Origin: a virus
Strand: one strand, 5' to 3'
IMG/VR virus record: IMGVR_UViG_3300047558_000261
Coordinates: 1-48,758 of that record
Length of the DNA: 48,758 nt
Positions 1 through 48,758 of the stretch are shown here, one piece after another (position 1 is the stretch's first letter; the number at the start of each line of letters is the position of its first letter). The notes below the pieces were generated by a model. The model did not search any database and was not told the DNA's origin. It saw only the letters and a program-made list of their open reading frames with translations. The position numbers and the translations under genes are program-made.

Positions 1-56
1 CAGCTGTCGTTGTTGGCTTGGTCGTTACGCTGAGCGTTGGATTGATTGAATGACAT
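1..56 (-). CDS. Partial gene, N-terminus only, unknown
   Basis: A minus-strand reading frame starts with ATG at 56 and runs off the left edge. A GGAG Shine-Dalgarno lies 7 bases upstream (about 64-67). Only 18 residues are visible, polar and rich in Asn and Gln (MSFNQSNAQRNDQANNDS). That is too little to assign a function. It lies in the same direction as the small genes to its right and would be the next gene of that group. Confidence 0.45.
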   Translation of the reverse strand, partial: MSFNQSNAQRNDQANNDS

Positions 57-229
57 GAGAGTGCTCCAAGAGAGTTAAAGAGATTCGGCAGGATTTGCCA
101 CCAAAGGGCGGAGCCCAAAAGGTGTTGAGAGGTGATGCCATTCAGCCGGCTGGAATGTACCTACAGGTGGCATCAGGTCAGATGTAATTAAGCTGTAAGG
201 TTTGAGCTAGATCAAAGGATGGCTGCTGA
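57..229. other. Short intergenic stretch
   Basis: I see no convincing reading frame here. It contains GGGCGGAGCCCAA at 106-118, a small GC-rich inverted repeat (GGGC/GCCC) that recurs at 878-890. It could be a weak hairpin, but no T-run follows it on either strand. Confidence 0.4.
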
Positions 230-319
230 TTACCCTCGCCATGCCAGCATTGCCCCGATACCACCCCAGAGGATGGTGTTGAGGACGATGTAGCCGAGGT
301 TGATAAGTCGTTGTTTCAT
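230..319 (-). CDS. 29-residue single-span membrane peptide
   Basis: This is a minus-strand micro-ORF from ATG at 319 to TAA at 230. The product (MKQRLINLGYIVLNTILWGG, then IGAMLAWRG) has a basic N-terminus and one hydrophobic segment at about residues 8-27, ending in Arg. Its ATG overlaps the TGA of the upstream gene (ATGA at 316-319), and the next gene up has the same arrangement, so the group looks translationally coupled. Size and layout would suit a small lysis-related or membrane-modifying phage peptide, but that is inference; no family is recognised. Confidence 0.55.
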   Translation of the reverse strand: MKQRLINLGYIVLNTILWGGIGAMLAWRG

Positions 320-501
320 AGGGTTTTCCCTTGGTCAGGTTGTTGGGTATAGCGAGCTTCATCGTCCAGTCGGACGTACTCGCTGATGACGGTCATGGGC
401 ACGCGGCCCAGAGCCTTGGCCACCTGTAGTGGCGGCATAGCTTGGCACCAGGCTGAATAGATATCAGCCTTGGTTTGGGCTGAGCATTGAGCGGCACTCA
501 T
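316..501 (-). CDS. Small protein with possible helix-turn-helix, unknown
   Basis: I chose the ATG at 501 because it overlaps the TGA of the upstream gene (ATGA, 498-501). Longer upstream frames have no ribosome site and overlap that gene fully. The 61-residue product has a stretch around residues 22-45 (PPLQVAKALGRVPMTVISEY) that reads like a small helix-turn-helix. It contains two Cys and has a polar tail. It is soluble and lies between two membrane-type genes. No homologue is recognised, and a regulatory role is only suggested by the helix pattern. Confidence 0.55.
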   Translation of the reverse strand: MSAAQCSAQTKADIYSAWCQAMPPLQVAKALGRVPMTVISEYVRLDDEARYTQQPDQGKTL

Positions 502-719
502 TTGCCACCCCACTTCTGTTCGAAGCGGATGACATTGCGCACCAGAAGGGCAGCAATGAGGGCTAGAGCAGCCGCAAAGGCGTAGGCAAGGTATTGCCAT
601 GGTTGATCTACGAAGAGGCTCGCAACGAGCTCTATGCAGGCAGAGACCATCATGAACACAGCAAGGCCGAGTTCTCGATGGATGTAGAACAGACGAGAGA
701 TAGTTTTGCGATCGAACAT
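498..719 (-). CDS. 73-residue membrane protein, two predicted spans
   Basis: The ATG at 719 has a strong AGGAG ribosome site 7 bases upstream. Hydrophobic segments lie at about residues 18-37 and 42-61, with a basic N-terminus (MFDRKTISRL) and a charged C-terminus (RFEQKWGGK), giving a likely hairpin topology. It heads a run of three genes joined by ATGA overlaps. Size and topology resemble small phage holins, but there is no sequence family I can name, so holin is only one possibility. Confidence 0.6.
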   Translation of the reverse strand: MFDRKTISRLFYIHRELGLAVFMMVSACIELVASLFVDQPWQYLAYAFAAALALIAALLVRNVIRFEQKWGGK

Positions 720-980
720 GAGAGTTCTCCTTTGAATTGAGTTGAGATATCGGGTAGATATCGGAATGGGAATTAAGTTAGTGAGTGGTCACTTACTTGG
801 GGATTTTTAATGGAATGAGACTTCGCTCAGTCTTTCCTCACCAAACCTGCAGTTGACAGGTATCGGTATCCACAGATGGGCGGAGCCCAACTCAGTTGAG
901 CTAGTCGTTCTATCTAAGAACTGACTATCTTGAATGTGTAATGTGTGAGGTCCCAAACCCTCCGAAGAGGGTAAGGGTTA
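720..980. other. Intergenic region with small inverted repeats
   Basis: No gene is seen. Three small symmetrical elements are visible. AGACT/AGTCT at 818-822 and 829-833 (loop 6) is followed by a short T-run on the plus strand. GTTCT/AGAAC at 907-911 and 917-921 has a 5-base spacer. GGGCGGAGCCCAA at 878-890 repeats the copy at 106-118. They could be weak terminators or operator-like sites for the flanking minus genes; none is strong. Confidence 0.35.
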
Positions 981-1181
981 TCACTTGGGCTTCTTGTTCT
1001 CGAGGACGAGAGCTTTGGCAGCTTGGATCTTTTGGTCTTGCTCGAGTTCCCAGTTTTGGACGTGCTTGTCCGCTACGGTGACGACGCGATTGACCATGTC
1101 GCCAGAGGCTTCCAGTGCTTTTGCATACTTGGATGCGGCAGCGCAGAGAGAGACGATGACGTTGATGATTGCTCCGAACAT
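981..1181 (-). CDS. 66-residue membrane-anchored protein, unknown
   Basis: I chose the ATG at 1181 because AGGAG lies 8 bases upstream. The longer frame would start at a GTG at 1220 without a ribosome site. An N-terminal hydrophobic segment (FGAIINVIVSLCAAA, residues 2-16) is followed by an amphipathic charged helix (residues 18-60) ending in NKKPK. It is the first gene of the leftward group and lies next to the divergent intergenic region. The shape (one span plus coiled coil) is seen in small phage lysis and membrane proteins, but no family is recognised. Confidence 0.55.
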   Translation of the reverse strand: MFGAIINVIVSLCAAASKYAKALEASGDMVNRVVTVADKHVQNWELEQDQKIQAAKALVLENKKPK

Positions 1182-1550
1182 GTTGAGTACTCCTAGGATG
1201 GATAGGGCGAGATTGCCCACCGATGCACGGAGTGCGAAAGTAGGAGCGAGGTAGCGCAGCTACAGGGGGGGGGGTGGTTGAGTTGAGTGTGTTAGACCAC
1301 TCAGTCCTACATCCATACCCATTTTGCAAATTTCCCAAAAACCCGTGCCTAAAAATTAAGCAGCGATATTCCCGACCAAAGTCGAGGGGATTGGTTTCTC
1401 GATAAACTGCGGGTCCCCCCGCCGTTCACCCCCACTCCCTTTTATATTTTTAATGGGTCTTATATGTAGTACTTAGGTTATACGGTCTTTAGGCTATTTT
1501 TCTTTTGGTTTACTATATGCACCCTATAAGGTTGTTTTATAGGAAACCCA
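1182..1550. promoter_or_regulatory. Divergent intergenic region, likely promoter-bearing
   Basis: These 369 bases separate leftward genes from the rightward packaging genes, so promoters for both are expected here. The region holds a run of ten G at 1265-1274 and a small hairpin (GCGGG/CCCGC) near 1408-1422. The segment at about 1440-1545 is very AT-rich and leads to the ribosome site (TAGGAAACCC) of the gene at 1551. I could not find a -35/-10 pair with good spacing, so no exact promoter is called. Confidence 0.4.
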
Positions 1551-2255
1551 ATGAGTGCTTTGACTGTAGACCAGTTCAAGATGGCTCTTCCCGATAAGGT
1601 GAAGAAGAGCATCAACCAGGAGTTGATTGACCAGATCAATACGACTCTTGCAGATCCCGAAATGTATGAAAGCTATCGGGATAACCTCTTGTCCTACACC
1701 AAGGTCATGGCTGATGGCCGGTTCAAGGTGCAGGAATATGTGAATGCCGTGAAGTACGTGAGCCACAAGCTGATGGGGGCCACGAACATCGAGGCTTATT
1801 CCAAGACCTTCCCCGACAAGATCACGAGGTTTGCTGCTCAGGGTGTGACGGCCAAGGATATTGCGAGCTACGTCACTGCCTACAACAAGAGCAAGCTGGT
1901 GAACCTGATCTTCGAGCAGACGCTCATCCCGAGCTACGTCCTGAACCAGGACCTGTACCAGAAGGCCTTGAATGTGCAGGCCGAGCTGATGGTGGCTGCG
2001 AAGAGTGAGAAGGTGCGAAGCGATGCGGCCAATTCACTGCTGACCCACCTCAAAATGCCCGAGACCCAGAAGGTCGAGCTGGATGTGAAAGTGAAAGAGG
2101 ATGGGTCGATTGGTGCGTTGAGGCAGGCTACGTTGGAGCTGGCCCGCGCGCAGCGCTTGGCCATGGAAGCTGGGCAGGTGACCGCACAGGATGTGGCCCA
2201 TAGCCGCGTGATTCCCGCTGAGGTGGTGGACGTTGAAGCGAAAGAAGTTGAATGA
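1551..2255 (+). CDS. Putative terminase small subunit or packaging accessory protein
   Basis: The 234-residue product is mostly helical and charged, with no membrane segment. It lies two genes upstream of the terminase large subunit and opens the packaging operon, the usual place of the small terminase subunit. No helix-turn-helix or other diagnostic motif is obvious. The C-terminus is acidic (VVDVEAKEVE). Its stop overlaps the start of the next gene (ATGA, 2252-2255), which suggests coupled translation. The role is inferred from position only. Confidence 0.4.
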   Translation: MSALTVDQFKMALPDKVKKSINQELIDQINTTLADPEMYESYRDNLLSYTKVMADGRFKVQEYVNAVKYVSHKLMGATNIEAYSKTFPDKITRFAAQGVTAKDIASYVTAYNKSKLVNLIFEQTLIPSYVLNQDLYQKALNVQAELMVAAKSEKVRSDAANSLLTHLKMPETQKVELDVKVKEDGSIGALRQATLELARAQRLAMEAGQVTAQDVAHSRVIPAEVVDVEAKEVE

Positions 2256-2455
2256 AGCTCTTTGCTCAATGTGCGTTCGTTGCCTTGGTGTCGGCAGCAG
2301 GGTGGGGTGCTTTGTTCGCCACGTTGGTGAGTCCGGTGTTGGGCTGGGTTGTGGGGCTAGTTATGGCGCCTTCGATCTTCACCATCTTCTGGATGGCTGA
2401 GCGTGGGCCCGTGGCCCAAGTAGAAAAGATGTACCGCAGGAGGTTTGATGACTGA
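2252..2455 (+). CDS. 67-residue membrane protein between packaging genes
   Basis: The start overlaps the previous stop (ATGA), and the end overlaps the start of the terminase gene by 8 bases. Two hydrophobic segments (about residues 3-25 and 29-49) are followed by a basic tail (QVEKMYRRRFDD). A membrane protein wedged between terminase genes is unusual but occurs in several short-tailed phages. No family can be named. It might be a small holin-like protein, but nothing in the sequence decides this. Confidence 0.55.
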   Translation: MKLFAQCAFVALVSAAGWGALFATLVSPVLGWVVGLVMAPSIFTIFWMAERGPVAQVEKMYRRRFDD

Positions 2456-4058
2456 TCCCGTAGCTGAAGCACTGGCCCCATGGACAGTCGAGCAATACCT
2501 GAACGAGACCGACTACTCGGTCGACCCGAGCTATGTGCCGAGTGACTTTGCACTCGAGTTCGTCACCTTCATCAAGCTGGTGAACGGCGCGCAGGGTGAA
2601 GAGAACAAGACCCCGTTGGTTCACTACCGGATGCTGGACACCATCACCTATGGGGGCCGGCGAATCATCAACCTCTGTCACCGCGGTATTGCGAAAACCA
2701 CCGTGATGGGGGAATACCTGTTCCTGTACGTGGCCACCTACGGCGAGCTGCCCGGGTTCGGCCGGATCGACCTGGCTCTCTACGTGTCGGACTCGATCGA
2801 GAACGGTGTGAAGAACATGCGCAAGAACTTGGAGTTCCGCTGGGAAAACTCCGACTTTCTGAAGCAGTACGTCCCCAATATCCGTTTCACGGACATCCGC
2901 TGGGAATTCCAGAATGCCGACGGCAAGGTGTTCATCGTCAAGGGCTACGGCGCGAAGACCGGTGTGCGCGGTGCGAAGGAACTGGGTAAACGTCCGCAAC
3001 TGGCTGTGCTCGATGACTTGATCTCAGACGAGGACGCGCGTTCGGCCACTGTGATTGCTGCTGTGGAGGACACCGTCTACAAAGCGGTGGACTACGCGCT
3101 TCACCCAACCAAGAACATGATCGTCTGGTCTGGTACCCCCTTCAATGCGAAGGATCCGTTGTACAAGGCTGTTGAGTCTGGTGCTTGGGCGGTGAACGTG
3201 TTTCCAGTGTGCGAGCAGTTTCCTTGTACCGAGCAAGAGTTCCGTGGCTCATGGCCTGATCGCTTTACCTACCAGTACGTGAAGCAGCAGTACGACAACG
3301 CCGTGAAGCTGGGCAAGGTCGATACGTTCAACCAGGAATTGATGCTGCGAATCATGAGTGAAGAGGATCGAATGATCCAAGACTCAGACATCTGCTGGTA
3401 CAACATCGACTCTGTGCTGCGCAATAAGAGCCGCTTCAACTTCTACATCACGACCGACTTTGCAACGTCGATCAAGGACAAGTCCGACTTCTCTGTGATC
3501 AGTGTGTGGGCCTACAACAATGTGGGCGACTGGTTGTGGGTGGACGGGGTGTGCAAACGTCAACTCATGGATGCCAACGTCAATGACCTATTCCGTCTCG
3601 CGCAGATCTACCGTCCACAATCTGTGGGCATTGAGGTTACTGGTCAACAGGGCGGGTTCATCCAATGGATCCAGGGGCAAATGCTTGACCGGAATGTTTA
3701 CTTCCCTCTTGCTTCGGAAGGTAACGACACCAAGCCCGGAATCCGACCCAACACCAACAAGCTCGTTCGGTTTAATACCGTGGTTCCTCTGTTCAAAGCA
3801 CGCAAAGTCTTTTTCCCGGTAGAGAAGAAGACCGAGCCTACAATTGCAGAAGCCATCAATGAATTGAGCCTGGTTTCTGTTTCTGGTTTCCGCAGCAAGC
3901 ACGATGACTTCATCGACACGATCTCGATGCTCTCGTCACTGACTCCCTGGAGACCATCGGAAGAGGCCCCGATGAAATCCGGCAAGACAGCCGACGGCAT
4001 GTGGGAGCTCGACGTTGACGACGAACCCGAAGACCGCCGGTCCTCATACATCGTGTAA
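2448..4058 (+). CDS. terL: Terminase large subunit (packaging ATPase and nuclease)
   Basis: This is the motor that pumps DNA into the prohead and cuts the concatemer. The ATG at 2448 follows AGGAGG closely, so I prefer it to a TTG one codon earlier. The 536-residue length is normal. The N-terminal ATPase shows a Walker-A-like segment (CHRGIAKTT, about residues 74-82) and a Walker B (QLAVLDDL) followed by acidic residues. The C-terminal RNase H-like nuclease shows an Asp in ITTDFATS, a Glu in VGIEVTGQQ and the terminal Asp pair in HDDFIDTISML. The family is typical of N4-like and other short-tailed phages. The call is firm. Confidence 0.93.
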   Translation: MTDPVAEALAPWTVEQYLNETDYSVDPSYVPSDFALEFVTFIKLVNGAQGEENKTPLVHYRMLDTITYGGRRIINLCHRGIAKTTVMGEYLFLYVATYGELPGFGRIDLALYVSDSIENGVKNMRKNLEFRWENSDFLKQYVPNIRFTDIRWEFQNADGKVFIVKGYGAKTGVRGAKELGKRPQLAVLDDLISDEDARSATVIAAVEDTVYKAVDYALHPTKNMIVWSGTPFNAKDPLYKAVESGAWAVNVFPVCEQFPCTEQEFRGSWPDRFTYQYVKQQYDNAVKLGKVDTFNQELMLRIMSEEDRMIQDSDICWYNIDSVLRNKSRFNFYITTDFATSIKDKSDFSVISVWAYNNVGDWLWVDGVCKRQLMDANVNDLFRLAQIYRPQSVGIEVTGQQGGFIQWIQGQMLDRNVYFPLASEGNDTKPGIRPNTNKLVRFNTVVPLFKARKVFFPVEKKTEPTIAEAINELSLVSVSGFRSKHDDFIDTISMLSSLTPWRPSEEAPMKSGKTADGMWELDVDDEPEDRRSSYIV

Positions 4059-4067
4059 GGAATACCC

Positions 4068-4811
4068 ATGAAACTGCAAGAAGTCTTCACCCAGCTCACC
4101 GTAGGCGAGCTCTCTCAAATCTCCATCGGCGGCGGCACGATGGGCGAGATCCGACAAGCCGACTATGGCAAGGTCGTTGCCCACATCAACCTGGGTCTGG
4201 CTGCGATCTACCAGCGCTTCAACCTGAAGGAAGGTCGCTTTGTCATTGAGCTGCAGCAAGGCCTGACCACTTACCAGCTGAGCAGCCAGTACTGCCAGTC
4301 CAACACCCGCTCTCGCCAGCCTCTGAAGTACATCGATGACACGGCCATGCCCTACAAGGACAACCTGATGAAGGTGGAGCACGTGTTTGCTGAGTCTGGC
4401 TTCGAGTTCTCGGTGAACAACGCGGTGGACATCTACTCGATGAACACCCCCACCCAGCGTGTTCTCACAGTGCCGGCTGACATCGTGGCCAAGAAGGACA
4501 CCTTGCTCGAGGAACTCAAGACCGACACGTTGGAAGTCGTCTTTCGCGCGGCGCACCCAAAGATCATTGTCGAAGACAACGATATCGAGCCTGACATGTA
4601 CGAGCTGGAGCTGCCGGACACCCATTTGGAGCCCTTGCTTTTCTTCGTGGCTTCACGTGTGCACACCCCTGCCGGCTTGGGTGGCGAGGACAACACGGGC
4701 AACCTCTACTTCCAGCGCTACGAAATGGCTTGCCAGGCCCTGGAAAACCAGAACCTGCAGATCGACAAGGGCGCGCAGTACAACCGAATCGAGCGAAACG
4801 GCTGGGTTTAA
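4068..4811 (+). CDS. Head-tail adaptor-like protein
   Basis: The 247-residue soluble protein starts 9 bases after the terminase. The sequence type (N-terminal helices with NLGLAAIYQRFNLKEG, a central beta-rich domain, and LYFQRYEMACQALENQNLQ near the C-terminus) resembles adaptor or tail-tubular-A-like proteins that sit below the portal in short-tailed phages. The assignment rests on this likeness and on its place between terminase and portal. It is probably a ring component joining portal to tail. Confidence 0.55.
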   Translation: MKLQEVFTQLTVGELSQISIGGGTMGEIRQADYGKVVAHINLGLAAIYQRFNLKEGRFVIELQQGLTTYQLSSQYCQSNTRSRQPLKYIDDTAMPYKDNLMKVEHVFAESGFEFSVNNAVDIYSMNTPTQRVLTVPADIVAKKDTLLEELKTDTLEVVFRAAHPKIIVEDNDIEPDMYELELPDTHLEPLLFFVASRVHTPAGLGGEDNTGNLYFQRYEMACQALENQNLQIDKGAQYNRIERNGWV

Positions 4812-4855
4812 GCCTATACTTGGGGCTCCAAGGTTTGAACAACGAAGGATTACCC

Positions 4856-4903
4856 ATGAAAAAAGGTAAAGGTGGAAAGGGCGGCGGCGGCAAGAAATGC
4901 TGA
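4856..4903 (+). CDS. 15-residue Lys/Gly peptide ending in Cys
   Basis: A micro-ORF from ATG at 4856 encodes MKKGKGGKGGGGKKC. A GAAGGA ribosome site lies about 8 bases upstream, and an intrinsic terminator follows 23 bases after the stop. Apart from the start Met it contains only Lys, Gly and a terminal Cys, so it is strongly basic. Similar tiny Gly/Lys peptides occur beside structural genes in other short-tailed phages, as I recall, without known function. The ribosome site, terminator and clean composition argue for expression. It could bind nucleic acid or be a virion component. Confidence 0.5.
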   Translation: MKKGKGGKGGGGKKC

Positions 4904-4925
4904 CCAACGTCTGATTCCGGAAATG

Positions 4926-4953
4926 AAAAAAGCCCCGTAATTGGGGCTTTTTT
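4926..4953. terminator. Bidirectional intrinsic terminator
   Basis: A near-perfect hairpin, AAAAAAGCCCC/GGGGCTTTTTT with loop GTAATT, has A-run and T-run on its two sides, so it can end transcription from both directions. It separates the rightward packaging genes from the leftward dUTPase. Confidence 0.9.
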
Positions 4954-4970
4954 CTTTGGTTCGTCGGGTT

Positions 4971-5390
4971 TTATTTGCCGGTCGACCCAAATCCACCTTC
5001 ACCGCGCGCCGTTTCATCGAGAGAATCGACCTGGTTTAGGGTCACGTTGGCGATCGGAACCACCAAGAACTGCAGCACGCGATCACCTGCATTCCAGGAA
5101 AATGGAATTCCTGACTTGGTTTTGATCGCTGCCTTCCATTCTCCGCGATAATCGGCGTCAATGACACCGCATGTGTTGTTCAACTCGACACCGTGTTTAG
5201 CACCGGCACTCGAGCGGGGCAGCAATAAAGCCACATGGCCATCGGGAACTGCCGCGGCAAATCCGAGACCAACCAATTGGCTATCACCTTTGGCTTCACC
5301 CGCCTGAGGCATGTAGATGTCGAACGCTCCTGCTTTATCAGAAGCCTTTGTTGGCATAATGAATGCCGAATGAAGAGATTGAATGTCCAT
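4971..5390 (-). CDS. dut: dUTP diphosphatase (trimeric dUTPase)
   Basis: It hydrolyses dUTP to dUMP and pyrophosphate, keeping uracil out of phage DNA and feeding thymidylate synthesis, here by ThyX. All five motifs of the trimeric family are visible: AGAFDIYMP (1), PRSSAGAKHG (2), GVIDADYRGE (3), GDRVLQFLVVPI (4) and the Gly-rich C-terminal RGEGGFGSTG (5). I chose the ATG at 5390 (139 residues) over a TTG at 5405 that has no ribosome site. It is the only minus-strand gene in the rightward structural block, far from the other nucleotide genes, which suggests a separate insertion. Confidence 0.92.
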   Translation of the reverse strand: MDIQSLHSAFIMPTKASDKAGAFDIYMPQAGEAKGDSQLVGLGFAAAVPDGHVALLLPRSSAGAKHGVELNNTCGVIDADYRGEWKAAIKTKSGIPFSWNAGDRVLQFLVVPIANVTLNQVDSLDETARGEGGFGSTGK

Positions 5391-5422
5391 TCTGTTTACT
5401 TTCAAGGTTTAACGGGATGATC

Positions 5423-5434
5423 TTAGGTACCTAA
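5423..5434. promoter_or_regulatory. 12-bp perfect palindrome between dut and portal
   Basis: TTAGGTACCTAA is perfectly self-complementary and lies in the 59-base gap between the divergent dut and portal genes, where a promoter for one or both should be. It may be an operator, but no matching protein is identified. Confidence 0.35.
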
Positions 5435-5449
5435 AGAACGACGCAGATT

Positions 5450-7633
5450 ATGACTGACAACGATACGCAAGCACAGCAGCTCGGGCTCGAAGCTCCATCA
5501 CTCACGAACTGGAAGAATCCACCGAAGCTGGGTACGCTCAAGCAGGATCTGACGTTCGCCATTCCGACGCACAATCTTCAGAAGACCAAGATCACTGAGT
5601 GGCTTGACAACCTGAACGTCACTGGTTCGGCCAAGGTCAATACACCCAAGGGAAACTCGAGCATTGTTCCGAAGTTAATCCGGAAACAAGCCGAGTGGCG
5701 ATACGCTGCATTGAGCGAGCCTTTCCTTTCCACAGACTCCGTGTTTAACGTGAAGCCTGTGACGTGGGAAGACCGCGATGCAGCGAAACAAAACGAACTG
5801 GTGTTGAACAACCAGTTCAATATCCATATCGACAAGGTCAAGTTCATCGACGAATACGTGCGCGCAGCCGTCGACGAAGGAACTGTCATTACCCGAGTGG
5901 GTTGGGAATTCCAAGAGGAAGAAGTTGAGGTTGAAGTCCCCAATGTGGAGTACGTGATCAACCCTGAGTTTGGCCCGATGCACCAGCACTTGGACCAGAT
6001 GGAAAAGGAATCTCCCAGTCAGTACATGACGGATGTTCCTGAAGAGCTCAAGCAAGCGCACCAGCTCTACAAAGAACAAGGCCAACCGATCGAACCGATC
6101 GTCAATGGCACCCGCAAAGAAAAGCAGATGAAGACGGTCGTCAACCGTCCGACCTTGGATGTGTGTGACTTCCGAAACGTCATCATCGATCCCACCTGCA
6201 TGGGCAACATCGATAAGGCTGGCTTCTTGGTTTACACCTTCGAGACCTCGATGTCCGAGCTCAAGAAGAACAAACGCTACAAGAACCTCGAGTACGTGAA
6301 CGTGGATGCCAACACGGTGTTGGGCACCCCGGATCACACACCCTCGGACGGTGTGCGCAGCTTCAACTTCCATGACAAGCCCCGCAAGAAGCTCGTGGTT
6401 CACGAGTACTGGGGCTACTGGGACATCAACGGTGATGGCAAAGCCGAGCCATTCGTTGCCGCTTGGGTGGGTGACACGATGATCCGCATGGAGAAGAACC
6501 CCTTCCCAGACAAGAAGATCCCTTTCGTCATCGAGCACTACTTGCCTGTGCGCAAGGCCAACTACGGTGAGCCAGACGGCGCCCTCTTGGAAGACAACCA
6601 GAAGGTGGTGGGTGCTGTCACGCGCGGCATGATCGACATCATGGGCAAGTCGGCCAATGGCCAGACGGGTATCCGCAAGGACATGCTCGATGCCACGAAC
6701 CGTCGCAAGTTCGACAAGGGTCTGGACTACGAGTTCAACGCGAACGTGGATCCTCGCCAGGGTGTCTTCATGCACACCTACCCCGAGATCCCAGCCTCCG
6801 CCCAATTCATGCTGCAGCTGCAGAACATGGAAGCCGAGTCGATGACCGGCGTGAAGGCGTACTCACAAGGTGTGAGTGGTTCGTCTTTGGGTGACGTGGC
6901 CGCTGCTGTGCGTGGTGCACTGGATGCTGCATCGAAGCGCGAGCTTGGCATTCTGCGTCGCCTGTCAAACGGCATCACCCGTATCGGCCGCAAGATCATT
7001 GCTATGAACGCTGAGTTCTTGAGCGACGAAGAAGTGGTTCGCATCACCAACGATGAGTTCGTGACCGTCCGCCGCGATGACCTGGGTGGCAACTTCGACC
7101 TGAAGCTCTCGATCAGCACGGCCGAAGAAGACAACAACAAGGCCGAGCAGCTGGCTTTCTTGCTGCAGACCGTTGGCCCCAATGGCGATCGTTCCCTCAT
7201 GCAGATGGTGCTCGCCGACATCATGCGCTTGCGCAAGATGCCTGACCTGGCCCACAAGATCGAGACCTTCCAGCCTCAACCAGACCCCCTGGTTCAGGAA
7301 GAGCAGATGCTCAAGATCGAATTGCTCAAGGCTCAGATTGCCAAAGAGAACGCCATGGCTGCACAGCACCAAGCCACTGCAGTTCTCAACCAAGCCAAGT
7401 CTGCAACCGAAGGTCAGATCGCTGCAAACGTGAAGTCCGATACCGATCTCAAGAACTTGGATTTCGTCGAACAAGAGTCCGGCGTAAAACAAGAGCGCGA
7501 GAAGGAATTGCACGGTGAACAAGCTCGCAGCCAGATGCAGATGAAGACCATGGAACATGACTTCGCACGCGAAGAACGAAGCCACGACTTGCTAAAAGAA
7601 TACGTTATGAATAAGGCCACTTCGAAAAAGTAA
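5450..7633 (+). CDS. Portal protein
   Basis: The portal forms the dodecameric ring through which DNA enters and leaves. The 727-residue length and position (after the terminase and adaptor, before scaffold and capsid) fit the large portals of N4-like and P22-like short-tailed phages. The central region (DGALLEDNQKVVGAVTRGMI, about residues 378-397) and the segment MTGVKAYSQGVSGSSLGDVA (about 465-484) are typical of this family. The last 120 or so residues are rich in Gln, Lys and Glu and probably form the long helical barrel. The ribosome site is weak. Confidence 0.8.
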   Translation: MTDNDTQAQQLGLEAPSLTNWKNPPKLGTLKQDLTFAIPTHNLQKTKITEWLDNLNVTGSAKVNTPKGNSSIVPKLIRKQAEWRYAALSEPFLSTDSVFNVKPVTWEDRDAAKQNELVLNNQFNIHIDKVKFIDEYVRAAVDEGTVITRVGWEFQEEEVEVEVPNVEYVINPEFGPMHQHLDQMEKESPSQYMTDVPEELKQAHQLYKEQGQPIEPIVNGTRKEKQMKTVVNRPTLDVCDFRNVIIDPTCMGNIDKAGFLVYTFETSMSELKKNKRYKNLEYVNVDANTVLGTPDHTPSDGVRSFNFHDKPRKKLVVHEYWGYWDINGDGKAEPFVAAWVGDTMIRMEKNPFPDKKIPFVIEHYLPVRKANYGEPDGALLEDNQKVVGAVTRGMIDIMGKSANGQTGIRKDMLDATNRRKFDKGLDYEFNANVDPRQGVFMHTYPEIPASAQFMLQLQNMEAESMTGVKAYSQGVSGSSLGDVAAAVRGALDAASKRELGILRRLSNGITRIGRKIIAMNAEFLSDEEVVRITNDEFVTVRRDDLGGNFDLKLSISTAEEDNNKAEQLAFLLQTVGPNGDRSLMQMVLADIMRLRKMPDLAHKIETFQPQPDPLVQEEQMLKIELLKAQIAKENAMAAQHQATAVLNQAKSATEGQIAANVKSDTDLKNLDFVEQESGVKQEREKELHGEQARSQMQMKTMEHDFAREERSHDLLKEYVMNKATSKK

Positions 7634-7641
7634 TATGATCC

Positions 7642-7667
7642 GGGGTGTGAGTTCAATTCACATCCCC
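7642..7667 (+). terminator. Hairpin after portal gene, possible weak terminator
   Basis: GGGGTGTGA pairs with TCACATCCCC with one bulged base and a short loop. The T-rich part (ACTTTTTG) starts about 10 bases later, so termination may be partial, or the hairpin may protect the upstream mRNA end. Confidence 0.5.
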
Positions 7668-7698
7668 ATCTATTAACTTTTTGAAAGCACTGGTAGAC

Positions 7699-8037
7699 AT
7701 GAGCAACCAAAGCAAAGTCATCGAAGAAAACATCAAGGCAGCACGTAAGCTAGTTGACCTTGGCAACGCCCTCGAGCGCTTGAAGACCAACAAGGACTTC
7801 AAGACAATCGTGATGGAAGGCTACTTCGAAAAAGAAGCCATTCGTCTGGTTCAAGCCAAGAGCAATCCCGGCCTTCAATCTCCCGAGATGCAAAAATCGA
7901 TCATCACTCAGATCGACTCCATCGGCAACCTCAACGCCTACTTCTCCACGATTGCCACGCAAGCCTCCATGGCTCGCAAGAACATCGAAGTGGATGAAGC
8001 AGAACTTGAAGCCATCGCAGCTGAGGAGACTGAATAA
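7699..8037 (+). CDS. Conserved head-gene-cluster protein, unknown role
   Basis: I chose the ATG at 7699 (112 residues); an in-frame TTG lies at 7681. The protein is helical, with LGNALERLKTNKDFKTIVMEG near residues 20-40 and an acidic tail (ELEAIAAEETE). Small proteins of this kind sit between portal and scaffold in many short-tailed phages and may act in capsid assembly, but I know no tested function. Its stop overlaps the start of the scaffold gene (TAATG), indicating coupled translation. Confidence 0.6.
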   Translation: MSNQSKVIEENIKAARKLVDLGNALERLKTNKDFKTIVMEGYFEKEAIRLVQAKSNPGLQSPEMQKSIITQIDSIGNLNAYFSTIATQASMARKNIEVDEAELEAIAAEETE

Positions 8038-9251
8038 TGTCTGACGGAACCAACACCCAAGTCCAAGAGCCTGATTACCTCTCCATGTCGGATGAGGAAA
8101 TCATGAACATGACCGGTCCTGTTTCTACAACCACCACCACGGTGGAAGAAGAAGAGGAAGAAACCGGTACCGATGATTCGGCTGGTGCTCAAGACAACCA
8201 GGACGATCAAAACACCGACAACGCTGACTCGAAGTCTGAAGACGACGAGCAGAAAGACGATGAAGCCAAGGGCGATGACGACGAGCCGGCTGCTAAGCCG
8301 GGCGAGGAGGAGTCGGCCGAAGGCGATGATCCAACTAAAGCTCAGGATAAAACCCCTGAGCAAAAAGATTCTGAGAAGGTCGATGAGAAAAAGACCACAG
8401 AAGAATCTACAATTGATTTCAAGGCAGAGTACGAGCGTCTTCTGGCTCCCTTCAAAGCAAACGGGCGAGACATCAAAGTCAACAGCGTTGACGAAGCTGT
8501 CACCCTGATGCAGATGGGGGCCAACTACAACAAGAAGATGGCCGCTCTTAAACCCAATCTGAAACTCATGAAGTTGCTCGAAAGAGCTGACCTCTTGAGC
8601 GAAGAGAAGATCAGCTTCCTGATTGACCTGAATCGTAAAGATGCAGCCGCAATCAATAAGCTGGTTAAGGACAGCGGAATTGATCCTATGGATCTGTCCG
8701 CTGAAAAGGCAAGCGCGTATAAGCAGTCAACTTACACTGTTGACGACCGCGAGATTGAGCTGGATACGGTCCTTGATGACATTCAAGGAACTCCTTCGTA
8801 CAACCGGACGCTCGAGATTGTTAGCACTAAGTGGGACGCTGCAAGCAAAGGTGTGATCGCTGGAAATCCCCAGCTGTTGCGTGTGATCAATGACCACGTT
8901 TCCAGTGGCATTTATGACCGCATCACGAAGGAGATTGACAACGAGCGCATGTTTGGTCGCTTGGTTGGCGTGTCAGATATCGAAGCCTACCGGCAAGTCG
9001 GTGATGCACTTCACGCTCGAGGCGAGTTCAACAGTTTGGCTCAGGGTAGCTCCCAGACTCAGACGAAACCTGCTGCAGAGAAGGTGGTGGTTCAACCGAA
9101 ACCGAAGCAGGTCGACGACGACAAGCTGAAAGACAAAAAGCGAGCCGCAAGCTCCACGAAGTCAGTGGTAGCAGACTCGAATTCGGACTTCAACCCTCTG
9201 GCCATGTCCGACGAAGAGTTTGCGAAGCACGTAAACAAACAATTTCTGTAA
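8037..9251 (+). CDS. Putative capsid scaffold protein
   Basis: The protein has 404 residues. About residues 35-125 form an extremely acidic low-complexity stretch (Glu, Asp, Gln, Ser). A helical region follows (NGRDIKVNSVDEAVTLMQMG, about 142-161), then an Ala/Lys/Gln-rich linker and a short C-terminal element (NPLAMSDEEFAKHVNKQFL) that could bind the capsid protein. Acidic, helical proteins directly before the major capsid gene are usually scaffolds that are released or cleaved on maturation. The call is by position and composition. Confidence 0.7.
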   Translation: MSDGTNTQVQEPDYLSMSDEEIMNMTGPVSTTTTTVEEEEEETGTDDSAGAQDNQDDQNTDNADSKSEDDEQKDDEAKGDDDEPAAKPGEEESAEGDDPTKAQDKTPEQKDSEKVDEKKTTEESTIDFKAEYERLLAPFKANGRDIKVNSVDEAVTLMQMGANYNKKMAALKPNLKLMKLLERADLLSEEKISFLIDLNRKDAAAINKLVKDSGIDPMDLSAEKASAYKQSTYTVDDREIELDTVLDDIQGTPSYNRTLEIVSTKWDAASKGVIAGNPQLLRVINDHVSSGIYDRITKEIDNERMFGRLVGVSDIEAYRQVGDALHARGEFNSLAQGSSQTQTKPAAEKVVVQPKPKQVDDDKLKDKKRAASSTKSVVADSNSDFNPLAMSDEEFAKHVNKQFL

Positions 9252-9266
9252 ACGAAGGAACGACCT

Positions 9267-10433
9267 ATGTCGATGCAATTCAAAAACCCTCCCTCGACGG
9301 CCTCTACCGTCGGCTCTCAAATCGTCAACCAGTACTACGCTAAGAAAGCGCTGGTTGAACTGCCAAAACTGACCTTCTTCACGCAGTTGGCTGACGTGAC
9401 TTCCATGCCTAAGAACTACGGCAAGAAGATCAAGCGTTACCACTACATGCCTTTGCTCGATGATCGCAACATCAACGACCAAGGTTTGGACGCTGCTGGT
9501 GCTTCCTATGCTGGCGGTAACCTCTACGGTTCCAGCAAGGACATCGGTACCATCCCCGGCAAGATGCCTGCTCTGTCTGAGACCGGCGGCCGCGTGAACC
9601 GTGTTGGTTTCAAGCGTATCGAATTGGAAGGCACTCTCGAGAAGTTCGGCTTCTTCGATGAGTACACCCAAGAATCGATGGACTTCGACACCGACGAGCA
9701 ATTGCTCGAGCACATCAACCGCGAGATGATCCTCGGCGCGAACGAGATCATCGAAGACAGCTTGCAGATCGACTTGATCGCTTCTGCTGGTGTGGTTCGT
9801 TATGCCGGCACTGCTACTGGCAACAGCTCGATCGACGAAAACTGCGTCGTGACCTATGGCGACTTGATGCGCACTTCGATCCAGTTGGATCAGAACCGTT
9901 GCCCCAAGCAAACCAAGATCATCACCGGTTCTCGCATGATCGACACCAAGACCATCCCTTCTGCTCGCGTGGCCTACATCGGCTCTGAGCTGTTGCCTAT
10001 CTTCAAGGCAATGAAGGACTTGCACAACAACCCCGCCTTCGTCGGTGTGGAGCGCTACGGTGATGCCGTGGGTACGACTCTGAACGGCGAAATCGGTACT
10101 GTTGACCAGTTCCGTCTCGTGGTTCACCCAGAGATGATGAAGTGGGCTGGTGCTGGTGCAACTGCTGACGACGCATCTTTCCACGCAACTGCTGGCAAGT
10201 ACGACGTGTTCCCAATCTTGGTGGTGGGCGACGAGTCCTTCACAACCATCGGCTTCCAAACCGACGGCAAGACTGTGAAGTTCAAGATCATGCACAAGGC
10301 CCCTGGCGAAGCTACGGCTAACCAGTTGGATCCTTATGGTGAGACTGGCTTCATGAGCATCAAGTGGTACTACGGCTTCATGTGCTTGCGTCCTGAGCGT
10401 ATCGCTCTGATCAAGACTGCTGCCAAGATGTAA
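9267..10433 (+). CDS. Major capsid protein, N4 gp56-like
   Basis: This is the main shell subunit. Its 388 residues match the N4-gp56 family of major capsid proteins. The conserved block FGFFDEYTQESMDFDTDEQ (about residues 129-147) is followed by HINREMILGANEIIEDSLQ, both typical of the family. Codon use is strongly biased to common codons, as expected for the most abundant virion protein. A ribosome site (AAGGA) lies upstream, and a strong terminator directly follows the gene. Confidence 0.88.
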   Translation: MSMQFKNPPSTASTVGSQIVNQYYAKKALVELPKLTFFTQLADVTSMPKNYGKKIKRYHYMPLLDDRNINDQGLDAAGASYAGGNLYGSSKDIGTIPGKMPALSETGGRVNRVGFKRIELEGTLEKFGFFDEYTQESMDFDTDEQLLEHINREMILGANEIIEDSLQIDLIASAGVVRYAGTATGNSSIDENCVVTYGDLMRTSIQLDQNRCPKQTKIITGSRMIDTKTIPSARVAYIGSELLPIFKAMKDLHNNPAFVGVERYGDAVGTTLNGEIGTVDQFRLVVHPEMMKWAGAGATADDASFHATAGKYDVFPILVVGDESFTTIGFQTDGKTVKFKIMHKAPGEATANQLDPYGETGFMSIKWYYGFMCLRPERIALIKTAAKM

Positions 10434-10441
10434 GTAGCCTA

Positions 10442-10470
10442 GGAGGGGAGGGCAACCTCCTCTCCTTTTT
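10442..10470 (+). terminator. Intrinsic terminator after major capsid gene
   Basis: GGAGGGGAGG pairs with CCTCCTCTCC (one G-U pair on the plus strand) around a GCAA tetraloop and is followed by five T. A strong GNRA-capped hairpin such as this also stabilises abundant capsid mRNA. Confidence 0.9.
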
Positions 10471-10498
10471 CTGTTTTCCTCAACTCTGAAAGAACGCA

Positions 10499-11077
10499 AT
10501 GTCTGAACAAACTCAAGACACCGATACTCAAGTAACCACCCAAGACGAGCTCGCCGCTCTCAAGGCTCGTGCCGACATGATGGGCATCTCCTATCACCCC
10601 TCCATTGGTTTGGAGAAGCTGCGTGATAAGGTGAATGCCGCGGTAAACGGCGAAGCTGAAAAGCCAGAAACACCTGCCGCTGCAGTTACTGCACCCGGCG
10701 TAGAGACCGAAGGTCAACGCAACAAACGTCTCAAAGACGAAGCCCACCGTCTGGTGCGCGTGCGTTTGACTTGTATGAACCCAGCAAAGAAAGAATGGCC
10801 CGGCGAGATCATCTCCGTGGGCAATTCGGTTGTTGGTTCGGTCAGCAAGTACATCCCGTTCAATGCTGAAGAAGGTTGGCACATCCCCAACATCATCTTG
10901 CAGCACTTGCGCGAGCGTCAATGCCAAGTCTTCCACACCGTGCAAGACAGCCGTGGCAACAAGACCCGCAAGGGCAAGCTCATCCGTGAGTTCGCCATTG
11001 AGGAACTCGAACCCCTGACTCAAGAAGAGTTGCATGACTTGGCTCAACGTCAAGCCATGGCTGGTGGTGTCGAGTAA
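10499..11077 (+). CDS. Conserved virion-cluster protein after capsid gene
   Basis: The protein has 192 residues. Residues 16-50 form a small helical unit (DELAALKARADMMGISYHPS, then GLEKLRDKV) resembling the HeH/SAP-like helix-extension-helix fold. A low-complexity linker follows, then a conserved domain with LTCMNPAKKEWPGEIISVGN and WHIPNIILQHLRERQCQVFH. Proteins with this second domain commonly follow the major capsid gene in short-tailed phages and may be head-completion or capsid-associated proteins. The function is unproven. Confidence 0.55.
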   Translation: MSEQTQDTDTQVTTQDELAALKARADMMGISYHPSIGLEKLRDKVNAAVNGEAEKPETPAAAVTAPGVETEGQRNKRLKDEAHRLVRVRLTCMNPAKKEWPGEIISVGNSVVGSVSKYIPFNAEEGWHIPNIILQHLRERQCQVFHTVQDSRGNKTRKGKLIREFAIEELEPLTQEELHDLAQRQAMAGGVE

Positions 11078-11102
11078 TTAAACCCAAATCCCAAGTAGAC
11101 CT

Positions 11103-11744
11103 ATGACGATTACTACCGCCGACCTGACCTCAGCCACGCTTGATGGCCAAGGTGTCTTTGATGTCTTGATGAAAGCTGCCGCGACTCACCTCGAGTCGGA
11201 GTTCAGCAAGAACCGCATCAAGGGTGCGGAGTATTCCGAGGTCTACCTGGGTGCCATGACACAGGTTTTGCAGACCGCTACCCAGTTCCTCCTGACCAAG
11301 CAGAAGGCGGATCTGGAAGCTCAGCTGCTTACCAAACAAATTGCTCTGGTCGAGCAACAGCGCTTGAACGCTGTCACCGAGAACACCGTGCTGGTTGCCC
11401 AAGAGTGCAAGCTGCGCGCGGAGTACGACTTGACCATGGCCAACATCCTTCGCACGAACGAAGAGATTGCCTTGCTTACCCAGAAGACAGCCACCGAGCG
11501 TGGTCAGACTCAAGCTCTGGGTGTGGATCCCGACTCTGTGCTGGGCCGTCAGAAGTCCCTGTACGCAGCTCAGTCCGATGGCTTCAAGCGCGATGCCGAG
11601 CAGAAGGCCACCAAGATCATGGTGGACAGTTGGAACGTGCGTCGCACCACGGACGAGGGTACGGTTGCAGACGGAACCAACATGCTCAACGACCAAGCCG
11701 TGGGCCGAGCGGTCACGAAGCTGCTGGCCGGTGTGGGTGCCTAA
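11103..11744 (+). CDS. Helical virion-cluster protein, unknown
   Basis: The 213-residue protein is dominated by a long helical, probably coiled-coil region (about residues 60-145) rich in Gln, Leu, Ala and Thr. An N-terminal segment reads LTSATLDGQGVFDVLMKAAA. It lies between capsid-associated genes and the ejection-type proteins, so a virion or assembly role is likely. It is followed at once by an intrinsic terminator. I recognise no named family. Confidence 0.55.
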   Translation: MTITTADLTSATLDGQGVFDVLMKAAATHLESEFSKNRIKGAEYSEVYLGAMTQVLQTATQFLLTKQKADLEAQLLTKQIALVEQQRLNAVTENTVLVAQECKLRAEYDLTMANILRTNEEIALLTQKTATERGQTQALGVDPDSVLGRQKSLYAAQSDGFKRDAEQKATKIMVDSWNVRRTTDEGTVADGTNMLNDQAVGRAVTKLLAGVGA

Positions 11745-11762
11745 CTAGCCAAGCAGCAAACC

Positions 11763-11787
11763 AAGGGAGCCCGGTGCTCCCTTTTTT
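11763..11787 (+). terminator. Intrinsic terminator
   Basis: GGGAGC/GCTCCC with a 5-base loop (CCGGT), preceded by AA and followed by six T. It separates the capsid genes from the internal-virion genes. Confidence 0.9.
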
Positions 11788-11804
11788 CATAGTCAGGGCA
11801 GTGC

Positions 11805-14117
11805 ATGAGTTTTCTGGGTCTCTTCGATAGCGAATATAAAACGACGGTAGCCACCCAGGTGCAACGGGTGGTGCAGGACGCCGGCATTCCTGACTCCATC
11901 AAGACGGCCACGATAAAGGCACTCTTCCAAGAAGGCAACCTGCCCGACTATCAAATCGAAGAGCTGGTCGGTGGTCTGGGGTCTAAAGCCGAGCGCATGT
12001 ATCGCTGGGCCGAAGACCACTATGCGTATGGCTTGCCCTCAGGCGAAGTCTATTCAGCCACCCAAGGCCGGCACGATGTTGAAACGGTTCTAGAACTCAT
12101 CGAAGGTCAACAGATCTCGATCGATTACTCGCACTTTGGCGTGGCCAATCTTCTGCACGTAGCGTGGATGAAGCTCTCAGCCGACTACGGATATGACTAC
12201 GCAAGCAATGAGATCGTTGGCTTGACTGCGCAGCACGGGGGCAACAAGGTCTACCTGAAGGACATGCAAGTCATTGTCCCCAGCAACCTGATCGACAGCA
12301 TCTCGAGCTCTGTCACGGCAGCGTGGGGTACCGCGGCAAACGCTGGCTACACACCTAAGCGGCCGCTCAACGTCGACGACCTTCGCGAGCTGACCACAGC
12401 AAGCCCGATGGTTGCAAGCCCAACGGCCAACACGCCTTACGTGAAGGTCACGGCGGTCTACATGGTGGGCCTGAACGAAGTCGAGCAGCACTTCAACTTG
12501 GGCATGACTGAGTTCGATGCCAACGACGGATTCTTCCAGGTCAAGTACCGCGTGGGCAACCAGACCAAGTTCTGGATGTACAAGCACGGTGCCGGCACAT
12601 GGAGCCAGCTGGACAACGTCTACATCGAGAGCTCTGCGGTGTCGGGCTCGTACTTCCCCATGACGTACTTCCGCTTGAACAAGGCGCCCTTGAGCCAAAG
12701 CAGCTCGGCCTACACGACGTCAAAGAAGATGCTCAAGAAGCTGGGCATGGACTACGACATGATGTCGGATGCGATTAACAGCAACCCGAACATCGGTGAT
12801 GTCGAGCAAGCGATCCTGACCTTTGCGGTACCGTCGGTCTCCACGGACCAGACAGAGTGCCGATACCTGTTCGACTACTTCGACACCCAGCATGAAGCCT
12901 ATGGTGGCAACTCGTCACCCGAGATGGGCATCCTCATGGCCATGGTGTTCCAAGACATCGAGATGGTGGCGAGCATTTTCAGCGGTGGAGGAGGTGGTTG
13001 GTTTGGCAACTTCGGTAGCCTGTTCCACAACCTCTTCACCCGCAACACCACGGTGATTCAGGACGGTGCTTTCAAGATGACCTTGCACAACAATGGCATC
13101 TACAAGCGCGTGCGCGCAGGATCCATTGGAGCCATCGATCACTACAGCAGTGACTTTGCCGATGTGCCGATCAGCCAGAAGGTGACGAACGAGGTCACCA
13201 ACGAGTATGGAGTGACCACGTACAGCGAGTCCTTTGTCACGGTGCCTTTGCGCGTGCACGTGTACCGACACCAGATCTCGGCCAACCTCTACGAAGAGGT
13301 AATGGTGGCAGGTCTCAAGATGACCTACTACATCTGGAATGGGTACAACACGACGGCCGATGACACGGACGACATCTTGTTGATCCCGCTGGATCGAACT
13401 ATCACGGAAAACTACTCCCTGCAGGTGCGTGAGGTTCTCTACGCTCGGGCCCTGCATCTTGTCTTCAACGCACGCGCGACCCAAGAAATCAAGTGGTACC
13501 AGCAGTCCTGGTTCCAAGTGGTTTTGATTGTGGTGGCCGTGGTGTTGACTGTGCTTGATGCTGGTAGCGATGGAGGTTCTTGGATTGCTTCAGCGCTGCA
13601 ACTGACGGGGACCGAAGCCATCATTGCCACAGTGATTTTCAACCTGGTGGTGGGTATGTACGTTTTGCCGCAGATCTTCAAGTTGTTCGTGAAGGTCTTT
13701 GGTGTTGAACTGGCTACCTTGATCGCCATTGTGGCGATCGTCTATGGTGGCTACGAGCTTTTTCAAAATGGGGTGAAGGGCGCTCCCTTCGCCGGCGACA
13801 TGCTCATGCTTTCCACTGGCTTGAGCAAAGCCATCATGGAGGTCAAGTTTTCAGACTTGTTGGATGAGGCAAAAATGCTTCAGACCTACGAAGAGGAAAA
13901 GAGCAAGGAACTGGAAACGGCGGACGAGCTTTTAGGCAAGGAAAGCCGGCTCGACCCGTTCGTAATCTTCGGGGAGAAACCCGATGATTATTTCAATAGA
14001 ACGGTACACTATGGCAATATCGGAACATTGGGGATCACTGCAATTTCCTCCTACGTGGATGTAGCACTCACCCTTCCGAAGATTCAAGACACGTTAGGAG
14101 AGAAGATCTATGGCTGA
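11805..14117 (+). CDS. Large virion-cluster protein with C-terminal membrane segments
   Basis: The protein has 770 residues. The first 550 or so are soluble and beta-rich, with a Gly-rich patch (FSGGGGGWFGNFG, about residues 392-404). At about residues 565-655 there are three strongly hydrophobic stretches (VVLIVVAVVLTVLDAG; an Ile/Ala-rich one; ELATLIAIVAIVYGGYELF), followed by a charged helical tail. Such late hydrophobic segments would suit a protein that enters the host envelope during genome ejection, or a structural protein with membrane contact. The gene directly precedes ejection-type genes and overlaps the next by 8 bases. Confidence 0.5.
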   Translation: MSFLGLFDSEYKTTVATQVQRVVQDAGIPDSIKTATIKALFQEGNLPDYQIEELVGGLGSKAERMYRWAEDHYAYGLPSGEVYSATQGRHDVETVLELIEGQQISIDYSHFGVANLLHVAWMKLSADYGYDYASNEIVGLTAQHGGNKVYLKDMQVIVPSNLIDSISSSVTAAWGTAANAGYTPKRPLNVDDLRELTTASPMVASPTANTPYVKVTAVYMVGLNEVEQHFNLGMTEFDANDGFFQVKYRVGNQTKFWMYKHGAGTWSQLDNVYIESSAVSGSYFPMTYFRLNKAPLSQSSSAYTTSKKMLKKLGMDYDMMSDAINSNPNIGDVEQAILTFAVPSVSTDQTECRYLFDYFDTQHEAYGGNSSPEMGILMAMVFQDIEMVASIFSGGGGGWFGNFGSLFHNLFTRNTTVIQDGAFKMTLHNNGIYKRVRAGSIGAIDHYSSDFADVPISQKVTNEVTNEYGVTTYSESFVTVPLRVHVYRHQISANLYEEVMVAGLKMTYYIWNGYNTTADDTDDILLIPLDRTITENYSLQVREVLYARALHLVFNARATQEIKWYQQSWFQVVLIVVAVVLTVLDAGSDGGSWIASALQLTGTEAIIATVIFNLVVGMYVLPQIFKLFVKVFGVELATLIAIVAIVYGGYELFQNGVKGAPFAGDMLMLSTGLSKAIMEVKFSDLLDEAKMLQTYEEEKSKELETADELLGKESRLDPFVIFGEKPDDYFNRTVHYGNIGTLGITAISSYVDVALTLPKIQDTLGEKIYG

Positions 14118-14664
14118 TTATTCACTGTTGAACTGGTATAAAGCCCAGCAACAACCCGCTTATGCGGGAATGTCCGCATGGGGAGCGCCTGCTCCCGTTG
14201 CTGCAGCACCGGCAGTTCCCATGACTGGTGCTGACTGGGAACAAATGCCTATGGGCACCAATGGCTTGGCCCCGAATGAAGGCATGTTTGCCGGCAACGC
14301 GGTCAATGCGCCGATCGTTGGTAACACAGGCTATGTACCCGGAACAACCCCCGGTTGGTTGCAGTCCATGCGTGACTGGGGTGTGCTTGGTTCGACCGAC
14401 AAGAACGGCCTTCAGCAACAAGGTTGGGGCGGTTTGGCTTTGGGTGCAGCTCAAGGTCTGGGCAGTCTTTACCTCGGCATGAAGCAGTACGAGTTGGCCA
14501 AGGACACGCTGGCCAACAACAAGGCTCAATTTGAGCGCAACTTTGCTGCCCAGAAGCAGACGACCAACGCTTCGTTAGAAGACCGTCAGCGAGCTCGTGT
14601 GGCTTCCAATTCCGGTGCCTACCAGTCGGTGGGTGATTACATGGCTCAAAACGGAGTGCGCTAA
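14110..14664 (+). CDS. Putative internal virion (ejection) protein, small
   Basis: The protein has 184 residues. Its N-terminus is rich in Ala, Pro, Gly and Met; a Gly-rich hydrophobic stretch (GGLALGAAQGLGSLYLG, about residues 107-123) comes next. A helix with Asn/Gln repeats (LANNKAQFERNF, DRQRARVASN) resembles T7 gp14-type ejection proteins. It overlaps both neighbours (8 bases, and TAATG), making a three-gene translationally coupled set before the giant protein. The call comes from this likeness and gene order. Confidence 0.55.
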   Translation: MADYSLLNWYKAQQQPAYAGMSAWGAPAPVAAAPAVPMTGADWEQMPMGTNGLAPNEGMFAGNAVNAPIVGNTGYVPGTTPGWLQSMRDWGVLGSTDKNGLQQQGWGGLALGAAQGLGSLYLGMKQYELAKDTLANNKAQFERNFAAQKQTTNASLEDRQRARVASNSGAYQSVGDYMAQNGVR

Positions 14665-16169
14665 TGAACGGTCCCATCACTTGGAGGACCGTCAATGGTC
14701 CTTCGCTGGCCGAAGCCAGCCGCCCACTTGCTATTGCCGGCATGACCATCAATGATGGTTTCAACTCGTTCAACAACATCCTGAAGCAACAGGAGACGGT
14801 GGACAAAGCCAACTGGCAACAGCAAAAAGAAAACAACCTGAACCAGTTCATGAACACCATCTACGCGGCCAAGGGCCCAGATGAGTTCAAGCGCATGCAG
14901 GACTCAGGTGAGCTGACTCAGATGTTGTCTGGATTCGGTGCTCAGATCGACCAAGCCGCTGCCCGTAGTGCAATGGACACCCGCCTGGGTACCCTGCAAA
15001 CGCGTGAGAAGCAAGGCATTGAGTACAACAACTTCATGACGGACGAAAAGCAACGTCCGATCGTCCAGTCGATCCTAAGCGAAGCAGCCTTGGGCAACAA
15101 AGATGCTGCGTTGAAGCTCATGGCTGACAACCCAGACCTCCGTTTGCCGGCTGATCTGACCAAGGCGATCGTCTCTGGCGAACGTGACTTGACCCGTTGG
15201 ACGTTTGAAAAGGACAAGATGCCTATCGAGCTCCAGGGGATGAAGCTGCGCAATGCTGGCCAAGCCACGCAAAACAGCATGGGCACGCTGAAACTCACCG
15301 AAGCACAGGAAGCTTTCAAGGACAACCAAGAACTTCGCAAGATCGAGAACGCCACAGCGGCAGCAGTGCAAGAGCACATTGCCAACAAGGACGTGATCGG
15401 CCGAAACATGGGTGTGATTGCCAAGGCTGCTGGTTTGCCAGTGGATTCCTTGGGTCAACCGAACTTTGGTTCCTACACCGAAGAGCAATTGACCGCTTTC
15501 GACAAAGCAGCCGGTGCAAATCGTCAAGTCACGGTACCCAAAGCCCGTGATTTTATGAAGGGCGACACGGCCGTGGCCAACAACTTCGTGGATTCGTTGG
15601 CAGCATCAGGTCAATTCACTCCTCGCCTGCTGAAAAAGGCCAAAGACGGTATCCGTTCAAGTTTCGACAGCAACGCAAACAGCGTTTTGGTGGGCAATGA
15701 CGCCTTCAACAAGGCACTTGGCAATGCCCAAGAAAAGGTCATGCTCAACGAGACCAAGGAAACAAACTGGAATGCTCCTGGCAATCCCACTGCAGTTCAG
15801 GCCTACGAAGATCTGCGCAAGAACGTACCGAGTCTCATCGATAAAACCACTGGTTTGGGCACCGAAGAAGACGTGGCAGACATGCAGGCTTTGGTTTACG
15901 AGATGGCAAACCGTGGTATTGAGACCAAACCAGGGTCTGGTGTGTTCGTGACCCCTTCGGTCAACGACATGCGTCATGCGATTTCAACAGCCAAAGGCGG
16001 TTGGTTCAAAGACAACACTCGAGCCAACAATGCGCGCGAGATTTTGCAAGAAGCCATGCGCACAGACGTCGTCAAAAAGCGCATTGCCGAGGCAGAAGCT
16101 GCACAGAAGGTTCAACGTCGGGTTTTCCTGCGAGAAGCGCTAGGAAATATGAGTAACCTAGCGCCGTGA
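14664..16169 (+). CDS. Putative internal virion (ejection) protein, middle
   Basis: The 501-residue protein is almost entirely helical and soluble, rich in Gln, Asn, Ala and Lys, with no membrane segment. It lies between a small ejection-like protein and the giant protein, matching the T7 gp14-gp15-gp16 order of core proteins that leave the head first and build a conduit in the host envelope. No enzyme motif is seen. A strong terminator follows. The function is by position and composition only. Confidence 0.5.
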   Translation: MNGPITWRTVNGPSLAEASRPLAIAGMTINDGFNSFNNILKQQETVDKANWQQQKENNLNQFMNTIYAAKGPDEFKRMQDSGELTQMLSGFGAQIDQAAARSAMDTRLGTLQTREKQGIEYNNFMTDEKQRPIVQSILSEAALGNKDAALKLMADNPDLRLPADLTKAIVSGERDLTRWTFEKDKMPIELQGMKLRNAGQATQNSMGTLKLTEAQEAFKDNQELRKIENATAAAVQEHIANKDVIGRNMGVIAKAAGLPVDSLGQPNFGSYTEEQLTAFDKAAGANRQVTVPKARDFMKGDTAVANNFVDSLAASGQFTPRLLKKAKDGIRSSFDSNANSVLVGNDAFNKALGNAQEKVMLNETKETNWNAPGNPTAVQAYEDLRKNVPSLIDKTTGLGTEEDVADMQALVYEMANRGIETKPGSGVFVTPSVNDMRHAISTAKGGWFKDNTRANNAREILQEAMRTDVVKKRIAEAEAAQKVQRRVFLREALGNMSNLAP

Positions 16170-16181
16170 TTAGCGGATAAT

Positions 16182-16215
16182 GAGGGGGCACTGGAAACGG
16201 TGCCCCTCTTTTTTT
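16182..16215 (+). terminator. Intrinsic terminator before the giant gene
   Basis: GAGGGGGCAC pairs with GTGCCCCTC (one bulged G) and is followed by seven T. Transcription must read through it or restart to express the 10.3-kb gene downstream. Confidence 0.88.
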
Positions 16216-16235
16216 ATGCGTAGCAGAAAGATCTT

Positions 16236-19200
16236 ATGGCAGACAGTTACCGCGACTACTTCAACGACCGCATCACTCAAGAAATGGACCGCCAAAAGGA
16301 ATACGGTCTGAATGCCAAGTACGATGCGGTGCAAAAAGCCAGCGATGAGAAGATTGCGCAGCTGAAAGAAGAAATTCGCACCAATACCCGCAACGACGAT
16401 CTCTATTGGAAGAGCCGCACGGGTTCTTCGGTGCTGGAAGACTTTGCTGATGTGGGTCTGGCGGGTGTGCAAGGTGCAGAAACGCTTCTGAAGCTGCCCA
16501 CCATGGTTGTCGACAAGGCCATGACTGGCAATTTCTATGGTCCTGCCACGCAAAAACTCAGCGAGTGGCAAGACGATCAAGAGAAGATGAAATCGGCCTT
16601 GTCCCAGTACAAGACCCAAGAAAAAAGTGCTGTCACGGCCGAACGTGGCCAAGCCGTCAAGGATGCCGTGGGTGATGGGCTTGCCGGCACAGCGGCTCAG
16701 GTGGCTACCGAGTTCGGATCGTCTTTCTGGGAAGCCATGAAGGATCCCACGAGCATCCCTGAGTTCTTGGCTCAGCAAGCCGCACAGTTGGGCGTGACCG
16801 GCAAGGTCGGCCGTACCGTGGAAGCCGGTGCCAAGGTTGCCGCCAAGGCAGCGCCGAAGCTGGCCGCTACCAAGTTGGGTGAAGCCGCTCTCGAGAAGAG
16901 CGCTACAGCCGGTGCTGTTGGCTTCAGTGCTGGGTTGCAGGGCATCGATGTCGGCTCTGACACGATGCAACGCCTCATGGCCCTGCCAGATGACCTCTGG
17001 CTTCAGAACCCTGAGTACCTCGCCCGCGCGCAAGAGGTGGGTGCCGACGCAGCCAAACAGGAAATCGCATCCGACCTGGCCAGCAAAGCCACGTTGGCCG
17101 CAGCCGGCGCTTCGTTGCTGAGCACCAAGATGGTCCCCGGGGGTGCTGCCCTCGAGAAGGCTCTCGTTGGCAAGGGTAAGGCCAGCATCGGCATGGTGCC
17201 CAAGGTGTTTGCTGCCGAAGGTACCCAAGAAGGTTTGGAGGAAGGCTCTGGCCAGTTCCTCAACAACGTCGCTACCCGACAGATCAACCCCAACCAGTCA
17301 TTGGCTGAGGGTGTGGGTAATGCTGCCGGCCAAGGCGCCTTCATGGGTGGCTTGTTGGGTGGTGGGGTGCAAGCCCTGAACACCACAGTCCCTGAGTCGA
17401 TTCGCAATCTCGCCGTTGCACGTGTACAGGAGAGCAGCGATCAGGACACGCTCAAGGCAATCATCGCAAGCGGCGACGTGTCTGCGTTAGTCGATCCCAA
17501 GAGCGCGACCTACAACCCTGGTTTGGCTGTGCAAGGTCTTCAAGCCATTGCATCGCAAGAAGGCAAGTCCGCAGAGGACAAGCAAGCAGCACTCGAGCAA
17601 GCCGCCAAGGTGGTGTCGGATGCGCAGACCCATGTGGAAACGCTGAAAAACAGTTTGAGCCGCATCACCAAGGAAGGTCTGGTAGCAGATCTGGCCATGG
17701 CCAACGATGCGCTGGCCGCAACCGATCCTACCGACACCAATCAGGTCAATGTCATCAAGACATGGATCGATGGTGTGCAAGGCAAGATTGATCGCTTCGA
17801 TGAGAAGGCTGCAGCAGAGACGTTGGCCACTCGCCAGCAAGAAATCACTGCATTGGAAGACCAGATTCAGGCATCCAAGGACACGGTCTCCCGTTTTCGT
17901 AAAGACCTGCAGTCGGTTGATGTGGATGTCGAAGCGGAAGCCAAGAACATCACGGCCGCAGACCCTGTGGCTTCACAAGCAGCAGCCGACAAGATCATCA
18001 ATTTGTCGATGGCTGCACCTGAGCGCTTGTCCGATGAGACAGCTCAGCGATTGGCTCAGTCAGAAAGCCTGACTGCAGACCAGCGCGCGTACTTCCGTGT
18101 GTTCTCGAAGGCGCGTGCGCATGCCAACAGTCTGCTCACCATGGGTGAGACCAGCCAAGAGATTTACCTGGGTGCAGCGGCCGACCCTACCAAAGGCAAA
18201 CCACGCATGCTGGGCATCAAGGACTACCGAGAGGAAGTCGGCAATGCACTGGCCACTGGAGACCGCAAGGAAGCTGCACGCTTCCTGATCCTGCTCAAGG
18301 CATTTGCCACAGGCCATGCCAAGAAAGCCAAGTTGGTCACCGATGCCTATGCCGAAGTCAAGGCCGGCGGCGCTGATCGCCGTCTGGTGCGCTTGGCCGA
18401 TGGGAATTGGAAAGTGGAAGAGGGCAAGTTTGCTTCGGCAGACGCCCGTCAAGAAAACGGTGGTTTGGACATCACCAAGGCATCGGCAAAGTTGCCGCGG
18501 GAAATCCAAACTGAAGCAGCTGCACTGAGTTCTGCCTATGACGAGCTGACTGCAGCGTACAAAGTCAAGTTTGGTGGTTCCAATGTCAAGAACGTATCAC
18601 CCGCCCCGGGAGTTCAAGAGAGCTCGACAGAGCAAGCTACGGCCCCGGCAGAAGCAAGTGCCGAAGCAGGAGCTGCAAGCGATGAACAAGGATCCGCAAA
18701 GCCAGATGTACAGAGCAGCAAGTCAGCTGACACAGCTGAAGCGGCTCAAGCCGATGGAGTAACTGAGGAAGCCTCCGGCTCTTCTGCGAAGACTGTAGAA
18801 ACTGTGTCGACTGAATCTACTAAGTCGACTACAGCTGAAACCCAGTCTACTGAGGAAGGTACCACAGTCGAAGACGTGCCCGAAGCGGCACTTGAAGATG
18901 CGTCGAGCACTCAAGGCTTGTCGGTATTTCAAGACAAGTCGGCCGATGAAGTGTTGCCTGCAGGTACCAAGTTGGGTGCTGTGTATCGCACCCTCAACAA
19001 GGCTGTGGCTTTCCTGACCCAGACTAAGAAGCGCATCGAAAAGGATGCGGACATCGCCAAGGATCGTCCCCTGGTGTCGGTCGGCAACCTGCTGAGCCTG
19101 TGGAATGCCGGCACAGTGGTACCCACGGACTTCTTCCAAGAGTCATTGACCGACGAAGAGATTGGCTCGCTGACCAACTTCCAGAAGTTTGCCAATAAGT

Positions 19201-22200
19201 GGGCACCCCTGATCCGTGAGCAATTGATCAAGGGTGGCTTGGCCAATTTAAAGGGTGTCAAGCCACGAGCAGACTTCTTGTTCGAAGATCCGCTCCAAGA
19301 CTTCTTCAATGCAGATGGTTCGGTGGACGAGAACCTCGTCACGGCCATTGCCTATGGTGCCTACAGCTGGATGGCTGAGACCGTCAACGGTACGGCATTG
19401 AAGGACTCCGAAGCCATCCTGAAGATGAATGGCTTGCGCGAGAACATGGACTTGTCGGTGACCACTGCGGGCATGAAAGCCTTGTCGGATCTGGCCACGA
19501 CGCAAGACCGTGCCGCTGCCAACATCGGCAAGCACATCGTCGACGCCTTGGGCCTGAAAGCCAACGCAAAAGCCGAAGCCAATTACATGGCCAAACTGCA
19601 GACAGCTTTTGGCCTGCAAGCCATTGTGCTCTTGGCTTCACAAGACCTCATTGACACCGTGAATTACACCGGTGCCGAGATGAACGAATTCATCGATGGC
19701 TTGAACGTGGACAACGAGTTTGCCCAGTTTGAGTACGTGCGCGTGGTTCGCAGCAATCTCAAGCTAACCGGCGCCAACAAGGAGATCAAGGATTCCTCCG
19801 TAGGCTCACGCGGTGTGCTGACTCGTATGTTCAGCTCCGAGGCTTCACCCGCTTACGCTTCTTGGGTCCCACGTCGTTTTTCTCAGGCCTACGCAAAGAA
19901 GACCGGCCAGAACATCACCGAGAAGCAACGCAAGATCTTGGACGCAGCCCAGCAAGTCCCCCATCGCATCATCCCAGCCATGTGGAATGCGTTGAACGTG
20001 TTGGGTGACACCGTGATCCTGCAAGCCGCTGGCTGGAAGGAGTACGACGAGTCCAAATTGCACGTCGAGAACCGTTTGAACATGCAAGCCAAGAACGACG
20101 GCTTGGAAGTTCAGCTCGAAGGCATGAAGAACTTGGTGCAAGACGCAGAGAAGAACAGCCCCAACAAACTGGAGCAGGCCTTCTATGCGACTTACGAAGT
20201 GTGGCGAAACTTCCGTGTGGGTGTGGCAACTCAAGACATGAACTTGCAAGGCAGCAAGATCCATCGCTTCATGTTCTACCGCCCTGAGTGGGTGACCAAG
20301 TTGAACCTGAACGACCGCAAGGCCATGGACCGATTCGAGTTGGCCGTGGCTCAGGCATTTGGGGTCAAGGTGGACCAGCAGAACAATGTGGCCACGCTGC
20401 AGTTGTTCAACGATCGCATGGCTGAGAACGACGGTGCGATCAAGAAGCTTGCCATGGCCGTTGCCGCGGCAATCGAATCCAATGATGCCAATGCCTTGAC
20501 CGGCGGTCAGAAGCAAGAGGTTGCTGAGTTTGCTGCCGGTCGTGAAGGCATGCAATCTCTCCAGGCCCTGGTGGCTTACGGCAAAGTGTTGAATGCCGTG
20601 GCTCAGCAAGAGTCCGGTGCTGACGTGAACGATGTCACTGTGCACATGCTGGTGGGCGTGGACGGCAAGACCAACGGCCCGATCTTGACTCAGTTGGCTT
20701 TGGGTGCTGCCGATACGGCCAAGAACTTGTTCACCCGTCTGAACCGTGGCGGCATGTACAAGAGCGACGACGGCGTCAAGAACTACAACCACTGGTACGA
20801 GCGCGCGACCAGCTTGGACCTGTACGAAGACTTGGCCTTCCAGATCTTGAACGGCATCGCCGTGACCAAGGACTTTGCAGCCATCAGCGTCTTTACCAAA
20901 AAACTGATCGACGAGAACGAAAAAGTCACCACCGACGGCCGCAAGCTGGCCAAGACACCGCTGACCGCTTTCATCTTTGGTTCGTCCATTGATGGTTCGG
21001 TGCGCAGCATGCAGGAAGCTTTCGTCCAGCAAGTGATTGACCGCATCGAAGCGGTGGCCACTGGCCAAGACAAGAAGACCAGTCGTGCGGATTTGATCTT
21101 TGGTTTGAACCAGCTGCTGGGTACCAACCTGTCCGAGAACACCCCCATCGACGAACTGATGGAGAAGCGCTTCACGAAGGCAGACCGTCAAAAGCTGGCC
21201 GACAAGTTCTATGAGCAGATCGGCTCACGTGTTGAAGACACCATGAAGGCGTACTTCGAAACGTACCTGAACCGCCGCAATGACATCAACCGCACGATCC
21301 AAGGATCGTTCGAGATCTACAACGCGATCTACCAAGACCTCAAGGCCAAGGAAATCCAACGCTTGATCGAGGCAGGCGAGATCGACACCGTTGAACGTGA
21401 CGGCAAGAAGGTCCCGATCCACAACATGACGATGGCTCAAGAGCAAGCCTTGCGTGAGAAGGTCAAGGCCATCATGCCTATGGCCAACACTGCTTACACG
21501 GTCGACAACAACGAGCTCGATGCTGGCCTGATGATGGCCAAGAACAGTCCAATGACGAGCGACGAGGCCAGCAACCGCGTCAAGATCCAGTTGGGCAAGC
21601 GCATTCCGAAGAAAAACGGCTATCCCGTGTCGACATTCGTGGGTCAAGCCCTGACTCAGAGCGAACGCAACCCCGGGGTTGCCGGTTTGCCGTACTTCAT
21701 GCACTCGCTGGACAGTTTCATCATGCACATGTCTCTGATCGGGACTGAAACACTGAACGTGCACGACGAAGCGGCGAACGGGGTGGGCAATGTGGAGAAA
21801 ACAGCCCAAGCCATCAACCAATCGACTTGGGAAGGCATGCTCAAATTCTCGCCAGCGACCGAAAGTTACAACATGCTTGTGCGCGTGCTGCAAAACGCAG
21901 CCCAGATGGCTCAGGCAGGGGAACTTTCCCCCGAAGCACTGGCCGGCATCAAGCAGGCACTGCGTGCGCAGCTCCCTTACGCGCTGCGTAACGAGATTGC
22001 TGACGACAAACTGGCATCGGTAGTGTTGGATCTGGCTTTCCGTGCCCAGTTCGAAGCCAACCGCGTCCGTTTGGAGACCTTGGCTCAGATGACATCTATC
22101 GACCAGTACACCTGGGAAGGTGGCGAGTACATGGTGACCAAGCAGGACCGCCAAAACGCGCAGGAAGCCCTCCAAAAGCACCTGCAGGTGTCTGCGGTAG

Positions 22201-25200
22201 ACCCAACCCTCATTGCGGCCACAGAGGCCCTGAATAAGGCCTTGGCTGAGACGTCCGTAAAGGCCGATCCGGTGGTGATCGAGCAGGACAAGACGGTCGG
22301 CAAGAGCTCGATCGGTGAGTTGGGCAAGCCTGCCATCGCCAGCGATCGTGATCTGGTGGAATTCTTCAGGGTAAACCCGAATGCCACGGCCAAGCAGGTG
22401 ATTGATCTGTTGTCGGCGGCAGGGCGCCTCAGCCCTGTGAACCGCAAGTTGCTGCAACTGGTCAGCCGTGTGGTCTCAGCTGATCTGCCGATCCAGTACG
22501 TGACCTCGCGCACGACGGAAGAGCAAGTGCTCGAGAAAGCCAAGTCCCCCTCACGCGGTTGGTACGTGGTGAAGGGCAATGCAGAGTCGATCTACGTCCT
22601 GAGCCCTGAGTTCAAGAACTCTGGCTTGACGGCTGAGACCTTGCTGCATGAATTGATCCATGCCGCCGTGGCCAAGACGATTGCCAACCCCACGGCCGAA
22701 GGCAAGAAGCTGGTGGGTGAGCTGGAATCTCTCATGGCCAAGGCCAAGGAGTTCGCTGCAGCCAATGGCCTGACCCAGTTCGATGCGGCACTGAATGACG
22801 TTCAAGAATTCGTGGCTTGGGGCATGAGCAATCTGGACTTCCAGAAGGAAGTCTTGACCAAGATCACCTTCGAGTCCAAGACTCGTGGCAGTGCTCTGGT
22901 GACCGGCATGCAGAAGTTCATCTCCACGCTGGTCGGCTTGCTCTACAAGAAGCCTGATGAAAACATGGACAGTGGTCTGTCGGTGTTGGTGAGCAACGTG
23001 TCTGGTCTCTTCAACGAAGCCAGCCAACAAACCAACGAAACCACAAGCATCAATCTGTCTCAGCAAAGCCAGCAAGCAGGGGCGGAGTTCACTGCCCAGC
23101 AAGTGTTCAAGTCTTTGGACAAGGGCAACGTCAGCCCATCCTTCCAAAGCCACATGAGCAACTTGCTCTCTGGCATGGTGCAGTCGGTCTACGGTCCGTT
23201 CGGTACCTTGAAGGAAGCGATGAAGTCGTCCATGGCCAGCACTCCGATGGATGCTTGGCTCAAGGCGATCGAGACTGGGGTGGCACCGTTTGCTTCGAAG
23301 TTGGTGAACTCCAACTTTGCAGCCAGTGCACAGGAAGTGTTCGTGATGGAGCAGGTCGAAGCCACAGTGGCCTCGGCACTGAGCATCAACGACATCACCA
23401 CCAAGCCGGCATACCGCGAGCTCTACAAGCTCTTCACCGAAGCCAAGGAAACGCTGACCGTTCAGGACTTCGTGAACGCTGGCTTCACAGCAGCGGATCA
23501 TGCTTTCGTCTTCAACATCGAAGGTGGCAACGATGGTCGTTCGGACTACCTGTCTCGCTTTGCTGCGCTGGGCCTAGCCAATGAGAAGTTCAAGGGTCTG
23601 CTGAACTTCAAGACGGAAGCTGGTCGCGTGAATGTGGGCAACGAGAAGTCGCTCTTCGATCGTTTGAACGCTTGGTTCGAACAGATCTTGGCCTACTTCA
23701 ACCACAAGGCCACCAACACCTACGCGGGTCAGAAGGCTGACTCCAAGTTGGAAGCACTGGTCGATCGCCTGATGGACATCGAAGCCAAGCATCGCTTCAA
23801 GGCCAATGCCGGTGAGACCGCGTTCCAGAAGTACGGCGCCGTGGTCGAAGACATGACCAAGGATCTGGTCGACGCCTCCAAGCAGAAGGTCATCGACTGT
23901 GCCAACAGCCCGATCGTTCGCAACTCCTCCTCCGGTATCGTGAAGTGGGGTGCTGCGATCGGCAAGGTGGCGGCTTCGGGTCGTGCTGCTGCCGTGATGA
24001 CGGCACTGCGAAGCCTGCGTGATCATGCCACCGATGAGCGTGATGGTGTGTGGGCTGGCTTGATGCGTGAGATGAAGGGCCCTGCAGAGTTGGTTCAGGC
24101 CTTGCTCCTGATGACGAAGCACAGCGAGAACCTTCGCCAGAATGCCATCGCGCAAACGGCCAGCGTGTTGCTGAAAGAGTTCAAAAATGGCGGCAAGTCG
24201 TTGGGTAAGGAAGACAAGGTTGCATTGACTTCGGTGCTGCTGCGAAGCGGTGCCCACAACTTGATGGGTCAGTACTCGTTGGCTCAGATTGCGCAGATGG
24301 TCAGCAGCAACACCGCGTTGGACCAAGAAATTGCCGCGGTAGAAGCGTCGTTGACGACGGGCTTGAAGCAGATGCACATCAACATGGCCAAAGGCCTTGG
24401 CTACTTCAAAGCCACGGACCTGAACACCGTGCCGTTCCTGATGCGTAATGCCTACGTGATTGCTCGCATGTTGGACACCCAATACGCTGGCCAGATCACC
24501 GAAGCCCAAGCCGCTGCAGAAGAGAGCAAGATTGCTTCGTTGGTTTCGTTGTACGCGATCAAGTACAGCACCGTGAAGGATCGCCAAGCGGTGTCGTCCA
24601 TCATGGAGCAAGAGAACCTGCGCACCGATGGCAACGGGGTCGACCTGATGCTGAAGTTGCACAAGGACATGGAGCAGGAATCGCTAGATCGCCTCTTTAA
24701 TGGCAACCGTGTGCAGATGACCCATGGCTACACGCCTGAGATCTACGATGCTTACGTGACGATTCAGGTAGCCAATGAGCAAGAGGGTGCTCGCCTGGTA
24801 GCCCAGGGCTACGAGAAGGGTGACCTGGTGACGTCAGACAAGAACGTCCCTGATGCGGCCGGTGTCTACGGCATGAAGCAGCACATCTACATCCGCCGTG
24901 ACGGTGGTCTGACCCGTCGTGTGTCGGGTGTGATGTCGTTGACGGGTATGAAAGCCAAGGGCACGATGATCCACAACGGGTTCATGAACACGAACACCTA
25001 CCAAGGCACGTGGAACGCTTCGCTGCAGAACTCGGTGATGATTGCCAAGCAAGGTGAGTTGGCTGCCATGGCTTCGAATACGAACTTCGATCCGACGGCC
25101 AACAAGCAAGTGAACGTGGCTCCGGTCTATAACGACAACGGACACGTCGTGAACTGGGCCCACATGATGGGTGGCAAAACCAAGGATCGAATCTTGAAGC

Positions 25201-26552
25201 GCGAGAACCGCTTCGACAAGGTCATGGGCACCTTGGCTGGTTCGATCATCGACAAGCACAAGGGCCGTGAGCTGAACGAGCAAGCGATCACGGCGCTCTT
25301 GACCCAGTACACGGTAGAGAAGTCGGTGACGCCTTGGTCTTACGTGGAGATCGGTCCGCTCTCGAGCGATCCCGAGAACCGCGAGCTCTGGGACCTGTTG
25401 CCTGAGCAGACGCGCATGGACATTCGCAAGATCTGGGGCCGTGACTCAATCATGGTTCGCAAGGATTCTGTGGACGTGATCTTCGGCTACCGCAAACTCT
25501 CGGCCGGTGACTTCCTGAACAAGGAGCGCAAGGACTTGGAAGGTGTGGAGCTCATGGCTCGCAACCTCTTCAACTCGCTGGCTCTGTACCGCGGCAAGTC
25601 TCAAGAGGAAGCCGACGATTGGGCCAAACGCATGGGTGCTGCTGTCGTCAAGGGTGAGCGTGGCTGGCAGGAGATCTACAAGGAAGTCAAAGATATCATC
25701 GTGGTCAAGAACTTGATCACGCTCTTGGGCAACATTCACAGCAACGTGTCGTTGCTTTGGTTGCTCGGTGTGGATGATGGCTGGAAGCGTCAGTGGACGG
25801 CACTGCGCGGCATCATGGCCTACGAAGAGCACAGCAAGCGCTTGATGGAAATCCAGATGAAGCTGGACTCTGGCTATGCCGGCAACCGCTCAGTGCTCGA
25901 GCAAGAGGTGGTTCGCTTGCAGAACGAGATCGCGCGCAACCCAGTGACCAAGTTGGTCGAAGCTGGCTTGATGCCCACGATCGTGGAAGACGTGGACCTG
26001 CAGGAAGATCCCTACAGCTACAAGAGCGAGCTCAGCGAGAAGCTGGAGAAGTGGACCAACAAGTTGCCTGAGAGTGTGCGCAAGGCAAGCAAGGTGGTCT
26101 ACATGACCCACGACACGCCGCTCTACAAGGTGCTCAGCCGTGCTACTCAGTACTCAGACTTCGTGGCTCGCTATGCGATGTACGAGCACCTGACCACAGG
26201 CAAGGAACCGATGAGCCATGACAAGGCGATCCTAAAGACCTTGAACGCATTCGTGCACTACGACGTGCCAATGCAGCGCAACTTGCAGTACCTAGATGAC
26301 ATGGGCTTCACGCCCTTCATGAAGTACTTCTACCGTGTGCAGCGTGTCTTGTTCGAGACGATGAGGGAACGCCCTGCTCGGGCGTTGAGCATGATTCTGC
26401 TGAACAGATTTGTGGATTTGGGACCCATCGTTCTGGATTCCTCACTGGTACATCACGCCGGCAACATGCCTTTCCGTGGGGGTGCGTTGCAGCTGCCAGG
26501 GGTATTGGATGAGCTCTTGACAGTCCAGGCTGGGCTGGCAGTCGTTAAATAA
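16236..26552 (+). CDS. Giant 3438-residue virion protein with zinc-peptidase motif
   Basis: One frame covers about a fifth of the window. The N-terminal part is helical and Ala-rich, with Gly/Ala stretches (about residues 150-380) that could insert in membranes. Residues 785-893 form a Ser/Thr/Glu/Ala low-complexity linker. A HELIH zinc-peptidase motif lies at residues 2138-2142, with a likely third ligand Glu2191 in DVQEFVAWG; this block resembles the peptidase found in large polyvalent phage proteins. The remaining long helical regions have no motif I recognise. Its position after ejection proteins suggests it is packaged and injected like T7 gp16, N4 vRNAP or Bcep22-type giant proteins. 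I see no T7-type RNA polymerase motifs. Activity of the peptidase is inferred. Confidence 0.75.
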   Translation: MADSYRDYFNDRITQEMDRQKEYGLNAKYDAVQKASDEKIAQLKEEIRTNTRNDDLYWKSRTGSSVLEDFADVGLAGVQGAETLLKLPTMVVDKAMTGNFYGPATQKLSEWQDDQEKMKSALSQYKTQEKSAVTAERGQAVKDAVGDGLAGTAAQVATEFGSSFWEAMKDPTSIPEFLAQQAAQLGVTGKVGRTVEAGAKVAAKAAPKLAATKLGEAALEKSATAGAVGFSAGLQGIDVGSDTMQRLMALPDDLWLQNPEYLARAQEVGADAAKQEIASDLASKATLAAAGASLLSTKMVPGGAALEKALVGKGKASIGMVPKVFAAEGTQEGLEEGSGQFLNNVATRQINPNQSLAEGVGNAAGQGAFMGGLLGGGVQALNTTVPESIRNLAVARVQESSDQDTLKAIIASGDVSALVDPKSATYNPGLAVQGLQAIASQEGKSAEDKQAALEQAAKVVSDAQTHVETLKNSLSRITKEGLVADLAMANDALAATDPTDTNQVNVIKTWIDGVQGKIDRFDEKAAAETLATRQQEITALEDQIQASKDTVSRFRKDLQSVDVDVEAEAKNITAADPVASQAAADKIINLSMAAPERLSDETAQRLAQSESLTADQRAYFRVFSKARAHANSLLTMGETSQEIYLGAAADPTKGKPRMLGIKDYREEVGNALATGDRKEAARFLILLKAFATGHAKKAKLVTDAYAEVKAGGADRRLVRLADGNWKVEEGKFASADARQENGGLDITKASAKLPREIQTEAAALSSAYDELTAAYKVKFGGSNVKNVSPAPGVQESSTEQATAPAEASAEAGAASDEQGSAKPDVQSSKSADTAEAAQADGVTEEASGSSAKTVETVSTESTKSTTAETQSTEEGTTVEDVPEAALEDASSTQGLSVFQDKSADEVLPAGTKLGAVYRTLNKAVAFLTQTKKRIEKDADIAKDRPLVSVGNLLSLWNAGTVVPTDFFQESLTDEEIGSLTNFQKFANKWAPLIREQLIKGGLANLKGVKPRADFLFEDPLQDFFNADGSVDENLVTAIAYGAYSWMAETVNGTALKDSEAILKMNGLRENMDLSVTTAGMKALSDLATTQDRAAANIGKHIVDALGLKANAKAEANYMAKLQTAFGLQAIVLLASQDLIDTVNYTGAEMNEFIDGLNVDNEFAQFEYVRVVRSNLKLTGANKEIKDSSVGSRGVLTRMFSSEASPAYASWVPRRFSQAYAKKTGQNITEKQRKILDAAQQVPHRIIPAMWNALNVLGDTVILQAAGWKEYDESKLHVENRLNMQAKNDGLEVQLEGMKNLVQDAEKNSPNKLEQAFYATYEVWRNFRVGVATQDMNLQGSKIHRFMFYRPEWVTKLNLNDRKAMDRFELAVAQAFGVKVDQQNNVATLQLFNDRMAENDGAIKKLAMAVAAAIESNDANALTGGQKQEVAEFAAGREGMQSLQALVAYGKVLNAVAQQESGADVNDVTVHMLVGVDGKTNGPILTQLALGAADTAKNLFTRLNRGGMYKSDDGVKNYNHWYERATSLDLYEDLAFQILNGIAVTKDFAAISVFTKKLIDENEKVTTDGRKLAKTPLTAFIFGSSIDGSVRSMQEAFVQQVIDRIEAVATGQDKKTSRADLIFGLNQLLGTNLSENTPIDELMEKRFTKADRQKLADKFYEQIGSRVEDTMKAYFETYLNRRNDINRTIQGSFEIYNAIYQDLKAKEIQRLIEAGEIDTVERDGKKVPIHNMTMAQEQALREKVKAIMPMANTAYTVDNNELDAGLMMAKNSPMTSDEASNRVKIQLGKRIPKKNGYPVSTFVGQALTQSERNPGVAGLPYFMHSLDSFIMHMSLIGTETLNVHDEAANGVGNVEKTAQAINQSTWEGMLKFSPATESYNMLVRVLQNAAQMAQAGELSPEALAGIKQALRAQLPYALRNEIADDKLASVVLDLAFRAQFEANRVRLETLAQMTSIDQYTWEGGEYMVTKQDRQNAQEALQKHLQVSAVDPTLIAATEALNKALAETSVKADPVVIEQDKTVGKSSIGELGKPAIASDRDLVEFFRVNPNATAKQVIDLLSAAGRLSPVNRKLLQLVSRVVSADLPIQYVTSRTTEEQVLEKAKSPSRGWYVVKGNAESIYVLSPEFKNSGLTAETLLHELIHAAVAKTIANPTAEGKKLVGELESLMAKAKEFAAANGLTQFDAALNDVQEFVAWGMSNLDFQKEVLTKITFESKTRGSALVTGMQKFISTLVGLLYKKPDENMDSGLSVLVSNVSGLFNEASQQTNETTSINLSQQSQQAGAEFTAQQVFKSLDKGNVSPSFQSHMSNLLSGMVQSVYGPFGTLKEAMKSSMASTPMDAWLKAIETGVAPFASKLVNSNFAASAQEVFVMEQVEATVASALSINDITTKPAYRELYKLFTEAKETLTVQDFVNAGFTAADHAFVFNIEGGNDGRSDYLSRFAALGLANEKFKGLLNFKTEAGRVNVGNEKSLFDRLNAWFEQILAYFNHKATNTYAGQKADSKLEALVDRLMDIEAKHRFKANAGETAFQKYGAVVEDMTKDLVDASKQKVIDCANSPIVRNSSSGIVKWGAAIGKVAASGRAAAVMTALRSLRDHATDERDGVWAGLMREMKGPAELVQALLLMTKHSENLRQNAIAQTASVLLKEFKNGGKSLGKEDKVALTSVLLRSGAHNLMGQYSLAQIAQMVSSNTALDQEIAAVEASLTTGLKQMHINMAKGLGYFKATDLNTVPFLMRNAYVIARMLDTQYAGQITEAQAAAEESKIASLVSLYAIKYSTVKDRQAVSSIMEQENLRTDGNGVDLMLKLHKDMEQESLDRLFNGNRVQMTHGYTPEIYDAYVTIQVANEQEGARLVAQGYEKGDLVTSDKNVPDAAGVYGMKQHIYIRRDGGLTRRVSGVMSLTGMKAKGTMIHNGFMNTNTYQGTWNASLQNSVMIAKQGELAAMASNTNFDPTANKQVNVAPVYNDNGHVVNWAHMMGGKTKDRILKRENRFDKVMGTLAGSIIDKHKGRELNEQAITALLTQYTVEKSVTPWSYVEIGPLSSDPENRELWDLLPEQTRMDIRKIWGRDSIMVRKDSVDVIFGYRKLSAGDFLNKERKDLEGVELMARNLFNSLALYRGKSQEEADDWAKRMGAAVVKGERGWQEIYKEVKDIIVVKNLITLLGNIHSNVSLLWLLGVDDGWKRQWTALRGIMAYEEHSKRLMEIQMKLDSGYAGNRSVLEQEVVRLQNEIARNPVTKLVEAGLMPTIVEDVDLQEDPYSYKSELSEKLEKWTNKLPESVRKASKVVYMTHDTPLYKVLSRATQYSDFVARYAMYEHLTTGKEPMSHDKAILKTLNAFVHYDVPMQRNLQYLDDMGFTPFMKYFYRVQRVLFETMRERPARALSMILLNRFVDLGPIVLDSSLVHHAGNMPFRGGALQLPGVLDELLTVQAGLAVVK

Positions 26553-26633
26553 CTTATGGGTGGGGGCTACAGGTAAGAAGTTACCCTACAGCTACTATCG
26601 CCACGATATAAAAGCGTAACCCCCATTCATAAG

Positions 26634-26654
26634 CACCGTCTCTCCGATGTGTCA
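26634..26654 (+). repeat. Hairpin module copy 1 of 4
   Basis: The stem CACCG/CGATG (one C-A mismatch) has loop TCTCTC, followed by TGTCA. It starts directly after the 3' strand of the 14-pair helix ending at 26633. Confidence 0.65.
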
Positions 26655-26753
26655 TACGAGGCTTGTGTGCACTATTGCCTGCCCCAGGATTTACCGCGGT
26701 ACCTGGTAGCTCATGCTGGTAGTCCGTATATTACCGCTGCTCTTGAATTTGGT

Positions 26754-26774
26754 TCCTGTCTCTCCAGGATGTCA
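26754..26774 (+). repeat. Hairpin module copy 2 of 4
   Basis: The perfect stem TCCTG/CAGGA has loop TCTCTC, followed by TGTCA. Stem bases differ from the other copies while loop and tail are kept. Confidence 0.7.
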
Positions 26775-26980
26775 CGCCCTCGGATGCGTTAGCCTCAGGT
26801 TCGCTCGACATCTAGAATGAGCAACCCTTGAACTTGTTTGTCTTCGTGTTTCGATTCTTTGTGAACTCGTCTTGATGCACCGTCGTGAGGTTTGTCTCGT
26901 TGACCGGGCTCCTTTCGAAGGGAGTCTTGTCAACGTCTAGCACTGCCGCTGCAGCAGCCCAAGACAAGTTCACAAAAAAT

Positions 26981-27001
26981 CCTCGTCTCTCCGAGGCGTC
27001 A
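26981..27001 (+). repeat. Hairpin module copy 3 of 4
   Basis: The perfect stem CCTCG/CGAGG has loop TCTCTC, followed by CGTCA. It starts 7 bases after the helix strand ending at 26973. Confidence 0.7.
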
Positions 27002-27237
27002 CGCCGTTCTGCTGGACTTCTGATCTCCAGGCGTTCTCGTGTCGCAATTACAAACAATCCAGCTTGTGCCGGTCCCCGTATCATGGCCGGACATGGAGTT
27101 CAGGCTTTGGCCGTCGCTCGAGTAATGGGTTGATGGCTACTAGCTCTACGGCCTGTTATGGGCTTTCAACCTACGCTACTGCGTTCACCATCACGGGTGG
27201 GGACTGCTCACATAAAGCAGTGTAGGGAAGGAGTCTC

Positions 27238-27267
27238 ATGGCTAAAAGCAATGAACAACGGCGCTAA
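27238..27267 (+). CDS. Possible 9-residue peptide inside the structured RNA
   Basis: ATG at 27238 opens MAKSNEQRR and then TAA. A strong ribosome site (GGGAAGGAG) ends 4 bases before the start. It sits in the region enclosed by the 20-position helix 27187-27206/27276-27295. It could be chance, a leader-type peptide, or part of the RNA's function. Confidence 0.25.
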   Translation: MAKSNEQRR

Positions 27268-27295
27268 CCCGTTGCCAGTCCCCATACGTGATGGT

Positions 27296-27316
27296 CCCCG
27301 TCTTTCCGGGGTGTCA
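27296..27316 (+). repeat. Hairpin module copy 4 of 4
   Basis: The perfect stem CCCCG/CGGGG has loop TCTTTC, followed by TGTCA. It starts directly after the 3' strand of the 20-position helix ending at 27295. Confidence 0.7.
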
Positions 27317-27369
27317 ATCTAGTGGCTTAGAGCCCCACTATTCTAGATCTCGGGTTGATCTTAGATGCG

Positions 27370-27555
27370 CTATTTGCGCAATCCGCCTTCGCAGAGTTCC
27401 TTGATCAGGAGCGCTACGAATCCGACAGCAAAGGCGCCAACGATGAAAGCACCGATGGCAGCAAGCACTGCGGAGATGAAGGTTCCTGCAAGGATGACTA
27501 CTGCAATGGCCAGCATTGCGGCTACGATGTAGCCGATACTTTTAAGCCACTGCAC
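27370..27555 (-). CDS. 61-residue membrane protein, two spans
   Basis: A GTG start at 27555 lies 8 bases after the stop of the upstream gene, with AAGG about 8 bases before it. Two hydrophobic segments (about residues 7-27 and 29-52) are joined by a short Gly turn, with a charged C-terminus (IKELCEGGLRK). It is the last gene of the leftward replication operon and faces the structured RNA. Function unknown. Confidence 0.6.
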   Translation of the reverse strand: MQWLKSIGYIVAAMLAIAVVILAGTFISAVLAAIGAFIVGAFAVGFVALLIKELCEGGLRK

Positions 27556-27563
27556 ACACAGCC

Positions 27564-27881
27564 TTAATTAAAAAGGCTCGTGGTCGGTGCTGCGGGACCT
27601 TCAGCAGTTTCAGGAGCCAGAGCTTTTGGCTTGACTTCTTCGGCTGCTTTGGTTTCTGCGGTGGGAACCACAGTCAAGGCGGGCTTAGCATCATCTGCAG
27701 CTGCATCGCTGAAGCCAGGGATCTGGGCATCATCGATAGTGACATCAGCAACGATACCGGCAGCACCGCGCGTAGCTGAGAACGCGATTTCCACGCTCTT
27801 GCCTTGCAGGTTGATGCCTTGAGTCACGATGTACTGTTTCAGTGCAGCAATGATTTCGCTTTGCTTGAATTGGATTTGCAT
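27564..27881 (-). CDS. Small conserved phage protein with PTTSLF tail
   Basis: The protein has 105 residues. Residues 1-55 form a small alpha/beta domain (MQIQFKQSEIIAALKQYIVT, then GKSVEIAFSATRG); a similar small domain occurs in other short-tailed phages without known function. Residues 60-97 are a disordered Ala/Pro/Glu/Lys linker. The end, APTTSLFN, is almost the same as the end of the putative SSB (KPTTSLFA), which suggests both bind the same partner. It lies at the far end of the replication operon. Confidence 0.65.
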   Translation of the reverse strand: MQIQFKQSEIIAALKQYIVTQGINLQGKSVEIAFSATRGAAGIVADVTIDDAQIPGFSDAAADDAKPALTVVPTAETKAAEEVKPKALAPETAEGPAAPTTSLFN

Positions 27882-27892
27882 TTGGTATTCCC

Positions 27893-28474
27893 TTAATTCG
27901 CTGCCTTGATGAAAGGCAGCATCTGTTGAAACGCATTGCAGGTCATGCCTGCATAGATCGAAGCAATGGCGTCGGCCATGTGTTCGGCTTTCGCCTCACT
28001 CACCATGGTCTCACCTTTTTGCTTGTACGTGGGCCAATTAGCTTCAGGATGTGCTGCCATTGCCCAGTTGATCATCTCTTGCTTGGTGGCTGTCTTGGTG
28101 CCTACGGTTGCAAGTTTGACCTCTGTTGGGGTCACTTCGAAGAAGGGGATACCGTTCGCTCTCAATGCCCCAAGGACTCCCACGCAGATGCCGTAGGAAG
28201 CCATCGCTCGAGCAGATTGACTGCCGACCGGGACTTCTACGAATACTGCATGGGCGCCTATTGCGGCGTCAGCGGCTCCTTTATAGAGCTGGAGTGCTGA
28301 CTCAAGGTCGGTGCTATTCTGACGGACTTGCTTGCCGGTGGGCAATACAGGATTCGTGAGATCAACATAATCGACCGTGAGTTTTTTGGTTTCCAGATCC
28401 AGGGTGCCAACTGCCAGGCCCCAGTTGCGAAGACTGGGGTCTTGACCTACAACCTTAATGACTTTGCTCGTCAT
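27893..28474 (-). CDS. RuvC-like Holliday junction resolvase
   Basis: The 193-residue product has the RNase H-type resolvase pattern. The first acidic residue is Asp12 in GQDPSLRNWGLAVG, the second Glu80 in VFVEVPVG. The C-terminal metal ligands are in EHMADAIA (His165, Asp168), and Lys/Thr-rich TVGTKTATKQEM lies before them. It would cut branched DNA during recombination and before packaging. Its start overlaps the upstream gene by 20 bases. It works in a module with the Sak4-like ATPase, the nuclease and the SSB. Confidence 0.8.
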   Translation of the reverse strand: MTSKVIKVVGQDPSLRNWGLAVGTLDLETKKLTVDYVDLTNPVLPTGKQVRQNSTDLESALQLYKGAADAAIGAHAVFVEVPVGSQSARAMASYGICVGVLGALRANGIPFFEVTPTEVKLATVGTKTATKQEMINWAMAAHPEANWPTYKQKGETMVSEAKAEHMADAIASIYAGMTCNAFQQMLPFIKAAN

Positions 28475-28766
28475 TGGCAGCTGCAGGTTCTTCGTCTACT
28501 TCAGCAGCGAAGGGTAAGTTGCCGAGCTCACTCAATGCAATGGTGATGCCCAGGTTGAAACCTTGTCGCATCTCTGGTGTGAACGCATGGTCCACGCCAT
28601 CGATTTCGACAACGGCGTCTGCCGGGATTTCTTGCATGTGCTTGAGCAAACGCACCTTGGTGTCATGCCAGCGGATCAAGAGGTTGACGAACTGATCGAG
28701 GTCCGTGACTTGCACGGTCTCAGCCTGTTCGACAGCTTCGGGTTTGGTTTCTACAGCGTCGCTCAT
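28455..28766 (-). CDS. Small acidic protein, unknown
   Basis: The 103-residue protein is acidic at both ends. The centre (VNLLIRWHDTKVRLLKHMQE, about residues 27-46) is helical, followed by a short beta segment (VVEIDGVDHAFTPEM). The start overlaps the previous stop by ATGA (28763-28766). It is part of a four-gene chain of overlaps (28455-29729), so it is likely translated. No family recognised. Confidence 0.55.
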   Translation of the reverse strand: MSDAVETKPEAVEQAETVQVTDLDQFVNLLIRWHDTKVRLLKHMQEIPADAVVEIDGVDHAFTPEMRQGFNLGITIALSELGNLPFAAEVDEEPAAANDEQSH

Positions 28767-29254
28767 AGGATGATCCAGTCAGATTCGAGGATGTCGGATT
28801 GACTGGCAACCCATGGCACCACTTCGTTGGTCACGGTCTTCATGGCGATGTAGGCACGGTACGGAACCATGCTGTTCAAGCCATAGAAGCTCTTGGCAGC
28901 TTCTGTCTTGACGGGGTAGTAATCTGCCCCGACGTAGTACAGGAACATGCCCTTGCCGTTCCAACCCTCACGGGTCACCTTGTAGCCCATCTTCATGGCT
29001 TCGATCGCCAAGCCGAAGGTCAAGCCATCGGTTGGGTGATACGCGCGCTCGAAGACGGCTTTCGGTGACCAGCTCACGTAGCCGGCGTAGTCCTTGGTGT
29101 TGGCTTGGCCACCATCTTGGTACTCCACCAGGTAGCCTGGGTCGTCTGGGTTCTCGTCCGTGGGGACATCCCAGCCGCGAAAGCTGTTGTACTCCAGACG
29201 AGTCATGGGTTTTGCGTGGATCAGTTTGACCCCGAGGTATTGCTTCATGGTCAC
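28763..29254 (-). CDS. Two-domain protein with Tad2-like (DUF2829) domain
   Basis: The protein has 163 residues. The C-terminal domain (about residues 77-163) has the DUF2829 pattern: LTFGLAIEAMKMGYKVTREG, WNGKGMFLYYV, PYRAYIAMKTV, then VPWVASQSDILESDW. DUF2829 proteins include Tad2, which binds the cyclic ADP-ribose-type signal of Thoeris immunity and blocks it. The N-terminal domain (residues 1-75, with MTRLEYNSFRGWDVPTDENP and GYVSWSPKAVFERAY) is found in other phage proteins, alone or fused. The gene is in a chain of ATGA overlaps. Anti-Thoeris activity is likely from family membership but untested here. Confidence 0.8.
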   Translation of the reverse strand: MTMKQYLGVKLIHAKPMTRLEYNSFRGWDVPTDENPDDPGYLVEYQDGGQANTKDYAGYVSWSPKAVFERAYHPTDGLTFGLAIEAMKMGYKVTREGWNGKGMFLYYVGADYYPVKTEAAKSFYGLNSMVPYRAYIAMKTVTNEVVPWVASQSDILESDWIIL

Positions 29255-29535
29255 TCCAATCCAGCTTCAAAACGACGTTGACGCAGGAGGTAGCCCTCCA
29301 GTTGCCAAATCTCTTCAAATGCCTTTTCGTAGGCGAATTTCTCGCCCAAGGCTTGGTTGTACTGCTCTTTGCTCACGCAAGCGCTGGTACCGATCACTGT
29401 GAAGCCATTCTCAAGAGTGAGTTGACAAACAGTGGTACGACCATCACCTAGCAGCGTGTACTCAGACATCTTGATCTTGCAATAAATGTCGGCAACGGTG
29501 AGTTTTTGAGGCAGTTTCTCTTGCTGTTCGATCAT
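29251..29535 (-). CDS. N4 gp49 / Sf6 gp66 family protein
   Basis: The 94-residue protein has the pattern of this small phage family: an N-terminal segment naming a substrate-like strand (YTLLGDGRTTVCQLTLENGF), then VIGTSACVSKEQYNQALGEK, then AYEKAFEEIWQLEGYLL. Members are widespread in phages and have no established function. Start and stop overlap the neighbours by ATGA, so expression is tied to the Tad2-like gene. Confidence 0.75.
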   Translation of the reverse strand: MIEQQEKLPQKLTVADIYCKIKMSEYTLLGDGRTTVCQLTLENGFTVIGTSACVSKEQYNQALGEKFAYEKAFEEIWQLEGYLLRQRRFEAGLE

Positions 29536-29729
29536 GGCTTTTGCTCCCCATCAGGATTTGACGGTTCGGTTTCAGTTAAAGCCCTGATCTGCTGAGCTGT
29601 CTGGCTTTGGATGGATGCAATCACACCGGCCACTTTGTCATAGGGTTGGGTACCCAAGGCATTGAGGATGTGTGTCACATTTTCCAAAGTCACTTCGAGC
29701 TTGACAGGTGTTGAACCTTCGATTTTCAT
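29532..29729 (-). CDS. 65-residue conserved phage protein, unknown
   Basis: A good AGGAG site lies before the ATG at 29729. The helical segment VTHILNALGTQPYDKVAGVI (about residues 18-37) resembles small proteins seen beside phage replication genes. The C-terminus is polar. It is the first gene after a terminator and begins the run of four overlapping genes, so a promoter may lie in 29730-29800. Confidence 0.6.
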   Translation of the reverse strand: MKIEGSTPVKLEVTLENVTHILNALGTQPYDKVAGVIASIQSQTAQQIRALTETEPSNPDGEQKP

Positions 29730-29747
29730 AGTGCTCCTTGGTGGACG

Positions 29748-29778
29748 AAAAAATAGGGATGGGTATTAAACCATCCCT
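29748..29778 (-). terminator. Intrinsic terminator after putative SSB gene
   Basis: On the minus strand AGGGATGG pairs with CCATCCCT around an 8-base loop and is followed by A and six T. It lies just downstream of the gene ending at 29801. Confidence 0.85.
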
Positions 29779-29800
29779 TTGGACTCACCGGAGCTCGCTA

Positions 29801-30535
29801 TTAAGCGAACAAGCTAGTCGTAGGCTTCTTGGCTGCAGCGGGAGCACCTGCTGCGGCTTGTGGAGCACCAGCAGTGCCGGAAGCACCTTTGGCTTTGTTT
29901 TTCGTCTGGCCTGTCCACTTGTTGCTCCAGGTGTCGATGAACGTCGCTGTCTCGGCTTGCGCACGGATTTCAGCGGTGGTCATGCGATCTTTTGCACGGA
30001 AGAGCTTGTCGATGTCATTCTCGTCACGAGTTTCACCCGTGGCTTCGTATGCACCAGCTTCGTTCTTCTTGGTCTTGTCGACGGTTTGTTTGATCACACC
30101 AGCGATGATCTCTTGGTTCAGCAAGTCCATCAGCACTTCCACTTTCGTGGGCACTTCGGCCTTGGCTTCAGCGCTGTACACGTTGACCACTTTGGTCTCG
30201 GTTTCCAGTTGAGAGATTTCTTTGCCCACGGTCAACAACGCGAGGCTGTTGGCGTGCAAAAAGCCTGGGAGATAGTGCTTCTCACCGTCTTTCTCGTAGT
30301 AGTTCTTGCCGCCCTTTGCAGTACCCGACGTCATCCAGAGAGTCTGTTTGAGGTCACGACCTGCATCGGTCTTCAAGGTCAACACGAGGCCCAATGCGCC
30401 GGAGCCTGCTTTGCTCAAGTAGGCCATGGCGATTTTGCAGCCGTAAATGCCCGACTCGAGTACACCACCGCCGCCTACGGAGTCTTTTTCGTCGGCAATG
30501 GAGGAGTCGGTCGTCAGATTTGCGAGCATGTTCAT
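29801..30535 (-). CDS. Putative single-stranded DNA-binding protein
   Basis: The protein has 244 residues. The N-terminal half is beta-rich (GVLESGIYGCKIAMAYLSKA, LGLVLTLKTDAGRDLKQTLW), consistent with an OB fold, then helical. The C-terminal 30 residues are a flexible Gly/Ala/Pro/Lys linker ending in KPTTSLFA, like SSB tails that recruit partners although not acidic. It lies beside the Sak4-like ATPase and helicase-primase, the expected place for the replication SSB. The tail matches that of the 105-residue protein at 27564-27881. DNA binding is inferred. Confidence 0.6.
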   Translation of the reverse strand: MNMLANLTTDSSIADEKDSVGGGGVLESGIYGCKIAMAYLSKAGSGALGLVLTLKTDAGRDLKQTLWMTSGTAKGGKNYYEKDGEKHYLPGFLHANSLALLTVGKEISQLETETKVVNVYSAEAKAEVPTKVEVLMDLLNQEIIAGVIKQTVDKTKKNEAGAYEATGETRDENDIDKLFRAKDRMTTAEIRAQAETATFIDTWSNKWTGQTKNKAKGASGTAGAPQAAAGAPAAAKKPTTSLFA

Positions 30536-30582
30536 GATGGAATTTCTTTCTATGGTTTGGTTTGTGATTGACTACCGCGCGG

Positions 30583-31308
30583 TTAAGCGTAGTACTCGTG
30601 GAGTCGGTCTAAGACCAGTTGCATGTTGTTGTCGATGTAAGTTTCCTTGGTCTCGAACAACCCCAGCGGACCACGCAGACGCTCGTTGACAGTGTCCTTT
30701 GTGATCTTGGTTTGGAAGACGTACTTGAATCCAAGCGCTTCCTCCTCAGGGGTCACGGTCAGAAGATCTGAGCCGTAGTCCTTGAGGGTTTTGAGAGGTA
30801 CCTTCTTCGACGCGATGACGACGGTGAAGTAACTCTCAATGCCGTTGTTCTTCAAGCTGCCTTTGACGGGGACCTTCGTCTCCATAATCATCTCGCCCTC
30901 ATTGAGGGTGTCGGATGTATGGGCAATGAAGATCACGCGCTTGGTAGAACGTGCGACATATTGCTGCATCAGTGTTTTGTAATACTGAGCAAACTGACCC
31001 CACGCCTGCATGGTGTTGGCCGAGTTGAGCACGTAAATGCTTTCGTACATATCCAGCAAGTAGGTGAGGCTGTCAACCACAATGGTGTGAATATTGGGGT
31101 TGGTTTCTGCCCAGTCAAATGCTTCGTTGATCTGCAGAGGATCGGTAACGGTCTTCTGAATGAACTTGGCTTTGAATGGCAGACGTTTGCCGGCCTCACA
31201 GTTGAGATAAAGCACACCTTCGGGGTTAGCTAAATTCATCAGTGATGCCGACTTGCCGGTGGCTGATTTGCCACACAGCAATACTAGATGGTCGTTGGTT
31301 TCAGACAT
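30583..31308 (-). CDS. Sak4-like RecA-family ATPase
   Basis: The 241-residue protein has a Walker A motif (GKSATGKS, residues 13-20), a Walker B (HTIVVDSLTYL, about residues 95-105) and a further conserved strand (KRVIFIAHTSD). This is the RecA-like core of phage Sak4-type single-strand annealing or recombination proteins, often paired with an SSB and a Cas4-like nuclease, as here. It would support recombination-dependent replication. AAGGAAAG precedes the start with good spacing. Confidence 0.8.
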   Translation of the reverse strand: MSETNDHLVLLCGKSATGKSASLMNLANPEGVLYLNCEAGKRLPFKAKFIQKTVTDPLQINEAFDWAETNPNIHTIVVDSLTYLLDMYESIYVLNSANTMQAWGQFAQYYKTLMQQYVARSTKRVIFIAHTSDTLNEGEMIMETKVPVKGSLKNNGIESYFTVVIASKKVPLKTLKDYGSDLLTVTPEEEALGFKYVFQTKITKDTVNERLRGPLGLFETKETYIDNNMQLVLDRLHEYYA

Positions 31309-31356
31309 GAACTTTCCTTGGTTGTTCGCAGAAGCGCCCGGAGGCGCCTTCCACGA

Positions 31357-31830
31357 TCAGTTGTCAAACCAGAACACAACGCGCTGATCTTCATCAGGCA
31401 CGTCTGAGGTCAGGTGTTTGAGAACGCCTTCCAGGCAATCAACAAAGTGATTAATCTGGTCACGCTCTTGCGTTGGATTGATCAACTGCTCGGTGCGCAT
31501 CTCGGCCATTGCTGTGAGCTTGGCTTTGAAATCGCCTCGAGTCAGGTGCCCATGGCTGTGGCCATCGACATCCCATTGATCATTCAGTTGCTGTACTTCT
31601 GAAGACAGGTCGTCAGGTAGTGACGTCGCATCAAAGCCGAAGTCCCACTCGGTGCGGACACCGGGTTGGATGAATCCAAACCACCAGTAGTCACGATTAC
31701 GTCCGGGGAAGTTGTCCATGTCCTTGTAGACATGATCATCTTCGTCTTCGACACTGAAGCTTGCTGCTTGATCGCAGACCCACTTGCCGTCTTTTTTGGT
31801 CTCTGAGTACCAGTGAATATCGCAGCCCAT
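31357..31830 (-). CDS. Conserved phage protein beginning MGCDIH
   Basis: I chose the ATG at 31830 (157 residues). It has a strong AAGGAG site 6 bases upstream, and the N-terminus MGCDIHWYSETKKDGKW is the usual beginning of this widespread phage family. The longer frame, starting at 31890, overlaps the upstream stop by ATGA but has no better site. It contains NRDYWWFGFIQPGVR and an internal HSHGHLT motif that may bind metal. The function of the family is unknown. Confidence 0.7.
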   Translation of the reverse strand: MGCDIHWYSETKKDGKWVCDQAASFSVEDEDDHVYKDMDNFPGRNRDYWWFGFIQPGVRTEWDFGFDATSLPDDLSSEVQQLNDQWDVDGHSHGHLTRGDFKAKLTAMAEMRTEQLINPTQERDQINHFVDCLEGVLKHLTSDVPDEDQRVVFWFDN

Positions 31831-31886
31831 TTTTGGCTCCTTATAGGTATAGCGATAGGCATCCAGAAAGTCTGAATGCCCGTCGC

Positions 31887-34028
31887 TCATCGTTTTGCAA
31901 TGGCCTTGGCTACGGTAATCATGATGGTGCTCATGATCTCGGCTTCGTCCAACTTATCGGGAATCTTCTCGTTCAGGCTCATGACGCGCTGACGGATAGG
32001 TTCGAATTCGAAACCACCATCAACCAGGATCATGGCGAAACGCAGCATCATGTTGTTGCGGTTGCCGTCACCTGTGTTATTCATGACCCAACGCTCGAGG
32101 TTGTCCATGGAGTGCTGAGAGTTCAGGAGCTCCTTGCGCTCTTCGTTCTTACTGGTTTTCGGAATGAAGGGCAGGGCATCGAGCACGTCACCGTCGTTGT
32201 ATTCGAAGTGGCCGTCGTGAGACATCCACTTGCGAGCACGCTGGCCGGTAGCCGTATCACATTCGAATGGGAGCCATTCGTAGATGTTGCTCATGAACTC
32301 TTTGTAGTCCTTGGCATCGAGCGTCAACTCGTAGTTGATCGGGAAGATGATGCGGAAACGGTTCTCGTCTTCGGTATGGCGCTTGGTCGTGTAGACGAGG
32401 AACTTGTAGTTCTTCATCAGCAGCTTGACCGTGCTGAGATTGACTCCACCATCGACGTCGATCACCACCAGGTTGAAACCTGGAATACAGTTCTCTTCGT
32501 TGCGGTAGCCACCATTGAGGTGGTGAGCAACCCAGTGCAGGCCTGGTGCTTGAGTCAGCTTGCTCAGCTGATCAAACGGCGCATATTCGTTTCGGTAGTC
32601 CGTTGTGATGTCCGTGCTGTAACTCACGACCATCTTGTCGAGGTCCGTCTCTTTGAGAGTCTCGCCTCGCAAGAACTCGATGCCATCGCTGAATGACTTC
32701 TTGATGATCACGTTGTTCTTGTAGCCCCACGCAGTTGCCAGTGTGAGCATCTCGGTTTTCTGTGCAGCAGCACCGCGGTAGAAGGGCAAGTCCTCGGTGA
32801 GGTCAGCTTGAGTGACATCACGTTTGGTCGTGCCCAAATACTTGGCGAGCTTCACATACGCACGATCGCGTGTGAGGAGCTGATTGAAAGCCTCGCCTGA
32901 TTCCTCGGCCAGTTTGATGGCTTGGTACAGGTGGGTCTCGGTGAGCTCTGGAGAATCGTCGATGAAGGCGTAGGCGCCAGCCAACTTCAGAGCCTTGAAG
33001 TAACGATGAGAGATCTCGGCTTTCTTGATCTCCTCGTGTTCAGGGTAGAGGTTGGCTTCACGCTCACACTTCAATCGGTACTCGATGAGTACCAGACTGG
33101 TCTCCTTGCTCATCACCAAACGCTTGTTGACGTTGATGATGTCGGCCAAGCCTTCCAAGCGATCTGACAGCTGATCCAGATACTGGTTGCTGTCTTGATT
33201 GGTCAGCTGCTCGTAGACCTCTTCGGGGGTCTGATCTACAACGCGGTTTGACGCGCGGCTGTAGCCGAAGAAGCAACGACGTGCGTAGCCAGTTTCGAGC
33301 ATCGAGTAGAGCTCTTCTTCTGTCTTGCTGCCATTCAAAAGCTTGGAAGGCGTGCCGAACAACAGCATGTTGGTCGGTGTGCGACCCACAATCTCTTCGT
33401 TACGCGTGTTCTCAGCGGTGTTCTTGATGAGCTTCTGCTTGATCACACCCATGTCAAACAACTCGAGGAACGTGTTGAGCACGTCCACGTTGCTGACCAG
33501 GTTGGAGCCGATCTCGTCAATCTGCAAGTTCACCGAACCTGCATCTGCCATCAGCAGCTTGTGACGCATCTGCTTCACCGCTGCCGGCGTACCGGAGTCG
33601 AAGCTGAAAACCAATGAGCCAAGGCCTTCGAATTCCTTGGACACACGGATCAGCTCTTCGTCTGGATCGGTGCTCTTGCGATTGGCTCGCTTAAGAGCAA
33701 GCTTTGGCAAGTTCTGCTCAGCCAGGATCGGGAACGTCTCTTCGAGAAAACGTCCACGGAACTGGTTGATCACATGGTTCTCCATGATGTTCGTGGAGAA
33801 GCCTTTGCCAGAGCCTGAGGTGCTCAGGTTCAACGCGTACATGTTGACCGGGATGTCTCCGCGGTCGTGTGTAGCGATGGTGGTTCGCATCATCGAAGCC
33901 ACCAGGCTGAAGTAGTAACCCACGAGCACACGAAAGAACAGTGGGTTGCTGTTCTGAGTCTTGCTGCAGAGGATTTCAACCAACTGTTCTGACGTTGGGT
34001 TGTACTCCATTTCGTCAAGTGTTTTCAT
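31887..34028 (-). CDS. Helicase-like ATPase fused to archaeo-eukaryotic primase
   Basis: I chose the ATG at 34028 (713 residues; the frame continues 30 codons upstream into the nuclease gene). The N-terminal half is an ATPase of the plasmid/phage DUF3987-like type, with Walker A STSGSGKGFS (about residues 69-78). The C-terminal part carries an AEP primase core: IDVDGG with Asp524 and Asp526, then YTTKRHTEDENRFRIIFPI. It ends in a PriCT-like domain (GDGNRNNMMLRFAMILVDGG). It probably primes and unwinds DNA at the phage fork. The order ATPase-then-primase is the reverse of common primase-helicases. Confidence 0.7.
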   Translation of the reverse strand: MKTLDEMEYNPTSEQLVEILCSKTQNSNPLFFRVLVGYYFSLVASMMRTTIATHDRGDIPVNMYALNLSTSGSGKGFSTNIMENHVINQFRGRFLEETFPILAEQNLPKLALKRANRKSTDPDEELIRVSKEFEGLGSLVFSFDSGTPAAVKQMRHKLLMADAGSVNLQIDEIGSNLVSNVDVLNTFLELFDMGVIKQKLIKNTAENTRNEEIVGRTPTNMLLFGTPSKLLNGSKTEEELYSMLETGYARRCFFGYSRASNRVVDQTPEEVYEQLTNQDSNQYLDQLSDRLEGLADIINVNKRLVMSKETSLVLIEYRLKCEREANLYPEHEEIKKAEISHRYFKALKLAGAYAFIDDSPELTETHLYQAIKLAEESGEAFNQLLTRDRAYVKLAKYLGTTKRDVTQADLTEDLPFYRGAAAQKTEMLTLATAWGYKNNVIIKKSFSDGIEFLRGETLKETDLDKMVVSYSTDITTDYRNEYAPFDQLSKLTQAPGLHWVAHHLNGGYRNEENCIPGFNLVVIDVDGGVNLSTVKLLMKNYKFLVYTTKRHTEDENRFRIIFPINYELTLDAKDYKEFMSNIYEWLPFECDTATGQRARKWMSHDGHFEYNDGDVLDALPFIPKTSKNEERKELLNSQHSMDNLERWVMNNTGDGNRNNMMLRFAMILVDGGFEFEPIRQRVMSLNEKIPDKLDEAEIMSTIMITVAKAIAKR

Positions 34029-34039
34029 ACAGATCTTTC

Positions 34040-35026
34040 TTAGGTGAGGATGAGATCGCCTGAGGCGACGAGTTGGTCTTTCTGCGAGCAAGCTGCAAAT
34101 GCAGGGCAGTATTTGCAAGCAGTGACCTGTCCAGGGACTTCCTTCACGATGCCGACATTGCCGTCTTCAGCCAGACGAATCATGGCTTCAGCTCGGGTAT
34201 CGAAGTTCTTCGTGCTACGGGCAGTCTTGGCTGGGTTTTTGTAGTACTTGAAGATGGGCTCGCTTCGCCACAACTCGTCGTCGTCACAAAGCGGGATGTC
34301 ATCTTCTGGAGCATCCCAATACTGTTCGATCAATTCGATCTTGCGGCGAATGAAGTTCTCGGTTTCCTGCAAGCTCATGAGCGGAAAACTCTGCTTGTGG
34401 AAACGCTTCGGTGGATACGCAGGATCCGTTTTCGCCATTGCTGGTTTCCAGTCGGTGAAGATGTAATGGATGTCCATCTCATCTTGGGTGATGAGCTTGG
34501 GATCAAGCCAGCGATAGATGCTGCCTTGCTGCGTGTACTTGTCAGCGTTGACTTGTTTCTTGTAGGTGAAGGTGCTGGTGGACTTGAAGTCCTGAACCTT
34601 GCCTTCGCCCACGAAGTCGAACTTGCCGGTCACCGTCCACTTGCCAATCTTTCGCTTGAGGCGTTGCTCGAGGTAGATGGGCAGGATGTCTTCGGTCAAC
34701 TCTTCTGGTTTCGGGTTGATGCGCACGCGATCGATGACTCGCTGAGGCAAGCCAATGGCCTGCATGGCTTTTGCGTAGTTGGTGACCCATGCTTTTTCGA
34801 TGCCGTCATGGATGGCTGCACCCATACGGTTGTTCATCATGTCAGCCAGGTTGACCAAGCCATCACCTGGGGGCACGCGAGTGGCCAGGATGATTTGGCG
34901 AAGGGGTTTGAGTAGCGTGGTTGCGCTGATCTCGGTGGGATCGTCACTGTAGTCGTAGTAGTCACTGGCCAGGAATACGGCCAGAGCCAATGGGACTTCA
35001 CTGACGTTTGCAAAACGGGCAGACAT
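34040..35026 (-). CDS. PD-(D/E)XK nuclease, Cas4/RecB-like
   Basis: The 328-residue protein has the nuclease core: His73 in GAAIHDGIE, Asp137 in TGKFDFVG, and Asp146/Lys148 in KVQDFKST. The C-terminus has CKYCPAFAAC, giving three cysteines of the usual four-cysteine iron-sulphur cluster; a fourth may be the Cys in IPLCDDDELW. Such Cas4-like exonucleases accompany Sak4-like ATPases and SSBs in phage recombination. It lies directly upstream of the helicase-primase gene. Confidence 0.82.
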   Translation of the reverse strand: MSARFANVSEVPLALAVFLASDYYDYSDDPTEISATTLLKPLRQIILATRVPPGDGLVNLADMMNNRMGAAIHDGIEKAWVTNYAKAMQAIGLPQRVIDRVRINPKPEELTEDILPIYLEQRLKRKIGKWTVTGKFDFVGEGKVQDFKSTSTFTYKKQVNADKYTQQGSIYRWLDPKLITQDEMDIHYIFTDWKPAMAKTDPAYPPKRFHKQSFPLMSLQETENFIRRKIELIEQYWDAPEDDIPLCDDDELWRSEPIFKYYKNPAKTARSTKNFDTRAEAMIRLAEDGNVGIVKEVPGQVTACKYCPAFAACSQKDQLVASGDLILT

Positions 35027-35075
35027 GAGAAAACCTTTCGTAGTTGATCGAAGAAGCGGGGGGACGCCGCCTTGT

Positions 35076-35435
35076 TTATTCGGCGTTGTGCAATTGCAGG
35101 TACCGAGTTAATGTGTCTCGTGCTTCCTTGATGTCGTCTACAGCAGATTTGCCGCCGGTACGCACACCTGAGAGCAGGAGTTTTTTGGATGCGTGTTGAA
35201 TGCAGCCAGAGGGATCGTTGATGTCGAAGAGTTTGTGCACGGTGTACACGTCGACTTCTTTCAGATGCTCCACGTTCTTGTAGTACTTGGGGTACTTCTG
35301 TGACATGGATTGGCGAGGAGCAATTTTTGAGTTGGCAATCTGTCGTTGCTGATCGTGGTGAAAGCACAGATGCCAGTTGCCCATGGCGTGATTGGTGCAG
35401 CCTTCAGCGCTGCAGTGTTTGATTTCTGTTGACAT
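35076..35435 (-). CDS. Small zinc-finger-like, DUF3310-type protein
   Basis: The protein has 119 residues. The N-terminus has a Cys/His cluster (HCSAEGCTNHAMGNWHLCFHH) that could bind zinc. The C-terminal half (EVDVYTVHKLFDINDPSG, then QHASKKLLLSGVRTGGKS, then DIKEARDTLTRYL) resembles the DUF3310 pattern of small phage proteins that pair a helix with a conserved KK and DIKEA. Function unknown; found with nucleotide genes in many phages. A terminator lies upstream of the gene. Confidence 0.55.
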   Translation of the reverse strand: MSTEIKHCSAEGCTNHAMGNWHLCFHHDQQRQIANSKIAPRQSMSQKYPKYYKNVEHLKEVDVYTVHKLFDINDPSGCIQHASKKLLLSGVRTGGKSAVDDIKEARDTLTRYLQLHNAE

Positions 35436-35446
35436 GGTGTGAAGAT

Positions 35447-35470
35447 AAAAAGAGCCCCCGAAGGGGCTCT
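35447..35470 (-). terminator. Intrinsic terminator after ribonucleotide reductase
   Basis: On the minus strand AGAGCCCC pairs with GGGGCTCT around a TTCG tetraloop and is followed by T. It lies 20 bases after the stop of the reductase gene. Confidence 0.9.
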
Positions 35471-35489
35471 AAGTTTTAGACAGACACGA

Positions 35490-37448
35490 TCAGAGGATTT
35501 CGCACACACCAGCGGTGCAAGCCAATTCCTTCGTGTTTACGGTGGAGTCGTCTTTCTCGAATTGCGCAAGCGCATCCCAATCGAATTGAGGCATCTTGGC
35601 GAGCAAGGCCTCGTACTCTTCTTTCGTGCACTCGGTGTAAGGCGCCTGCTTGTAGCTGTGATCGCTATGAGGTAGGAAGCTCACGCCGGCAATGCGGTCG
35701 AAGTGTCGGTAGACCCAATCGCCCACACCCATCCACTCGTGGTCTTTCACGTAGACCGTGATCGACACGTTGTGCTCAGTCCATTCCTCTTGCAGCATCA
35801 AGTAATGCTCGAGCTGCTCAAGAGCAGTACGGTCATTGCGGAATACTGCGTGGCTTGGGCCTTGCACAGGGAAGCTGAACACGTCGGTGCTGTGTGGCTT
35901 CATGAAGTCGTCTTCCACTGGGAAGCCTTGTTCACGCATCAGCTGAGCGAGCGGGTCCTTCTTGTCTGCACGGACAGTGCGGATGTAGTACTCGCTGTAG
36001 CGAGGGTGGATACCGCTGGCTGAGTCGACGAGCTGTGACACTGTACCGCTGGGCTTCACTGTCGTGATCGCTGCAGCTGGGTTAATACCGAGCTTGTCAG
36101 CCCACACTTTGTTGACGTTGATGGCGTGAGCCTTCATCGTCTTCAGCCACTTCTTGGCTTCGTCATTTGTCTGGCTCAGGATCGGGTGATCCATGATCCC
36201 GGTCAGGCTCACACCCAACAGACGTTCTTCTTCCTGGTTCTTTTTCCAGATGGAACGAACGTGACGGAAGTTGGTCAACATCGATTGGAAGGTGCCAATG
36301 ACGGTGGCTGCTTCGACTTTGGCGAGCAAATCTTCGAGGGTGTCTTCTTTGCGGATGACGACTTCGGAGAGGTTGCAAACGCCGGCTGAGCGCAGTGTGA
36401 TTTCTGCACATGGATTGGTACCCACGATCTTGGTGTGATCACGACGGCCAGTCTCGATCGCTTTGTTGATAGCAGCTTGGCGATTGAAAATGCCGCGCTC
36501 ACCAGACTTGCTTTCGATCAGGCTCAACCATTCCTTCATGAAGAGTTCCATGCCTGGGCGCTCTGTGTAGGCAGCTGAGTTGTTGGCCAATGCACGCTGT
36601 GGCTCGATCGTCCACCACTGGCCGCTCTTGGCACCGCGCATGCGGTCATCAGAGAGGTTGCTGAGGGAGATCAGAGCAGAGCGGCGAACGCCGCCTACGA
36701 CCACGATGTCAGCGATCTTGCAGACGAGGTCATGGCATTCGATGGAGGTGAGCTTGCGGCCCACGGCACCTTTGAACGTCTCCACACAGAAGTTGAAGAG
36801 ATCGATCAGAGGAGCTGGACCGCTGGCTCGGCCACCAAAGGTCTTGAGCTTGGCTCCGGCTGGGCGGATCTTGCTCATGTCCCACTTGGGGATGTGACCT
36901 GCATAGAGGTGGGTCAGCAATTGGCGAAGAGCCATAGACCAGCCACCTTTGGAATCACGGACTTCGATGACGTCGTCAATTGATGTCAGGTGGTCAACGC
37001 ACCCAACAATCGGTTTGCCGTCTTCATCAAAGGACACCTGAATGCCCACGATGGGCAACTTGGCGATGTACTGGCGTTCGACTGAGAAGCCGGCACCGGT
37101 ACCGCACATGAGGATGTACAAGATGTCATCGAAGGCACGGATGTCGTCGATGGCAGTGAACGAGCAGTTGTAGCCCGCCATGGGGTCGCGCTCTAGAGCA
37201 GGACCTGCTGTCATCAATGCACGCATCGATGGCATCGTCTTCAGATTCACGATCGAGTCGTAAATCATCTGGCTTGGGTACAGCGGGAACTTGTTCGAGA
37301 AGTAATCGACATAGCGTTGCACGGTCTCGGGCCACGTCTCACGACGTTGCTCGGCGTCGATCCAGCGCGCGTAGCGGCTCTTGTGCACGTATTCCTGTAA
37401 CTGGGTGGGTAGTTGTTTTTCTGTCTGCATGTATGAAAGCGCTTTCAT
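35490..37448 (-). CDS. Adenosylcobalamin-dependent (class II) ribonucleotide reductase
   Basis: It reduces ribonucleoside triphosphates to deoxyribonucleotides for phage DNA, using B12. Visible are the first redox Cys (GYNCSFTAIDD), the radical-site block NPCAEI with the following AGVCNLSEV, and a C-terminal Cys pair (ELACTAGVCEIL) like that of Lactobacillus RtpR. The length (about 650 residues) fits the monomeric class. Start choice is uncertain: ATG at 37448 or 37430; neither has a strong ribosome site. A terminator stands on each side, so it may be its own transcription unit. The host must supply or import B12. Confidence 0.88.
   Translation of the reverse strand: MKALSYMQTEKQLPTQLQEYVHKSRYARWIDAEQRRETWPETVQRYVDYFSNKFPLYPSQMIYDSIVNLKTMPSMRALMTAGPALERDPMAGYNCSFTAIDDIRAFDDILYILMCGTGAGFSVERQYIAKLPIVGIQVSFDEDGKPIVGCVDHLTSIDDVIEVRDSKGGWSMALRQLLTHLYAGHIPKWDMSKIRPAGAKLKTFGGRASGPAPLIDLFNFCVETFKGAVGRKLTSIECHDLVCKIADIVVVGGVRRSALISLSNLSDDRMRGAKSGQWWTIEPQRALANNSAAYTERPGMELFMKEWLSLIESKSGERGIFNRQAAINKAIETGRRDHTKIVGTNPCAEITLRSAGVCNLSEVVIRKEDTLEDLLAKVEAATVIGTFQSMLTNFRHVRSIWKKNQEEERLLGVSLTGIMDHPILSQTNDEAKKWLKTMKAHAINVNKVWADKLGINPAAAITTVKPSGTVSQLVDSASGIHPRYSEYYIRTVRADKKDPLAQLMREQGFPVEDDFMKPHSTDVFSFPVQGPSHAVFRNDRTALEQLEHYLMLQEEWTEHNVSITVYVKDHEWMGVGDWVYRHFDRIAGVSFLPHSDHSYKQAPYTECTKEEYEALLAKMPQFDWDALAQFEKDDSTVNTKELACTAGVCEIL
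37433..37448. promoter_or_regulatory. 16-bp perfect palindrome at reductase start
   Basis: ATGAAAGCGCTTTCAT is perfectly self-complementary and spans the start region of the ribonucleotide reductase. The central GAAAGCGCTTTC is like operators of LacI-family regulators. It could be a binding site or a hairpin hiding the start codon. Confidence 0.35.
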
Positions 37449-37458
37449 GTTCCTGGAC

Positions 37459-37504
37459 AAAAAAAGAGCCAAAGCTCCCCCAGGAAACACCCGGAAGCTC
37501 TGGC
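37459..37504 (-). terminator. Intrinsic terminator between thyX and ribonucleotide reductase
   Basis: On the minus strand a 12-pair stem (GCCAGAGCTTCC with GGGAGCTTTGGC, two G-U pairs) is followed by TCTTTTTTT. It separates thyX from the reductase gene. Confidence 0.88.
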
Positions 37505-37543
37505 CCTGTTTGGAGGGGGATCAGAGTTTAATGGGTTTCCCTT

Positions 37544-38287
37544 TCAGTAATTGCCTTGGGTTAAAGCCGACCAAGATACTGGGAATAGTGGCTGAATGAT
37601 TTCGTTCACTTGCGCTGCCAATTCTTGTACTTCTTTCTGCGCATGGCTGTCCGAGCGTTGGTTATAGAAGTTGGCAAAAGCATACAGAGAGCCAGTCCAC
37701 ACCCAATTCACTTCGCAGCCCTGGGGCAGGAAGAATCGGGCTTGTTCCGGGCATACGCCGTCTTTGATGGCGTCCTCGTAGGTGTCGATCATGTTGTTGC
37801 AATCGGCCCAATACCGGGACATCCAGTAAACACCGCGGTCATGTAAGCCGGCAGAGCCTTGCTTGACATTGGCTGCAGCGGCTCGGAAGCCGTCTGGGAC
37901 ATAGAGTTCAGGGCGGCTGGAGATATAGCGGCGGGATTCCTCGGATTCCACGAAGCCGATCTTGTGCTTGAAGCACTGGACGCGGATCGGCACTGGCGCT
38001 GCCATGCGCAGCGTGATGTGTGGGTGCCCGAAGGGAACCCAATGCTCTGGGATCTTGCGCAGGTACACGGCCATGTCATGGAGCTGAGCCTGGGTCATGC
38101 CATAGGGGGCGCCGATCTTCTTCAGCAAGGCCTCCCAGTCGCCTGAGCGCATGCCTCGAGCCAGGAACTGGATCAGGTTGTTGTTTTGCTCGTCCGTGAA
38201 GTTCTCAGCCAGTTTGGCAAAGGACTGCCGGGCGTAGTTGGCTACATCACGATCTGATAGATAATGTGAAAGATATTCTGCTTTCAT
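37544..38287 (-). CDS. thyX: Flavin-dependent thymidylate synthase
   Basis: It makes dTMP from dUMP with FAD, NADPH and methylene-tetrahydrofolate. The 247-residue protein has the ThyX signature in the phage form: CFKHKIGFVESEESRRY (residues 105-121), where KHK replaces the usual RHR and is followed by SRRY. Other ThyX-like blocks are FLARGMRSGDWEAL (about 41-54) and EVNWVWTGSLYAFANF. The phage dUTPase supplies its dUMP. It is the first gene of the leftward operon, 57 bases from the divergent tail genes. Confidence 0.9.
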   Translation of the reverse strand: MKAEYLSHYLSDRDVANYARQSFAKLAENFTDEQNNNLIQFLARGMRSGDWEALLKKIGAPYGMTQAQLHDMAVYLRKIPEHWVPFGHPHITLRMAAPVPIRVQCFKHKIGFVESEESRRYISSRPELYVPDGFRAAAANVKQGSAGLHDRGVYWMSRYWADCNNMIDTYEDAIKDGVCPEQARFFLPQGCEVNWVWTGSLYAFANFYNQRSDSHAQKEVQELAAQVNEIIQPLFPVSWSALTQGNY

Positions 38288-38344
38288 GGTTTTCTCTCTG
38301 GTTGGTTAAGGAAACTTGGGGGCTAAAGCCATTGGAGTGTCTCA
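38288..38344. promoter_or_regulatory. Divergent gap between thyX and tail genes
   Basis: Only 57 bases separate the two divergent starts. GGAG serves the tail gene at 38345. Promoters for both directions should lie here or inside the neighbouring genes; none is clear by eye. Confidence 0.35.
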
Positions 38345-39439
38345 ATGACGTGTTCTGAAAATACTTGCGGTACCGGTATTGGGTCGGTGATCCTACCCGG
38401 AGACCCAAGTAACGAATCAATAGTCACTGCACTACCCGTCTTTGGTGGGGTAGAGGTTCAGTGGGTTTTACCGTCAACGAATGCTTTTGCGGTGGCCTAC
38501 ACCCGTATCTGGCGGGGCTTGACCAGCAATTTCAACTCTGCGCTGCAGATTGCAAATGCGGCGGGTGATCGCTACTTTGATCGGCATGACTGGGCCAACG
38601 GGGTTATGTCGACCCAGTACTACTGGATCCAGTTCGTCTCGATCAACGGCACCGTGGGTGAGCCCATCGGGCCAGGTGCGGCTATGCCCCGCTTGGCTAT
38701 TGACGAGCTTATTGAACAACTGACAGCCAAGATTGACTACGGCGCGCTATCCGTAGATTTGAAAACCGCGGTAGATAAAGCTGATGCTTACAAGTTAGCT
38801 CAGGAGTTAACCAATGGCACATTGTCAAGTGAGCAAGTATTCATCCGTGAAGCTTTGGCTTTGGTTCAACAAGACGTTGACCAAGCGTTTGTACTCATCA
38901 GTAATGAAGTAACGGCTCGCCAGAGCGCCGGGCAGGCGTTTGCTTCGGCTGTGACGACTTTAGCCGTGTCTACAGGAGAGAACTTTGCTGCGTTACAACA
39001 GACTTTTCAGACGAGCATCGATGACACCAACAACGTGGTGAACTCGCTCTACACGGTAAAGTTGACTGCCAATGATTTGGTGGGTGGCTTCGGTCTCTAC
39101 AACGATACCGAAACAGTGGAAGCGGGCTTTGATGTCGATACTTTCTGGGTGGGACGCACCCAGGCGGACAAGAAGAAGCCGTTCATCATTTCTGGTGGTG
39201 AGGTGTTCATCAACCAGGCGGTGATCCAAGAAGCCAGCATTGATATCGCCAAGATTGACAAAGCCACGATCCAGAACCTGTCTGCGCTCAATGCAGACAT
39301 GGGAACTTTGACTGCCGGCAAGATCGAGTTCAAGCAGCAAGGGGATCCCACCAGCTATACCGTCATTGATGCGTCCACACAGAGCATCCAGGTTTGGAAC
39401 GCTGGTGTGCTGCGCGTGCGTATCGGGAAACTCTCATGA
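38345..39439 (+). CDS. Tail-tip protein with lambda J-type C-terminal domain (DUF1983-like)
   Basis: The protein has 364 residues. An N-terminal Ig/fibronectin-like domain (about 25-120) is followed by a long helical middle (125-230). A C-terminal block has FGLYNDTETVEAGFDVDTFW, then PFIISGGEVFINQAVIQEAS and IDIAKIDKATIQ, the beta-helical pattern found at the end of lambda J-like central fibre proteins. Here it stands alone, without the large N-terminal J part, in a phage that looks short-tailed. It probably forms part of the fibre or spike. The stop overlaps the next start (ATGA). Confidence 0.7.
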   Translation: MTCSENTCGTGIGSVILPGDPSNESIVTALPVFGGVEVQWVLPSTNAFAVAYTRIWRGLTSNFNSALQIANAAGDRYFDRHDWANGVMSTQYYWIQFVSINGTVGEPIGPGAAMPRLAIDELIEQLTAKIDYGALSVDLKTAVDKADAYKLAQELTNGTLSSEQVFIREALALVQQDVDQAFVLISNEVTARQSAGQAFASAVTTLAVSTGENFAALQQTFQTSIDDTNNVVNSLYTVKLTANDLVGGFGLYNDTETVEAGFDVDTFWVGRTQADKKKPFIISGGEVFINQAVIQEASIDIAKIDKATIQNLSALNADMGTLTAGKIEFKQQGDPTSYTVIDASTQSIQVWNAGVLRVRIGKLS

Positions 39440-39717
39440 GTCACGGGATGGAGATCTCCAATCCGGGTGCACATATCGTGTACTCGTCGACCGACGTTAC
39501 CTGGAACCAGGTGGATTTTTTCAGTGTGGCTGGTAACGGTTCAGAGAGTCACGACTATCCAGCATTGGCCGGGCGCGAGGTGTTGACAATTCAGATGTTC
39601 ATCAACCCACCTCCGGTCGATCGCAAGGCATTGGCTCATAACGTGACCGTCAGTGGTACCACAGTGTCGGCTTCTGGTGGCAGTGAGGCTGCGTATATCT
39701 TGGTTTTGATGAGGTAA
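39436..39717 (+). CDS. Small tail-region protein, unknown
   Basis: I chose the ATG at 39436 (93 residues), which overlaps the stop of the J-like gene by ATGA. The protein is beta-rich with short Ser/Gly loops (MSHGMEISNPGAHIVYSSTD, VTVSGTTVSASGGSEAAYIL). It resembles small proteins next to tail-tip genes in lambda-like phages. A fibre-associated role is likely from position; the family is not named. Confidence 0.6.
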   Translation: MSHGMEISNPGAHIVYSSTDVTWNQVDFFSVAGNGSESHDYPALAGREVLTIQMFINPPPVDRKALAHNVTVSGTTVSASGGSEAAYILVLMR

Positions 39718-39719
39718 GC

Positions 39720-40640
39720 ATGTCCTACGGTTTCTTGGCAACCAACAATAGCGGCCAGGTGTTGGTATCTAGCGATACCCGCAACCTGCACTTCAAAGGC
39801 AAGTACGTGTCGCCGTCATTGGTAAAACAGACTGACAGTTATGGTGGTCTTCGTCATCTTCGTTATTCGTTTGAGTGCGTCGTGACTCCGGTGCCGTTCT
39901 TCACGATGCCTACGGCATCGGCCTACTACGCGATTGCGCGCATTGCCAATACGGTGAACACCACTTGGGAAGTGGATGTCATTACCAACAGCACTTCGAG
40001 CAACTACCCAGAGCTCTATGTGTTTGTGGATCCTCGGGGAACTTCAAGCACTGAGACCCATGGAATGCTGGTATATCACAGCGACGGCACACCTTCGTTT
40101 GATAGCCGCAAGAGCCCGCTGGCTGTGGTAGGCGGGGGTTCGATCACGCACCCTACCAACCCTCGAAATGCCAGCATTGGCGGCTTGTCGGCTCGAAATT
40201 GCAGCTCCAGTTTTGGTAGCAACTTTGCACCAGACAACGAAAGCGGAGATTTGATTGTTGGAACGCTGCCAGCTAAACCGATCTTTCACTATTCATCGTT
40301 GGCTCAAGCTGAACGTCAACAGGAGTTTTACGATTCCGAAGAAGAGTGCTCGAGTTGGGACTGTGGAACCTGTGTTTTTTACTCAACCACCAAGCAATGG
40401 TGGTCCACATATTGGACGTTTTACAGAGGTGGCTTGAGAATCTCTGGGGCCAACTCAGTCAAGGCCGGCTGGATTACGGTGGAGTGGGGATGCAACTGGC
40501 GATACAACGAGGATTCAGATTTCTTGGGTATCGGTGTGGGCGGAAGTTCGGGTATTGGCGGCTACTGGCCATATTCCAATGAAACCATCAACCTGTCATC
40601 TGCCGCGGTAATCATTGCTGATGGAGCGCGCTATGACTGA
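39720..40640 (+). CDS. Tail protein of the MSYG type, unknown fold
   Basis: The 306-residue protein starts MSYGFLATNNSGQVLVSSDT, a pattern seen in tail-region proteins of several siphophages and prophages. It is beta-rich, with Ser, Gly and Tyr loops and a Cys/Glu cluster (FYDSEEECSSWDCGTCVFYS, about residues 202-221) that may form disulphides or bind metal. It overlaps the next start by 8 bases. Probably a tip or fibre protein. Confidence 0.6.
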   Translation: MSYGFLATNNSGQVLVSSDTRNLHFKGKYVSPSLVKQTDSYGGLRHLRYSFECVVTPVPFFTMPTASAYYAIARIANTVNTTWEVDVITNSTSSNYPELYVFVDPRGTSSTETHGMLVYHSDGTPSFDSRKSPLAVVGGGSITHPTNPRNASIGGLSARNCSSSFGSNFAPDNESGDLIVGTLPAKPIFHYSSLAQAERQQEFYDSEEECSSWDCGTCVFYSTTKQWWSTYWTFYRGGLRISGANSVKAGWITVEWGCNWRYNEDSDFLGIGVGGSSGIGGYWPYSNETINLSSAAVIIADGARYD

Positions 40641-40842
40641 AGTGATTAAGCCCTACACAGTCTTCGGAGTCAAAGAGTATTCTGATGGCAAGATGATTGC
40701 CTACGAAGTGTCTCGAAGGTTCTTGGATGAAAACGACATTCAGCGCACGCAGAAACTCAGGGCTACTGTGTTTGCACCGCTTGATGCTGACGTCGACCAA
40801 TTCTTGCTGAACTACTTGAAAGAAGAACAATGGCTGATATGA
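40633..40842 (+). CDS. 69-residue tail-region protein, unknown
   Basis: The ATG at 40633 overlaps the stop of the previous gene. The small alpha/beta protein (MTEVIKPYTVFGVKEYSDGK, and LRATVFAPLDADVDQFLLNY) overlaps the next gene by 13 bases. Four genes in a row here overlap, so it is likely translated. No family recognised. Confidence 0.5.
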   Translation: MTEVIKPYTVFGVKEYSDGKMIAYEVSRRFLDENDIQRTQKLRATVFAPLDADVDQFLLNYLKEEQWLI

Positions 40843-41489
40843 ATTTACTCGAGACTATGGATTGTGATGGTGAGATTCGCCAGCACTTTGATCGTTCTAC
40901 AGATGGCTTTCTTGAAGCGGTAGCTGCAATTGAAGCGCAGTTTGGAAAGCAAAATGCTGCGGCTTGGCGATCTATTTCCACGCCACAGTACAACAGTATC
41001 TTCGATGACAACGTGGTCTCAGTGCTGTACGTGACGCTGCCCCCCATGTATGACCAACAGCGGTTGATCCACTTTGGACGAAAGTACTTCTTGAACCATG
41101 GGTGGATCTACGACAAGGTGTATTACGTTGCTCGGCCTGAAACCTGTGAACTGCCATACCCCGAAGGTGCGCAGTTGATTGCTACGGGAGAACTGGTAAA
41201 TGTGCTGGGGCAGCCCGGTAACGACGATCTTTCCAGATACAAGTGCCTGTACTTCATGCACCCTGATCACGCGGCTGTTGAAAGCTGGGTGGGTAAATCG
41301 TTGCCGCAGGGTAAATATTCAACCGGCTATGCCGTGACGTTTGATACGCAGGACAGCAACAAGGTAATGCGCGTTAAAACTTATGTCTACGACGAGCACA
41401 CCATGTATTCGGACTGGGACATTACTTGGCACCGATATACGATCCGTGCTGACCGCCTAGCGGCCCTTGCTGCGAAACAGGCTGTTTGA
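40830..41489 (+). CDS. 219-residue tail-region protein, unknown
   Basis: The soluble protein has an acidic N-terminus (LLETMDCDGEIRQHFDRSTD) and mixed alpha/beta content rich in Tyr and Trp. Its C-terminal half (GKYSTGYAVTFDTQDSN, YSDWDITWHRYTIRAD) is probably beta-rich. It lies between tail genes and is likely structural or an assembly factor. I recognise no homologue. Confidence 0.5.
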   Translation: MADMNLLETMDCDGEIRQHFDRSTDGFLEAVAAIEAQFGKQNAAAWRSISTPQYNSIFDDNVVSVLYVTLPPMYDQQRLIHFGRKYFLNHGWIYDKVYYVARPETCELPYPEGAQLIATGELVNVLGQPGNDDLSRYKCLYFMHPDHAAVESWVGKSLPQGKYSTGYAVTFDTQDSNKVMRVKTYVYDEHTMYSDWDITWHRYTIRADRLAALAAKQAV

Positions 41490-41584
41490 TTGTTTCTATG
41501 GTCTAATACAGGCCATGCGGATGTCTGAGTAGCAGGAACTTCCGATACTTGTTCAGGCAAATTGACAACGAGTCGGAGCTACAG

Positions 41585-41914
41585 ATGGCCGGAAGAATCA
41601 AACTTGTACAGGGCGATACTCGCCCATTTATTCGCATGACCTTGCGAGATGGTGACGGCACTCCAATCAACGTCGCTGGGTCTGTGGTGGTGTTTAAGTT
41701 CCGTGAACGGGGGGCTTTAGACACACTCTTCACCACACCGTGTATTCAACCCAACGGCGGTGGTGACGGCAAAATTGTTTTCAACTTTCCTGAAGGAAGT
41801 CTGGATGTCCCCCCAGGTGCATACGAAGGGGAAATCGAAATCCAATATGGTCTTGGCGACATCCAAACCATATACGATTTGTTGAAATTCACCGTCCGCG
41901 AACAGTTCGCATAA
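41585..41914 (+). CDS. Baseplate upper-protein-like Ig domain protein
   Basis: I chose the ATG at 41585 (109 residues), which has GGAG 6 bases upstream. The longer frame starts 12 codons earlier with no site. The sequence MAGRIKLVQGDTRPFIRMTL, then VVVFKFRERG and GAYEGEIEIQYGLGDIQTIY, follows the BppU/DUF2479-like N-terminal Ig fold that attaches fibres or baseplate proteins. A fibre-adaptor role fits its place before the fibre genes. Confidence 0.65.
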   Translation: MAGRIKLVQGDTRPFIRMTLRDGDGTPINVAGSVVVFKFRERGALDTLFTTPCIQPNGGGDGKIVFNFPEGSLDVPPGAYEGEIEIQYGLGDIQTIYDLLKFTVREQFA

Positions 41915-41927
41915 TCAGGAGTAGCCT

Positions 41928-42365
41928 ATGTCTGCAATGTCAAATTTTTTGGAAAACAAGCTTATTGATCGCATTTTCCGTGGTCAAGAATACACCTTCC
42001 CCACCACACTGTATGTGGGCTTGTTCAATGCAAGCCCTGCAGATGTAGGTGGTGGTGTTGAGGTGGTTGGTAATGACTACGCACGTTCTGCAGTCGATAC
42101 CACATTAGCCAACTGGGCAGGCACACAGAGTGCTGGCAGTGCTGCTGCCTCTAATGGTACTTCTGCCACCACAAGCAACAACAACGCAATCACCTTTCCC
42201 ACACCCACAGGTTCATGGGATGTGGTCACTGCATTTGGTATCTTTGATGCTGCCTCGGGTGGCAACTTGTTGTTCTACGGTAACTTGACCATCTCGAAGA
42301 CGATCAACCCAGGTGACTTGGTGACTTTCCCAGCAGCCTCGTTGTCATTGCAACTGGACAACTAA
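41928..42365 (+). CDS. Conserved tail-region protein (YVGLF family)
   Basis: The 145-residue protein has the pattern MSNFLENKLIDRIFRGQEY, TTLYVGLFNASPADVGGGVE, then SWDVVTAFGIFDAASGGNLL, a family often found beside tail-fibre genes. It has good AGGAG support. It is probably a fibre-associated or tip structural protein. Function unknown. Confidence 0.7.
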   Translation: MSAMSNFLENKLIDRIFRGQEYTFPTTLYVGLFNASPADVGGGVEVVGNDYARSAVDTTLANWAGTQSAGSAAASNGTSATTSNNNAITFPTPTGSWDVVTAFGIFDAASGGNLLFYGNLTISKTINPGDLVTFPAASLSLQLDN

Positions 42366-42371
42366 TAAACC

Positions 42372-43295
42372 ATGCTCATCAACTCGGCAACGCTAAACGC
42401 TGCCGTAGTTAACGGGGCAGCTGCTAATGTCACTTCATTGGCAGCGGTTGTTCAAGCGTCCTCGAATACTGCGGTATCGCTTGATGCAGTCAAGCGATTA
42501 GGCGCAGCATTTGCCAGCACATCCTCTATTGTGGGTGGACTGGTAAACACCATTCCTATGCACAGCGCCGTGTCAAACAATGTTGTTGCAGAGGGGTTGA
42601 CACACCAGACCATTCCTTTGGGTGGCTCTGGTGTTTGTGGTTCTATAGCCATGGTTTCTCTAGGGGTCACAAAATCCCTCAGCGCATCTGGTCCTATATC
42701 CACAATTAACTCAGCCCCCTTAGGGGAACAAGTATTCGGTGGTGGTAGTAGCTTCGTTGGTTCCACTGCATCGGTTCCATTTGCGTACTTGGACGTGATT
42801 CGCGCTGTTGCGGCGCACGTTACCTGTCAGAGTTCTGCAAGTGGCTCTTTGCATTTGGATATCCCAATTGGTTCTTTAGAGGGTGTTGGAGCAATCACAA
42901 ATGTGATTGACGGATCGCTGCATTTGGGCATTCCTATTGCTGGTTCCGGTATTGCACTCTCTGAAGTTATTGGCAATGTGTATGTTGTGAAGCGTGTAGC
43001 CGGTGCTGTAAGCACAGGCGTTACTGCTACTGGCAACATCCATATCGATAAGCCATTGGCAGACCTAGAGAGTACAGCAAGCATCACAAACGTGTTGTCT
43101 GCAAATCTTCATCTGGATATCCCATTGGCAGCGGCTGCTCTTGCAGCTGTGTCTACAACAACCCGAGTGCTCGTCATTGATGCTATTGATATCTCTGTTA
43201 CCGCAGGGTCGTATGCTGACGTAGAATTTATAGAAATTTTTATCAGCGAAGCAGAGCTGTTTTACCCAGATGAACAAGAACGTTTAGCTGCGTAA
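42372..43295 (+). CDS. Repeat-containing tail-region protein
   Basis: The 307-residue protein is rich in Ala, Val, Ser and Gly, with units such as SGSLHLDIPIGSLEGVGAIT, DGSLHLGIPIAG, GNIHIDKPLADLESTASIT and ANLHLDIPLAAAALAAVS (about residues 155-262). The motif LHLDIP or similar recurs, separated by roughly 22-40 residues, with matching DNA repeats near 42842, 42910, 43033 and 43099. The N-terminus (MLINSATLNAAVVNGAA) is like other tail proteins. The pattern suggests a beta-solenoid or fibre shaft. No catalytic motif is seen. Confidence 0.6.
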   Translation: MLINSATLNAAVVNGAAANVTSLAAVVQASSNTAVSLDAVKRLGAAFASTSSIVGGLVNTIPMHSAVSNNVVAEGLTHQTIPLGGSGVCGSIAMVSLGVTKSLSASGPISTINSAPLGEQVFGGGSSFVGSTASVPFAYLDVIRAVAAHVTCQSSASGSLHLDIPIGSLEGVGAITNVIDGSLHLGIPIAGSGIALSEVIGNVYVVKRVAGAVSTGVTATGNIHIDKPLADLESTASITNVLSANLHLDIPLAAAALAAVSTTTRVLVIDAIDISVTAGSYADVEFIEIFISEAELFYPDEQERLAA

Positions 43296-43310
43296 CAAAA
43301 AGGAAAAATC

Positions 43311-44654
43311 ATGAAATTGAAACTAACCAATAACGCTGCTGCTACCTTAGCATCAGCAATCTCTGCAGGAGCTACAAGCGTTAGCTTGACTGCCGGTGGT
43401 GGAGCATTGTTCCCATCCTTGGCAGCGGGTGAGTACTTCTTTGCAACACTGATTGATGCTTCTAACTCACTTGAAGTTTTGAAGGTCACTGCCCGTGTTG
43501 GGGACACGCTCACTGTTCTGCGTGCCCAGGACAATACATCTGCTAAGGCATACGCTGCCGGTGACAAGTGTGAGTTGCGTTTGGTAGCTGCTGTGTTCAA
43601 TGAACTGATTCAACGTGACGGCTCTGTTGTGATGACAGCCAGTCTTGACCATGGAGGCTTCAAAGCTATCAACATAGCCGACCCAACTGCCGCGCAAGAT
43701 GCCGCAACTAAGAACTACGTTGATACTACTGCCGTAGCAGCCGTCAACGCAGAGGCAGCCACCCGACTTGCTGCTGACAATGCGGAAGCAACGGCTCGCT
43801 CCAACGCAGACGCCGGTAAGGTCAACCTCGATGGTGGTAATGCAACTGGCACATGGGCTGGCACAACAGAATGGACGCGCGTAAACAACAGGCCAACTGC
43901 GCTGAGTCAATTCTCAAACGATAGATTCTTTGAGAACGTCAGTGGCCTTGCTAGGGTTGGCTCCGGCGCCCTGAACTGTAACGGCAATACTGGTAACTGC
44001 TGGCCGGGGTCAGCCGCCGTCAACTGCTACGGCTCTGGAAACGTGCAGGCGATGCAGCTTGAATTAACTGATAACGGCACATCTGTTGGCATCCGAGGCG
44101 TCAACTACAACTACAACTGCAACTGCAACTGCGCATGTGATTGCTGCTGCTGTTTTGCAAAAGGCACATTGGTAAGAATGGCTGATGGCTCTGTAAAAGA
44201 GATTGAAAAAGTAATGGTTGGCGAGATGGTTAAGGGTTTGGTTGGGGATGTTTGTGTTGCGCACAAATTTGATACAACACTCAAAGGAAACTCTCTCTGG
44301 AAATTAAACGGCGACGTAACCGTCACTGGTGGCCACCTGTTCCTCGTTAACGGTGAGTGGGCGGCTATTGATATGGACGTGTACCCACATGGCGTTTTCT
44401 TCCGCTCAGAGCAGGAGTTTGATGAGTCTGGTCTTGTGGATATAAAACATCAGACGAAGTTGAGCGAGGTCGTTCGACAACTTAAAGTTGGCGACATTGC
44501 AAACGGAGTCGAAGTGTTGAGCATTGAGCGTGTTGACGCTGACTCAGACGTAAATGTTCACAACATGATTGTGAATGGCGGAGATGCTTTTATTTTGGCA
44601 ACCGGCGTAGCTGTTGATGGCTTCATGCGCCAATCATGCAAGGGGATGCAATGA
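43311..44654 (+). CDS. Tail-fibre protein with Cys-rich tip and C-terminal Hint domain
   Basis: The protein has 447 residues. Residues 1-100 are the usual fibre N-terminal module. Residues 117-170 (AINIADPTAAQDAATKNYVD, then a coiled coil) form a trimeric stalk. Residues 210-268 are Gly/Asn-rich with Cys223, Cys230 and Cys239. A Cys cluster follows at 270, 272, 274, 276 and 278-281. Cys281 begins a Hint domain: CFAKGTLVRMADGSVKEIE, then the block-B pattern TGGH (Thr339, His342). Near the end VNVHNMIVNGGDAFILATGV resembles block F, but the terminal His-Asn of splicing inteins is missing (VDGF instead). So I expect self-cleavage before Cys281, not splicing. The ATG has AAGGA upstream. Confidence 0.78.
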   Translation: MKLKLTNNAAATLASAISAGATSVSLTAGGGALFPSLAAGEYFFATLIDASNSLEVLKVTARVGDTLTVLRAQDNTSAKAYAAGDKCELRLVAAVFNELIQRDGSVVMTASLDHGGFKAINIADPTAAQDAATKNYVDTTAVAAVNAEAATRLAADNAEATARSNADAGKVNLDGGNATGTWAGTTEWTRVNNRPTALSQFSNDRFFENVSGLARVGSGALNCNGNTGNCWPGSAAVNCYGSGNVQAMQLELTDNGTSVGIRGVNYNYNCNCNCACDCCCCFAKGTLVRMADGSVKEIEKVMVGEMVKGLVGDVCVAHKFDTTLKGNSLWKLNGDVTVTGGHLFLVNGEWAAIDMDVYPHGVFFRSEQEFDESGLVDIKHQTKLSEVVRQLKVGDIANGVEVLSIERVDADSDVNVHNMIVNGGDAFILATGVAVDGFMRQSCKGMQ

Positions 44655-45433
44655 ACATTTTTAGCGGAACTTATAACACCACATCCGGTCTGCCAAAGAT
44701 AAATCTATTTATCGAAAAGTCTGGCGAATCGCTTCTGTTCTTCAACCTTTTTGAGTTGATTGACAATGACGAGTACGTTGGCGATGTAAGGCAAATCGGC
44801 GATAAGTCATTTGGCGTAGCCTCTACCCTCGCGTTTGATTTTGCAGAAATGCGCAATCACGCGCAGTGGGGGGACGCTGCCTCGTGGCATTTGTATGTAA
44901 CCGGCGGCGGGTTGTTGTACGTAGAGAACATTCACGCTGAGACGTTTTCGTCAAAAGCAAATGGCGGCGCGTATGCAACATCAAAATCAAAAATGCCAGT
45001 GGCGATTCTGTTTGTTCCGTATGCAGATTCGTCAATCCAAGATGCTGGAGTGATGTTGCAGATTGATGCAGACTCTATTGTTGGAACCTCCCCCGACCTC
45101 AGCATTGTTGAGTTTGATGGCAAGGGCGCGGATTTCAGAAGCGGGTTACTGCCGTCAATGACTCTGACATCTGCCGACTTGATTCAGAAAAATGCTGAAT
45201 TAGAATTTGCCGTGACGGTTATGCGCGGCGGCTCTGTGGATGAGTCTTGTAGCTCTGAGATTTGTATTGAATCTACTGGCGGGTATCTCCCGCTCCAGAG
45301 GGCGCAGGCAGTTCGTGGCGTTGCATCGTTCAACCTAAAGGCGCTTGACGTTCCATCGGGAAGCAAAATTAAGGTCAAAGTTGGCTTTAGAAATTTCTCC
45401 TCAATGGCAAGCAAGACGATTACTGTTATTTAA
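44651..45433 (+). CDS. Unknown beta-rich protein of the modification cassette
   Basis: The ATG at 44651 overlaps the stop of the fibre-Hint gene (ATGA), with AAGGGG just upstream, so the two are translationally coupled. The protein has 260 residues, no signal peptide and no membrane segment. The C-terminal half (SADLIQKNAELEFAVTVMRG, then GYLPLQRAQAVRGVASFNLK) looks like a small Ig-like domain with a Cys pair (ESCSSEIC). The middle has a Gly-rich patch (YVTGGGLLYVEN). I recognise no family. Tight coupling suggests a partner of the fibre tip: a second substrate, chaperone or tip subunit. Confidence 0.55.
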   Translation: MNIFSGTYNTTSGLPKINLFIEKSGESLLFFNLFELIDNDEYVGDVRQIGDKSFGVASTLAFDFAEMRNHAQWGDAASWHLYVTGGGLLYVENIHAETFSSKANGGAYATSKSKMPVAILFVPYADSSIQDAGVMLQIDADSIVGTSPDLSIVEFDGKGADFRSGLLPSMTLTSADLIQKNAELEFAVTVMRGGSVDESCSSEICIESTGGYLPLQRAQAVRGVASFNLKALDVPSGSKIKVKVGFRNFSSMASKTITVI

Positions 45434-45447
45434 CTCAAAGGCCCACC

Positions 45448-46794
45448 TTGGACACCAAACCAATTTACACGCTGACTTGTGAAGATGCTGATGGGAAATC
45501 CGTCACCCTAAAGTATTCGCCACATGACTCTGTTTTTTTTAAAGAAAACGATGAGCGCATCGCAGTCCCCGGGTTTGACAAACTGCCAAGTCCAACCATG
45601 TATACGGAAGTCGATGGGATTGGGCACGGCTCTGAAATGTCGCCGTCAAATCCCGCGAAAAAATCCAAGAGTCTGTATGTCTTGAAAATACAGATGGGCC
45701 TTAATTGCAACTACACGTGCGCTTATTGCAGCCAAGCAGCTCACTTGCAGCACAATGAGGCCGTAATCACAAACGTGGATGATGCTCGCGATTTTCTTGG
45801 CAGACTTGATGAGTGGCTTGAGTCGGCTCCGAAGCGAATTGAGTTTTGGGGCGGAGAGCCATTTGTCTACTGGAAGGCAATGCAGGTTTTGGTGAACGGG
45901 TTTAGAAAAAAATTCCCAGACGCTTCTTTTAATATCGTGACAAATGGCTCATTGCTTGACGAAGAGAAGTATGAGTTCATTGTCCAGAACGACATAGCTG
46001 TTGCAGTGTCTCACGATGGCCCCGGCCAGAGCGTGCGCGGCCCAGACCCGCTCGACGACCCTGAAATGTTTGCGGTGTGGAAAAAGTTTGTTGATACCCG
46101 CCAAGGAATGTTCAGCTTCAATAGCGTGCTCACATCAAAGAACTGTGACACATACGCTATTCGTAAGTGGTTTGTAGACCGCTTCGGCGAACATGTGGTC
46201 AGCAATTACGAGGGTGTGGCCCTTGTGCATGATGACGATTCTCGGAATCACGGAGATGTGCTGTTTGGTCAGGACGACTACAACGTCATGCAATCAACGA
46301 TGTATCGCTCAATCGTGGAGGGTGATGGATTTTCAAACCCAACTATCCGCTCAAAAGTAGAGGACATGATTCGCTCGTTTAAAAATGAGCGCTCTTCAAA
46401 GAAGCTCGGCCAAAAGTGCGGAATGGATAGAGAGGGTGCGCTTGCTGTTGACCTCAAGGGCAATGCCTTGACTTGCCACAACACTGGCGCTAACAGTAAG
46501 CACAACATTGGCAGCGTGTACGACTTTGAGAATATCTCACTTGACACATCTTGGCACTGGTCACAGCGAGAGTCTTGCAACTACTGCCCAGTTTTGCAAA
46601 CATGCCAAGGCTCTTGCATGTACCTTGAGGGTGACGACTTTGTCGACTCTTGCAACAATGAGTACGCTTACAACCTGCCAATCCTTCTAGGTTCTATTGA
46701 GCTTACATTTGGGTTGCGCGTGTTGAAGATTGAGGGCGACGTGCGTCGTCCGCAAAAGACAGGTCGCAAAGTGATTCCAATCAGGGCGGCCTGA
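45448..46794 (+). CDS. Radical SAM/SPASM maturase-like enzyme
   Basis: A TTG start at 45448 (448 residues) has AAAGG before it. Radical SAM cysteines are Cys87, Cys91 and Cys94 (CNYTCAYC). GGEP follows at 135-138 and a further conserved segment is NIVTNGSLLDEEK. The C-terminal SPASM domain has all seven cysteines in the family spacing: Cys324, Gly338, Cys343, then Cys377, 380, 386, 390 and Cys402, for two auxiliary clusters. Such enzymes alter side chains in peptides or proteins, as in sactipeptides and sulfatase maturases. Residues 1-75 may recognise the substrate. It overlaps the next gene (TGATG). Confidence 0.85.
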   Translation: MDTKPIYTLTCEDADGKSVTLKYSPHDSVFFKENDERIAVPGFDKLPSPTMYTEVDGIGHGSEMSPSNPAKKSKSLYVLKIQMGLNCNYTCAYCSQAAHLQHNEAVITNVDDARDFLGRLDEWLESAPKRIEFWGGEPFVYWKAMQVLVNGFRKKFPDASFNIVTNGSLLDEEKYEFIVQNDIAVAVSHDGPGQSVRGPDPLDDPEMFAVWKKFVDTRQGMFSFNSVLTSKNCDTYAIRKWFVDRFGEHVVSNYEGVALVHDDDSRNHGDVLFGQDDYNVMQSTMYRSIVEGDGFSNPTIRSKVEDMIRSFKNERSSKKLGQKCGMDREGALAVDLKGNALTCHNTGANSKHNIGSVYDFENISLDTSWHWSQRESCNYCPVLQTCQGSCMYLEGDDFVDSCNNEYAYNLPILLGSIELTFGLRVLKIEGDVRRPQKTGRKVIPIRAA

Positions 46795-47294
46795 TGGTCT
46801 CTATGCTTTTTGGAGTGCCTGTCGCAATTTTTAAAAACTGCGACATTGGGATGCACAACATGGCCGCAAGCAGCAGGTCGCTCACAGAGGAGCTTGGCAA
46901 ATTCATTGTCAAATCTGTGGGCGATTTCGCCACATCTGTTGGCGTTGTTGGCGACTTCGAGATTACAAAGTGGTGGGTTGTTGACATGAAGTTTGGGATG
47001 CAAAACCATCTTCATGTTCACCCGGACTCTGACGCATCTTGTGTTTATTACCTAGATGTTTCTGATGACGCTGTGCCGTTAAGTCTTGTTGACCAGCGGC
47101 CTTCGTCAATCTTCACAAATCACAGCGGCAAGAAATCCAATGGAGAAGTTGTCGGTGGGTACAAGTCAATAAACATCAAGCCCGCCTCTGGCGAGCTTGT
47201 TGTCTTCCCTTCATACGTTCCTCACTTTGTCTCAACAAAGCTGGATAACAAGAGAAGGGTATGTTTAGCTGCAAACCTAAAAATCCGGAGTTGA
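46794..47294 (+). CDS. 2-oxoglutarate/Fe(II) oxygenase
   Basis: The 166-residue protein matches the 2OG-FeII_Oxy_5 pattern. HLHVHPDSDASCVYYLDV gives probable Fe ligands His76 and Asp78 (His74 nearby). The third ligand is His144 in GELVVFPSYVPHFV, and Arg154/Arg155 would bind 2-oxoglutarate. The core is short, as usual in this family. Its start overlaps the radical SAM stop (TGATG), so the two enzymes are made together. It probably hydroxylates a protein or peptide; the substrate is not known. Confidence 0.8.
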   Translation: MVSMLFGVPVAIFKNCDIGMHNMAASSRSLTEELGKFIVKSVGDFATSVGVVGDFEITKWWVVDMKFGMQNHLHVHPDSDASCVYYLDVSDDAVPLSLVDQRPSSIFTNHSGKKSNGEVVGGYKSINIKPASGELVVFPSYVPHFVSTKLDNKRRVCLAANLKIRS

Positions 47295-47295
47295 A

Positions 47296-47607
47296 GTGTT
47301 TACAGACGACCAAGGCGTAAAGCAAGAAACACCAGATGAGATTGGGATTGAGCGCAAGCTCGATCTAATTCTTGATGAGGTAAAACATATGCGTGCGGCC
47401 TTCCCAAAGGACGAGCAGGGCGAGGTTGACTACGCTGGGCACCGTAAGTATCACGAGCACTTGATCAAAGCTGCTGAAGCACAAGAAGCCTTCTGGACTG
47501 ACCTCAAAAAAGAGATCATCAAGAAAGGTGTGCTCGGTGCCTTGGTGATTGCCATTGGTTTGCTGTGGCTGGGTGCACAAGCAAAGCTGGGCTTGCCCTT
47601 GAAGTGA
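47296..47607 (+). CDS. 103-residue single-span protein, putative holin-like
   Basis: A GTG start with GGAG 5 bases upstream follows the 2OG oxygenase by one base. The N-terminal 75 residues are soluble and charged (GHRKYHEHLIKAAEAQEAFW), then one membrane span (VLGALVIAIGLLWLGA, about residues 79-94). Proteins of this shape occur near lysis genes in short-tailed phages. A holin or lysis accessory role is possible but not proven. Confidence 0.55.
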   Translation: MFTDDQGVKQETPDEIGIERKLDLILDEVKHMRAAFPKDEQGEVDYAGHRKYHEHLIKAAEAQEAFWTDLKKEIIKKGVLGALVIAIGLLWLGAQAKLGLPLK

Positions 47608-47608
47608 T

Positions 47609-48415
47609 GTGGATCCGATCAGCCTTCTCATGGCCGCACAGGCAGCTGTTGCAGCTGTCAGAAAAGGCTGCGAGATGCTCTCCGAGGGCAAGGCTGAGAT
47701 CGGGAAGTTAAAGAAGACAGTCGAACAAGGCATCGGTGATGCCAAAGCCATCTACAAAGAAGTCACTGGCCTGTGGTCGTGGCTTCTTGGTTTATTTGGG
47801 CAGGGTTCTCAGAAGAAGGTCGAGATACAGCAACCTGTTGCTGACACTCCCAAGCCTGAAGCCCCTGCCCCGGTAGTCAAGAAGAAGAAAAAATCAGAGC
47901 CCGTTGAAGAGCTCAGCTACGAGGAATATCAGACCCATGCCATTCATGCGGTCTGCGAGCAGCTGAAGACCTTTTTTGAGATTCGTCGGAATCTACGGGC
48001 CTATTGTCTGGAGCTGGAGGAAATCTCCAAAACCACGACGACAATCGAAGACAGTGCGATCGACCGCGTTGAGATCGAGCTACAGCTCGAGAACATGTCG
48101 GTGCAGATCAGGGAAGCAATGGTGTATGCACCACGCGAGCTGCGTGACATCTACAGCCGTTTCTTGAGCATGTACGAACAAATTCTGGAAGAACAAGAGT
48201 TCGACCGGATGCTTAAAAAGAAGCAGCAGAGAGATGAGGAAGCTCGACAATGGCTACGCAGAAACCACCGAATCGAAATCTGGGTGCAGGTAATAGCTAC
48301 GGCAATACTGTCGGTAATAGTGCTGGGAATAATGTGGGATTTGCGAATCCAACACTCGGCACGCTCGCGCTTTTGGGAAGAGTCCTCATATACGTTGCCA
48401 TCGTCGTATTCGTAG
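47609..48415 (+). CDS. 268-residue helical membrane protein, unknown
   Basis: A GTG start at 47609 comes one base after the previous stop. The N-terminus (MDPISLLMAAQAAVAAVRKG) is hydrophobic. A long charged helix with KKKKK follows. Near the end there is a membrane span (WVQVIATAILSVIVLGIMW, about residues 226-244) and a short tail. The type is known from other short-tailed phages without assigned role. The last 166 bases overlap the next gene in another frame. Confidence 0.55.
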   Translation: MDPISLLMAAQAAVAAVRKGCEMLSEGKAEIGKLKKTVEQGIGDAKAIYKEVTGLWSWLLGLFGQGSQKKVEIQQPVADTPKPEAPAPVVKKKKKSEPVEELSYEEYQTHAIHAVCEQLKTFFEIRRNLRAYCLELEEISKTTTTIEDSAIDRVEIELQLENMSVQIREAMVYAPRELRDIYSRFLSMYEQILEEQEFDRMLKKKQQRDEEARQWLRRNHRIEIWVQVIATAILSVIVLGIMWDLRIQHSARSRFWEESSYTLPSSYS

Positions 48416-48585
48416 TGGTTTCTTTCTTGGCTTACATCGAGACAAAGTGGATGCGGGCCGAAATAAAATCCGAAGCCAAAGAGCTGCGGAAAATGCGCAG
48501 GGAGATTGATGATTTATTGATGAAAGGCAAGAATGAAAAAGCTGCTGTACCTAGCTCTGCTGGTACTACTGGTGACGGCCTGTGA
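48250..48585 (+). CDS. Putative inner-membrane spanin-like protein
   Basis: The protein has 111 residues and AGGAAG about 7 bases before ATG at 48250. Residues 1-36 are rich in Gly and Asn with a GN pattern every four residues (GNSYGNTVGNSAGNNVG). A membrane span (VLIYVAIVVFVVVSFLAYI, about residues 45-63) is followed by a charged coiled-coil helix (AEIKSEAKELRKMRREIDDL). This is the shape of an i-spanin. It overlaps the upstream gene by 166 bases in another frame and the next gene by 53. Confidence 0.55.
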   Translation: MATQKPPNRNLGAGNSYGNTVGNSAGNNVGFANPTLGTLALLGRVLIYVAIVVFVVVSFLAYIETKWMRAEIKSEAKELRKMRREIDDLLMKGKNEKAAVPSSAGTTGDGL

Positions 48586-48754
48586 AGACCGCTATCGGTA
48601 TTACTGTCAGGATCCCAAAAACTTCAGTGCGAAGCGCTGTCAAAAACCCGATTGCTTGTTTACCCAGGACTGTCCTGAGTACCTAGTAGCACCTGTCCTG
48701 GAGAAAAAAGTTGAACCAACAACAACCCCCTCGAGCTCTGTTCCAAACAACTGA
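48533..48754 (+). CDS. Small lipoprotein, putative o-spanin
   Basis: The 73-residue product has a signal peptide with lipobox LLVTAC (Cys17), so it is a lipoprotein. AAAGG lies 5 bases before the ATG. The mature part has several Cys (YCQDPKNFSAKRCQKPDCLF, then CPEYLV) and a Pro/Thr-rich tail. It overlaps the spanin-like gene by 53 bases, as Rz1 does with Rz. Similar lipoproteins are known beside lysis genes in other short-tailed phages. This supports a Gram-negative host. Confidence 0.65.
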   Translation: MKKLLYLALLVLLVTACEDRYRYYCQDPKNFSAKRCQKPDCLFTQDCPEYLVAPVLEKKVEPTTTPSSSVPNN

Positions 48755-48758
48755 AGAG

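What the first reader, a model, noticed from the sequence alone, without database searches (positions are those of the whole stretch)
26553..27345. About 790 bases of gene-free sequence fold as a large plus-strand RNA
Phage genomes rarely keep 0.8 kb without genes. Here at least seven helices are visible, including one of 14 pairs and one of 20 positions. Wobble pairs at 26559-26560, within 26907-26926 and in the 27187-27295 helix work only for plus-strand RNA. Most likely this is an ornate large ncRNA; whether it is GOLLD, ROOL or new cannot be told by eye.
Basis: partly seen in the sequence, partly recalled or inferred. Interest (0 to 1): 0.88.

Follow-up and report, generated by a model that had tools for sequence, protein, structure and literature searches.

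The report
Phage island of patchwork structured RNAs
The gene-free stretch in this N4-like phage is real and strongly folded, but the RNA is most likely made from the minus strand and is a string of small exchangeable RNA pieces, several separated by a tiny hairpin that recurs in very different phages, often directly before transfer-RNA genes.

Summary
26553-27363 carries three helices of 18-22 positions where shuffles give 0.05, no convincing gene and no Rfam match. It is structured RNA, but neither GOLLD nor ROOL, nor one fixed fold, and most likely not plus-strand. It is a minus-strand mosaic array at the end of the N4-like replication operon, next to the virion RNA polymerase gene. Relatives (47-86% polymerase identity) hold arrays there with shuffled modules; three of 12 end in an intrinsic terminator on that strand. 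Phage N4 carries its tRNA cluster, plus unannotated helix-closed segments, at the equivalent place. Four copies of a 21-nt hairpin (UGACR-NNNNG-GARAGA-CNNNN) precede modules. It recurs across unrelated phages with covarying stems (61 of 92 hits versus 17.9 permuted); 20 of 20 nearby downstream tRNAs lie on its strand, 16 of them 3-10 nt away. Module E, a second family absent from Rfam, is in 61 viral contigs and its stems covary in 44 sequences. Likely mechanism (inferred): a precursor RNA cut at hairpins and ~20-bp stalks into stable tRNA-sized RNAs. What the modules do is unknown.

The parts
26553..27363 (-). whole array of structured RNA modules, read right to left: H, hp4, E, F, D, hp3, C, unassigned, hp2, B, hp1, A
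   Evidence: helices, module comparison with relatives, strand evidence
27317..27348 (-). module H, palindromic hairpin; core shared with L006
   Evidence: sequence; fuzzy match
27296..27316 (-). hairpin hp4 TGACA-CCCCG-GAAAGA-CGGGG
27187..27295 (-). module E with 20-position stalk (arms 27187-27206 and 27276-27295); aligned core 27193-27286
27131..27190 (-). module F, shared with L004, L006, L240 and L285; its 5' stem overlaps the end of the E stalk
27002..27127 (-). module D, conserved 3' part; also in a non-N4 contig (L334)
26981..27001 (-). hairpin hp3 TGACG-CCTCG-GAGAGA-CGAGG
26853..26981 (-). module C with 22-position stalk; stalk sequence largely replaced in L006 while staying paired
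26775..26852 (-). unassigned segment between C and hp2, no module recognised
   Evidence: no match
26754..26774 (-). hairpin hp2 TGACA-TCCTG-GAGAGA-CAGGA
26655..26753 (-). module B, shared with L005, L265, L269, L333 and L336
26634..26654 (-). hairpin hp1 TGACA-CATCG-GAGAGA-CGGTG (its odd pair is G.U only on minus)
26553..26633 (-). module A position: 18-position stalk (26553-26570 with 26616-26633); interior diverged from module A of relatives
27370..27555 (-). small hydrophobic ORF upstream of the array in transcription order
   Evidence: a 55-aa hydrophobic ORF follows gp47 in N4
27564..27881 (-). homologue of N4 gp47, last recognised gene of the replication operon before the array
16236..26552 (+). 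virion RNA polymerase, convergent to the array
   Evidence: phrog_2206

Best explanation
The stretch is a stable-RNA island at the 3' end of the minus-strand replication operon, the place where phage N4 keeps its tRNA cluster. Read-through from the operon would make one untranslated precursor. The 21-nt UGACR hairpin marks the 5' side of RNA units, and closing stalks of about 20 bp wrap individual modules. Together they would act as processing and protection signals for general host nucleases (RNase III on the stalks; RNase E or RNase P next to the hairpin), releasing several tRNA-sized RNAs. The modules are exchangeable cassettes traded between phages. Shown by sequence: structure, covariation of the hairpin and of E, orientation, mosaicism, position. 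Inferred: transcription in this phage, cleavage, which nucleases, and any effector function of the released RNAs (decoys or anti-defence RNAs are my guess).
For: Hairpin covariation 61 of 92 hits versus 17.9 permuted, maximum 28. Single odd pairs: 20 G.T on the TGACR strand versus 6 on the other. tRNAs starting within 60 nt downstream: 20 same strand, 0 opposite, 16 of them at 3-10 nt. Module E: P1 9/9 canonical in 36 of 44, P2 4/4 in 36 of 44, wobble 20 versus 3 for the same strand. Intrinsic terminators on the minus strand at the far end of 3 of 12 arrays and an annotated one in JWAlpha. Mosaic module order in 12 arrays. Long stalks far above shuffles in the window, L269, N4 and KP8. N4 and KP8 carry tRNA clusters plus helix-closed segments at the equivalent place; gp47 homology.
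Against: No transcript of this phage. No terminator recognised at the window's own array end. Within the window wobble pairs lean slightly to plus, 6 versus 4, and folds of small alignments are mixed on strand. 87 of 259 hairpins fall inside a crude ORF call, and 61 of 199 next ORFs lie on the opposite strand. Not every module has a hairpin (E-F-D run on) or a clear stalk (B, D). N4 has no copy of the hairpin in the 1.5 kb that I read. Nuclease roles are recalled knowledge, not tested.
Confidence: 0.6

Rival explanations
1. The hairpin is an antitermination signal working like lambda boxB rather than a cut site: a protein or the polymerase itself binds it so that transcription continues through long untranslated structured RNA that Rho would otherwise stop.
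For: A 5-bp stem with a purine-rich GA-type loop resembles boxB (recalled). It sits in untranslated stretches before tRNAs, modules and some coding regions.
Against: Placement a few nt before tRNA 5' ends is tighter than antitermination would need, and several copies lie inside one array. No common antiterminator protein was looked for.
Confidence: 0.2
2. A single plus-strand RNA at the 3' end of the late virion-polymerase transcript: a large ncRNA or a 3' untranslated stabiliser.
For: Plus-strand folding is as strong as minus. Six plus-only wobble pairs versus four minus-only. Modules A and G fold slightly better on plus in small alignments.
Against: Hairpin and E families, tRNA orientation and terminators of relatives all point to minus. 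Modules are shuffled, so no single fold is conserved.
Confidence: 0.1
3. The repeats and stalks act as DNA: single-stranded hairpins used in recombination, replication or as promoters of the N4-type virion polymerase.
For: Modules are shuffled between relatives with short shared stem sequences at their edges. The N4 virion polymerase does use DNA hairpin promoters (PMC4496689, passages). G.T asymmetry would also fit one DNA strand.
Against: The hairpin occurs in phages outside the N4 family and in consistent orientation just upstream of tRNAs. Module E shows several covarying stems with invariant loops.
Confidence: 0.08

Closest known systems
N4 tRNA cluster (Asn, Ser, Thr, Pro between gp47 and gp48) and the Klebsiella phage KP8 tRNA cluster
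   Same: Same family (Schitoviridae), equivalent place after the gp47-type gene, same transcription direction relative to the replication genes, long helices around unannotated segments (PMC3670811 passages)
   Different: The window has no tRNA and uses the UGACR hairpin, of which I saw none in the 1.5 kb of N4; the modules differ
GOLLD and ROOL RNAs
   Same: Large structured noncoding RNAs of phages, often near tRNA islands, function unknown (PMC12286853 passages)
   Different: No Rfam match; mosaic of small modules instead of one conserved architecture
RNase III processing stalks of rRNA precursors (recalled)
   Same: Helices of about 20 bp enclosing an RNA
   Different: Enclosed RNAs are unknown modules; cleavage not tested
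lambda boxB / nut hairpin (recalled)
   Same: Small 5-bp hairpin with a purine-rich loop in untranslated leader RNA
   Different: Hexaloop GARAGA with a conserved 5' UGACR; sits 3-10 nt before tRNAs in phages of several bacterial phyla

Membership tests
GOLLD / ROOL (Rfam) | covariance-model match | tested here: not met
   No family at gathering score over the window; permissive scan of 26400-27500 lists six unrelated weak matches
GOLLD / ROOL (Rfam) | one conserved architecture across homologues | tested here: not met
   Modules reordered, gained and lost in 12 arrays
GOLLD / ROOL (Rfam) | assembly into RNA cages | not testable with these tools
   needs cryo-EM
Phage stable-RNA (tRNA) island | position and orientation equivalent to the N4 tRNA cluster | tested here: met
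Phage stable-RNA (tRNA) island | contains tRNA genes | tested here: not met
   no tRNA in the window, L003-L006 or L333, L334, L335 and L336; T-arm fragments in L004, L240 and L285
Phage stable-RNA (tRNA) island | transcribed and processed | not tested
   no transcript data
Module E family (defined here) | P1 and P2 covariation around invariant GGGUUAGCGCC and CACUGCUUUAUGUGAGC | tested here: met
   the window is one of the 44 sequences
UGACR hairpin family (defined here) | 5-bp covarying stem, GARAGA loop, 5' UGACR | tested here: met
   four copies in the window, one with a G.U pair
N4 virion polymerase promoter | GC-rich DNA hairpin promoter used by the virion polymerase | tested here: inconclusive
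   Promoter recognition was not tested; the hairpin also occurs in phages that are not Schitoviridae

The most novel reading that the evidence does not exclude
The UGACR-GARAGA hairpin is an undescribed RNA punctuation signal, shared by phages of several bacterial phyla and read by a general host nuclease or by RNA polymerase. It lets phages carry strings of exchangeable small RNA cassettes (E, D, B, C, tRNA-like and others, each a new family) that turn over between close relatives as fast as anti-defence genes do.
Probability: 0.35. Interest if true: 0.92.

Novelty: new variant of a known kind. Interest (0 to 1): 0.8.

Why it matters
Phage tRNA islands are known, but arrays made of other tRNA-sized RNAs, with their own boundary hairpin, gave no Rfam 15 match and turned up in none of my literature searches (open-licence papers only). 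The hairpin and module E give two covariation-supported RNA families to annotate across phage genomes. Because N4 and KP8 carry a similar island, the question of what such RNAs are and how they are cut can be tested in E. coli K-12 with a classic laboratory phage.

Tried and rejected
rRNA mimicry: the loop GGAAAGAC equals E. coli 23S 2056-2063 (seen through the abstract of PMC12887398, position confirmed) and module B looks like the 16S 530 loop. Against the real rRNAs most modules score like dinucleotide shuffles. The best values were D versus 16S and F versus 23S, each with 2 of 200 shuffles as high, out of 22 comparisons, so I rejected it as a general explanation.

Protein-coding reading: the ORFs of 82 and 90 aa inside the gap span modules that are reordered in relatives.

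Cultivated relatives by BLAST: the window stretch finds only short chance-like matches in 50,697 phage records. A module-E composite finds nothing convincing, nor does module D.

Strand from folding: RNAalifold on sense and antisense with 2-12 sequences per module was mixed (B, C and I better on minus; A and G better on plus; D and F about equal), so I do not lean on it. In that call the window's module A aligned poorly.

Host-gene reading of the hairpin: in 398 genomes of the family of a Polynucleobacter hit, 13 have the stem pattern against 1 genome with the reversed control; sporadic, as expected of prophages. I did not check those loci for prophage genes.

Module F scan: of 8 hits, L358-L360 lack the rest of the module and look like chance.

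Full report
What is there. The window is a 48,758-base virus record. ORF 16236-26552 (+) is an N4-type virion RNA polymerase. The genes from 27564 rightwards run on the minus strand and include a RuvC-like resolvase, SSB, Sak4, primase and ribonucleotide reductase, so this is a Schitoviridae-type phage. Between them lies the stretch of the finding. Arms of 22, 20, 18 and 19 positions are found there. Three helices with at least 15 of 18 Watson-Crick pairs compare with a mean of 0.05 in 60 shuffles and in 55 other pieces of the window. Rfam gives nothing at gathering threshold, and the six permissive matches look like chance.

A recurrent hairpin. Four copies of NNNNG-TCTYTC-CNNNN-YGTCA start at 26634, 26754, 26981 and 27296 in plus reading; a looser motif finds 4 with 0.41 expected. 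A second scan with free stem positions also hit the limit, at 120 stretches; 96 hits lie in newly fetched loci. In that second set 61 of 92 distinct hits are canonical at all three free positions, against 17.9 (maximum 28) when right arms are permuted; counting each stem once, 24 of 45 against 4.4 (maximum 12). The remaining 31 of 92 are not fully paired and include chance hits. Over both scans, distinct stems with exactly one odd pair: 20 are G.T on the TGACR strand, 6 would be G.T on the other, 7 are other mismatches. So the element is a hairpin of the TGACR strand, which in the window is the minus strand: UGACR-NNNNG-GARAGA-CNNNN.

Its neighbours. Over 259 distinct hairpins from three scans, tRNAs starting within 60 nt downstream number 20 on the same strand and 0 on the opposite; 16 start 3-10 nt after the hairpin. 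The next ORF within 400 nt is on the same strand in 138 and opposite in 61. 87 hairpins fall inside a crude greedy ORF call, so the ORF figures are rough. In named phages (Vibrio 10N.286.54.E5, Gordonia Sour, Microcystis Mvi-JY20, Aggregatibacter S1249, Mannheimia 587AP2, Sinorhizobium phiM9, Pasteurella Pmp14) the match lies outside annotated genes and the next annotated gene or tRNA is on its strand; in Mvi-JY20 a tRNA-Leu starts three bases after it. In MementoMori and MJing1 the weaker matches lie in genes. Each of 20 phage records tested has 1-4 copies and none has the reversed control. Among bacterial and archaeal genome contigs 45 stretches carry one fully paired variant.

Relatives of the window. 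L003-L006, L240, L265, L269, L277 and L285 share the synteny: polymerase C-terminus 47-86% identical where that end is held, or the gp47-like and RuvC genes. L333-L336 were added by the module D scan; L335 carries the polymerase gene. Fuzzy module matching on 12 arrays (L334 and L335 not included) gives, on the minus strand: window H-hp-E-F-D-hp-C-hp-B-hp-(A); L003 x-E-G2-G-D-hp-A; L005 x-E-G2-G-D-hp-B-hp-A; L004 and L240 x-E-F-J-J2-hp-I-D-hp-A; L006 H-hp-E-G-D-hp-C-F-A; L265 x-E-G2-G-D-hp-B-hp-A2; L269 x-E-G2-G-D-hp-I-B-hp-A2; L277 x-E-D-hp-terminator; L285 x-E-F-J-J2-hp-D-hp-A; L333 x-D-hp-B-hp-terminator; L336 x-hp-I-D-hp-B-hp-terminator. The (A) of the window was not found by the fuzzy core; I place it by position and stalk. 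J carries tRNA T-arm sequences. The three terminators are GC-rich hairpins followed by T-rich runs on the minus strand just before the polymerase stop; none was recognised in the window. L003, L004 and L005 have polymerases about 85% identical to the window's, yet their arrays differ.

Module E. Its 18-base core is in 61 viral contigs. 44 distinct sequences remained of 64 occurrences after duplicates and truncated copies were dropped. P1 is 9/9 canonical in 36, 8/9 in 7 and 7/9 in 1; the mean of 8.80 compares with 6.43 shuffled (maximum 7.02). P2 is 4/4 in 36 of 44 against 11.1 (maximum 16). Odd pairs in P1 are 20 G.U against 3 C.A/A.C on the sense strand. RNAalifold finds 8 of 14 pairs with double changes, although P1 is out of register by one base in part of the alignment. 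E occurs on contigs with a terminase gene (L261), portal and probable capsid genes (L258) and a helicase gene (L232); in L233, L235 and L261 a tRNA-Met follows on the same strand. In other phages one terminal helix (CCAACACGCAUGGGGAUUG..CAGUCCCCAGCCGUGUUGG) encloses E, T-arm-bearing RNAs or other inserts. Module D, with a hairpin after it, precedes a start codon in L334, a contig with a polymerase and an exonuclease of other families.

The equivalent place in known phages. N4 has 1.5 kb without annotated features between gp47 and gp48. It holds tRNA-Asn, Ser, Thr and Pro (in print, PMC3670811 passages; another paper says three, PMC3715699 passages) and helices of 27 and 24 positions around unannotated segments. 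Klebsiella phage KP8 has six annotated tRNAs and three long helices in the same region. Achromobacter phage JWAlpha has only a terminator there, and Delftia phage RG-2014 has under 150 bases between the last gene and the polymerase. The window's 27564-27881 protein matches N4 gp47 (39% over 49 aa, E 1e-6).

Strand. Fold energies do not separate the strands and small-alignment folds are mixed. The strand call therefore rests on the hairpin and E families, tRNA orientation, terminators in relatives and the N4/KP8 tRNAs. None of these is a transcript.

How it most likely works. N4 transcribes its replication genes in the middle phase with its own polymerase and its structural genes late with the host's (PMC4496689 passages). 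By analogy the array would be made in the middle phase by read-through of the replication operon (inferred). Stalks of 18-22 positions are RNase III-sized (recalled). The hairpins sit next to the modules in the window and 3-10 nt before most nearby tRNAs elsewhere, so cutting or 5'-end protection at these sites is the simplest reading (inferred). What the released RNAs do is open; the fast exchange of modules between close relatives resembles accessory anti-defence genes (inference, no direct evidence).

Novelty. Neither the hairpin nor module E is found by Rfam 15 models in the loci scanned, and eight literature searches of the open-licence library listed no description (listings read, four N4-like genome papers, the N4 polymerase review and the GOLLD/ROOL paper read in passages); closed journals were not searched. 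I rate the array a new variant of a known kind (phage stable-RNA islands), made of RNA families that appear new.

Noticed in passing
L353:8702-9632 (phage N4 32701-33631): N4 itself has unannotated segments closed by helices of 27 and 24 positions between its tRNAs, and an RNA ending in CCGGAACCA with a T-arm; KP8 has a counterpart annotated tRNA-OTHER.
   Followed up: partly
L040:1640-1779 (+), L276 minus strand from 1566: A terminal helix shared by several modules encloses RNAs with a tRNA-like T-arm (GGACGTTCGAATCGTCC in L040) although ARAGORN calls no tRNA in either locus.
   Followed up: no
L016, L023, L056: Two or three tandem copies of the hairpin sit just upstream of a Shine-Dalgarno sequence and start codon, which suggests a leader function in some phages.
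   Followed up: no
L326 (Polynucleobacter sp. UK-Kesae-W10, contig of 1.18 Mb): A bacterial chromosome carries an array with hairpins and a terminal-helix module ending near a tRNA-Gly gene, possibly an integrated element.
   Followed up: partly
L010, L052, L123: Phage contigs with the hairpin also hold tRNA-like genes that ARAGORN gives odd four-base anticodons (caag, gacg, aata).
   Followed up: no
L240, L265, L269, L277, L285, L333: In place of the first UGACR hairpin these arrays start with another hairpin whose loop reads CGTAA, a second possible boundary element.
   Followed up: no
window 27296-27316 and other GAAAGA copies: The loop GGAAAGAC equals 23S rRNA 2056-2063 of E. coli, the macrolide-binding region; the GGAGAGAC variant is not in that rRNA.
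   Followed up: yes

Follow-up and report, generated by a model that had tools for sequence, protein, structure and literature searches.

Why should a phage place a radical SAM enzyme and an oxygenase downstream of a tail-fibre gene, and why should that fibre end in a run of cysteines joined to a Hint domain? The window in which this arrangement is found (the whole stretch of DNA that was analysed) is a viral record of 48,758 bases from a podophage-like virus, as judged from its terminase, portal, head and tail genes identified by PHROGs. The cassette closes the tail-fibre region and comprises four plus-strand genes in the order fibre-Hint, 260-residue middle protein, radical SAM/SPASM enzyme (rSAM) and 2OG-Fe(II) oxygenase (2OG). 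The structural region of the window also contains an ORF of 3438 aa (16236-26552). The features of the cassette are as follows.

43311..44654, + strand: 447-aa tail-fibre protein carrying a Cys tail and, at its C-terminus, a Hint domain; residues 1-164 match tail-fibre family phrog_8469 (6e-29); Vint match, 2e-6
43917..44135, + strand: tail-adjoining fibre region, residues 203-275, identified by identity to the Hint-less fibres of loci L092 and L099
44103..44150, + strand: Cys tail NYNYNCNCNCACDCCC, residues 265-280, which would be the substrate of rSAM and the C-terminus of the mature fibre
44151..44651, + strand: Hint domain, residues 281-447, with Cys1 = C281 and block-B TGGH (Vint PF14623)
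44651..45433, + strand: middle protein, 260 aa, predicted to consist of an N-terminal beta-rich domain and a C-terminal Ig-like domain
45152..45430, + strand: Ig-like domain of the middle protein, residues 168-260 (matches to intimin 1f00, Z 12.5, and GH2 enzyme 9bey, Z 13.2)
45448..46794, + strand: rSAM, 448 aa, TTG start (Radical_SAM PF04055, 4.8e-8; phrog_1802, 1.8e-56)
45706..45729, + strand: radical SAM cluster motif C87-x3-C91-x2-C94 (sequence and alignment)
46417..46653, + strand: SPASM region with Cys 324, 343, 377, 380, 386, 390 and 402, all seven invariant
46794..47294, + strand: 2OG-Fe(II) oxygenase, 166 aa (PF13759, 2e-17; phrog_81, 4e-23)

Coordinates, overlaps and motifs agree with the original prediction, down to the ATGA overlap of the fibre and middle-protein genes (44651-44654), the TGATG overlap of the rSAM and 2OG genes, the CNYTCAYC motif (C87, C91, C94) and full SPASM cysteine set of rSAM, and the assignment of the last gene as a 2OG/Fe(II) oxygenase. 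The eight cysteines announced for fibre residues 270-281 are at positions 270, 272, 274, 276, 278, 279, 280 and 281. The eighth, Cys281, is also the first residue of the Hint domain, into which the fibre does run straight (Vint PF14623 on residues 281-351, above the Pfam cut-off).

Comparison of homologues showed the core of the system to be a phage fibre protein whose C-terminus is an (N/A/D-Cys)n tail, paired with a dedicated rSAM. ORFs upstream of rSAM in related loci end, for example, in ...NCNCNCRC*, ...NCACVCACCCCCACCCNC* or ...NFNCNCNCACDCCC*, and the residues alternating with the tail cysteines are Asn (61%), Ala (17%) and Asp (10%; 594 positions). An rSAM search of IMG/VR yielded 53 loci; a 17-sequence rSAM profile matched 157 relatives in the genome collection, of which 80 were kept, and at least about 600 in IMG/VR. 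Hundreds of phages carry this set of genes together with this tail. The rSAM-first set comprised 120 loci after removal of redundancy at 90% rSAM identity, and in 93 of them a same-strand ORF upstream encodes the tail. Three further loci (L030, L035, L140) carry a Hint-type tail that the pattern missed, and eight of the remaining tail-less ones have less than about 2 kb of upstream sequence. Tail-bearing ORFs make up 101 of 2035 upstream ORFs, 0 of 2006 in the downstream control and 8 of 2434 on the opposite strand.

The linkage was also approached blindly from the opposite side, by searching IMG/VR with a DNA pattern for N-C-N-C-N-C-[NDAT]-C and no enzyme information, and counting distinct proteins that end in the tail and have at least 3 kb of sequence downstream. 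All 46 bare-tail loci had a same-strand rSAM profile match no more than 4.5 kb downstream, as did the three Hint-type loci with the same flank; no rSAM was found upstream of the tail or on the opposite strand in this test. Forty of the 46 matches reached at least 200 bits, and several of the six weaker ones were cut by the end of the locus or came from more distant enzymes. In searches with KC- and DCAC-tail patterns most loci were too short to reach an rSAM; on the contigs from which L197, L198 and L200 were taken, the distance from the KC tail down to rSAM is about 5 to 6.6 kb. A near full-length rSAM relative occurs in only 3 of 50,697 phage records, those of Achromobacter phages 2-1 and JWF, and in both phages a Cys-tail Hint fibre is encoded two genes upstream. 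These phages, the only cultured ones found with such an enzyme, share with the window the gene order Cys-tail Hint fibre, middle protein, rSAM (gp028-gp030 in JWF), but no 2OG was recognised beside their rSAM and their annotation is generic only. A match to the N-terminal part of the window fibre was found in the fibres of 60 records, none of which is one of the three rSAM-bearing Achromobacter records.

A chance or DNA-repeat artefact was rejected, as the tails are in frame at protein ends, their codons are mixed and rSAM goes with them. A dedicated maturase beside a Cys-rich candidate substrate, the pairing that marks RiPP-type systems, is found at 46 of 46 distinct tail loci, and the Cys tail is very likely the substrate of rSAM. 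The proposal that the enzymes act on the fibre tip thereby gains strong comparative support, rSAM lying just downstream in all complete NCNCNCxC-tail loci. The enzymes might instead have their target among molecules of the host surface or in a different protein of the phage, the tail being a neighbour that travels along; host-recognition clusters of pelagimyophages do encode radical SAM proteins, glycosyltransferases and others with no assigned target (PMC7029224). We consider this most improbable: fibre bodies of unrelated kinds and small proteins alike carry the tail, yet rSAM always accompanies it, in constant orientation, and several tails can precede one rSAM (L152, L062, L170).

Several variants of the arrangement were observed. 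Two or more tail proteins stand in tandem before a single rSAM in L152 (6547-7342), L062 (7206-7987), L170 (5969-6477) and L074/L164; the small ones have 70-100 residues and an N-terminus like MAYKVGSTIVIDDSGxIDWSRI. Two Hint fibres precede the single rSAM of L137. In L136, L124 and L126, variant tails with Cys at each third residue (CSYCSYCTYC) accompany related rSAMs, and L136 (Parasutterella) has several such proteins and a second rSAM. Minus-strand genes of three loci (L349:6665-7678, L348:6676-7707 and L217:41-934) represent a third architecture, in which the Cys tail is followed by CSKI(I/V)C and a domain of about 170 residues with a hydrophobic stretch at its C-terminal end. L212, L268 and L310 encode small proteins with CNCNCNCTRGIL-like ends, followed by several distant radical SAM genes one after another (40-186 bits). 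A near-identical ORF, SVCICISVLCDCACDCAC..., is present in L337, L340, L341, L344 and L351 with no rSAM; its motif is not C-terminal and it may be an antisense reading. The nearest non-viral relatives of the window's rSAM form a cellular clade (Variovorax, Ramlibacter) with no visible tail. These loci (L057-L061, L063, L134) lack phage genes as well, and often have before rSAM a short ORF with an end like SPLPxxKKxKRRSQxxDER, possibly an undescribed peptide system.

Alternating cysteines could also serve as metal ligands. Iron-holding HxH fibre tips are known in T4 (gp37) and have been proposed in marine phages (PMC11705849); as in gp37, potential ligand residues alternate at the fibre tip, and in an extended strand alternating Cys would set the thiols on one face, so that the cysteines of three chains might together hold iron or another metal in a needle, with the enzymes serving elsewhere or only tuning the site. 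The Cys tail differs from gp37, however, in having Cys rather than His, in being terminal and in always occurring with a radical SAM enzyme. A pure metal tail would need no such enzyme, yet 46 of 46 complete loci have one, and the alternating residue is limited to N/A/D. The metal needle is accordingly improbable as a full account, though metal binding could coexist with modification of the tail.

What reaction might rSAM catalyse? Its ten cluster cysteines, three of the radical SAM motif and seven of SPASM, are kept without exception in 69/69 rSAM sequences, and the TIGR04085 SPASM model scores above cut-off in relatives L003 and L024. The best NCBIfam matches are to PapB (4e-22), followed by nif11, CcpM, HxsB and SCIFF maturases. 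All named radical SAM families tried from NCBIfam nonetheless fell below cut-off, among them the PapB ranthipeptide maturase (NF047865; 78.9 bits vs 340), the SCIFF maturase (TIGR03974; 52.5 vs 425, despite the CteB-nearest fold described below) and the anaerobic sulfatase maturase (TIGR03942; 36.8 vs 349). By its sequence, then, rSAM is a new family that belongs broadly with the Cys-peptide and thioether maturases. The AlphaFold model (mean pLDDT 91.9) ranks closest to CteB (Z 24.2, 345-354 residues), followed by ChlB (22.2), anSME (21.6) and TigE (18.9), with SuiB (14.9) and the epimerase EpeE (13.2) lower down. At the N-terminus the model has three strands and no clear winged-helix RRE; the VIA alignment with CteB nevertheless starts as early as model residue 3, opposite CteB residue 1. 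A second, shorter radical SAM protein (MLNxFLGYACNFxCxYCLQ) is encoded directly upstream of the main rSAM at 14 loci (L155:6963-7979, L076, L139, L033 and others).

CteB forms thioethers in SCIFF peptides, and thioether cross-links are found in sactipeptides and ranthipeptides. The residues between the tail cysteines are known acceptors of such bonds: S-Calpha bonds to Asn and Ala have been proven in ruminococcin C, and in PapA the acceptor is Asp (PMC8172795); PMC9413430 gives Asp/Glu as the acceptors for PapB. Because of these acceptors, the CteB-nearest fold and the matches to Cys-peptide maturases, thioether formation on the Cys tail is our first choice, and by analogy the reaction we would expect on balance. 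The closest fold does not define the reaction, anSME being near CteB in the ranking. A different change to the tail, such as D-amino acids, formylglycine from Cys or a new C-C or C-N bond, would agree with the use of SPASM folds for different reactions, as seen in the scores of anSME, SuiB and EpeE. Radical SAM epimerases make alternating L/D peptides, which the strict alternation of the tail resembles; EpeE, the sole epimerase in the fold list, is however 11 Z units below CteB. Similarly, anSME turns Cys into formylglycine but reads a CxPxR/CxAxR sulfatase motif, which the tails do not have. With fold, sequence matches and the alternation of Cys with Asn/Ala/Asp all favouring thioethers, these other changes seem rather unlikely.

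The systems most like this one are the CteB/SCIFF, PapB ranthipeptide, CcpM and RumMC sactipeptide maturases, which have the same radical SAM core and seven-Cys SPASM domain and are likewise encoded beside a Cys-rich substrate (a candidate substrate in the phage). The phage enzyme differs in scoring far below all NCBIfam family cut-offs. Its candidate substrate is the C-terminus of a large fibre rather than a free peptide, and no exporter or leader peptidase was seen in the cassette, Hint or S74 standing in the peptidase's place. SPASM enzymes of the QhpD/anSME type resemble it in modifying a structural or enzymatic protein and not a peptide antibiotic, but their substrate context is another one, with no sulfatase or amine dehydrogenase in the phage cassette, and the sequence scores are low.

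The Hint domain of the window has both the catalytic Cys1 (C281) and the block-B His (TGGH). Hint domains directly follow the Cys run in a minority of tail loci; among 22 Hint-bearing tails, Cys1 is present in 21 (Ser in L172) and the block-B His in all 22, and none of them has the C-terminal His-Asn of a splicing end. The window's own Hint C-terminus, ...AVDGFMRQSCKGMQ, has neither the His-Asn end nor a C-extein and does not qualify as a splicing intein. What the domain would leave behind is suggested by the Hint-less fibres of L092 and L099 (Comamonadaceae), which are 53-55% identical to the window over the 73 residues 203-275. They end in ...NCNCNCACDCCC*, one residue before Cys1, whereas the window at the same place has ...NCNCNCACDCCC and then CFAKGT, the start of Hint; over the C-terminal ends, ...YNFNCNCNCACDCCC and a stop face ...YNYNCNCNCACDCCC, which continues into Hint. 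The stop codon of one fibre thus stands where the Hint domain of the other is expected to cut. The claim that Hint removal sets the mature end gains strong comparative support from this match, and self-removal leaving the mature tail end is the best reading of the aligned sequences. An essential role for Hint was rejected on the same grounds, related fibres without it stopping exactly at its start. On the rSAM tree, built by two methods (FastTree and quick IQ-TREE), the Hint/no-Hint state needs nine changes, at least six of them forced by well-supported branches. Such switching fits a freely gained and lost cap, since the mature end is the same either way. The original prediction took enzymes always found without a Cys-rich Hint fibre as evidence against it; the Cys tail has held as their partner and Hint, as a required part, has not, so the telling observation should be enzymes without a Cys tail.

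As the Hint C-termini lack His-Asn, the thioester would have no splicing partner, and the domain might pass the fibre end to another nucleophile, Hedgehog-like, in a ring closure, a ligation or a transfer to a small molecule. This is unlikely: many homologues gain the same end by a stop codon, as a plain carboxylate, and no special linkage therefore seems required. Self-removal of a cap may have a parallel in marine loci, where Peptidase_S74 (PF13884, 2.4e-13 in L198), a second kind of self-processing domain, follows a (Lys-Cys)n tail. The S74 endosialidase chaperone is likewise a fibre C-terminal domain that can be lost after assembly, but the domain of the present fibres is usually Hint, is placed exactly after the Cys tail and is interchangeable with a plain stop.

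The remaining genes are less constant. The window 2OG matches PF13759 with 63.9 bits (gathering cut-off 27) and falls short of TIGR02466 (54.8 vs 62.5). As a cassette member it holds for about half of the loci: 2OG-like genes are present in 50 of 115, or 35 of the 77 with at least 3 kb on both sides, and 19 loci carry two or more. Upstream positions relative to rSAM outnumber downstream ones (median -728 in a first survey of neighbouring genes). These counts make 2OG a regular but optional component. Tail composition did not differ between loci with and without 2OG, a result that speaks neither for nor against the tail Asn as its target. The 260-residue protein, correctly sized but called unknown in the original prediction, proved to be a common member (78 of 120 loci). 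Its model (pLDDT 94.2) has a C-terminal Ig-like domain whose matches include, besides the GH2 enzyme and intimin D0, the phage Chi neck protein (Z 11.7); Big_1/Invasin_D3 Pfam matches in a few middle proteins agree with this fold. No clear match to the N-terminal domain appeared in the VIA list, which the Ig-like domain fills. Our guess is a tip partner, chaperone or assembly factor.

Cys-tailed fibres are always beside their own rSAM, oxygenases are often near and Hint follows the tail in some, so that phages probably modify the fibre tip chemically. The reading is based on gene linkage, conservation, fold and the match of stop codon to Hint start, from which we infer the substrate, the type of bond, the timing, the hydroxylation target and the role in infection. 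The cassette likely matures the tip as follows. The fibre would be made with its alternating-Cys C-terminal tail (mostly Asn-Cys, Ala-Cys and Asp-Cys). The co-encoded rSAM would then modify this tail, most likely by joining Cys sulfurs to carbons of the neighbouring Asn, Ala or Asp. Where encoded, 2OG probably hydroxylates residues of the tail or tip, and the Ig-like middle protein would probably act as tip partner or assembly factor. The window's Hint would form a thioester at Cys281 and be released, leaving the same ...CDCCC end at which Hint-less relatives arrive by stop codon. At its host-meeting end the fibre would then carry a compact, chemically hardened tip.

No description of Cys-tailed fibres with rSAM was found in the open-licence literature, and modification of a phage fibre tip by a dedicated rSAM is, to our knowledge, undescribed. 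We know of few phage radical SAM enzymes with assigned targets so far; in the present case the sequence by itself is enough to name one. If the proposal is true, host recognition or entry in many Proteobacteria phages would depend on an enzyme-made tip chemistry invisible to sequence or AlphaFold alone, Hint domains would be used as timed C-terminal caps, and the loci would offer a large natural set of enzyme-substrate pairs for peptide cross-linking, with the NC/AC/DC repeat as a ready substrate. That all this amounts to a new principle of virion maturation, with an enzyme-made, non-protein-like fibre tip (thioether-bridged and hydroxylated), self-removing domains as protecting groups and a RiPP-like product at host contact, is conceivable but somewhat short of probable.

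The marine loci L197, L198 and L200 have (Lys-Cys)n tails with at least 20 Cys. Around rSAM they also encode several 2OG, at least two Trp-halogenase-like flavoproteins (PF04820, 4.8e-77), another SPASM-like protein and what may be a glycosyltransferase. Judged by gene content, these sets look like a very large tip- or peptide-modification cluster, and the tips of the marine relatives are perhaps also halogenated.
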